A stretch of DNA of 33,832 bases. Origin: Oscillospiraceae bacterium. Lineage in GTDB: Bacteria > Bacillota > Clostridia > Oscillospirales > Oscillospiraceae. The stretch spans positions 1 through 33,832 of the forward strand of contig JAFSCK010000085.1 of the NCBI GenBank assembly GCA_017436785.1, in the 5' to 3' direction. A program made the translations under genes and the position numbers. This document shows, piece by piece, positions 1 through 33,832 of the stretch (position 1 is the stretch's first letter; every line of letters starts with the position of its first letter). The notes under the pieces were generated by a model. That model searched no databases. It was not told where the DNA came from and worked only from the letters and a program-made list of their open reading frames with translations.

Positions 1-27
1 GGGGGGGCCCACGCCCCCCCCCCTACA
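1..27. repeat. Truncated right end of a GTAGGG...CCCTAC intergenic repeat
   Basis: The window opens with a G/C-run sequence ending in CCCCCCTACAGTGG. The same terminal sequence closes the element at 20996-21135, so this is probably the right end of another copy of that family, cut by the window edge. Only the end is visible, so the assignment is tentative. Confidence 0.45.
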
Positions 28-74
28 GTGGCGTATGGAATACGCCGACAAGTGCCCATTCACCGACATACCGC

Positions 75-105
75 AAAAAGGGAACGGCCCATTGGCCGTT
101 CCCTT
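75..105 (-). terminator. Intrinsic terminator of the gntR-ABC operon
   Basis: A perfect 12-bp stem (78-89 with 94-105) has a 4-nt loop. Read on the minus strand it is followed by TTTTTGCGG. It lies 10 bp past the stop codon of the permease gene that ends at 116, so it should end the minus-strand ABC operon. Confidence 0.85.
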
Positions 106-115
106 CGTATATCGA

Positions 116-2038
116 TCAATAATAGAAATCCCGTCTGCCTTCCAGAATTTCCATGCCCTCGGGCAGCAGGTCATGCTCGCCAAGCCAGCGCAGGGTGTTT
201 TCACAGTCGGGGTAGACCTCCAGCGATAGGCCATACTTATCGTTGGCATTGAGGTAGACCCAGAGGCGGTCCCGCTGAGCATAGCCCTCATCGTAATCTG
301 CATCGGGGATTCGGAAGTAGCCTTCGTGGAAATAATTGTGCTGGGCCATATTGCCTGCGGCGCAGTCAGCATGTACGGCGGCAAGGAAGCACTCCACCTC
401 CTGCCGGGTGTTGATGGCGCTGCCGGCTTCCTGAGGCACATAATCTACGCTCATGCTGGTGAAGTAAGCCAGCACCATGGCCATCCGGTCAATTTCCACA
501 CCGTTAACGATGACCGTTTCCTGTCCCTCACCGGTAACGTTCTCCCAGCGGTTCAGGTAATTGCGGAGGATCTGACCCTCAGGGGAGTCCACCCAGACGT
601 TGTATTCCCGGCGGACGGTGTTGCCGTTGTCCAGTTCATAGCGCAGGCTGATGTTTACGGCCATACGGACAGGCTGGGTCTTATCCTCCTCGTCGATGAG
701 GTCGGCATTGTTGTCGATGTAGCGGACCCACTGTCCGTTGGAGCCGATCACATAGGCACCGCTGCCCTCCTCGGCCCGGTTGTCCAGCGTATACTGGTGG
801 AGCTGCAGGATGGTCTCGATGTCCTCCACCTCTTCCAGCGTGATGGAGTTGACATAACCGGTGTCCAGCACGACAGCTTCGATCCGCTCTGCCTTGGGCA
901 TCTTTTCTTCCAGATTCAGAACATCGAAGTGGGTGCACACCAGCGTCAGCACCAGCACCGCAGACAGCGCGCCCAGACCGTACCAGTTGCGCAGCCGGAA
1001 GACCCGGGTGGAGCGTTCAATGAGCATCCGCCCGATAAACCAGCCGATCACCAGACCAATGGCAAGGATGGGATAATTCCGGTTGCGCAGGCCGATGATA
1101 GAATACAGGAAGAACTGTCCCGCAGCCATGACGAAGATGGCGCACAGCACCTGAAACACGGGGACCAGAGGCTGGAAGGCCACGGCATCTCCGGCGCATT
1201 CCAGCTGCCGCTTCCGGTAGAGCCACAGGGCGGCCAGCAGGAAGACGATACCCGCAGCAGCCCAGATCAGCAGTACGCCCCATTCGTCAGTCACGGTGAA
1301 ATTGGCGGTGACACCCTCATAGTTCTCGCCGAACAGCTCCCGCAGCTGGCTCCGGGTGCCAGTCTCAACAAAGGTATGGTTCATCACCTGAGAAACAGGG
1401 GTCAGGTTCTCGGCCAGTGTGGTGGGGGTGACGATGCCATACAGCATGGGGGTGTAGATGGTGTCCACCAGCCAGTAGGCGATGTAGGCACCGGCATTTA
1501 AAAGACCGTAACCTGCTGCCATGGTGAAGCGGTTGCCCACGCACATGGCGGAAAACGCTGCCAGACCAAAGAAGCAGATATATTCCAGATTGGTGCCAAG
1601 GAACCACAGTACTGCAATTTGCCAAGCATCCACATAGAAGGTGGTGTTCAGCAGGGGCATGGCGATGAGTGCCATGACGAAGGTGGGCAGTAGGGAGAAG
1701 ATAAGGCCAGACAGCACATTGGTCACGAACCAGCTTTCTCTTCTCAGGGGCATGGCATGGAGCATATTGCACATCCGGGAGTTGAACAGGTCACCGAACA
1801 GAAGCTCCGCCGCCAGCAGGGCATAGCCCAGATTGATGATGCCCATAACATTGATGAGCTCTGCCATATTCTTGACGAAAGCAAACTGCCGGCTGAAGCT
1901 ATGGGCAGCGCCGCCGTCGGTATAGATCAGGAACAGGCCCACAATGAGGCAGATGGTATACAGTCCCCAAACCGGGGCGAACCGGGTCAGGTTTTTCTTG
2001 AAAACGGCTTTATTAAAGCAGGATGTCTTTGACTGCAT
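116..2038 (-). CDS. ABC-2 type transporter permease with large C-terminal extracytoplasmic domain
   Basis: A 640-residue membrane protein, the probable permease partner of the ATPase encoded just upstream. The N-terminal half (about residues 20-370) carries several hydrophobic stretches typical of an ABC-2 permease; the first is around residues 20-40. Residues from about 390 to the end are hydrophilic and fit an extracytoplasmic domain like that of GntR-controlled YtrC-like or DUF6449-type permeases. The ATG at 2038 lies inside the ATPase gene, giving a 26-bp overlap and probable translational coupling. A strong terminator follows the stop codon. The substrate is unknown. Such Firmicutes operons often respond to cell-envelope antibiotics, but nothing in the sequence proves that here. 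Confidence 0.75.
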   Translation of the reverse strand: MQSKTSCFNKAVFKKNLTRFAPVWGLYTICLIVGLFLIYTDGGAAHSFSRQFAFVKNMAELINVMGIINLGYALLAAELLFGDLFNSRMCNMLHAMPLRRESWFVTNVLSGLIFSLLPTFVMALIAMPLLNTTFYVDAWQIAVLWFLGTNLEYICFFGLAAFSAMCVGNRFTMAAGYGLLNAGAYIAYWLVDTIYTPMLYGIVTPTTLAENLTPVSQVMNHTFVETGTRSQLRELFGENYEGVTANFTVTDEWGVLLIWAAAGIVFLLAALWLYRKRQLECAGDAVAFQPLVPVFQVLCAIFVMAAGQFFLYSIIGLRNRNYPILAIGLVIGWFIGRMLIERSTRVFRLRNWYGLGALSAVLVLTLVCTHFDVLNLEEKMPKAERIEAVVLDTGYVNSITLEEVEDIETILQLHQYTLDNRAEEGSGAYVIGSNGQWVRYIDNNADLIDEEDKTQPVRMAVNISLRYELDNGNTVRREYNVWVDSPEGQILRNYLNRWENVTGEGQETVIVNGVEIDRMAMVLAYFTSMSVDYVPQEAGSAINTRQEVECFLAAVHADCAAGNMAQHNYFHEGYFRIPDADYDEGYAQRDRLWVYLNANDKYGLSLEVYPDCENTLRWLGEHDLLPEGMEILEGRRDFYY

Positions 2039-2894
2039 AGTTCACACCTCCCAGTTCGTAAATAAAGATCTCTTCCAGAGACAGGGGCAGCACATCGTAG
2101 TAGACAGGGTTGGTGGCAGCGGCCTTTTCGCTGATCTCCCAAGCGGAACCCCGGACGATGAGGGTCTTCATCCGTCCGGAGCTGCTTTCGTGGAGCACCT
2201 CCAACCCATCGGGAATGTCCCCAACGATCTGCAGCTTGTGGGTAGCGCCCTGCATGTCCGCAAGGCTCTTTTCCAGCAGCATTTTTCCGTGGTCCATGAT
2301 GCCCACATGGTCGCAGACATCCTCCAGCTCTCTTAAGTTGTGGGAGGAGATCAGCACCGTGGTGCCGTGCTCAGCCACGTCAGAGAGGATCAGGCTCATG
2401 ACCTGCCGCCGCATGACGGGGTCCAGTCCGTCCACCGGCTCGTCGAGGATCAGCACCTCAGGGCGGCAGGAGAGGGCTAAGTGGAAGGCAGCCTGCTTCT
2501 GCATGCCCTTGGAGAAGCGCCGCAGCTGTCCCTTTTTGGGAAGCTGGAAGATCTCATACAGCCGCTGGTACAGTTCCTTGTCGAAGGTAGAGTAGATGCC
2601 CTGATAGAATTTTGCCATGTCCTCCATGGTGGCGGAGGGGAAGTAGAAGATATCATCGGGGATGTAGCCGATCTTCGCCTTGGCGGCGGGGTTTTCGTAG
2701 ACATCCTCCCCGCCCAGCCGGACGGCACCGCTGTCCTGCCGGTAAACGCCGGTCATGTGGCGGATGGCGGTGGACTTGCCCGCACCGTTGGGGCCCACCA
2801 GACCATAGACCGCACCCTTGGGCACCGTCAGTGTCAGGTCATCCAGCGCCTTGAAAGACCCAAAGGTCTTGGTTACATTTTTCAGTTCAAGCAT
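2013..2894 (-). CDS. ABC transporter ATP-binding protein
   Basis: A 293-residue ABC ATPase. Walker A is GPNGAGKST (residues 34-42), Walker B is LILDEPVDGLDP, and the switch histidine is in LISSH. The signature motif is the degenerate FSKGMQKQ form common in ABC-2 exporters of the YtrB type. The start at 2894 is chosen because GAAAGGAGGAACC sits just upstream. The open frame extends 39 codons further, but into the inverted repeat at 2953-3066, which is unlikely to be coding. It lies between a GntR regulator and a permease that overlaps its 3' end, so the three form one regulated transporter operon. It probably energises export or an immunity/stress response; the substrate cannot be inferred. 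Confidence 0.88.
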   Translation of the reverse strand: MLELKNVTKTFGSFKALDDLTLTVPKGAVYGLVGPNGAGKSTAIRHMTGVYRQDSGAVRLGGEDVYENPAAKAKIGYIPDDIFYFPSATMEDMAKFYQGIYSTFDKELYQRLYEIFQLPKKGQLRRFSKGMQKQAAFHLALSCRPEVLILDEPVDGLDPVMRRQVMSLILSDVAEHGTTVLISSHNLRELEDVCDHVGIMDHGKMLLEKSLADMQGATHKLQIVGDIPDGLEVLHESSSGRMKTLIVRGSAWEISEKAAATNPVYYDVLPLSLEEIFIYELGGVNYAVKDILL

Positions 2895-2952
2895 AGTTTG
2901 GTTCCTCCTTTCATGGGGCTTTTCTGTGAAGTGCATAACAGGGAACACGGAT

Positions 2953-3066
2953 GTCATCCTGAGCGAGCAAAGCGAGTCGAAGGATCTTCGCATTAACGAG
3001 CCTGTACGCACGGTGATTGTGCGTAGATCCTTCGACTTCAGGCTAAGGCCCTTCGCTCAGGATGAC
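2953..3066. repeat. Inverted-repeat element, GTCATCCTGAGCGA family (copy 1)
   Basis: The element begins GTCATCCTGAGCGAGC and ends with the complementary GCTCAGGATGAC. A second nested inverted repeat (GAAGGATC and GATCCTTC) lies inside. It fills the spacer between gntR and the ABC ATPase gene. A diverged copy is at 9027-9135. It could fold into a long transcribed hairpin. It carries no coding sequence. Confidence 0.8.
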
Positions 3067-3131
3067 AGGCTGGCTGCAGGCTTTTGCTCTGCTGCACAAT
3101 TCATAGAAAAGTCTCAGAACAAAACACATTC

Positions 3132-3497
3132 TTATTTCTTCTTGCCATTTTTCTCCAACCGCTGCACCATCTGCTCCCGGGTGATGCCCAGTGAGAGCAG
3201 GGCGGCGGTGGCTTCGTCAAAGGCGGTGTACCAGCGCTCCACTTCCTGCTCCCGGCTCTTTTCGTTTTCGCAGACGAAGCAGCCCTTGCCGGGGATGGTG
3301 ACGATCCAGCCGTTGAATTCCAGCAGCCGGTAGGCCCGCTGGATGGTATTGGGATTGATGGCCAATGCCGAGGCCAGCTCCCGGACGCTGGGGAGCTTGT
3401 CTCCGGGCTTCAGGGCACCGCCGGTGATCTGCTCCTTCAGACCGTCGATGATCTGGGCATAAATGGGCCGGGAATCCCGATAATCCAAATGTACCAT
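3132..3497 (-). CDS. GntR-family regulator, YtrA subfamily
   Basis: A 121-residue transcription factor. Residues about 10-75 form the GntR winged helix-turn-helix, including the motifs LKPGDKLPSVRELA and NPNTIQRAYRLLE. The remaining tail is short, with no room for a FadR/HutC-type effector domain, which is the hallmark of the YtrA subfamily. YtrA-type repressors usually control an ABC transporter encoded in the same operon, and exactly that follows here. An AAAAAGGAGGGAGCC ribosome binding site precedes the ATG at 3497. A perfect palindromic operator overlaps its own promoter (3519-3574), so negative autoregulation of the whole unit is likely. The inducer is unknown. Confidence 0.9.
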   Translation of the reverse strand: MVHLDYRDSRPIYAQIIDGLKEQITGGALKPGDKLPSVRELASALAINPNTIQRAYRLLEFNGWIVTIPGKGCFVCENEKSREQEVERWYTAFDEATAALLSLGITREQMVQRLEKNGKKK

Positions 3498-3518
3498 AGG
3501 CTCCCTCCTTTTTGCATA

Positions 3519-3543
3519 ACTGTACTAGCTGTTCTAGTACAGT
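3519..3543. promoter_or_regulatory. Perfect inverted-repeat operator for the GntR/YtrA regulator
   Basis: The 10-bp arms ACTGTACTAG and CTAGTACAGT are perfectly complementary around a 5-bp spacer. The palindrome starts one base past the -10 hexamer of the gntR promoter, covering the expected transcription start. A bound GntR dimer would therefore block initiation. Confidence 0.8.
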
Positions 3544-3544
3544 T

Positions 3545-3574
3545 AGTATAACAGATGATACACCCATCCGTCAA
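3545..3574 (-). promoter_or_regulatory. Sigma-A promoter of the gntR-ABC operon
   Basis: On the minus strand, TTGACG (3569-3574) and TATACT (3545-3550) are separated by 18 bp. The dyad at 3519-3543 lies immediately downstream. Confidence 0.8.
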
Positions 3575-3645
3575 TGGCCCGAAGTTTAAGATTTCCTTAG
3601 GAAATGCTTAAGATGTCCGTTGAAGAAAAAAGCAGAAAAAGAAAT

Positions 3646-3770
3646 GTCATTGCGAGGAGCGACAGCGACGTGGCAATCTCCTCCAAGTTTCCGAAAGGCA
3701 ACGTTGTACGATTCTGTGCGGACCTTTGGAGGGGATTGCCACGCCAGTGTGCGCACTGGCTCGCAATGAC
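3646..3770 (-). repeat. GTCATTGCGA-family inverted repeat (copy A1)
   Basis: Ends are GTCATTGCGA and TCGCAATGAC, with an inner GTGGCAATC/GATTGCCAC pair. It begins 16 nt after the stop codon of the minus-strand gene ending at 3787 and lies in the same orientation relative to that gene as the other five copies. Confidence 0.85.
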
Positions 3771-3786
3771 ATGGTTTCATGATATG

Positions 3787-4170
3787 TTATTTCTTTCTTA
3801 AACTGGCCACCAGCAGACAGGCCCAGAGGAACAGGCTGAGGGCCCAGTTTCCGCTGCAGACCATGGGACTGGATACGATGACCAGCATAATATGCAGCAC
3901 CCTGCCCAGCAGCTGTGACTGCATGGCGCACAGGAAATTCAGCACCAGCAGCACAAGGGTCAGTCCCAGAGAGGCCGCGGATAAATTCCGCACCAGCACC
4001 CGGGTGTGTTCTTCCCGCTGATACAAAAGCAGTGCCGGCGGAACAAAGCACAGTACGGAAAGCACCGTCATGACCCCGGAAAGGGCACCGGAAGCCGCCG
4101 GGATAAATCCCAGCCCGGCGCACAAACTAAACAAACCGCCCCACAGGACGTAAAGAAGCTTTTTGCTCAT
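3787..4170 (-). CDS. Small four-helix membrane protein, unknown function
   Basis: A 127-residue, very hydrophobic protein with four apparent membrane segments (about residues 5-25, 30-50, 68-90 and 100-124) and a basic C-terminus ending RKK. AAAGGATTTCTT precedes the ATG at 4170. I recognise no family motif. It seems monocistronic: a GTCATTGCGA repeat follows the stop codon, and a GTAGGG-type repeat lies upstream of its start. The gntR operon downstream has its own promoter. Confidence 0.6.
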   Translation of the reverse strand: MSKKLLYVLWGGLFSLCAGLGFIPAASGALSGVMTVLSVLCFVPPALLLYQREEHTRVLVRNLSAASLGLTLVLLVLNFLCAMQSQLLGRVLHIMLVIVSSPMVCSGNWALSLFLWACLLVASLRKK

Positions 4171-4200
4171 AAGAAATCCTTTCCAAAAAGAAATGTAACA

Positions 4201-4334
4201 GTAGGGCGGGCTGCCCTCAGCCCGCCGTTAAATGCCTTCAGCCTGAGCAGCACAATCGACATATGAACAAATTGCTATGGAACTGACAACGCGGTTCCGG
4301 CAATCTGCGGCGGCTTGAGGGCAAGCCGCCCTAC
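4201..4334. repeat. GTAGGG...CCCTAC intergenic repeat (copy C2)
   Basis: Two end hairpins face each other. The left is GGGCGGGCTG paired with CAGCCCGCC; the right is GGCGGCTT paired with AAGCCGCC. GTAGGG and CCCTAC lie at the extremes. It occupies most of the divergent gap between the small membrane gene and nrdR (4171-4466). The remainder of that gap holds the nrdR promoter. Confidence 0.75.
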
Positions 4335-4402
4335 AAAAATGCCTTTCCTTATTTTACCCCAATCCATCACACTTGGCAACCCCTTCCAATCGCAAAAAAA
4401 GC

Positions 4403-4431
4403 TGGACAGTGGTGGAAACTTCTGGTATAAT
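4403..4431 (+). promoter_or_regulatory. Sigma-A promoter of nrdR
   Basis: TGGACA (4403-4408) and TATAAT (4426-4431) are 17 bp apart. They are followed by a GGGAGGGG ribosome binding site and the nrdR ATG at 4467. Confidence 0.85.
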
Positions 4432-4466
4432 ATCATATTATTATTGGAAAAGGGAGGGGAAATCCC

Positions 4467-4922
4467 ATGAAATGCCCTTATTGCGGAGATCAGGACAGCA
4501 AGGTCGTGGATTCCCGACATTCTGAGGACGGCCTCAGCATCCGCCGCCGCCGGGAGTGCATGAAGTGCCAGCGCCGGTTCACCACCTATGAGATCGTGGA
4601 GAGCCTGCCCATCATCGTGGTCAAGCGCAACGGCAGCCGTCAGGCCTTTGACCGCAACAAGATCCTCAATTCCATGATCCGCGCCTTTGACAAGCGGAAG
4701 GTGGACGTGGCTGATCTGGACCGGATCACCACGGAGATCGAACAGACCATCCAGAACACACTGGAGCGAGAGATCAGCACCGACAAGCTGGGCGAGATGG
4801 TCATGGAGCGCCTGAAGCCCATCGATGAAGTCGCTTACATCCGCTTTGCCTCCATCTACCACCGTTTTCAGGATGCAGGCAGCTTTATGCGGGAGATCAG
4901 CAAATTCCTGGAGGAAAAATAA
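4467..4922 (+). CDS. nrdR: Transcriptional repressor NrdR
   Basis: A 151-residue protein of the usual NrdR length. The N-terminal zinc ribbon has Cys3, Cys6, Cys31 and Cys34 and the motif CPYCG. It is followed by an ATP-cone domain (about residues 49-139) with VVKRNGSRQAFDRNKI. NrdR senses ATP/dATP and represses ribonucleotide reductase operons by binding paired NrdR boxes. No reductase gene lies in this window, so its targets are elsewhere. It has its own strong promoter. Its stop codon overlaps the next start codon by one base (TAATG), so the downstream membrane protein gene is co-translated. Confidence 0.96.
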   Translation: MKCPYCGDQDSKVVDSRHSEDGLSIRRRRECMKCQRRFTTYEIVESLPIIVVKRNGSRQAFDRNKILNSMIRAFDKRKVDVADLDRITTEIEQTIQNTLEREISTDKLGEMVMERLKPIDEVAYIRFASIYHRFQDAGSFMREISKFLEEK

Positions 4923-5443
4923 TGAGCACCACCCCTACGCAAATTCTGGACACGGCTTCTCTGGCAGAGAAGCTGGATTTGGATTCCATCAAGGCTACCA
5001 TGGATGGCTTCGACCCGGCCACCCTGCTGCCGGACCTGCAGAAGCTATTTGATTCTCTGGCCCCGGTCTGTAAATTCGCCGTGATGATCGGCCCCATCCT
5101 GCTGCTTATTTTCGGCGCCTGCTACCTGTTCCTTACGCCCAAGGAGGCCAATTATTATTTTGGCTACCGCTGCTATTTCGGCATGGGCAGCGAATATGCA
5201 TGGCGCTCCACCCAGCGCATGGCAGGCCTGCTCTTCGGCGGACTGGGCCTTGCCCTGACGGTCATTATGTTCATCATCACCGGCCGCTTCGCCTATATGG
5301 AGGTCACGGCCATGGTCTGGCAGGCGCTGGAGTGTATGGTGCTGGAGGCAGCGCTGACGCTGCTTGCGGTGCTGAGCATCAACCTGACCGCCTTCTTCCG
5401 CTTCAACCGGAAGGGCCAGCACAGAAGAAAACACAGAAGATAA
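4922..5443 (+). CDS. Putative SdpI-like membrane protein, downstream of nrdR
   Basis: A 173-residue protein. The hydrophilic N-terminus (about 1-45) is followed by three or four membrane segments (about 50-70, 100-120 and 130-160) and a very basic tail. Residues about 79-100 contain GYRCYFGMGSEYAWRSTQR, which resembles the G-x-R-...-W-R-...-Q/H-R signature of the SdpI family (membrane immunity/signalling proteins of Firmicutes). I read this as a distant SdpI-like domain, not a firm assignment. The start codon overlaps the nrdR stop codon by one base, so expression depends on nrdR. A good terminator follows at 5448-5481. Confidence 0.65.
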   Translation: MSTTPTQILDTASLAEKLDLDSIKATMDGFDPATLLPDLQKLFDSLAPVCKFAVMIGPILLLIFGACYLFLTPKEANYYFGYRCYFGMGSEYAWRSTQRMAGLLFGGLGLALTVIMFIITGRFAYMEVTAMVWQALECMVLEAALTLLAVLSINLTAFFRFNRKGQHRRKHRR

Positions 5444-5447
5444 AGCG

Positions 5448-5481
5448 ATCCCGGACTGCGGTCAGCAGTTCGGGATTTTTT
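5448..5481 (+). terminator. Intrinsic terminator of the nrdR operon
   Basis: A 12-bp stem (5448-5459 with 5465-5476, one G-U pair) has a 5-nt loop and runs into six T residues. It lies just after the 173-residue gene. Confidence 0.9.
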
Positions 5482-5502
5482 CTGCTTGTATGAAAAAATA
5501 CT

Positions 5503-5607
5503 GTAGGGTGGGCATATATGCCCACCGGGCACCATCGAAAATTGAGGGTAAAAAACCACACGCTCAAAGGTGGGGTACTGCCCGGCGCGGATATATCCGC
5601 GCCCTAC
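5503..5607. repeat. GTAGGG...CCCTAC repeat with two ATATAT-centred palindromes (copy C3)
   Basis: It starts GTAGGG and ends CCCTAC. Perfect 20-bp palindromes lie at 5507-5526 and 5584-5603; both are centred on ATATAT but have different arms. It lies between the nrdR terminator and the trp promoter. The layout matches the core of the two MITE-like copies at 12720-12874 and 15288-15442. Confidence 0.8.
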
Positions 5608-5656
5608 AAATGCGCTATATGCGCACACTTGTCCGCCTGCTGCGTAAAAATAATGC

Positions 5657-5685
5657 TTGACAAAGGCGAACTTATGGTGTATAAC
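5657..5685 (+). promoter_or_regulatory. Sigma-A promoter of the T-box/trpXYZ operon
   Basis: A perfect -35 TTGACA (5657-5662) and TATAAC (5680-5685) are separated by 17 bp. Transcription should begin near 5692, just before the T-box stem I. Confidence 0.88.
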
Positions 5686-5699
5686 AGGCATAACTTGAT

Positions 5700-5972
5700 A
5701 AAGAAACCATGGAAGCGGGAGTAAAGCTGTATAGCGCATCCACAGAGAGTTCTGCATAGCTGAGAGCGGAGCGAAAAGCGGGGCAGCAAATGGGCCGCCG
5801 AGGGCAGGGGGAAAGGGAGTTTCCTGAGTATCTTCTGACGCATTGCCAGCGTTAACGGGCAGACGGTGTGTTGGCACCGTTATTGAGGTGGCCGTATTGC
5901 ACGGCAAACAAGGTGGTACCGCAGAAATAGCCTTTCTGTCCTTGTTCCCTTAGGGGGAACAGGGACTTTTTT
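5700..5972 (+). promoter_or_regulatory. T-box riboswitch leader, specifier UGG (tryptophan)
   Basis: The canonical T-box sequence AGGTGGTACCGCA is at 5911-5923. The terminator has a 12-bp stem (5938-5949 with 5955-5966, one G-U pair) followed by TTTTTT (5967-5972). Stem I carries CAGAGAG (5742-5748) and GCTGAGAG (5759-5766). Pairing GCGG (5715-5718) with CCGC (5795-5798) and GCTG (5726-5729) with CAGC (5784-5787) leaves an internal loop with AGTA on one side and AAATGGG on the other. That is the standard loop-E/specifier geometry and puts TGG (5791-5793) at the specifier position. Uncharged tRNA-Trp should therefore favour antitermination and turn on the downstream transporter. The fold was done by hand; the T-box itself is certain. 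Confidence 0.93.
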
Positions 5973-5992
5973 ATTTCTGAAAGGAGCAGAAC

Positions 5993-6025
5993 ATGATGAA
6001 GAAATTACCGGGAAAACGATGGTGA
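5993..6025 (+). CDS. Possible 10-codon leader peptide ending in Trp
   Basis: After the T-box terminator, AAGGAG (5981-5986) is well spaced before ATG ATG. The frame reads MMKKLPGKRW and stops at TGA (6023-6025), with Trp as the last sense codon. It may be a regulatory leader peptide. It may instead be the relic of the original start of the substrate-binding protein (which begins MKKL), left stranded when the repeat at 6047-6160 was inserted. Its size alone gives no proof that it is translated. Confidence 0.3.
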   Translation: MMKKLPGKRW

Positions 6026-6046
6026 CGCTGGCGTACATATATGCAC

Positions 6047-6160
6047 TGTAGGGGGCGGCGTCCTCGACGCCCCCCACAGAAAGCAGCTCCGGATTTGCCG
6101 GCACCAATGAGAAAATGCAGGACCCTTCCCGCCGGGGGCGTCGGGGACGCCGCCCCTACA
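6047..6160. repeat. GTAGGG...CCCTAC repeat in the trp leader (copy C4)
   Basis: TGTAGGGGGCGGCGTCC at the left faces GGGACGCCGCCCCTACA at the right as long inverted arms. It lies in the transcribed leader between the T-box terminator and the first gene, leaving only the ribosome binding site AAGGAG before the 6183 ATG. Confidence 0.8.
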
Positions 6161-6182
6161 TTCTATTTTAAGGAGTTTTACT

Positions 6183-7172
6183 ATGAAAAAGCTGATTTCC
6201 CTGATTCTGGCACTGGCCATGACCTTCACCTTTACCGCCTGCGGCGCTTCCCAGAAGGCGGAAGCATCCGGCACCAAGACAGAGTTCACCGTTGCCATCG
6301 TCCAGCAGCTGGACCATTCCTCTCTGGATGAGATCCGCACTGCCGTCATCGCCCAGCTGAATGCACTGGCTGAGCCCACCAACTACACCATCACCATCGA
6401 AGAATACAACGGTCAGAACGATGCCTCCGTGCTGAACCAGATCGGCACGCAGGTGGTTTCCGACGGTGTTGATATGATCGTCCCCATCGCCACCATGGCT
6501 GCCCAGTGCATGGTTACTGCCGCAGAAGGCACCAACATCCCCATTGTTTACGCCGCCTGCTCCGACCCCGCATCTGCCGGCCTTACCGGTATCCCCACCG
6601 TCACCGGTGTGTCCGATGCCCTGAATACCAAGTTCATTCTGGACATGATGCTTGCTGCCCAGCCCGATGTGAAGACCGTTGGCCTGCTGTACAGCAACTC
6701 TGAGATCAATTCCCAGACCCCCATTGCCGAGGCCAAGGCCTATCTGGAGGAAAAGGGCATCGAATATCTGGAAAAGACCGGCAACACCAGCGGTGAGATT
6801 CTGGAAGCTGCTGCCTCTATGGTAGACCGCGTGGATGCCGTCTTCACTCCCACCGACAATGCGGTCATGGCTGCGGAGGCCTCTGTGGCGGAGACCCTGA
6901 ATGCTGCGGGTATCCCCCATTATACCGGTGCAGACTCCTTCGTGCAGTCCGGTGCCTTCACCACCTGCGGTGTCAACTACACCGAGCTGGGCACCAAGAC
7001 CGCTGACATGGCCTTTGACATTCTCCTGGGCGGCAGCATTGGGGATTTCCATGTTATGGAGGGCGGCATCATCACCGTCAACACCGACACCGCAGCCGCA
7101 TGCGGCATTGACTACAGCGTGTTCAACACCATGGCAAACACCGTCAACGCCGTTTCCACCATCGCTGACTAA
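6183..7172 (+). CDS. trpX: ABC transporter substrate-binding lipoprotein, tryptophan type (TrpX-like)
   Basis: A 329-residue secreted lipoprotein. The signal peptide (residues 1-19) ends with lipobox TFTAC, giving lipid-modified Cys20. The mature part resembles the ABC_sub_bind family (PF04392): VAIVQQLDHSSLDEIR at the N-terminus, then periplasmic-binding folds with VSDGVDMIVPIATMAAQ and a C-terminal AFTTCGVNYTELG. In Firmicutes this family with a LivH-like permease and an ATPase forms the TrpXYZ importer. The upstream T-box reads a tryptophan codon, which strongly supports tryptophan (or a close precursor) as the ligand. AAGGAG precedes the ATG. A GTCATTGCGA repeat separates it from the permease gene. 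Confidence 0.85.
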   Translation: MKKLISLILALAMTFTFTACGASQKAEASGTKTEFTVAIVQQLDHSSLDEIRTAVIAQLNALAEPTNYTITIEEYNGQNDASVLNQIGTQVVSDGVDMIVPIATMAAQCMVTAAEGTNIPIVYAACSDPASAGLTGIPTVTGVSDALNTKFILDMMLAAQPDVKTVGLLYSNSEINSQTPIAEAKAYLEEKGIEYLEKTGNTSGEILEAAASMVDRVDAVFTPTDNAVMAAEASVAETLNAAGIPHYTGADSFVQSGAFTTCGVNYTELGTKTADMAFDILLGGSIGDFHVMEGGIITVNTDTAAACGIDYSVFNTMANTVNAVSTIAD

Positions 7173-7180
7173 ATATTGCT

Positions 7181-7283
7181 GTCATTGCGAGCCAGTGCCC
7201 ACACTGGCGTGGCAATCCCCCTCAAGTTCGCTGACATTTGGAGGAGATTGCCGCACCACTTAAGCGGACTGGTTCGCAATGAC
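7181..7283 (+). repeat. GTCATTGCGA-family inverted repeat (copy A2)
   Basis: It starts 8 nt after the trpX stop codon and ends 36 nt before the trpY start codon. Its orientation relative to trpX matches the other copies, although this is the only one on the plus strand. Confidence 0.85.
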
Positions 7284-7319
7284 ATTTTCATGAATCCATT
7301 TTATAAGGAGTAATCTTCC

Positions 7320-8207
7320 ATGATTTCCACCGCTGTGATTATGAGCGCCCTGGAGCTGGGCTGCATTTATGCGCTGGTGGCGCTGGCACTGTTTCTCAGC
7401 TTCCGGGTTTTGAACATTGCGGATATGACCACTGACGGCACCTTTACCTTAGGCTGCGCCGTGTCGGCTACCGTTGCCGTGGCGGGCCATCCGTGGCTTG
7501 CCCTGCCTGCTGCCATGGCGGCAGGTGCCTGCGCAGGCTCTGTTACCGCGTTGCTGCAGACAAAGCTGAAGATCCCCTCCATTTTGGCAGGTATCATCAC
7601 CAATACGGGCCTGTATACCGTGAATCTGGCGGTGATGGGCTTCTCCTCCAATGTGAATATGCTGCGCTCTGCTACCATGTTTACACTGGTGCAGCCCCAC
7701 CTCGGCATGTTCTATAAGCTAGTTCCCTCCGCAGTGCTGACGGTGATCGCCGGCACACTGCTGGTGCTGTTCCTGAAGACCCGTCTGGGCCTTTCTATCC
7801 GGGCCACCGGCGACAATGCGGACATGGTTCGGGCTTCCTCCATCAATACGGGCTTCACCATCACCATCGGCCTGATGCTGTCCAATTCCCTGACGGCTCT
7901 CTCCGGTGCAGTGCTGGCCCAGTACCAGAAGACGGCCGACATCAACCTTGGCACCGGCATGGTCATCATCGGCCTGGCCTCTCTCATCATCGGCGAGACC
8001 CTGCTGCCCAAGGGCAAGATGTGGATGAAGGCACTGGGCGCCATCCTCGGCTCCATCCTCTACCGCTTTATCATTGCACTGGCCCTGCGTCTAGACCTGC
8101 CCAGTGAATGCCTGAAGCTGATTTCCGCCACCATCGTGGCGCTGGCCATCGGTCTGCCTGCCATTAAGGCCGCCGCCAAGCCTGCCACCACCAAGGGAGG
8201 GAAGTAA
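7320..8207 (+). CDS. trpY: ABC transporter permease (TrpY-like, LivH/BPD_transp_2 family)
   Basis: A 295-residue inner-membrane permease with about eight hydrophobic segments. The N-terminal motif ALELGCIYALVALALFLSF and the region FRVLNIADMTTDGTF are typical of LivH-like permeases paired with PF04392 binding proteins. The cytoplasmic loop with GLSIRATGDNADMVRASSIN is the expected ATPase-coupling loop. AAGGAG lies 10 bases before the ATG. One base separates its stop codon from the ATPase start, indicating translational coupling. Together with its neighbours it would import tryptophan under T-box control. Confidence 0.87.
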   Translation: MISTAVIMSALELGCIYALVALALFLSFRVLNIADMTTDGTFTLGCAVSATVAVAGHPWLALPAAMAAGACAGSVTALLQTKLKIPSILAGIITNTGLYTVNLAVMGFSSNVNMLRSATMFTLVQPHLGMFYKLVPSAVLTVIAGTLLVLFLKTRLGLSIRATGDNADMVRASSINTGFTITIGLMLSNSLTALSGAVLAQYQKTADINLGTGMVIIGLASLIIGETLLPKGKMWMKALGAILGSILYRFIIALALRLDLPSECLKLISATIVALAIGLPAIKAAAKPATTKGGK

Positions 8208-8208
8208 G

Positions 8209-9003
8209 ATGCTGAAAGTCAAGAATATTTCCAAAACCTTTAACCCCGGCACCGTCAATGAGAAAACCGCCCTGTCGGAGCTGAGCCTGCACCTGAACAA
8301 GGGGGATTTCGTCACCATCCTCGGCTCCAACGGCGCAGGAAAATCCACCCTATTCAATGCCATTGCCGGCTCCTTTGTGGTGGATTCCGGCTCCATCCAC
8401 TTAGACGGAAAGGACATCACCAACCTCCCCGACTATAAGCGCAGCAAGGTCATCGGCCGGATGTTTCAGGATCCCCTTCGGGGCACTGCGCCCAATATGA
8501 CCATTGAGGAAAATCTGGCGCTGGCCTACATGCGTGCCAGCCACCATACCTCCCCCTTCTCCATGATCAACAAAAAGGACCGGGCGGAATTCCGGGAACG
8601 GCTTGCCCAGCTGGAGCTGGGACTGGAGGACCGGATGGACCATCCCGTGGGACTGCTCTCCGGCGGTCAGCGTCAGGCCCTGACCTTGCTGATGGCCACC
8701 CTCGTGACGCCGAAGCTGCTGCTGCTGGATGAGCACACGGCTGCCCTTGACCCCGCCACAGCGGAAAAGGTGCTGGCTCTGACCCAAAGAATCGTGGCAG
8801 AGAACAACATCACCTGCCTGATGATCACCCACAACATCCCCTCTGCCCTGAACCTTGGCAACCGCACCATTATGATGAAGAACGGCTCCATCGTCATGGA
8901 GCTGTCCGGCGAGGAACGGCAGAATATGACCACGGAAAAGCTGCTGCAAAAATTCCACGAGCAGGGCATGAGCAACGACCGCATCCTGTTCAGCGCGGAG
9001 TAA
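8209..9003 (+). CDS. trpZ: ABC transporter ATP-binding protein (TrpZ-like)
   Basis: A 264-residue ATPase. Walker A is GSNGAGKST, the signature is LSGGQRQALTLLMA, Walker B is LLLDEHTAALDP, and the switch histidine is in MITHN. The His after the Walker B Glu (DEH in place of DEP) is a feature I associate with this importer subgroup. It starts one base after the permease stop codon, with GGGAGG inside the end of that gene. It completes the three-gene importer. An inverted repeat of the GTCATCC family (9027-9135) lies just downstream and may act as terminator between this gene and convergent lgt. Confidence 0.9.
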   Translation: MLKVKNISKTFNPGTVNEKTALSELSLHLNKGDFVTILGSNGAGKSTLFNAIAGSFVVDSGSIHLDGKDITNLPDYKRSKVIGRMFQDPLRGTAPNMTIEENLALAYMRASHHTSPFSMINKKDRAEFRERLAQLELGLEDRMDHPVGLLSGGQRQALTLLMATLVTPKLLLLDEHTAALDPATAEKVLALTQRIVAENNITCLMITHNIPSALNLGNRTIMMKNGSIVMELSGEERQNMTTEKLLQKFHEQGMSNDRILFSAE

Positions 9004-9026
9004 AATTATATTTGGGAAACAAATAT

Positions 9027-9135
9027 GTCATCCCGAGCGAAGTGAAACGAAGTCGAGGGATCTACGCATTATCGATACCCATAAGGGCAAATCGGTGCGT
9101 AGATCCCTCGACTCACTTCGTTCGCTCGGGATGAC
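9027..9135. repeat. Inverted-repeat element, GTCATCC family (copy 2), between convergent genes
   Basis: The ends GTCATCCCGAGCGAA and TTCGCTCGGGATGAC are complementary, with an inner ATCTACGCAT... and ...GCGTAGAT pair. It lies 23 nt after trpZ (plus) and 7 nt after lgt (minus), so it is transcribed from both sides. It may serve as a bidirectional 3'-end structure, though there is no U tract. Confidence 0.8.
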
Positions 9136-9142
9136 AAAACGG

Positions 9143-9985
9143 TCAGTTTTCTGCGGCAATTTGGTTTACATAAAGCTTCTGGGGATCATGGGGCTTGAAG
9201 GACTGCCACACCAGAATCGCCACAGCGGTGACGCAGGTGACGGCTGCCAGCACCTGACTGACCCGGAAGGGGCCCCACCAGAGGCTGTCTACCCGCAGAC
9301 CCTCAATAAAGGTCCGGCCCAGACCGTACCACGCGGCATAGCCCAAGGCAATCTGCCCATCGTACTGCCGATTTTTGCTTAAGAACGCCAGCAGCACAAA
9401 GCCCACAGCGTTCCACAGGGATTCGTACAGGAAGGTGGGGTGGTAATATTCCCACAGCTGTGTTTTTTCGTTGAACAGGCCCATGCGGAAGAAGCTGTCT
9501 GTGGCCGCGCCGAAGGCCTCCCGGTTCATGAAATTGCCCCAGCGGCCAATGGACTGTCCGATGAGGAAGACCATGAGAATCAGGTCCAGTACGGTGGTAA
9601 ATTTGATCTTCTTGTATTTGCAGATGGCGTACATGCCAATGATGGCACCGATGACACCGCCGTAAATGGCAATGCCGCCCTCCCAGATGTACAGTACGGA
9701 GATGGGATTTGCCGCATAGTCTGCCCAAGAGAAGGCCACATAGTAAATCCGGGCGCAAATGATGGCGAAGGGCGTCACCCAAAGCACGCCGTCTAAGATG
9801 TCGTCCTCCTTCAGACCGAAGTCCTTGCTGCGGCGGCAGGCATACACCACCGCCAAAATCAGGCCGATGGCAATGATCAGGCCATAGTAATGGGCGGTAA
9901 AGGGCCCAATGGACAGCGTCCGGGGGGGATTTACCTCAAGCCCCAGAAAGGGGAAGGAAATAAAGGAATAATTGCTTGGATTCAT
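9143..9985 (-). CDS. lgt: Prolipoprotein diacylglyceryl transferase
   Basis: A 280-residue membrane enzyme that transfers diacylglycerol from phosphatidylglycerol to the lipobox cysteine of prolipoproteins, the first step of lipoprotein maturation. The Lgt signature is present as GQSIGRWGNFMNREAFG, along with the N-terminal HYYGL motif and seven hydrophobic segments. Length is normal. AGGAGATT precedes the ATG at 9985. The window encodes at least two lipoproteins (TrpX and the BMP protein) that would be its substrates. Repeats lie on both sides (9027-9135 and 10009-10145). I see no clear operon partner. Confidence 0.95.
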   Translation of the reverse strand: MNPSNYSFISFPFLGLEVNPPRTLSIGPFTAHYYGLIIAIGLILAVVYACRRSKDFGLKEDDILDGVLWVTPFAIICARIYYVAFSWADYAANPISVLYIWEGGIAIYGGVIGAIIGMYAICKYKKIKFTTVLDLILMVFLIGQSIGRWGNFMNREAFGAATDSFFRMGLFNEKTQLWEYYHPTFLYESLWNAVGFVLLAFLSKNRQYDGQIALGYAAWYGLGRTFIEGLRVDSLWWGPFRVSQVLAAVTCVTAVAILVWQSFKPHDPQKLYVNQIAAEN

Positions 9986-10008
9986 AGATAATCTCCTAAA
10001 AAATCACT

Positions 10009-10145
10009 GTAGGGCGGTTTTCTGACCCCGCCGACCCGGTATTGAAATACATTACAGTAAAAATGATAGACAACCTGACCATATTACACGGAACGGTGCC
10101 CTGCAGGCCCGATGGTGCGTCGGCGGGGTCAGAAAACCGCCCTAC
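10009..10145. repeat. GTAGGG...CCCTAC repeat with perfect 27-bp arms (copy C5)
   Basis: Perfect inverted arms of 27 bp (10009-10035 and 10119-10145) start GTAGGGCGGTTTTCTGACCC and enclose about 83 nt. It begins 6 nt after the stop codon of the M16 gene at 10152 and ends shortly before the lgt ribosome binding site. The whole spacer between these two minus-strand genes is this element. Confidence 0.85.
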
Positions 10146-10151
10146 GGTATT

Positions 10152-11426
10152 TTATTCGATAGGGTTAATCACCGACAGGCTGCACCGTTCCCGTTTTACC
10201 ACACGGTTCAGGAAGCCGCAGATCTCTGCTGCTTCGATGCTGCGGTAGACCTCCGGGAAACGGAAGTAGTCAAAGTCGGAGAAATGATAGGCACAGACCC
10301 GGAAGCAGGTGGAATCGAAGCTGTCCAGTCCCCGGATGCGGCGGCCCAGCGCGCTGCGCTTCATCCGCAGGAACTGCTCCTGCGGGATGCCTTCAGCGGC
10401 GATTTTTGCCGCCTGCTCCAGAATCGCTTCCCGGACGGCAGGTGCATTTTCGGAATCGCCGGAGCACATCAGCATGGCGCAGCCGTCGATGGTCTCAAAG
10501 CCGCCGCCGAAGGAGGAATCAATGAGTCCTTCCTCATAAAGCTTCAGGTACAGCGCGGAGCTTTCGCCAAAGAGGGCCTCCGCCGCCAGATCCGCCACCA
10601 TTTCCGTCCGGATGGCGGCATCGCCGGTGCCCACCGGCTCACTCTTGAAGGCCAGATCGAACATGGGCATGGCCACCTCCATATTGCCGGAGGTTTCGGA
10701 CTGAACACTGGTCATGGGCTCCGTCCATGGCCGCATCTTGACACCGACTGCCTTTTCCTCCGTACCCAGCATGTCCCGGGCAATGGTGAGAACGGCGTCC
10801 GGTTCCACGTCGCCGATGACGCACAGCAGCATATTGCCGGGAGCGTAGAAGGCCCGGTGGCAGGCGTGGAGGATCTCCGGGGTGATCTGGCGGATAGACT
10901 CCCGGGTGCCTAAGATGGGGACCCGGATGGGATGCTGGTGGTACAGGGCCTCCATTAGATTATCAAAAATCATGGAGTCCGGGGAATCTAAGTTCATGCC
11001 GATCTCCTGATCGATGATGCCCCGCTCCTTTTCCACGCTTTCCTCCGTGAAGTAGGGGGTGGATACAAATTCCAGCAGCAGTTTCAGGCAGTCTTCAAAA
11101 TTTTCCGTGCAGGAGAAATAATAGGCGGTCATGTCGTAGCTGGTGAAGGCGTTGGTCATGGCGCCCATACCCGCAAATTCCGCGCTGACATCCCGGTCAC
11201 CCGGCAGATCGAACATTTTGTGCTCCAGATAATGGGCCACACCGGCCGGAGCCTTGTAGACCTTACCTTCCAGCACAAAATCCGTGTGGATGGAGCCGTA
11301 ATCCGTAACGAAGTAGGCCATTTTCTTGCTGAAGCCCTTCCGGGGCACCACGCACACCGTCAGGCCGTTTTCCAAGCGCCGGGTATACAGGGTCTCGTCC
11401 AGCTCAGGGTAATACTGCTTATTCAC
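10152..11426 (-). CDS. ymfH: M16 family zinc metallopeptidase, YmfH-like
   Basis: A 424-residue M16 peptidase of the B. subtilis YmfH type. The inverted zinc motif HxxEH is present as HYLEH in VAHYLEHKMF (about residues 65-74). The distal glutamate is in ERGIIDQEI. The start codon is GTG at 11426, overlapping the stop of the upstream gene by 4 bases (GTGA), with GGAGGG upstream. The partner gene lacks the zinc motif; M16 proteins commonly form such active/inactive pairs. Possible roles are processing of peptides or competence/bacteriocin-type precursors; none can be chosen from sequence. The C-terminal half keeps the M16_C domain. Confidence 0.88.
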   Translation of the reverse strand: MNKQYYPELDETLYTRRLENGLTVCVVPRKGFSKKMAYFVTDYGSIHTDFVLEGKVYKAPAGVAHYLEHKMFDLPGDRDVSAEFAGMGAMTNAFTSYDMTAYYFSCTENFEDCLKLLLEFVSTPYFTEESVEKERGIIDQEIGMNLDSPDSMIFDNLMEALYHQHPIRVPILGTRESIRQITPEILHACHRAFYAPGNMLLCVIGDVEPDAVLTIARDMLGTEEKAVGVKMRPWTEPMTSVQSETSGNMEVAMPMFDLAFKSEPVGTGDAAIRTEMVADLAAEALFGESSALYLKLYEEGLIDSSFGGGFETIDGCAMLMCSGDSENAPAVREAILEQAAKIAAEGIPQEQFLRMKRSALGRRIRGLDSFDSTCFRVCAYHFSDFDYFRFPEVYRSIEAAEICGFLNRVVKRERCSLSVINPIE

Positions 11427-12688
11427 TGGCTCCCTCCTTTCAGGAAATAGGTGGTGTGCAGCTGCATGGCATTGGCGCAGCGGACCACATCTTCTACGGT
11501 AACGTTTTCCACAGCGCCCATGTAACCGCTGTGGGAGAAGGCAAGGCCGCTTAAGGCAGCTGTGGAATAGTAGCCCTCAATGGAGCCGGGGGAATCGTGG
11601 GTAGAGCGCAGGGAGGAAAGCAGCGCTTCCTTGGCAGAGTCCAGCTCACGCTGGGAGATGTCACCCTCCTGACACAATTTCAGCTGCCGCAGCACTTCTT
11701 CTTTGACCAGCGCTTCCTTGTCAAAGTCGATACCGGCGCTGACCACGGCAATGCCCTTGGTGCCGTAATATCCGGAGCCAATGGAATAGCACAGGGACAT
11801 CTTTTCCCGGACGTTCATAAACAGCTTGCTGGTCATGCCGGAGCCAAAGATCACGTTCAGGGCCTGCATGGCGGGGAAATCCTCATCCCGGTTGGTGATG
11901 GGAACGGTGAAGCCCATGCATAGCTTGCCCTGAGAAACGTCCATGGTTTCCGTTACGTCGGACCCCTCGCAGGACTGGAAGGCGGTCTGCTCTGCCAGTT
12001 TTTCAGGTGCCCGGTCCAGCTTTCCCAGCAGAGGCATCAGCATCTGCGCCACCTGTGGGGCCTCGGCACTGCCTACATAGAAAATTTCTATGGGACTGCT
12101 GCGCAGGATGTTGCGGTAATGGGCATAGAGGGATCGGGGGGTGATGGCGGATACCTGCTCCGGCTCACCCAAACGGGATAGGCCGAAGGTATCCTCCCGG
12201 CACATGGTCTTCAGCAGCCGGCTCATGGAGTAGGCCCGCTTGTCGTTGCGCTCGGATTCGATGGTGGAGATCAGGTTCTTCTTTTCGCTTTCCACAAAGG
12301 AGGATAGGAACACCCCGTTCTCCAGCGGGGAATCCAGCAGCACCTCCTCCAGAAAGCGCACCATGGGCCGCAGCACCTGATCGCCGGGCAGGGCGAAGCG
12401 GTCATCCATAAAGCCGCAGTAAAGGCCGGTGGTCTGGTAATCACCGACCCGCCGTACCAGCGGACTGATAGAAGCGCCGTACAGCTCATCCAAGTGCTCG
12501 GTGATGGACCGCAGGTCGGGGCAGCGCTGGGTGCCCCGCAGCAGCACAGAGGGCAGCAGCGCATTCAATGCCGCCTCATCCTTGTGCATCTGCCGTACCA
12601 GCTGAAAGCTGAGGCATCCCTGCTTGAACCGGGTGTCCCGGCAGACCCGGAGGGTGATACCGGGCAGAAGAGAAATGGTTTCGATCAT
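11423..12688 (-). CDS. ymfF: M16 family protein without zinc motif, YmfF-like
   Basis: A 421-residue M16-fold protein. The place where HxxEH should stand reads NALLPSVLLRGT, so the catalytic histidines and glutamate are missing. The following CPDLRSITEHLDELYGA keeps the M16 framework. This matches YmfF-type non-catalytic partners, expected to form a clam-shell heterodimer with the active YmfH-like protein encoded immediately downstream with a 4-base overlap. AAGGAG precedes the ATG at 12688. The upstream spacer holds a MITE-like repeat (12720-12874), so the promoter must lie beyond it or inside it. Confidence 0.85.
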   Translation of the reverse strand: MIETISLLPGITLRVCRDTRFKQGCLSFQLVRQMHKDEAALNALLPSVLLRGTQRCPDLRSITEHLDELYGASISPLVRRVGDYQTTGLYCGFMDDRFALPGDQVLRPMVRFLEEVLLDSPLENGVFLSSFVESEKKNLISTIESERNDKRAYSMSRLLKTMCREDTFGLSRLGEPEQVSAITPRSLYAHYRNILRSSPIEIFYVGSAEAPQVAQMLMPLLGKLDRAPEKLAEQTAFQSCEGSDVTETMDVSQGKLCMGFTVPITNRDEDFPAMQALNVIFGSGMTSKLFMNVREKMSLCYSIGSGYYGTKGIAVVSAGIDFDKEALVKEEVLRQLKLCQEGDISQRELDSAKEALLSSLRSTHDSPGSIEGYYSTAALSGLAFSHSGYMGAVENVTVEDVVRCANAMQLHTTYFLKGGSQ

Positions 12689-12719
12689 AGTTGGCTCCTT
12701 GTGTCATGCAGTGGCGGGG

Positions 12720-12874
12720 CAATGTCATTAAGTTAACAAGATTGTAGGGTGCGGATATATCCGCACCGGGCAGCTTCGTCAATTGCGCGTTTGGGTTTTT
12801 ACGCTCAGTTTTCGGGGGGTTCCGGTTGAGATATATCTCAACCCTACATCGGATTTCTTAACCTAATGATATTG
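12720..12874. mobile_element. MITE-like element, 155 bp, copy 1
   Basis: The terminal inverted repeats are 17 bp: CAATGTCATTAAGTTAA at the left and TTAACCTAATGATATTG at the right, with a few mismatches. Inside lie GTAGGG, a 20-bp palindrome (12748-12767), a second palindrome (12824-12843), and CCCTAC. A second copy of the same length is at 15288-15442, with about 14 differences by hand alignment. It has no coding capacity. It sits between the M16 operon and the prmA promoter. The rest of the 352-bp gap (12689-13040) holds that promoter and nothing else I can name. Confidence 0.85.
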
Positions 12875-12977
12875 CCCTTTTGGGAGGGCCTTTCTGCAAA
12901 TAAAGTCATGTAACCGTTATTATATACTACTTTTTGCAAAATAGGAAGTGGTACACAAAAAATTAAGACTTTTTCTG

Positions 12978-13006
12978 TTGTCATTTCTCCGAATTTGCGG
13001 TAGAAT
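12978..13006 (+). promoter_or_regulatory. Sigma-A promoter of prmA
   Basis: TTGTCA (12978-12983) and TAGAAT (13001-13006) are separated by 17 bp, and a GGGAGG ribosome binding site follows about 20 bp downstream. This supports the 13041 start over the longer open frame. Confidence 0.8.
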
Positions 13007-13040
13007 GGAGAAAACCTTTTATAGTGGGAGGGAATCGGCC

Positions 13041-14009
13041 ATGGCTTGGCTGGAAATTACCATTGACACGGCTGCGGAAAAGATCAATTCCGTGGTGACC
13101 CACCTGACAGCCAGAGGCTTTGCGGATCTGGTCATTGAGGATCAGGAGGAATTTGAGACCTTTCTGGAGGAAAACCGGGCTTACTGGGACTACATCGACG
13201 AGGAGCTGCAAGAGAAGCTGCAGGGCCTGTCCCACATCAAGCTGTACTTAGAGGATACGGACACCGCCGGTATGGAGCGGCTGCGGCAGGCGGCTGCGGA
13301 GCTGGAACTGCCCATGGCGGTCACAACGCTGGCGGAGACCAACTGGGAGGAAAGCTGGAAGGATAACTACCCCCCGCAGGAGATCGGCGAAAAAATCGTG
13401 GTGCTGCCCTACTGGCTGGCGGAGGAGGAAACAGACCGGCTGAAGGTGATCCTGGATCCCGGCCTGACCTTCGGCACCGGTGCCCATCCCTCTACCCAGA
13501 TGGTGATGGAAAAGATGGAGGAAGTGGTGCAGCCCGGCTTTGCCTGCTTAGACCTTGGCAGCGGCAGCGGCATTCTGTCCATTGCCGCTCTGCGGTTGGG
13601 TGCGGAAACTGCCGTGGGCATCGATATTGATCCCAAGGCGGAGGATATCGCCCGGGAGAACGCCGCCTATAATGGCTTCGCTGCGCCTGCCTTCACGGCC
13701 CTCACCGGAAACGTCACCGAAGATAAGGCCCTGATGGCCTCCCTTGGGGCAAAGCAGTGGGATCTGGTGCTGGTGAACATCGTGGCCGATGTCATCATCG
13801 GGCTGGCCCCGGTGCTGCCGAACTTCCTGACAGAAAAGAGCACCCTCATTTGCTCCGGTATTCTGGATGTCCGGCTGGAGGAAGTGGTGGCGGCACTGGA
13901 AAATGCCGGCCTCACCATCACCGCCGTCAAGCAAAAAGAAGACTGGCGCAGCGTGACTGCAAAAAAGGCTTCCCCCGGGGGGAAGCTGGCAAAAATCTTT
14001 GATTTTTGA
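13041..14009 (+). CDS. prmA: Ribosomal protein L11 methyltransferase, with a repeat-derived C-terminal tail
   Basis: A 322-residue SAM-dependent enzyme that trimethylates ribosomal protein L11. Family motifs are GLTFGTGAHPSTQ, the SAM loop LDLGSGSGILSIAA, the acidic VGIDIDP, and NIVADVI. The start at 13041 follows GGGAGGG and a promoter at 12978; the open frame reaches 31 codons further upstream but overlaps the promoter. The family normally ends near a Trp-containing strand, here EDWRSVTAKK. The last 13 residues, ASPGGKLAKIFDF, and the stop codon are encoded by an intergenic repeat (13967-14186) found elsewhere in non-coding DNA, so the natural 3' end has been replaced. The catalytic core is intact. 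Confidence 0.94.
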   Translation: MAWLEITIDTAAEKINSVVTHLTARGFADLVIEDQEEFETFLEENRAYWDYIDEELQEKLQGLSHIKLYLEDTDTAGMERLRQAAAELELPMAVTTLAETNWEESWKDNYPPQEIGEKIVVLPYWLAEEETDRLKVILDPGLTFGTGAHPSTQMVMEKMEEVVQPGFACLDLGSGSGILSIAALRLGAETAVGIDIDPKAEDIARENAAYNGFAAPAFTALTGNVTEDKALMASLGAKQWDLVLVNIVADVIIGLAPVLPNFLTEKSTLICSGILDVRLEEVVAALENAGLTITAVKQKEDWRSVTAKKASPGGKLAKIFDF

Positions 14010-14186
14010 CTGATGAGGGATGGCGAAATGTAACGAACAGCATGTACCTGCGATGAATAGGGCATGGTTTGATAACAGATACGGTGTAACATACTGCTTA
14101 CTGATTTGCAGTGTTTCGCCATCCCTCATCCGTCTTTTTCATTTGCTTTCCAAATGAAAAATCCACCTTCCCCCCCGGGGGAAGGC
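13967..14186. repeat. GGCTTCCCCC...GGGGGAAGGC repeat (copy D1), overlapping the prmA 3' end
   Basis: It begins GGCTTCCCCCGGGGGG, then GCAAAAATCTTTGATTTTTG and ACTGATGAGG. It ends with CCTCATCCGTC, CCACCTTCCC and GGGGGAAGGC. The first 51 bases are identical by eye to the start of copy D3 at 22988. An inner inverted repeat pairs GATGAGGGATGGCGAAA with TTTCGCCATCCCTCATC. The element supplies the last codons of prmA. Confidence 0.85.
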
Positions 14187-14217
14187 ACGCGGCTTCGCCG
14201 CTAGAAAGGAGAAACCT

Positions 14218-15267
14218 ATGAACATTCCCTACCGCCACCGGCGGGTTTTGAACAGCTTGGGCACGGTTTTGCTGGTGCTTTTGCTGGTATTGATCGTGGT
14301 CTGGATGTGCTGGGTCGTCTGGCTGCAGCGGTATGTGGTCTATACCGACGACGGTGCCATGCTGGATTTTAAGCAGTCCGCTTACGAAATGTCCGGCAAG
14401 GAGGCTGTGGAGCCCAAGGCTCAGCAGAATATTTCCATCTTCTACAACGAAGGTGCTGATGCCATCGATACCTCCAACGAAATGGAGCAGATCAACGGCT
14501 ACTACATCACCAGCAAAATGTTCCAAGAGGACTATGACAACGTCATGCTGCAGATCGAGCGTCTGAAGGCCGGTACTGCCGTGATGATCGACATGAAGGG
14601 CGATTACGGCTCCTTCTATTATGCCTCCACTTTGCCGGAGGCAGTCCAGTCCGCCAGCACCAATATCCCGCAGGTGGCTAAGCTGATCGAGCGGCTCCAT
14701 TCCAAGGGCTTTTATACCATTGCCAAGATCAGTGCCTTCCGGGACTATAATTTCGGCCTGAACAATGTCCCCAGCGGCCTGTATATGCTGAACCGGGCGG
14801 GATTGTGGTCCGATAACGGTGGCTATTACTGGCTGGACCCCTCCAATCCCACCACCACCAGCTGGATCACCAGCGTGGTGCTGGAGCTGAAGAGCATGGG
14901 CTTTGACGAGGTGCTGCTGGATAACTTCCGGTTCCCCTCCTCGGATAAGTACATTTTCAACGGAGACAAGCCTGCAACTCTGGCCAGTGCCGCCCAGACC
15001 CTGATGTCTACCTGCGGCTCCAATGATTTTGTCTTGTCCTTCTGCGTGGAGGATCCCATGTTCTCCCTGCCGGAAGGCCGCTGCCGGATGTATTTGACCG
15101 GCGTGGGTGCCGGAAATATCGCCCAGAATGCGGCGCTGACCATGTTTGAGGAGAAAGAGACCCGGCTGGTCTTCCTGTCTGAAACTGCCGATACCCGCTA
15201 TGACCAGTACAGCGTCCTGCGGAATCTCTATGTGGCAGAGGAAGTAGAAGCCCGCAAGGCCGGATAA
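14218..15267 (+). CDS. Membrane-anchored putative glycoside hydrolase (DUF4015/GHL-type)
   Basis: A 349-residue protein with a single N-terminal membrane anchor (about residues 15-38, LGTVLLVLLLVLIVVWMCW) and an extracytoplasmic domain. The domain resembles PF13200 putative glycoside hydrolases (TIM-barrel). It has VMIDMKGDYGSFYY early, LIERLHSKGFYTIAKISAFRD in the middle, and GFDEVLLDNFRFPS, which matches the family's GFDEI..D..RFP block with its likely catalytic Asp. AAAGGAG precedes the ATG. The substrate is unknown; a cell-wall or exopolysaccharide role is plausible for an anchored enzyme. It is followed 20 bp later by the second MITE-like copy. Confidence 0.78.
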   Translation: MNIPYRHRRVLNSLGTVLLVLLLVLIVVWMCWVVWLQRYVVYTDDGAMLDFKQSAYEMSGKEAVEPKAQQNISIFYNEGADAIDTSNEMEQINGYYITSKMFQEDYDNVMLQIERLKAGTAVMIDMKGDYGSFYYASTLPEAVQSASTNIPQVAKLIERLHSKGFYTIAKISAFRDYNFGLNNVPSGLYMLNRAGLWSDNGGYYWLDPSNPTTTSWITSVVLELKSMGFDEVLLDNFRFPSSDKYIFNGDKPATLASAAQTLMSTCGSNDFVLSFCVEDPMFSLPEGRCRMYLTGVGAGNIAQNAALTMFEEKETRLVFLSETADTRYDQYSVLRNLYVAEEVEARKAG

Positions 15268-15287
15268 CATTAGCCTCCCCAAAGGGG

Positions 15288-15442
15288 CAATGTCATTAAG
15301 TTAAGAGGATTGTAGGGTGCGGATATATCCGCACCGGGCAGTTTCGATCATTGAGCGTTTGGATTTTTACGCTCAGTTTTCGGGGGTTCCCGGTTGAGAT
15401 ATATCTCAACCCTACATCGGATTTGTTAACTGAATGACATTG
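15288..15442. mobile_element. MITE-like element, 155 bp, copy 2
   Basis: The TIRs CAATGTCATTAAGTTAA and TTAACTGAATGACATTG differ from perfect complementarity at one position. Inner palindromes are at 15316-15335 and 15392-15411. An imperfect direct repeat, CCAAAGGGG, flanks it on both sides and may be a target-site duplication. Length equals copy 1 exactly. Confidence 0.87.
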
Positions 15443-15470
15443 TCCAAAGGGGAGGGCTTTGGTATAACAA

Positions 15471-15505
15471 GAAAAGCCCCGCTGTTCTTTTGAAACAGCG
15501 GGGCT
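15471..15505 (-). terminator. Intrinsic terminator of holB-ricT
   Basis: A perfect 12-bp stem AGCCCCGCTGTT/AACAGCGGGGCT (15475-15486 with 15494-15505) has a 7-nt loop. On the minus strand it is followed by TTTCTTG. It lies 8 bp past the ricT stop codon. Confidence 0.87.
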
Positions 15506-15513
15506 GGTTTTGT

Positions 15514-16785
15514 TTACTGGTTTTCTCCACCGGACTTTTTGGGACGGCGGCGGTAGTTGGGACGGCGGCGGGAGGGCTTTTTCTCCTGCTCGCCTTCGGC
15601 TTCGGCAGCGGGCTTGGGATCCTTTGGCTCCTTGGGGGCCTCCTTTTTGGGTTTTTCCTGCTTAGGCGCGGGGGCCTCCTTGGGCTGGGCCTCTTTTGGG
15701 GCGTTCTGAGACTTCCGGCGGCGGTTGCGGCTGCGGGAGGGCTTGCCTTCGGCAGGCTCTGCAGCGGCCTCCTCAGCCAGCGGGGCCTTGACCTCGGGCT
15801 CATCCACCACCTGCTCGGTGCTGTAGCGGAACTTGATGGGCTCCAGGAAGCCCTTCTCCTCGGGCTGCTCCCGGCGGATGCGCTTGCCGCTGCCGGAAAT
15901 GGGGGCAAGGTCCGCGGGGATAGGGGGATCGTTTTTCTTAGCCTTGCCGCTGCGCAGCACGGCGATGTCGGCATTGGGGAAGACGGAGATGGTCTCCGGT
16001 GCATCCTCCATCCGGACCTTCACCCGCTGGCGCAGTAGGTCGATCTCTACCACGGTGCCCCGGCCCTCGGGGGTATCCACGAAGGATTCCAGCTTAGGAC
16101 TGGTGCGGATCAGGTCCTCATAGGCATCCTGCTCGTATTTCAGGCAGCACATCAGGCGGCCGCAGGTGCCGGAAATTTTGGTAGGGTTCAGAGAAAGGTT
16201 CTGGGTCTTGGCCATCTTGATGGAAACCGGCTGGAAATCATCCAAGAAGCTGGCGCAGCAGAAGGGCCGTCCGCAGATGCCGAGGCCGCCCACCATCTTG
16301 GCCTTGTCCCGGACACCGATCTGCCGCAGCTCAATGCGGGTATGGAACACGGAGGCCAGGTTCTTTACCAGCTCCCGGAAGTCCACCCGCTCGTCAGCGG
16401 TGAAATAGAACAGGATCTTGCTGCCGTCGAAGGCCACCTCAGCAGACACCAGCTGCATGTCCAGCTGATGGTCGGCAATCTTCTGCAGGCACACATCGTA
16501 GGCCTTCTTCTCCTTGGCCCGGTTTTCTGCCACGATCTTTTCGTCCTGTGCATTGGCAAGACGAATGACCTTTCGCAGAGGGGCCACCACTTCCTTGGGG
16601 GGGATGGTGTGGTTGCCGCCGGTGCAGGTGCCGTATTCGGCGCCCCGGGCAGTATCGATGATCACATGGTCGCCGGGCTGATAGCTCTGTCCATCGGGAT
16701 CAAAAAAATAGATCTTCTGTCCCGGCCGGAACTGGATGTCAACGACCTCCACATCGGTCTGGGGCAGGTTGGTAAGTTCTTCCAT
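15514..16785 (-). CDS. ricT: PSP1-domain regulatory protein RicT (YaaT) with long basic tail
   Basis: A 423-residue protein. Residues 1-280 are the PSP1/YaaT domain. Two cysteine clusters are present, GICGRPFCC (Cys171, 176, 177) and CGRLMCC (Cys208, 213, 214). In B. subtilis RicT these ligate a 4Fe-4S cluster in the RicA-RicF-RicT complex, which stimulates RNase Y processing of polycistronic mRNAs. From about residue 290 the protein becomes low-complexity, rich in Lys, Pro, Glu and Arg, ending PNYRRRPKKSGGENQ. This tail of roughly 130 residues is longer than in B. subtilis and suggests RNA or ribosome contact. It follows holB, a conserved neighbourhood in Firmicutes, with a repeat (16810-16893) between them. 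Confidence 0.9.
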   Translation of the reverse strand: MEELTNLPQTDVEVVDIQFRPGQKIYFFDPDGQSYQPGDHVIIDTARGAEYGTCTGGNHTIPPKEVVAPLRKVIRLANAQDEKIVAENRAKEKKAYDVCLQKIADHQLDMQLVSAEVAFDGSKILFYFTADERVDFRELVKNLASVFHTRIELRQIGVRDKAKMVGGLGICGRPFCCASFLDDFQPVSIKMAKTQNLSLNPTKISGTCGRLMCCLKYEQDAYEDLIRTSPKLESFVDTPEGRGTVVEIDLLRQRVKVRMEDAPETISVFPNADIAVLRSGKAKKNDPPIPADLAPISGSGKRIRREQPEEKGFLEPIKFRYSTEQVVDEPEVKAPLAEEAAAEPAEGKPSRSRNRRRKSQNAPKEAQPKEAPAPKQEKPKKEAPKEPKDPKPAAEAEGEQEKKPSRRRPNYRRRPKKSGGENQ

Positions 16786-16809
16786 TGGTTTTGCTCCTTA
16801 TTTCCACCT

Positions 16810-16893
16810 GTCATTGCGAGGAGCGAAGCGACGTGGCAATCTCCACCGTTGATGGGGATTGCCGCGCCAGTGTACACACTGGCTCGCAATGAC
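16810..16893 (-). repeat. GTCATTGCGA-family inverted repeat (copy A3), between holB and ricT
   Basis: It lies 18 nt after the holB stop codon and 24 nt before the ricT start codon, in the common orientation. At 84 bp it is one of the shortest copies and folds as nearly one hairpin. Confidence 0.85.
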
Positions 16894-16911
16894 AGTATTT
16901 ATTTCCTGTGT

Positions 16912-17865
16912 TTATCGCAGCTCCCAAGCCAGCCAGCCGCAGACGGCGGCGGGGGAGACGTTGCTCTGGGCGTAGTCGATGGCCTTTTTCAGGGTCAGGG
17001 CCAGCCCATGAAGCTCGGCGGCAGGCCGCAGCTGTGCCAACTGCCGGGCCTGTGGGGACAGGACCCGGATGCCGCTGCGGCTGAGCATGGCGTTCTCCAG
17101 AATTTCCAGCCAAGCCTTCAGAATGTCCAGCAGGGCATCCCGCTTCCATTTCTCCATGGGGGTCAGGGTCTGTACCAGCAGCAGGCTGTCCTTTTTGCAC
17201 AGGGCCTCCACCAGCTGCTCTGTCTGGGGCGGAAGCTGACCGCCGTCTTTCAGCAGCATCCTTGCCTGTCCCAGAAAGCCGCCGCTGCGGAAGACCGCAG
17301 CGCTGAGGTCCTCATCGGAGGCCTGCGGGAAATCCAGCCGCAGCTGCTTCCTCAGGACATCCTCCGGCAGGGCCTGCATTTTCAGCTCTGTGCACCGGGA
17401 ACGGACAGTGGGTAGTAATTTATCCGGATTGTCCGTCAACAGGAGAAATACACCGTATTTCGGCGGCTCCTCCAGAATTTTCAGCAGAGCATTCTGGCCC
17501 GGCACGCCCATATCCTGCGCCCGGGGGAACAGGTAGATCTTGTGGTCCGATTCATTGGGCTGGACATAGATATCCGCCCGGGCCTGTCGGATCAGGTCCA
17601 CGGTAACCGTCTTCTTCTCCGGGTCATCCACAGTGATAAAGTCGGGATGATTCCCCTCCAGCACCTTGCGGCAGGGATTACACCGCAGGCAGGGCCTGCG
17701 TTTTTCCTGACAGAGGATAGCGGCGGCCAGCAGCTTAGCGAGGGTATGCTTGCCGGAGCCCTCCGGCCCGGAGATCAGATAAAAGTGGGAAATATGCCCC
17801 TTGGCCAAGCTTTCCGCCAGATTTGCCTTCAGCCGGTCGTTGCCCAGTAAGGTATCAAAGGCCAT
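16912..17865 (-). CDS. holB: DNA polymerase III subunit delta' (clamp loader)
   Basis: A 317-residue AAA+ clamp-loader subunit. The P-loop is GPEGSGKHT (residues 33-41). A zinc-binding group (Cys52, Cys59, Cys62, Cys65) follows, as in gamma/delta' proteins. The region VPGQNALLKILEEPPKY and the sensor 1-like LLLTDNPDKLLPTVRSRC are diagnostic. In most Firmicutes the order is tmk-holB-ricT; here tmk is absent from the window but ricT follows. It has its own promoter. GGAGGGGAATT lies before the ATG at 17865. Confidence 0.93.
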   Translation of the reverse strand: MAFDTLLGNDRLKANLAESLAKGHISHFYLISGPEGSGKHTLAKLLAAAILCQEKRRPCLRCNPCRKVLEGNHPDFITVDDPEKKTVTVDLIRQARADIYVQPNESDHKIYLFPRAQDMGVPGQNALLKILEEPPKYGVFLLLTDNPDKLLPTVRSRCTELKMQALPEDVLRKQLRLDFPQASDEDLSAAVFRSGGFLGQARMLLKDGGQLPPQTEQLVEALCKKDSLLLVQTLTPMEKWKRDALLDILKAWLEILENAMLSRSGIRVLSPQARQLAQLRPAAELHGLALTLKKAIDYAQSNVSPAAVCGWLAWELR

Positions 17866-17893
17866 AATTCCCCTCCTTTTTGCTCAAATTAAA

Positions 17894-17922
17894 ATTATAA
17901 CATGATTGTTTGGAAAAGTAAA
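17894..17922 (-). promoter_or_regulatory. Probable promoter of holB-ricT
   Basis: On the minus strand TTTACT (17917-17922) and TATAAT (17894-17899) are 17 bp apart. The -10 is perfect; the -35 matches 4 of 6. Confidence 0.65.
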
Positions 17923-17950
17923 ATGGAAAATCTGGCGCGGAAGCGCCCTT

Positions 17951-18185
17951 GGCTTCCCCCGGGGGTGGTGCTCCGCGCAGCGAATACAAGATTATAATGA
18001 TTGCCGGTGGCAATCATACAAAAATTTACTAGCTGGCAAAAATCTTTGATTCTTGACTGATGAGGAATGCGGGCGATAAGGTTACGATTTGCACAATGTT
18101 TCAGACCTGTGAGAAGGTTGGAACTGCACGCCACCCCTCATCCGTCAGCCCTTCGGGCTGCCACCTTCCCCCCTAGGGGGAAGGC
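17951..18185. repeat. GGCTTCCCCC...GGGGGAAGGC repeat (copy D2, long form)
   Basis: It fills the 322-bp gap between holB and the pyrophosphatase gene, ending 2 bp past the latter's stop codon. It has an extra block, TGGTGCTCCGCGCAGCGAAT followed by ATGATTGCCGGTGGCAATCA (an inverted repeat), then the common CTGGCAAAAATC...GACTGATGAGG segment. The same extra block occurs in copy D4 but not in D1 or D3. Apart from the holB promoter, nothing else is seen in this gap. Confidence 0.85.
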
Positions 18186-18187
18186 TT

Positions 18188-19801
18188 TTAGCCCCAAAGA
18201 TCGGACAGCATGGGAATGACCTGCTTTTTGCGGCTCATGACCTTGGGCAGGAAGGCGGTATTGTCACGGGGGGTGACACCGAAGGCCTGCTGGATGGTTT
18301 CGTCGTCGCCTACATACAGGATCTGGGTGCCTTCCATCAGAACATCGGTGAGCATCAGAACCATCAGGTCGAAATTCTTCTGCTTGGCGTGCTGGTGCAT
18401 CAGCTTCAGGAATTCTGCCTTCCGTTCCAGTACGCTGTGGCTGTCCACAGAGGTGATCTGGGCTACGGCCAGGTTGTGGCCGGCAATGTGGAATTCCTTG
18501 TAATCGGTAAACAGCACTTCCTGGGCTGTCTTATTATCAATGGAAGCGGAGAAAATTTCCCGGCCCAGGGCATCCAGAGATACGTTGGCGATACGGGCCA
18601 TGCGTTCGGCGGTGCGGATATCCCGGGGGGTGCAGGTGGGGGACTTGAACATGACGGTATCCGACAGGATGGCCGCCGCCATCATACCGGCAAGGCCCGC
18701 CGAGGGCATCAGGCCCCGGTCCTGGAACATGCTGGCGATGATGGTATTGGTGGAGCCTACCGGCTCATTGCGGACGTAAATGGGATTGCCGGTCTGGATA
18801 TCTGCCAGACGGTGGTGGTCGATGATCTCCAGAATTTCCGCCTGATACAGTCCGGGGACGGACTGGCGGGCTTCGTTATGGTCCACCAGCACCACCCGCT
18901 TTCTCCGGGGGCGCAGCAGATGGTACCGGGTCAGAATGCCCACGACTTTCTCGCATTCATCCAGGATGGGATAGCTGGGATGGCGGTGCTTCAGCACCAT
19001 TTCCTTCACATCGTCCACCCGCTCACTGAGGCGGAAGCTGATAATGCCCTGGGTATTGCAGATGCGGCCCACGGGTGTGGACTGGAAAATCAGCCGGGAC
19101 GCCCGGAAGGCATCCAGCGGTGTTGCGATGATACAGGTAGCGGTGGGGAAATTCCGCAGCTCCGGGGGCAGTTCCGCCTGGCACAGAACCAGACAGTTGA
19201 CATTCATTTCCAGAGCCCGGCGGATCATATCCGGCTGATAGCCGCAAAGAACCACGCTGTCTTTCTTCTGGAACAGAAGGTTGTCGTGGGTCTGGGGCAG
19301 GGCGATGTTCACTTCGCCGGAGATGGTGTCGGTGTTTTCCCCAGCCTCGTTGAGGACTTTGCCTTCCAGAACGGACAGGACATTGAACAGGGGGACATTT
19401 ACCAGCACACCGGAGGAAATACCGGACATGTTGTAGCTGGCGATGTCGGTCTTGGACAGAATACCGTAGAGGGTGCCGTTTTCCCGGGCCACGGGAATGG
19501 CGGCGATGTTGGGATATTCCCGGAATTCTTCCCAGGCACGGCTGATGGTAACGCCGGTGTCCAGGATGGGGGGCGTATCATATTCCAGATCCCGGACCTG
19601 ATTGTAAAGGTCGGTGATCCGGGTGGGGGGCTGAAAACCGAAGCGGTCCAGCACGATTCTGGTCTCTTCGGAAATCTGTCCCAGGCAGGCGGCCTCATAT
19701 TCCCGGTCGCCGCAGGCATTGCGCAGGGCAGCATAGGCGATGGCTGCCACAATGGAATCGGTATCCGGATTTCGGTGACCGGTTACATAGATCGGGTCCA
19801 T
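18188..19801 (-). CDS. ppaC: Mn-dependent inorganic pyrophosphatase with CBS and DRTGG-type regulatory insert
   Basis: A 537-residue DHH-family (family II) pyrophosphatase, hydrolysing PPi to phosphate in the cytoplasm. Metal-ligand motifs are GHRNPDTDS (His9, Asp13, Asp15), VDHNE (Asp307, His308) and IDHH (Asp328, His329, His330). Between residues about 70 and 295 sit CBS halves (ILDTGVTISRAW, AIPVARENGTLYGILSKTDI, and a second pair ending VVGILTRYHLLRPRRKR) around a DRTGG-like segment. This is the adenine-nucleotide and Ap4A-responsive architecture known from Clostridia. AAAGGAGG precedes the ATG. It follows ansA by 69 bp and may be co-transcribed with it. Confidence 0.92.
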   Translation of the reverse strand: MDPIYVTGHRNPDTDSIVAAIAYAALRNACGDREYEAACLGQISEETRIVLDRFGFQPPTRITDLYNQVRDLEYDTPPILDTGVTISRAWEEFREYPNIAAIPVARENGTLYGILSKTDIASYNMSGISSGVLVNVPLFNVLSVLEGKVLNEAGENTDTISGEVNIALPQTHDNLLFQKKDSVVLCGYQPDMIRRALEMNVNCLVLCQAELPPELRNFPTATCIIATPLDAFRASRLIFQSTPVGRICNTQGIISFRLSERVDDVKEMVLKHRHPSYPILDECEKVVGILTRYHLLRPRRKRVVLVDHNEARQSVPGLYQAEILEIIDHHRLADIQTGNPIYVRNEPVGSTNTIIASMFQDRGLMPSAGLAGMMAAAILSDTVMFKSPTCTPRDIRTAERMARIANVSLDALGREIFSASIDNKTAQEVLFTDYKEFHIAGHNLAVAQITSVDSHSVLERKAEFLKLMHQHAKQKNFDLMVLMLTDVLMEGTQILYVGDDETIQQAFGVTPRDNTAFLPKVMSRKKQVIPMLSDLWG

Positions 19802-19870
19802 AAGAAAACCTCCTTTTGTTATGTTCCTGTGATTGCTTGGCCACTTCCCTCAGAGAGGGAGGCAAGGGGA

Positions 19871-20866
19871 TCATGCGGTGACTTCTCCAGCCAGATTACG
19901 GGCGAACAGCTCCGCGATCTGGTCCGGCTCCAGCCCCTGACCGATGGCCCACATGAGCTTGGTCATGGCGGCTTCGGAGGTCATATCCCGGCCCTGAATG
20001 ACACCCAGCTCCAGCAGCTTGTTGCCTACCTGATAGACCTGCAAATTGGCGCTGTCGTAGAGGCACTGGGTGGTGATGACCACGCTGATGCCGTCCTCCA
20101 TCGCCCGGTGGATGCCCCGCAGGCCCTTGTGCAGCACATTGACACCGCCAAGGCCGAAGGCCTCAATGACGATGCCCCGGTAGCCCATGGCTGCCAGCAT
20201 GTCGAAGACTGCGGGATTCAGGCCGGGGGTCAGCTTTAAGAGGAACACGTTGCGGCTGATCTCCGGGCAGAACCGGGCTTCCCCGGTCCGCTTGGGCAGG
20301 ACCTCATGGTCCACCACCAGTCCCTGATTGCTGACCAAGGCCGCATACCGGGCGTTGACACTTTCAAAGGCGGAGAAGCCGGAGGCCCGGACCTTCACTG
20401 CCCGGCAGCCCAGCATCACCTTCCGGTCGAAGGCGAGGAATACACCGGGATGCCCGGAGGCTGCCATGGCAAAGGCGGTCCGCAGGTTGTCCGGGCCGTC
20501 ACTCAGCATATCCGCCAGCGGCAGCTGAGAGCCGGTGAATACCACAGGCAGGTCGATATTGGGCAGCATATAGGTAACGGCGGAGGCGGTGTAGGCCATG
20601 GTATCGGTGCCGTGGGACACCACGATGCCGTCAAAGCCAATGCGCTGGTCAAAAATGGCCTTCGCAATGGTCTGCCATTCCTCGGGCCGGATGTTGGAGG
20701 AATCCAGACACATCACATCCCGGACCGTGATCTCATAATAGGTGCGCAGCTGCTCCAGCTCCCGCTCCATCACGTCGCTGCGCTGGGGCTCCAGCCCCTC
20801 GCCGCCGGGGAGCGATGCAATGGTGCCGCCGGTGGTCAGCAGCAGGATCTTCTTTTTCGATGACAT
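19871..20866 (-). CDS. ansA: L-asparaginase, type I (cytoplasmic)
   Basis: A 331-residue asparaginase, converting Asn to Asp and ammonia. The two active-site blocks are TTGGTIAS (residues 11-18, nucleophile Thr15) and SHGTDTMAYTASA (Thr87 and Asp88). There is no signal peptide, so the enzyme is cytoplasmic type I. The start at 20866 is chosen because AAGGAGGTATCC precedes it and a promoter lies at 20910-20938. The open frame runs 94 codons further upstream through the promoter and into the repeat at 20996. The pyrophosphatase gene follows in the same direction. I see no ammonium or Asn regulator nearby. Confidence 0.93.
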   Translation of the reverse strand: MSSKKKILLLTTGGTIASLPGGEGLEPQRSDVMERELEQLRTYYEITVRDVMCLDSSNIRPEEWQTIAKAIFDQRIGFDGIVVSHGTDTMAYTASAVTYMLPNIDLPVVFTGSQLPLADMLSDGPDNLRTAFAMAASGHPGVFLAFDRKVMLGCRAVKVRASGFSAFESVNARYAALVSNQGLVVDHEVLPKRTGEARFCPEISRNVFLLKLTPGLNPAVFDMLAAMGYRGIVIEAFGLGGVNVLHKGLRGIHRAMEDGISVVITTQCLYDSANLQVYQVGNKLLELGVIQGRDMTSEAAMTKLMWAIGQGLEPDQIAELFARNLAGEVTA

Positions 20867-20909
20867 AAGGATACCTCCTTCTGTTTCATGGCATAGTATC
20901 GTATCTTTT

Positions 20910-20938
20910 ATTATAGCCCGAACAGGAGAAAATAGCAA
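20910..20938 (-). promoter_or_regulatory. Sigma-A promoter of ansA
   Basis: On the minus strand TTGCTA (20933-20938) and a perfect TATAAT (20910-20915) are separated by 17 bp. This fixes ansA as a separate transcription unit from the BMP gene upstream. Confidence 0.78.
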
Positions 20939-20995
20939 GAAAAAAGACGGGAAAGGAAGTGTTTGTTGCAAAAACAAGAATCCAAACCATCTACT

Positions 20996-21135
20996 GTAGG
21001 GGGCGGCCTCCCGGACGCCCCGAAAGGATTTTGCACCTCGATGGGGCAAAATCCTTATAAAATGCAGCATCGTTCCAGAAATCCGCCCATTGAGGTCGGA
21101 TTTCTGGACGGGGCGTCGAGGACGCCGCCCCCTAC
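20996..21135. repeat. GTAGGG...CCCTAC repeat (copy C8)
   Basis: GTAGGGGGCGGCCTCC faces GGACGCCGCCCCCTAC as inverted ends. A second inner inverted repeat pairs GGATTTTGCACC with GGGCAAAATCC, and another pairs TCCAGAAATCCG with CGGATTTCTGGA. It lies in the 333-bp gap between ansA and the BMP gene, which otherwise holds the ansA promoter and the BMP terminator. Confidence 0.78.
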
Positions 21136-21147
21136 AGTGGCATTGCA

Positions 21148-21179
21148 AGAAAAAAGAGGACGGGCAAAAGCCCGTCCTC
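21148..21179 (-). terminator. Intrinsic terminator after the BMP lipoprotein gene
   Basis: A perfect 10-bp stem GAGGACGGGC/GCCCGTCCTC (21156-21165 with 21170-21179) has an AAAA loop, followed on the minus strand by a run of T. It marks the 3' end of the nucleoside cluster. Confidence 0.9.
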
Positions 21180-21199
21180 GGAGTATTAGAAGTATGAAA

Positions 21200-22402
21200 T
21201 TACTTCAGGTTGCCCAGCCACTCCACGTTGACAGCCTCGGTAGTGGGCTCAACGGAGATGTCGTTGGAAACCTTGATGGAGCCGTCGAACATGCCGGCGA
21301 CCAGAGCGGAGTAATCAGCGCTGGTGAACTTGCCATCCTCGAACAGGGTGGTGCCGGACAGCTGGACGTAGTTGGCGGTGGGCTCAGCGGAGACCAGACC
21401 CAGAGTCTGGATCTTGCCGGCGTAGTTAGCCCAGTTGCCGTTAATGACGATATCGGTCAGGGTGTCGATGGTGGTGGGAGCCAGACCCTTCATAGCGGAG
21501 GTGATGGTCATGCCCTCGCCGTAAGCAGCATCGATGATGGGAGCCTGATCGGTGTCAACACCGATGACCTTGCCGCCGACCTTCTTAGCAGCTTCAGCAG
21601 CGGAGGTGTAGATGCCGCCGCCGCAAGCGAAGACGACCTCAGTGCCTGCAGCATACCAAGTGTCCATAACAGCGGTGATGTCAGCATCGCCGAAGAACTG
21701 GTTGCCGTAAGCGTACTTCATATCGACAGTGATGCCCAGCTCCTTAGCAGCAGCGTCAACGCCCTGCACGTAGCCGTAGCCGAAACGCATAACAGCGGGA
21801 ACAGCCATGCCGCCCAGGAAGCCCAGCTTGGTGTAACCCAGCTTGACAGCAGCGTAGCCAGCCATGTAGCCGGACAGCTCTTCCTGATAGATAGCGCAGT
21901 AGACGTTGTCCATGTGGACGTAGTCGGTCAGGTTCCAGTTGTCGGGGTTGTAGTCATAGCTTTCGCCCTTCAGAGCGACAGCAGTCTCCAGCAGGTCGCC
22001 GGCAGCAACGTCCAGAGCGACGAACTTGATCTCGGGGTACTCGCCGGAAACTTCAGCGATGGTGCCGCCAAAAGCGTAGCCGGGCATAACGATGACGTTG
22101 TAGCCCTCAGCGATAGCCAGTTCCACGGATGCCACACGGCCAGCGGTGTCGTTGGAAGTGGGCTTGTAGTACTTGGTCTCAACGCCGTTGTCCTCACCGA
22201 ACTTCACGACAGCTTCCCAGGTGGTCTGGTTGAAGGACTGGTCGGTGATATCGCCGTAGTCAGTGACCATAGCGACCTTGTACTCGGTAGCGGTCTCGGC
22301 AGGAGCAGCAGCCTCAGGAGCCTTCTCCTCGGTCTTGCCGCCGCAGGCGACCAGAGACAGAGCCATTGCCAGAACCAGCAGCAGAGCCAGAATCTTCTTC
22401 AT
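21200..22402 (-). CDS. BMP-family nucleoside-type substrate-binding lipoprotein
   Basis: A 400-residue lipoprotein. The signal peptide ends with LSLVAC, giving lipid-modified Cys20. The mature protein matches the Bmp/Med/PnrA family: VTDYGDITDQSFNQTTWEA, GYAFGGTIAEV, KLGFLGGMAVPAV, and GVDTDQ. Members bind purine nucleosides or related ligands for an ABC importer. It ends a cluster of nucleoside catabolic genes, so nucleoside uptake is the likely role. No permease or ATPase partner lies in the window, so they must be encoded elsewhere or shared. GGAGGAATAAAC precedes the ATG. The spacer from cdd contains a stem-loop (22467-22511) and no repeat element, so it may have separate control. Confidence 0.9.
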   Translation of the reverse strand: MKKILALLLVLAMALSLVACGGKTEEKAPEAAAPAETATEYKVAMVTDYGDITDQSFNQTTWEAVVKFGEDNGVETKYYKPTSNDTAGRVASVELAIAEGYNVIVMPGYAFGGTIAEVSGEYPEIKFVALDVAAGDLLETAVALKGESYDYNPDNWNLTDYVHMDNVYCAIYQEELSGYMAGYAAVKLGYTKLGFLGGMAVPAVMRFGYGYVQGVDAAAKELGITVDMKYAYGNQFFGDADITAVMDTWYAAGTEVVFACGGGIYTSAAEAAKKVGGKVIGVDTDQAPIIDAAYGEGMTITSAMKGLAPTTIDTLTDIVINGNWANYAGKIQTLGLVSAEPTANYVQLSGTTLFEDGKFTSADYSALVAGMFDGSIKVSNDISVEPTTEAVNVEWLGNLK

Positions 22403-22466
22403 GTTTATTCCTCCATAAATTTCTGTATTGGTAAAAACATACCTTATCTATTGTCGCATATTCTGA

Positions 22467-22511
22467 CGGAAAAATCAACACCTTTTCCTGAGAAAACGCT
22501 GGATTTTTCCG
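22467..22511 (-). promoter_or_regulatory. Stem-loop between cdd and the BMP gene
   Basis: An outer 10-bp stem CGGAAAAATC/GATTTTTCCG encloses an inner TTTTC/GAAAA hairpin. It lies 25 nt after the cdd stop codon. It could be a partial terminator, an RNA processing site or an mRNA stabiliser that sets the BMP:cdd ratio. There is no U tract directly after it. Confidence 0.4.
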
Positions 22512-22536
22512 CATATCAGCAGGAATGTCCGTGCAG

Positions 22537-22944
22537 TCAGGCCATGTGTTTTTCAGAGGAAAAACTAAAGGGCAGGATTTCTGCCAAAGTCCGGGCCTCG
22601 TAGCCGGTTTCGTCCACCATGTAGATGAGGAAATCATCACCGCAAAATTCCCGCATCACCTGCCGGCATACGCCGCAGGGAGGAAAGGCGCCGGTGATGA
22701 TGCCGTCCTTGCCGCCGCAGACGGCGATGGAAACGAAATCCCGGTGCCCGTCATAAACTGCCTTGAAGAAGGCCGTCCGCTCGGCGCAGTTGGTGGGGCC
22801 GTAGGCGGCGTTTTCAATGTTGCAGCCCTGATACACCGTGCCGTCGGCACAGAGTAGGGCAGCGCCTACCTTGTAGCCGGAATAGGGCACATAAGCGTGT
22901 TGCATGGCCTCCTTGGCCAGTTCAACCAGTTTTTCAGGTGTCAT
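22537..22944 (-). CDS. cdd: Cytidine deaminase
   Basis: A 135-residue tetrameric-type cytidine deaminase, converting cytidine and deoxycytidine to uridine and deoxyuridine. Zinc ligands and catalytic Glu are visible as NCAERTA (Cys53, Glu55) and PPCGVC (Cys90, Cys93). The substrate-binding CNIENAAY block is present. The start at 22944 follows GGAGG; a longer frame exists but runs into the repeat at 22988. It lies between deoB and the BMP lipoprotein gene on the same strand and feeds pyrimidine nucleoside salvage. Confidence 0.95.
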   Translation of the reverse strand: MTPEKLVELAKEAMQHAYVPYSGYKVGAALLCADGTVYQGCNIENAAYGPTNCAERTAFFKAVYDGHRDFVSIAVCGGKDGIITGAFPPCGVCRQVMREFCGDDFLIYMVDETGYEARTLAEILPFSFSSEKHMA

Positions 22945-22987
22945 AAAGAACCTCCATTGTTCTTTGCAATGGCGCGGGAGCGCCCTT

Positions 22988-23157
22988 GGCTTCCCCCGGG
23001 GGGAAGCTGGCAAAAATCTTTGATTTTTGACTGATGAGGAATGCGGGCGATAAGGTTACGGTTAGTAAAGGGTTTCAGGCTTATTCCAGACTTGGAACTG
23101 CACGCCACCCCTCATCCGTCTCGCCTGCGGCGAGCCACCTTCCCCCCGGGGGAAGGC
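22988..23157. repeat. GGCTTCCCCC...GGGGGAAGGC repeat (copy D3)
   Basis: Its first 51 bases are identical by eye to copy D1. It then carries GAATGCGGGCGATAAGGTTAC, shared with D2, and ends CCTCATCCGTC...GGGGGAAGGC. A short GGGGGC/GCCCCC hairpin plus CCCTACAG (about 23159-23182) separates it from deoB and looks like the remnant of a GTAGGG-type repeat. Confidence 0.85.
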
Positions 23158-23190
23158 TTTGGGGGCAAGCCCCCGCCCTACAGTAGATTC

Positions 23191-24357
23191 TCAGATGATT
23201 TCGGATGCAAAGCTCTCGCCTGCAGTCTCATATTCCACTCCCAGCAGCTCGGTGACGGTGGCGGCGATGTCGGCGAAGGTTTTCCGGGTGCCGAGGTTCT
23301 TGGGGCGGACCTTCTTGCCCAGCACCAGCAGGGGCACGTATTCCCGGGTATGGTCGGTGGTGGCGGTGTAGGCAGGGTCGCAGCCGTGGTCGGCGGTGAT
23401 CATCACCAGATCGTCGTCACCTAGAGTCGGCAGGAAATCGCCCAGCCAGCGGTCAAATTCTGTCAGGGCATTGGCGTAGCCGTCAATATCCCGGCGGTGG
23501 CCGTAGAGCATGTCAAAGTCCACCAGATTCACAAAGCACAGGCCGGTAAAATCTTGCTTGGCATAGTTTGCCGCATGCTCCATGCCGTTGGTGTTGCTCT
23601 TATTGTAGACATATTCGGTATCACCGTAGCCGGCGAAGATATCGTGGATCTTGCCCACGGCGATGGAATCCAGTCCTGCCGCCTTGATGGCATCCAGCAT
23701 GGTCTTTGCGGGGGGCTCCAGAGAATAGTCGTGACGGTTGGCGGTGCGCTTGAAGCCGTTTACGCTGTCGCCTACAAAGGGACGGGCAATGACCCGGCCC
23801 ACGCCGTGCTTGCCTCTAAGGATATTTCTTGCCTTGTGGCAGGCCTCGTACAGCTCTTCCAGAGGAACTTTATTCTCGTGGGCAGCCACTTGGAAGACGG
23901 AGTCAGCAGAGGTGTAGATGATCCATTTTCCGGTATCCAGATGCTCCTGACCGTAGTCCCGGATCACATCGGTGCCGGAATAGGGCAGGTTGCACAGGCA
24001 GCCCCGGCCGGTTGCCGCTTCAAAGGCATCCAACACCTCCTGCGGGAAGCCATCGGGATAGGTGGGCAGAGGTTCAGGGGAGATCAGACCGGAAATTTCC
24101 CAGTGGCCGATGGTGGTGTCCTTGCCCATGGAAGCCTCTTGCATCCGTGCTACTGCACCGGTGGGGGCATCCGTCTTGGGCAGGTAGTCGATGCCGTCAA
24201 TGTTGCCGAGGCCTGCGGCGATCATGGTGGGGATGTGCAGCTTGTCGGAGGTGGTGCAGGATTTCAGCGTGTTGACGCCGATATCACCGAAGCTTTCCGC
24301 ATCCGGCATAGCCCCAATGCCGCAGGAATCCAATACAAATAAAAAGATACGTTTCAT
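23191..24357 (-). CDS. deoB: Phosphopentomutase
   Basis: A 388-residue alkaline-phosphatase-fold enzyme interconverting (deoxy)ribose 1-phosphate and 5-phosphate. Metal-binding motifs are LDSCGIGAMPDA at the N-terminus and ITADHGCDP...DHTREYVP near the C-terminus. The phosphorylated Thr region is KDTTIGHWEISG. The start at 24357 follows GAGGTG; the frame is open 7 codons further upstream. Length is normal for DeoB. It links purine nucleoside phosphorylase (deoD, upstream) to the aldolase (deoC). Confidence 0.96.
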   Translation of the reverse strand: MKRIFLFVLDSCGIGAMPDAESFGDIGVNTLKSCTTSDKLHIPTMIAAGLGNIDGIDYLPKTDAPTGAVARMQEASMGKDTTIGHWEISGLISPEPLPTYPDGFPQEVLDAFEAATGRGCLCNLPYSGTDVIRDYGQEHLDTGKWIIYTSADSVFQVAAHENKVPLEELYEACHKARNILRGKHGVGRVIARPFVGDSVNGFKRTANRHDYSLEPPAKTMLDAIKAAGLDSIAVGKIHDIFAGYGDTEYVYNKSNTNGMEHAANYAKQDFTGLCFVNLVDFDMLYGHRRDIDGYANALTEFDRWLGDFLPTLGDDDLVMITADHGCDPAYTATTDHTREYVPLLVLGKKVRPKNLGTRKTFADIAATVTELLGVEYETAGESFASEII

Positions 24358-24380
24358 AAATAACACCTCATAAAACAAGT

Positions 24381-24522
24381 GTCATTGCGAGGAGCGGAGC
24401 GACGTGGCAATCCCCTTCGGTCCGGGAGCTTGCCACGCCACTGCGCCCGCAGGCGCGTACAGAGCGCAACCGCCGAAGGCGGCCCTTAGCGCGGAGTAGT
24501 GTGCGCACTGGCTCGCAATGAC
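24381..24522 (-). repeat. GTCATTGCGA-family repeat (copy A4) carrying a nested 56-bp insert
   Basis: It lies 9 nt after the deoD stop codon and 23 nt before the deoB start codon. At 142 bp it is the longest copy because of an insertion at 24441-24496. That insert, read on the minus strand, is nearly identical to 27111-27169 inside repeat D4. Confidence 0.85.
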
Positions 24523-24531
24523 AGTAAAAGC

Positions 24532-25284
24532 TTACTTGTTCTCCATAGCCACGGCCACATCCAGTGCCACCTTCATCATCTGGGTGAAGGAGTTCTGGCG
24601 CTCCTCGGCGGAGGTTTCCACGCCGGTCAGCACATGGTCGGAGATGGTGCAGATGCACAGGCCCCGCTTGCCGTAGCGGGCGGCGTTCATATACAGAGCG
24701 GCGGCTTCCATTTCCAGCGCCATAACGCCCATCTTCTTCAGACCGTAGACGCTGTCCAGACCCTCGGGCACATCCACATGGTCGCCGTAGAACACATCGG
24801 AGGAGTTGACATTGCCCACATGGTAGGTTGCGCCGTGGGCCTCGGCAGCCTTGACAGCCTCGCTCAGCAGGGTGTAATCCGCAATAGGTGCGAACTGGCC
24901 GGGCAGATGGAACTGCTTATACCAGTTGGAATCGGTGCAGGCACCCTGAGCGATGACAAGATCGTACAGGTTGATATGGGGCTGGATGGAGCCTGCGGAG
25001 CCGACGCGGATGATGTTCTCCACGCCGAAGAAATTGAACAGCTCATGGGAATAGATGCCGATGGCGGGCATGCCCATACCGGAGGCCATGACGGAGACCT
25101 TGACACCCTTATAATAACCGGTGTGGCCCTGAACGCCCCGGACATTGTTTACCAGCACCGGGTTTTCCAGAAAGTTTTCCGCAATGAATTTCGCCCGCAG
25201 CGGATCACCGGGCATCAGAACGGTCTTGCCAAAGCCGATGGGATCAGAAACGTTGATATGAGGGGTAGTAGGGAAGTTGGACAT
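24532..25284 (-). CDS. deoD: Purine nucleoside phosphorylase, DeoD type
   Basis: A 250-residue hexameric-type phosphorylase that splits purine (deoxy)nucleosides with phosphate to base and (deoxy)ribose 1-phosphate. The phosphate-binding motif is MPGDPLRAK. The NP-I signature appears as GMGMPAIGIYSHELF, the ribose/base site as VMALEMEAAALY, and the catalytic aspartate as Asp216 in TISDHVLTG. AGAAGGAGTGTC precedes the ATG. It sits between deoC and deoB as expected for a deo operon. Confidence 0.95.
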   Translation of the reverse strand: MSNFPTTPHINVSDPIGFGKTVLMPGDPLRAKFIAENFLENPVLVNNVRGVQGHTGYYKGVKVSVMASGMGMPAIGIYSHELFNFFGVENIIRVGSAGSIQPHINLYDLVIAQGACTDSNWYKQFHLPGQFAPIADYTLLSEAVKAAEAHGATYHVGNVNSSDVFYGDHVDVPEGLDSVYGLKKMGVMALEMEAAALYMNAARYGKRGLCICTISDHVLTGVETSAEERQNSFTQMMKVALDVAVAMENK

Positions 25285-25311
25285 AATGACACTCCTTCTA
25301 AATTATTCCAT

Positions 25312-25395
25312 GTCATTGCGAGGAGCGAAGCGACGTGGCAATCCCCTGAATCGAAGGAGATTGCCACGCCAGTGTGCGCACTGGCTCGCAATGAC
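25312..25395 (-). repeat. GTCATTGCGA-family inverted repeat (copy A5), between deoC and deoD
   Basis: It lies 7 nt after the deoC stop codon and 27 nt before the deoD start codon, in the common orientation. Confidence 0.87.
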
Positions 25396-25402
25396 AGCGA
25401 TG

Positions 25403-26071
25403 TTAATAGGTTCCGTCGTCTTCCAGACCCTTGGCGATCTTGACGATGCGGGAGGTGCCCAGACGGTCAGCGCCCAGCGCGATGAACTTCTCTGCATCCT
25501 CCAAAGAGGAGATGCCGCCGGCGGCCTTGATCTTCACATGGGGGGCAACATGCTTGGCAAACAGCTCTACATCTGCGAAGGTGGCGCCGGCCTTGCTGAA
25601 GCCGGTGGAGGTCTTGATGTAATCCGCGCCGGAATCGGAAACGCACTTGCACAGGGCGATCTTTTCCTCGTCGGTAAGCAGGCAGGTCTCGATGATGACC
25701 TTCAGCAGCTTACCCTTGCAGGCGGTCTTAATGGCGGCGATCTCGGCAGTCAGGTCCTCCCACTTGCCCTCCTTGGCCCAGCCGATGTTGATGACCATAT
25801 CGATCTCGTCAGCACCATTGTCCACAGCATCGGAGGCCATGAAGCACTTGGCGGCGGTGGTGGCGTAGCCGTTGGGGAAGCCGATGACGGTGCAGATGGC
25901 CAGTTTGTCACCGACGTATTCCTTAGCCTGCTTCACAAAGGAAGCGGGGATGCAGACGGAGGCGGTCTGATACTTCATACCGTCATCGCAGATGGCTTTG
26001 ATGTCCGCCCAAGTAGCAGTCTGACCCAGCAGGGTGTGGTCGCACTTGGCGAGAATGTCTTTCAGTTCCAT
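25403..26071 (-). CDS. deoC: Deoxyribose-phosphate aldolase
   Basis: A 222-residue class I aldolase, cleaving deoxyribose 5-phosphate to glyceraldehyde 3-phosphate and acetaldehyde. The Schiff-base lysine is Lys153 in YIKTSTGF. The relay residues are Asp91 in ADEIDMVIN and Lys182 in [21 protein letters not shown] precedes the ATG. It provides the carbon outlet for deoxynucleosides handled by tdk-linked salvage, deoD and deoB in the same cluster. Confidence 0.96.
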
Positions 26072-26094
26072 AAATAAGTACTCCTTTTTTCACT

Positions 26095-26178
26095 GTCATT
26101 GCGAGGAGCGAAGCGACGTGGCAATCCTCTTCGATTCAGGAGTTTGCCACGCCAGTGTGCGCACTGGCTCGCAATGAC
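26095..26178 (-). repeat. GTCATTGCGA-family inverted repeat (copy A6), between tdk and deoC
   Basis: It lies 11 nt after the tdk stop codon and 23 nt before the deoC start codon, in the common orientation. It is nearly the same length as A3 and A5. Confidence 0.87.
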
Positions 26179-26189
26179 ATTAGTTGTTG

Positions 26190-26795
26190 TTAATTCTGTC
26201 CGTGCAGCTTAATGACCTTATGCTCCCGGATGCCTTTAATATAGCACTTGTGGCACATGGCGATGTAGCTGTCGTTGCCGCCCAGCACCACCTGTGCACC
26301 CTCGGTGACAATGTAGCCGTTGCCGTCGATTCTGGCGTTGACGGTAGCTTTGGCGCCGCAGTCGCAGATGGTCTTGATCTCCTGAATGGTGTCCGCCACC
26401 TCCATGAGCCGGCGGCTGCCGGGGAAGAGCCGGGTCTGGAAATCGGTCCGCAGGCCGAAGCACATGACAGGGATGCTGTGTTCATCCACGATGGCGCGGA
26501 GTTGGTCGATCTGCTTTTCCGTCAGGAACTGGCACTCGTCCACGATGATGACATCACTGCGGCGGGCCTTCCCACCTAAGAATCGGGCGTGGATGTCCAC
26601 CTCGGGGGCAATGACCTCCACCTGTGCTTCCAGCCCGATGCGGCTGCGCAAAGTGGCGGCGCCATCCCGGGTGTCGGCGCTGGGCTTGATGAGCCAGACC
26701 TTCAGATCGTTTTCCTCGTAATTGTATTTGGTGATCAGTGCCTGAGCTGTCTTGCTGGAGCCCATGGCACCGTATTTAAAATAGAGCTTTGCCAT
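26190..26795 (-). CDS. tdk: Thymidine kinase (type II)
   Basis: A 201-residue kinase that phosphorylates thymidine and deoxyuridine using ATP. The P-loop is GAMGSSKT (residues 9-16). The Walker B-like motif is VIIVDECQFL, and the C-terminal zinc site is formed by CDCGAKA and CHKCY. The start at 26795 follows GGAGGT and a promoter at 26825-26853. As first gene it heads the deo/cdd cluster. Confidence 0.95.
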   Translation of the reverse strand: MAKLYFKYGAMGSSKTAQALITKYNYEENDLKVWLIKPSADTRDGAATLRSRIGLEAQVEVIAPEVDIHARFLGGKARRSDVIIVDECQFLTEKQIDQLRAIVDEHSIPVMCFGLRTDFQTRLFPGSRRLMEVADTIQEIKTICDCGAKATVNARIDGNGYIVTEGAQVVLGGNDSYIAMCHKCYIKGIREHKVIKLHGQN

Positions 26796-26824
26796 ATCTC
26801 TTTCTACCTCCGTTCGCATCTTCC

Positions 26825-26853
26825 ATTATACCGAAAACCGGCCACCAACGCAA
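26825..26853 (-). promoter_or_regulatory. Sigma-A promoter of the tdk-deo-cdd cluster
   Basis: On the minus strand TTGCGT (26848-26853) and a perfect TATAAT (26825-26830) are separated by 17 bp. I see no clear DeoR or CytR-type palindrome around it. Confidence 0.8.
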
Positions 26854-26933
26854 CCCCTATTTTATGCGTTTTCCACAATATGACAAAACCGGAGAAATTG
26901 TAATTTATCGTGCAGTGCTGTAGGAACGCAAAA

Positions 26934-27212
26934 GGCTTCCCCTTGGGGGTGGTGCTCCGCGCAGCGAATACAAAATTATTATGATTGCCGGTGGCAATCA
27001 TACAAAAAATTTACTAGCTGGCAAAAATCTTCGATTTTTGACTGATGAGGGGATGGGAGGGCGGCAATCACACACAGCGTTCGTGATATAAGCGTGTTTC
27101 CCCTCATCATCTCCGCGCTAAGAGCCGCCCTTTGGGCGGTTGCGCTCCGAAACGCGCCTGCGGGCGCAGCGTCACGGCTTCGCCGTGCCACCTTCCCCCG
27201 GAGGGGGAAGGC
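26934..27212. repeat. GGCTTCCCC...GGGGGAAGGC repeat (copy D4, long form with nested module)
   Basis: It shares with D2 the block TGGTGCTCCGCGCAGCGAAT and the hairpin ATGATTGCCGGTGGCAATCA, and with all copies the CTGGCAAAAATC...GACTGATGAGG segment. It contains a G/C-rich hairpin module (27111-27169) also found inside repeat A4. With the tdk promoter it explains most of the 530-bp gap 26796-27325. Confidence 0.85.
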
Positions 27213-27249
27213 TTTCTTTCACCGAAAAATTCCCATTTATCAACAATAA

Positions 27250-27283
27250 CAGGGGCTGTTGCAAAACAACGCAACAGCCCCTG
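27250..27283 (-). terminator. Hairpin, possible terminator of the PsiE-like gene
   Basis: A perfect 13-bp stem CAGGGGCTGTTGC/GCAACAGCCCCTG has an 8-nt loop. On the minus strand it is followed by TTATTGTTG, a weak U tract. It lies 42 bp after the stop codon. Confidence 0.6.
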
Positions 27284-27325
27284 AATTATGGAATTGTCTA
27301 CATCCGGCGGATAATGTATGGACGA

Positions 27326-27787
27326 TTATTCGATCTCCACCATTTCTTCCTTCAGCTCGCTGCGGCGGATCAGGAAGCGGCGGATGGCGAACAGGCCGGC
27401 AATACAGGCGATGCAGGCCAGATTGCTCCAAGGATCATCATGGCTCAGAACCACATGACGGGTGATAGCCACCGTCAGCACCTCCAGAATGTTGGCAGGG
27501 GTGGTGTCGATGAGCATGCGGACGAACTCCAAGCCCACCACGATGGTCAGCAGATTGTGGAGCATATGGTTTACATCAGAGAAGTACTCGCTGCCGGAGG
27601 AGAACATGTGGTAAATCTCAATTCCCAGCGCACCCAGCAGGGCGACGATGGTCAGGATGGCGATGAACCGCTCGATCAGATGCAGACACCGGCGGAACAG
27701 ACTGTCTACCCGGCGGTCCCGGCGGGCGATCTTGTCAATGTAGGCCTGAATTTTGGGGTCATCGGAATGGGCATGATGATGGCTCAC
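27326..27787 (-). CDS. PsiE-like small membrane protein
   Basis: A 153-residue protein with a His-rich N-terminus (SHHHAH) and three or four membrane segments (about 40-60, 75-95, 100-120 and 122-140). The central VVGLEFVRMLI ... ILEVLTVAITRHVVLSHDDP resembles the PsiE family (phosphate-starvation-inducible membrane proteins, PF06146). The assignment is moderate. The start codon is GTG at 27787 with TAGGAGGAATT upstream. A perfect hairpin lies downstream. No phosphate genes are nearby, so regulation by phosphate is not supported by context. Confidence 0.65.
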   Translation of the reverse strand: MSHHHAHSDDPKIQAYIDKIARRDRRVDSLFRRCLHLIERFIAILTIVALLGALGIEIYHMFSSGSEYFSDVNHMLHNLLTIVVGLEFVRMLIDTTPANILEVLTVAITRHVVLSHDDPWSNLACIACIAGLFAIRRFLIRRSELKEEMVEIE

Positions 27788-27888
27788 AGGAAATTCCTCC
27801 TAAATATGTATAATAATTGATTATACACGATAATGCCGAAAAAGCAAAGGAAATTTTGCTTCTATTTGGGTATTTTTACACACGAAGA

Positions 27889-27916
27889 GTAGGGCGGGGA
27901 TATATCCCCGCCCTAC
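27889..27916. repeat. Minimal GTAGGG...CCCTAC palindrome (copy C10)
   Basis: A perfect 28-bp palindrome centred on ATATAT, 12 nt after the stop codon of the GTPase-NYN gene. It looks like the minimal unit of the GTAGGG family (one hairpin only) and could act as a 3'-end stem-loop. Confidence 0.8.
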
Positions 27917-27928
27917 AGTGGCTTTTCT

Positions 27929-30466
27929 TTACTTGTGAAAATGCTTTCCCATTTCCTTCCGGGCTTCCTCCACCTCCAGCTGCAATTCCCTTGCAGACAT
28001 CCGAAGCACGCCGCTGCGGATGGAACTGAGCTGCACAAGACCGTCGGAGGTGGCTACCCTTACAGCATAGTTGCTGCCGATCTCATGGACCAGCGCCTCG
28101 ATATAGGCATCCGCTGTTTCGCCCTCTTTGGTATAGACCACCTGAATGTTGTGAAACTGGCTTTTTTCGCCGGGATTTCCCTTCTGCTTGTAGCCATCGA
28201 AGACCACCACAAGGCGGCACTTGGTAAAGCCCGCATAGCTGCTTAAGGCATCGCACAGCTGCCGCCGGGCGGCATCCAAGTCAGACCGTGCCTGGGCCGC
28301 CAGATGTTCCCATGCAAAGATGATGTTGTAGCCGTCCACGATGATGTATTTCTGCTTCAGGGGACGGATGGTAATTTCTTCGGTGGCGGGCCGGTTGGCA
28401 GCCTTGGCGTTGTATAGCGGTGTCCGCAGGGGGCCAAATTCCCGCTCCATGATCTTTTCCAGCTCCTTGTCATCATAGCGGACGTTCCGGGTGATGATCT
28501 GGGGGGCTTTTTCTTCTTTCAGGCCGCTTTCCAAGTGCATGTGGTTTTTGACCTCGTTCCACTTGACGTTGAAGCCTGCCCCATGGGCGCAGAAGACGGA
28601 ATCCGGGGTGTTTTCCAAGTCTGCTTCCGGGTCATAACCCAATTCTTCGATGACCTCGGCGGCATTGTGGCAGGGAGCGTAGCCGTGGAGGGACAGCTGC
28701 AGCCGTCCCCGGCCTTGGGTATAGGCGGCAACGGTGTCGGCGTAGTCCTTCACCTCGGAGGCAGGCACCTGCCCCTTTAGCGTAGACAGGCCGCCGCTGG
28801 CCTCCGGGGCATCAAATTCGCCGCCCATGGCCCGAATATCCGTAATGGCCCGACCGATCTGTTCCGTGGGCATAGTCAGGGCAAAATCATACCAAGGCTC
28901 CAAAAGTACTGACTTGGCCTCCATGAGGCCCTGCCGGACTGCCCGGTAGGTGGCCTGCCGGAAGTCACCGCCCTCGGTGTGCTTTAGATGGGCCTTGCCT
29001 ACCAGCAGCGTGATCTTCATATCCGTAATGGGTGCCCCGGTGAGAACGCCCCGGTGGACCTTTTCTTCCAGATGGGTCAGGATCAGCCGCTGGTAATTCA
29101 CTTCCAGCACATCCAGCGGACAAACCGTGTCAAAGACCAGACCGCTGCCCCGGGGCAGGGGCTCCAACAGCAGGTGGCACTCGGCATAATGCCGCAGAGG
29201 CTCGAAATGACCCACGCCCTCCACGGTATTTTCGATGGTCTCCTTATAGAAGATACGGCGGTCATCCAGCGTTACATCCAGCGAGAAGCGCTGCTGTACA
29301 AGACTGCGGAAAATTTCCAGCTGGACCCGGCCCATGATCTGCACATGGATCTGTCCATTTTCCCAGACCAGATGAAGCTGGGGGTCTTCCTCCTCCAGCT
29401 GCCGCAACTTCGGCATCACCACCGCCGGGTCGCTGCCCTTGGGCAGATTTACCCGGTAGGTCATGACAGGCTCCAGCGCCGGGGGCAGGGAGAAGGTCTC
29501 GGAGCCCAGTGCCTGTCCGGCGTAGGTCTCTGTCAGGCCCGTCACGGCTGCGATCTGGCCTGCGGTGACGATTTCCGGGGCGGTGAATTTGTCGGCGGAA
29601 TAGCAGCGCAGCTGCACTGCCTTTTCCTCCCGTTTTTCACCCTTCTGGTTGACATAATCTAAGACGCTGCGGACCTTGAGTGCTCCGCCGGTGACCTTCA
29701 GCCAAGTCAGCCGGTTGCCCTGGGGGTCCCGGGAAATTTTATATACCCGGGCTGCAAAGTCTCCGGGATAGTCCGGCGTGGGCGCGTAGGCGTCCAGCAC
29801 CTCCAGCAATTCCTCCACGCCCGTGAGCTTCAGCGCGGAACCGAAGCAGCAGGGGAAGAGCTTGCGCTGGGCGATGAGCCCACGAAGATTACCTATGGTG
29901 ACCGTGCCGGTTTCCAGATAGTTTTCCAGCAGCGCCTCGTCGCACATGGCGGCGCTTTCCGCGATGGTGTCAAAATCTGCCCCAAAATCCACACAGCCGG
30001 GGGACAGCTGCGCCTGTAAGGCTTCCAGCAGCTTTCCCCGTTCCGGCACGGTCAGGTCCATTTTGTTAATAAACAGGAAGGTGGGCACATGGTACCGTTC
30101 CAGCAGCCGCCAAAGGGTCAGGGTATGGGCCTGCACCCCGTCGATGCCGCTGATCACCAGCACGGCGCAGTCCAGAATGGGCATAGTCCGTTCCGCCTCT
30201 GCGGAAAAGTCCACATGTCCCGGGGTGTCCACCAGTGTCACAGCCCGGGTTTCCGTTTCCAATCGTGCCTGCTTGGAGAAAATGGTAATGCCTCTTGCCC
30301 GCTCCAGCGCGTGGGTATCCAAAAAAGCGTCCTTATGATCCACTCGCCCCAAGGTCCGGCGGGCACCGCTGACATACAGCAGCGCCTCCGAAAGGGTCGT
30401 CTTGCCCGCATCCACATGGGCTAGCAGAGCCGTACAACATGGGGTCTTTTTCGGCTTATTCTCCAT
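27929..30466 (-). CDS. EF-G/TetM-like translation GTPase fused to a C-terminal NYN (Rae1/YacP-like) RNase domain
   Basis: An 845-residue protein. The G domain has G1 AHVDAGKTT (16-24), G2 in ARGITI, G3 DTPGHVDF (Asp80, His84), G4 NKMD (134-137) and G5 SAL. Domains II-V follow to about residue 600 with TetM-type blocks, such as MGRVQLEIF (378-386), LLEPWYDFALTMP (521-533) and VPASEVKDYADTVAAYTQGRG. The tip that in Tet(M) is YSPVSTPADF reads KHTEGGDF here (495-502), so the tetracycline-displacing loop is absent. After a linker (about 600-705), residues 706-845 form a NYN nuclease domain: VDGYNIIFAWE (Asp711), VVFDGYKQKG (Asp757), GETADAYIE (Glu783, Asp786), TSDG (Asp808). B. subtilis Rae1/YacP, of this domain type, cuts mRNA in the ribosomal A site. 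Start at 30466 follows AAGGAGG. Confidence 0.9.
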   Translation of the reverse strand: MENKPKKTPCCTALLAHVDAGKTTLSEALLYVSGARRTLGRVDHKDAFLDTHALERARGITIFSKQARLETETRAVTLVDTPGHVDFSAEAERTMPILDCAVLVISGIDGVQAHTLTLWRLLERYHVPTFLFINKMDLTVPERGKLLEALQAQLSPGCVDFGADFDTIAESAAMCDEALLENYLETGTVTIGNLRGLIAQRKLFPCCFGSALKLTGVEELLEVLDAYAPTPDYPGDFAARVYKISRDPQGNRLTWLKVTGGALKVRSVLDYVNQKGEKREEKAVQLRCYSADKFTAPEIVTAGQIAAVTGLTETYAGQALGSETFSLPPALEPVMTYRVNLPKGSDPAVVMPKLRQLEEEDPQLHLVWENGQIHVQIMGRVQLEIFRSLVQQRFSLDVTLDDRRIFYKETIENTVEGVGHFEPLRHYAECHLLLEPLPRGSGLVFDTVCPLDVLEVNYQRLILTHLEEKVHRGVLTGAPITDMKITLLVGKAHLKHTEGGDFRQATYRAVRQGLMEAKSVLLEPWYDFALTMPTEQIGRAITDIRAMGGEFDAPEASGGLSTLKGQVPASEVKDYADTVAAYTQGRGRLQLSLHGYAPCHNAAEVIEELGYDPEADLENTPDSVFCAHGAGFNVKWNEVKNHMHLESGLKEEKAPQIITRNVRYDDKELEKIMEREFGPLRTPLYNAKAANRPATEEITIRPLKQKYIIVDGYNIIFAWEHLAAQARSDLDAARRQLCDALSSYAGFTKCRLVVVFDGYKQKGNPGEKSQFHNIQVVYTKEGETADAYIEALVHEIGSNYAVRVATSDGLVQLSSIRSGVLRMSARELQLEVEEARKEMGKHFHK

Positions 30467-30499
30467 TGGAAAAGCCTCCTTCTTTGCAATCGTACTGAG

Positions 30500-30528
30500 A
30501 TTATAGCATAGAAAAACGCTTGCGTCGA
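30500..30528 (-). promoter_or_regulatory. Promoter of the GTPase-NYN gene
   Basis: On the minus strand TCGACG (30523-30528) and a perfect TATAAT (30500-30505) are 17 bp apart. The predicted leader is under 40 nt, too short for the tetracycline-type attenuator found upstream of tet(M). Confidence 0.7.
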
Positions 30529-30605
30529 TAAAATGAAGCGGATTTTCTCGAAAATGTGGTATTGCTTGCCCACAGGGGCTGTTATTCTTTTGTAACTTTC
30601 GCAAA

Positions 30606-31577
30606 TTGAGCCGTCCACAGATGATGGACGGCTCCCACTATATATGGCATTTATTTCGGCAGATTAAGGAAAAACAAAAGGAAATCCAGAAGCAGAACGA
30701 AGCCGTTGCAGATGACTATATTATCCGGGCGGTACAGGAAAAGAATCTTCTGTATCTCAGCTTTTTCCTCCATGGTTATGAACATAAGCTCAATGGGAAG
30801 GTGTACTCTTTCCTGAAAAGAAACGGTATGGACACTTACGATCCCGCTCTATTTCTGGACATGAAACTTGCTCTTCAGGAGCTAATCCTGAAGAAGCTGC
30901 CTATCTTTGATCCGTCCAGGGATGCAAAGTTTCTAACCTATCTGCATCATTTCATCTATGATACATTCAAGCTATTCCGGATGCGGCAGGAGTGCTGGAC
31001 GATCAATTCTCTGGATATGTACAAAACAACCCGGCGGATGGCAGCCATCTACAATGCCAACTGTCAGGATAAAAAGAAAGCTATTGAGATATTTTGTAGT
31101 GAAACTGGTTACACACCGAAAAAAGCAGAAGAATACCTGGCAGAGGCCATCGGCCTCCGGGCTCGGCAGACGGAGGTCATCATTGACCGGGATGAGGATG
31201 ATACCGCAGTTATAGAAGAGATTGTCCCGGACGGTGTCGGAAATCTATGCCGTGTTATCTCCAATGACCGTCTGATTAAGGCGGTACGGGCATCCTTTAA
31301 TAAACTCCCCTGGCAGGAACGGCGGGTATTGCAGGCAAGAAATGCTATCTGCGATAACTGCGGCGGTATGCAGCCCATGAAGGAACAATTCTCCTTCCGG
31401 GAGATTGCGGTTCTTACCGGCTGCGGCACAGAAAAAGGTGGGCAGCTTGCCTACCAGGCCGCCCTGGACTTCCTGATCCGTCAGCTGACAGAGGATGAAG
31501 TCTTCCGGATCATAAATCTGAAACAAAAAGCAGTGACACGCCGGAAAAAGAAAATCGCCGCCGCAACCTACCTGTAA
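30606..31577 (+). CDS. Sigma-70-like factor or mobile-element regulator, lower-GC accessory gene
   Basis: A 323-residue protein with two sigma-like parts. Region about 50-130 (LYLSFFLHGYEHKLNGKVYSF ... AKFLTYLHHFIYDTFKLF) resembles sigma region 2. Region about 230-300 (FNKLPWQERRVL ... FSFREIAVLTGCG) resembles a region 4 helix-turn-helix. The C-terminus is basic (TRRKKK). Such proteins occur as regulators on conjugative elements; I cannot name the family. The TTG at 30606 or ATG at 30621/30624 could be the start; none has a Shine-Dalgarno sequence and the frame is open back to 30537, so the 5' end may be truncated. Base composition is visibly lower in GC than the neighbours. It is divergent from the GTPase-NYN gene. 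Confidence 0.65.
   Translation: MSRPQMMDGSHYIWHLFRQIKEKQKEIQKQNEAVADDYIIRAVQEKNLLYLSFFLHGYEHKLNGKVYSFLKRNGMDTYDPALFLDMKLALQELILKKLPIFDPSRDAKFLTYLHHFIYDTFKLFRMRQECWTINSLDMYKTTRRMAAIYNANCQDKKKAIEIFCSETGYTPKKAEEYLAEAIGLRARQTEVIIDRDEDDTAVIEEIVPDGVGNLCRVISNDRLIKAVRASFNKLPWQERRVLQARNAICDNCGGMQPMKEQFSFREIAVLTGCGTEKGGQLAYQAALDFLIRQLTEDEVFRIINLKQKAVTRRKKKIAAATYL
30608..30634 (+). promoter_or_regulatory. Hairpin over the start region of the sigma-like gene
   Basis: Perfect 9-bp arms GAGCCGTCC and GGACGGCTC with a 9-nt loop that exposes ATGAT. Both possible ATG starts lie in or next to the loop, so the structure could gate initiation or be a recombination footprint. Confidence 0.45.
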
Positions 31578-31832
31578 CAGACAGACTGCGACGGCGAGTG
31601 GGGTGAGATTTATATTGATTTTGCAAACAAAAAGGCAAAGATCATCCAGCTTGCAGACTGGGATCTCACCAGATCCCGGGTATATGGCCGGACAGCGATC
31701 CGTTATTTGATCTCCACAGGTGGTAGGAATTTTCCTAAGAAACGAAGGGTTATTTTCGAACCGCAAAAGCCCCTTCGTCGACAGCATAATCGCAAATTTG
31801 ACGTTCCGAATATAAACATGGCTGGGCGTTAG
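31578..31832 (+). pseudogene. In-frame coding-like sequence after the sigma-like gene stop, no start codon
   Basis: The frame of the sigma-like gene continues open for 84 codons past its TAA to TAG at 31830. The first half reads like real protein: QTDCDGEWGEIYIDFANKKA, then further acidic and aromatic residues up to TAIRYLI; the last part is basic. It has no ATG, GTG or TTG near its beginning. It may be the C-terminal part of a longer protein split by a nonsense change, or the body of a second mobile-element gene that lost its start. The rest of the 559-bp gap (31578-32136) holds a hairpin and no convincing gene. Confidence 0.35.
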
Positions 31833-32058
31833 GCATAGCAAAAATTTTTCGTTGCGCCGCAACGGAAATTGACGGTAAAATGTCGACACCTGGATGGGCT
31901 AGACGGGTGTGTACAAAAGAAATATCACCGCAACAGCAGAAAGCTTTCATCCCTATTGGAAGCCCGGAACATAAGGAATCCACAAACAAAAAATCCCCAT
32001 AGTCAATCCTCCGAGGTGTGAGAGGAAAGACCATGGGGATTTTCCATACCGCATTCAT
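31750..32058 (-). CDS. Doubtful 102-residue hypothetical ORF in the accessory island
   Basis: An open frame on the minus strand with unusual composition, including the motif CCCGD and VHTRLAHPGVD. It overlaps the decayed plus-strand reading frame, and the hairpin at 31990-32043 lies inside its 5' part, so it may be a chance frame across repeated DNA. I see no good ribosome binding site. Listed only because it is the sole candidate in this stretch. Confidence 0.15.
   Translation of the reverse strand: MNAVWKIPMVFPLTPRRIDYGDFLFVDSLCSGLPIGMKAFCCCGDISFVHTRLAHPGVDILPSISVAAQRKIFAMPNAQPCLYSERQICDYAVDEGAFAVRK
31990..32043 (-). terminator. Stem-loop with U tract, probable terminator of galT-galE
   Basis: An 11-bp stem AAAATCCCCAT/ATGGGGATTTT (31990-32000 with 32033-32043) with a 32-nt loop that can itself pair (CCTCC/GGAGG). 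Read on the minus strand it runs into TTTTTTGTTTGTGG. It lies 94 bp past the galE stop codon. On the plus strand it could also stop transcripts from the sigma-like gene. Confidence 0.6.
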
Positions 32059-32136
32059 GGCGACGAGATAAATTTGTTCGTCACACGCTGCTGCGGAAAC
32101 TTTTTCTGATCTCTAATCTAAAATCCGGTATCCGGT

Positions 32137-33153
32137 TTATTTTCCATAACCAGCAGGATTCTTTCTCTGCCAGTTCCAGGAATCACGGCACATATCCATC
32201 AGATTCTTTTCAGCCTTCCAGCCCAGAACCTCTGCACTCTTGGCAGGATCAGCATAGCAGGTTGCGATATCGCCGGGACGGCGGTCAACAATCTTATAGG
32301 GCAGTTCCAGTCCATTGGCTTCATTGAAAGCCTTCACCATATGCAGCACGGAATAGCCGGTGCCGGTACCCAGATTGAACACTTCACAGCCCTTATGTTC
32401 AGCAACGTACTTAACAGCAGCCACATGGCCTTTTGCCAGATCCACCACATGAATGTAGTCCCGGACGCCGGTGCCGTCATGGGTGTCGTAGTCATTGCCG
32501 TATACACTCAGGAACTCCCGGCGGCCCACAGCAACCTGGGTGATGTAGGGCATCAGATTGTTGGGAATGCCTCTGGGGTCTTCACCGATATCGCCGCTTT
32601 CATGGGCACCAATGGGGTTGAAATAACGCAGCAGCACAATGCCCCATTCCTTGTCAGCAAAAGCCATACCGGAAAGGATCTGTTCCGTCATATACTTGGT
32701 CCAGCCATAGGGGTTGGTGCAGTTGCCGGTACGGGAAGTTTCCCGCAAGGGCATCTCATTGTCGGCAGTATATACGGTAGCAGAGGAAGAGAAGATGATG
32801 TTCTTCATTCCAACTTCTTCCATAACCTTCGTCAGCACCAAAGTGGAATTCAGATTGTTATCATAATACTTCCAGGGGATGGCCACAGATTCACCAACGG
32901 CCTTCAGACCGGCGAAGTGGATCACGCAGCCGATCTCGTTTTCCGCAAAGATCTTACGCAGCAGCGCCACATCCCGGACATCGCCCTCGTAAAACTTCAG
33001 GGTCTTGCCGGTGAGCTTCTGCACACGGTTTAAGCTCTCTGCATTGGAATTGCACAGATTGTCAATGACCACAACGCCATAGCCGCTTTCCAGCAGCTCT
33101 ACACAAGTGTGGGAGCCAATGTATCCCGCACCGCCAGTAACCAATACATTCAT
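32137..33153 (-). CDS. galE: UDP-glucose 4-epimerase
   Basis: A 338-residue extended SDR enzyme interconverting UDP-glucose and UDP-galactose. The NAD-binding loop is TGGAGYIGSH at the N-terminus. The catalytic block is SSSATVY with YGWTK (Tyr and Lys). The NPIGAH motif and the C-terminal DRRPGD are typical of GalE. It begins 4 bp after the galT stop codon, and its GGAGG site lies inside the end of galT, so the two are translationally coupled as the Leloir pathway pair. Confidence 0.97.
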   Translation of the reverse strand: MNVLVTGGAGYIGSHTCVELLESGYGVVVIDNLCNSNAESLNRVQKLTGKTLKFYEGDVRDVALLRKIFAENEIGCVIHFAGLKAVGESVAIPWKYYDNNLNSTLVLTKVMEEVGMKNIIFSSSATVYTADNEMPLRETSRTGNCTNPYGWTKYMTEQILSGMAFADKEWGIVLLRYFNPIGAHESGDIGEDPRGIPNNLMPYITQVAVGRREFLSVYGNDYDTHDGTGVRDYIHVVDLAKGHVAAVKYVAEHKGCEVFNLGTGTGYSVLHMVKAFNEANGLELPYKIVDRRPGDIATCYADPAKSAEVLGWKAEKNLMDMCRDSWNWQRKNPAGYGK

Positions 33154-33157
33154 CTTA

Positions 33158-33832
33158 TTACGCCTCCTGGTTTACATAATTAACAAACTTCTGGAATGCT
33201 GCTTTGCCCTCGGGGGTGTTTTTATAAACACCGGCATCTTCCAGAACCCCAGCAAATACTTTACCCGTCTCCTGCAGAATGATGTCCAGCGCATTGTCCT
33301 CAGTGAAGGTGTACTGCTTCTTCAGCTCCTCCACCCAAGGAGCGTGCTTGCTCAGAACTTCGTCAGCAGCGATATCTCTGCCTGCTACGATAGCATCTGC
33401 CAGATCGTGCAGTTCCTTCTTCAGACGGCTGGGCAGAACAGCCAGACCCATAACTTCAATAAGGCCGATGTTTTCCTTCTTGATATGATGCTTGTCCGCA
33501 TGAGGATGGAACACACCCAGAGGATGCTCGGCGGTGGTGATATTGCAGCGCAGAACCAGGTCCAGTTCATACAGATCGGAGCGGCGACGTGCGATGGGAG
33601 TGATGGTGTTGTGGGGTTCCCCATCGGAGAAAGCAATGATGCTGGAATCCAGATCGGAATAGCCACGCCATGCGGTGAGGATCTTGTCCGCCAGATCTGC
33701 GATCCGCTGGGGATCACGACCATTCAGACGAATAACGCTCATGGGCCACTTGACGATACCGGCATGGATGTCTTCATAACCCTTGAAGGAGATTTCCTTC
33801 TCAATACCGGCAGATTCCATTGCAAAGCGGTA
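33158..33832 (-). CDS. galT: UDP-glucose-hexose-1-phosphate uridylyltransferase, class II (5' part outside the window)
   Basis: The last 225 codons of galT; the frame continues past the window edge (33821-33832 encode YRFA before the internal Met). The sequence matches the Firmicutes class II GalT: FKGYEDIHAGIVKWPMSV, SDGEPHNTITPIAR, LGVFHPHADKHHIKKENIGL, and EVMGLAVLPSRLK. It transfers UMP between UDP-glucose and galactose 1-phosphate. It is the upstream gene of the galT-galE pair. The start and promoter are not visible. Confidence 0.95.
   Translation of the reverse strand, partial: YRFAMESAGIEKEISFKGYEDIHAGIVKWPMSVIRLNGRDPQRIADLADKILTAWRGYSDLDSSIIAFSDGEPHNTITPIARRRSDLYELDLVLRCNITTAEHPLGVFHPHADKHHIKKENIGLIEVMGLAVLPSRLKKELHDLADAIVAGRDIAADEVLSKHAPWVEELKKQYTFTEDNALDIILQETGKVFAGVLEDAGVYKNTPEGKAAFQKFVNYVNQEA

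Follow-up and report, generated by a model that had tools for sequence, protein, structure and literature searches.

Within the window, which here means the whole 33,832-nucleotide stretch of Oscillospiraceae DNA that was analysed, one gene joins a translational GTPase to a YacP/Rae1-type NYN nuclease, and in the sampled genomes of its class this fusion nearly always occurs in place of the mRNA cutter YacP, so that it probably performs the same job with a delivery vehicle of its own. By analogy with its two parent families, we give a probability of roughly 0.55 to the reading that the product would be a Rae1/YacP-type ribosome-dependent mRNA endonuclease carried on its own EF-G/Tet-like delivery GTPase, and surveillance rather than tetracycline resistance is the best reading of its role. 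Of the steps in this proposal, that YacP has been replaced has the best support, and the order of events on the ribosome the weakest.

The initial annotation had located a GTPase-NYN fusion at 27929..30466, and this proved to be a single gene with correct coordinates, to which the strand can be added: it runs on the minus strand from an ATG start at 30466 down to 27929 and encodes 845 residues followed by a stop codon. Its features are as follows.

27929..30466, minus strand: fused gene for a translational GTPase and a YacP/Rae1-type NYN nuclease, 845 aa, stop codon included
30475..30480, minus strand: ribosome-binding site AGGAGG, 8 bases 5' of the ATG, read from the sequence
30500..30528, minus strand: promoter-like TCGACG-17-TATAAT with TG preceding the second hexamer, which would imply a short leader; promoter-like matches in the region are at chance level (2 found versus 2.2 expected)
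29780..30430, minus strand: G domain, residues 13-229, all GTPase motifs present (Pfam)
29507..29758, minus strand: EF-G-type domain II, residues 237-320 (weakly matched in Pfam, under the cut-off)
29267..29473, minus strand: EF-G-type domain III, residues 332-400 (weakly matched in Pfam, under the cut-off)
28913..29254, minus strand: domain IV, residues 405-518 (Pfam EFG_IV), more conserved than any other domain in the fused family
29174..29224, minus strand: domain IV tip, stretch 415-431, containing GHFEPLRHYAE (alignment)
28949..29005, minus strand: domain IV tip, stretch 488-506, containing AHLKHTEGGDFRQA, aligned with the Tet Y-S-P-V
28661..28909, minus strand: domain V (EFG_C), residues 520-602 (Pfam)
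28529..28660, minus strand: C-terminal extension, residues 603-646, with S623-V-F-C626, G629, W636 and H644 (alignment)
28352..28528, minus strand: variable linker, residues 647-705, 22% median identity
27932..28351, minus strand: NYN_YacP nuclease domain, residues 706-845 (Pfam and match to a solved chain)

Four Pfam families exceeded their curated cut-offs, namely GTP_EFTU at residues 13-229 (E 9.8e-49), EFG_IV at 405-518 (E 3.5e-18), EFG_C at 520-602 (E 1.2e-17) and NYN_YacP at 708-843 (E 2e-44; 151.9 bits versus a curated cut-off of 24.6), while EFG_III and EF-G_D2 were matched under theirs. The motifs AHVDAGKT, RGITI, DTPGH, NKMD and GSA were all found, and this intact G1-G5 set in GTP_EFTU, together with EFG_IV and EFG_C, identifies a translational GTPase of the EF2 family; the solved chains scoring best on the first 600 residues were EF-G, followed by TetO and TetM. 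At the other end, the last 140 residues matched solved B. subtilis YacP (5mq8/5mq9; E about 1e-21), which bears out the proposed NYN domain at 706-845. The GTPase motifs and the four aspartates that the initial annotation had listed as kept are indeed present: D711, D757, D786 and D808 align with the acidic active-site Asp residues of the Rae1/YacP fold and, like N714, are invariant in 114/114 aligned fused relatives. Judged by these sequence matches, the NYN half is an intact YacP/Rae1-type nuclease domain. It is homologous to B. subtilis Rae1/YacP (Pfam PF05991) over most of its length and has the acidic residues in common, but Rae1 stands alone whereas the NYN domain of the fusion sits behind a five-domain GTPase. 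A further difference lies at Tyr759, which all 39 fused rows in the comparison share and where 51% of 45 stand-alone rows have His.

Relatives were collected by a contig scan of one genome per species (84,980 species), from which the best 80 were taken. In 79 of these best 80 the fused frame reached 835 residues or more, the remaining one (L073) being broken (504 aa) and left out, which rules out an assembly chimera and answers the conservation check proposed at the outset. From 117 candidate fused sequences 114 were aligned, L073, L091 and L105 being omitted as cut or broken. Median pairwise identity over 1500 random pairs was 75% for domain IV, 60% for the G domain and 58% for the NYN domain versus 22% for the linker, indicating that both halves are under constraint and that the linker is free, although it does hold one short conserved stretch (668-678). 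The spacing from H644 to D711 ranged from 63 to 111 residues over the 114 relatives.

The point at which the two halves meet could be placed by means of unfused relatives. Sixteen genomes in a 391-genome sample of the class carry an unfused relative with a listed frame of 645-671 residues; these 16 GTPases are 42-47% identical and stop 2-13 residues past the position of H644. Residues C599, S623, F625, C626, G629 and H644 were found in 16/16 unfused rows and W636 in 15/16, and the extension 603-646 aligns with nothing in Tet(M), Tet(O) or two EF-G rows. Because this extension is also the C-terminus of all 16 unfused relatives, the end of the GTPase part lies near residue 646; the EF-G/Tet-type domains that had been assigned to residues 1-600 thus stand, but the boundary moves to include 603-646. 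Since the unfused copies share the tips and the extension and end at the fusion point, the nuclease was added to the end of an already complete protein. Nine of the 16 unfused-GTPase genomes also hold a stand-alone YacP and seven lack any NYN_YacP. Five further genomes with weaker GTPase matches and unlisted frames were counted as unfused solely because their only NYN is stand-alone, and with them the figures become 21 unfused-GTPase genomes, 14 of which have YacP. The co-occurrence of unfused GTPase and stand-alone YacP (9/16) is a weak link between the two.

A nuclease tree of 39 fused and 45 stand-alone rows, the latter drawn from 107 stand-alone genomes, placed 39/39 fused rows in a single branch (100/98) together with two stand-alone rows (G160 and G243), and the other 43 stand-alone rows outside it. 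One of the two included genomes (G243) also carries an unfused GTPase, and the other (G160) has no GTPase of this family. The simplest reading of these sequence relationships is a single joining event. In the GTPase trees the fused rows and Lactobacillus copies lacking NYN formed one branch (99; 92/99). Loss of NYN in Lactobacillus was considered and was not adopted, as this nesting is indecisive: an alternative topology, with the fused rows as a single clade excluding Lactobacillus, had an AU p of 0.164.

The distribution of the two nuclease forms across the class carries most of the argument. NYN_YacP was present in 249/391 class genomes. Five ambiguous genomes (G139, G224, G248, G332 and G346) were kept outside the 2x2 table, and among the 386 counted there were 138 with the fusion (scoring contig-end-cut frames of more than 290 residues as fused), 107 with stand-alone YacP, one of these with both (G330), and 142 with neither. 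Independence would predict 38.3 genomes with both versus the one seen (Fisher p 6e-24, with shared ancestry ignored). A GTPase match was found in 138/138 fused genomes (130 among the listed places and 8 weaker), second NYN matches in G136, G201 and G242 fell below cut-off, and G133 holds two fused copies. The function can be dispensed with, given that neither form is present in 142 of the 386 counted.

The same pattern was observed at closer range. The genome of origin (91% complete, 7% contamination) has the fusion as its sole NYN_YacP. In its family, NYN_YacP was found in 92/150 genomes, none with a clear stand-alone gene; 89/92 frames were at least 600 residues long, judged by frame length with the search confined to the NYN half, and the short frames were those of G704, G735 and G780, two of them at the first bases of a contig. 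The gene is single-copy in 91/92 of the family genomes carrying it. In three genera (g34, g39 and g101) fused and stand-alone genomes occur side by side and none has both, the fused gene of g101 being truncated by contig ends. A GTPase of this family was missing from nine stand-alone genomes in fused-bearing families (G059, G259, G364, G109, G292, G055, G082, G110 and G179, of which G259, G364 and G292 are 77-88% complete), which gave either matches of about 30% identity in EF-G-length frames or no match. The expectation that a separate rae1/yacP would be missing was therefore borne out, with none in the genome of origin and one among the 138 fused genomes of the class sample. The sequence evidence is most simply read as the fusion and free YacP sharing one task and replacing each other. 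The fusion, its conservation and the absence of YacP fit a ribosome-dependent mRNA cutter of the Rae1 type that would have a translational GTPase as its carrier.

Identity of the GTPase part to Tet(M), Tet(O) and Tet(W) is about 28%; to EF-G it spans 25-27%, with 26-27% for a C. difficile EF-G and an EF-G-like protein of the genome of origin. Its best NCBIfam match was tet_protect at 383.9 bits, about half the cut-off of 775, where Tet(M) and Tet(Q) score 877.4 and 973.9 bits; the NCBIfam EF-G score was 271.2 bits, under a cut-off of 659.4. A quick maximum-likelihood tree of 66 rows was built from 41 fused, 17 unfused, 4 Tet and 3 EF-G-type rows and RF3 as a long outgroup, with Otr(A) and TetB(P) left out. 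The fused and unfused rows formed a single branch (SH-aLRT 99), the four Tet rows formed their own branch outside it (100), and the two branches paired apart from EF-G (SH-aLRT 93). Since they are separate, paired branches, this GTPase is by sequence a sister family of the tetracycline-protection proteins and no member of them. Tet(M), Tet(O) and Tet(Q) share with the fusion the order of domains, the sister position and a domain IV that is the most conserved domain, but the fusion has other domain-IV tips, an extra C-terminal extension and an added nuclease. Database names that imply tetracycline resistance within the family, such as that of the L. salivarius copy, may be wrong. The RefSeq name on the Monoglobus copy is 'translation factor GTPase family protein', and one copy of the gene lies on a record labelled plasmid.

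Domain IV and its tips bear on where the protein would act. As in the fused family, domain IV is the most conserved domain when Tet(M) is compared with Tet(W) or Tet(Q), and in this domain alone the window protein is 27% identical to Tet(M). EF-G likewise shares the domain order, and H493 is aligned with an EF-G His that we take to sit at the tip of EF-G domain IV, but in the single EF-G pair examined (an E. coli record versus C. difficile) domain IV ranked lowest in conservation. This weighting of conservation towards domain IV, Tet-like and unlike that EF-G pair, points to a probable action at the A site. The first tip pattern, G417-x-G-H-[FY]-E-P-L-R-H-Y-A-E, is nearly invariant in fused and mostly kept in unfused relatives, and the second, G490-x-A-H-x-K-H-T-x-G-G-D-F-R, is nearly invariant. 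H420, R425, H426, H431, H493, K495 and H496 each occur in at least 113/114 fused rows; K495 is kept in 113/114 fused and 16/16 unfused rows, and H496 in all. By analogy with Tet and EF-G, these tips would extend to the decoding centre. The Y-S-P-V of Tet-type loop III is absent, H-x-K-H standing at the aligned positions and x-Lys-His opposite the S-P-V of Tet(M), so that a Lys in this GTPase family occupies the alignment position of Tet(M) Pro509, a residue located in the tetracycline site at C1054 (PMC8161019). The tip-loop difference is not decisive against drug displacement, because a Tet(M) in which S508, P509 and V510 are each replaced by Ala is reported as able to be active (PMC4750697).

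Fusions of this kind have been described before. Atkinson 2015 (PMC4342817) described, in ten species of Clostridiales, Tet proteins that carry a YacP-like NYN domain, and suggested that RNase action might serve resistance; their fusion resembles ours in placing a Tet-like GTPase before a YacP-like NYN in one chain, the two being matched by architecture alone. The passages of that paper drawn on here contain nothing on distribution, the exclusion of YacP, unfused relatives or tip conservation. The architecture was thus published in 2015, and what the present analysis adds is the distribution, the exclusion with YacP and the separation from Tet. Among the matches listed in the openly licensed literature, we found no other paper on the fusion and no experimental work; Condon 2018, on Rae1 distribution, may mention it.

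Little in the surroundings of the gene was shared among relatives. No general operon partner was found, neighbour clusters reaching at most 10/81 loci, with the qualification that neighbour gene-picking chose an antisense frame at the downstream gene of the window and at five other loci. A PsiE-like gene lies downstream on the same strand in 16/80 loci, every one of them belonging to the 21 nearest relatives (L002-L022). Within the window no Rfam match above gathering scores indicated an RNA leader. A role in anti-phage defence was considered and set aside, there being no PADLOC match at E 0.01. As regards a possible phage origin, the fusion occurs on two unverified faecal records labelled 'phage', and the GTPase alone on two IMG/VR contigs, all of which may be either phage or host DNA. 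Genes for tmRNA and SmpB are present in the genome of origin, near each other on one contig.

The preferred reading takes binding to the ribosome, cutting in the A site and coupling to GTP over from the two parent families. The GTP form would dock at the factor site of a paused ribosome and place domain IV in the unoccupied A site, as extrapolated from the GTPase family, and GTP hydrolysis would pull domain IV out. The NYN domain, on its long flexible spacer, would then move into the A site and cut the mRNA as expected from Rae1, an A-site endonuclease (PMC6613710). An ordered hand-over is assumed because domain IV and the NYN domain probably cannot share the A site, and the H644-D711 spacing would allow it. 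The truncated complex would presumably pass to tmRNA-SmpB and the mRNA be degraded; PMC12320835 places Rae1 among the enzymes that cut A-site mRNA ahead of tmRNA. A sharper and more tentative version, which we consider possible while rating it clearly below the general proposal, is a GTP-gated cutter. In it, a paused ribosome with a vacant A site would be probed by the tip of domain IV, which is basic and rich in His, and the NYN cut would be permitted once GTP is hydrolysed.

The same data can be read as two independent jobs, an ordinary Rae1-type NYN and a GTPase with another ribosomal role such as clearing or translocating stalls, the fusion serving co-expression only. The GTPase need not deliver the nuclease, because stand-alone Rae1 works without a fused GTPase, and the halves can act apart, because GTPases lacking NYN are known (from L. 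salivarius and, as regards NYN_YacP, from 7/16 unfused-frame genomes) and a fused-type NYN occurs without the GTPase (G160). The long, poorly conserved linker and the nine genomes with YacP but no such GTPase agree with this. An architecture kept in 138/391 genomes is nevertheless hard to square with chance co-expression, and all 39 compared fused NYN domains fall in a single branch (100/98, with two stand-alone rows inside), so that we regard independent jobs as unlikely while treating them as the strongest competitor.

A tetracycline-type ribosomal protection protein with the RNase as an extra resistance mechanism, along the lines suggested in PMC4342817, would agree with the pairing of the GTPase with Tet(M)/(O)/(W)/(Q) apart from EF-G (SH-aLRT 93, in a quick tree), with tet_protect as best NCBIfam match and with the Tet-like conservation of domain IV. 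We judge it improbable in view of the score (384 bits against a cut-off of 775, 877 for Tet(M) and 974 for Tet(Q)), the 28% identity, the almost invariant x-K-H opposite the Tet loop residues, the tip GHFEPLRHYAE and the single copy in 91/92 family genomes with the gene. The suggestion of the initial annotation that the protein recognises a drug-bound ribosome or responds to antibiotics is disfavoured by the same sub-cut-off score and loop and by a gene that is single-copy and widespread in the family. Least probable, at long odds, is a role in processing or inactivation, with rRNA or tRNA instead of mRNA being cut on the ribosome; PMC4342817 mentions a part that has been proposed for YacP-like NYN domains in rRNA/tRNA maturation, but the solved relative Rae1 is described as an A-site mRNA endonuclease (PMC6613710, PMC12320835) and the conservation of domain IV points to the A site.

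How free Rae1 picks out paused ribosomes is, to our knowledge, unclear, and a natural fusion that replaces Rae1 and includes a GTPase of the type that enters the A site makes this recruitment testable. If the gated version were true, the protein would act as a kinetic timer for stalls, a nuclease analogue of EF-Tu proofreading, and a GTP-gated cutter would replace free Rae1 in about a third of the sampled class.

Besides the fusion gene, which joins a translational GTPase to a YacP/Rae1-type NYN nuclease, the window holds the following features:

21200-26819, minus strand, nucleoside-salvage-looking cluster
27250-27283, GC-rich, terminator-like inverted repeat 3' of the PsiE-like gene
27326-27787, minus strand, protein of the PsiE family, encoded immediately 3' of the fusion gene
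27889-27916, GC-rich, terminator-like inverted repeat 3' of the fusion gene
30606-31577, plus strand, RNA polymerase sigma factor-like protein of 323 residues (phrog_351 match, E 2e-8)

A PsiE-like gene was found downstream of the fusion in 16 of the 80 loci compared, and all 16 belonged to the 21 nearest relatives. The sigma factor-like gene, which also gave a weak FliA/WhiG match, is transcribed divergently from the fusion gene, and no homologue of its product was found among the fusion-gene neighbours in the 80 compared relatives. The cluster encodes a thymidine kinase, a DeoC aldolase, a nucleoside phosphorylase, a metalloenzyme-superfamily protein and a PnrA-like binding protein.

The two halves of the fusion were also found apart. 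One genome from the class-level sample (G243) carried an unfused GTPase and a separately encoded fused-type nuclease on different contigs (L132 and L181). In another (G160; L197) a nuclease of this type was present alone and no GTPase of the fusion's family was found. A further GTPase of this family lacking the NYN domain was located on a plasmid record:

2986-4920 of L160, Ligilactobacillus salivarius plasmid record, GTPase without NYN

This record names the protein as a TetM/TetW/TetO/TetS family resistance protein, and its score against the tet_protect model was half of the cut-off. Two IMG/VR contigs (L202 and L203) likewise encoded a GTPase of the family, without an NYN match, from base 1. 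The first base of L202 coincides exactly with the GTPase start codon (frame of 726 residues), and the virus call for this contig looks as though it had been cut at the GTPase gene.
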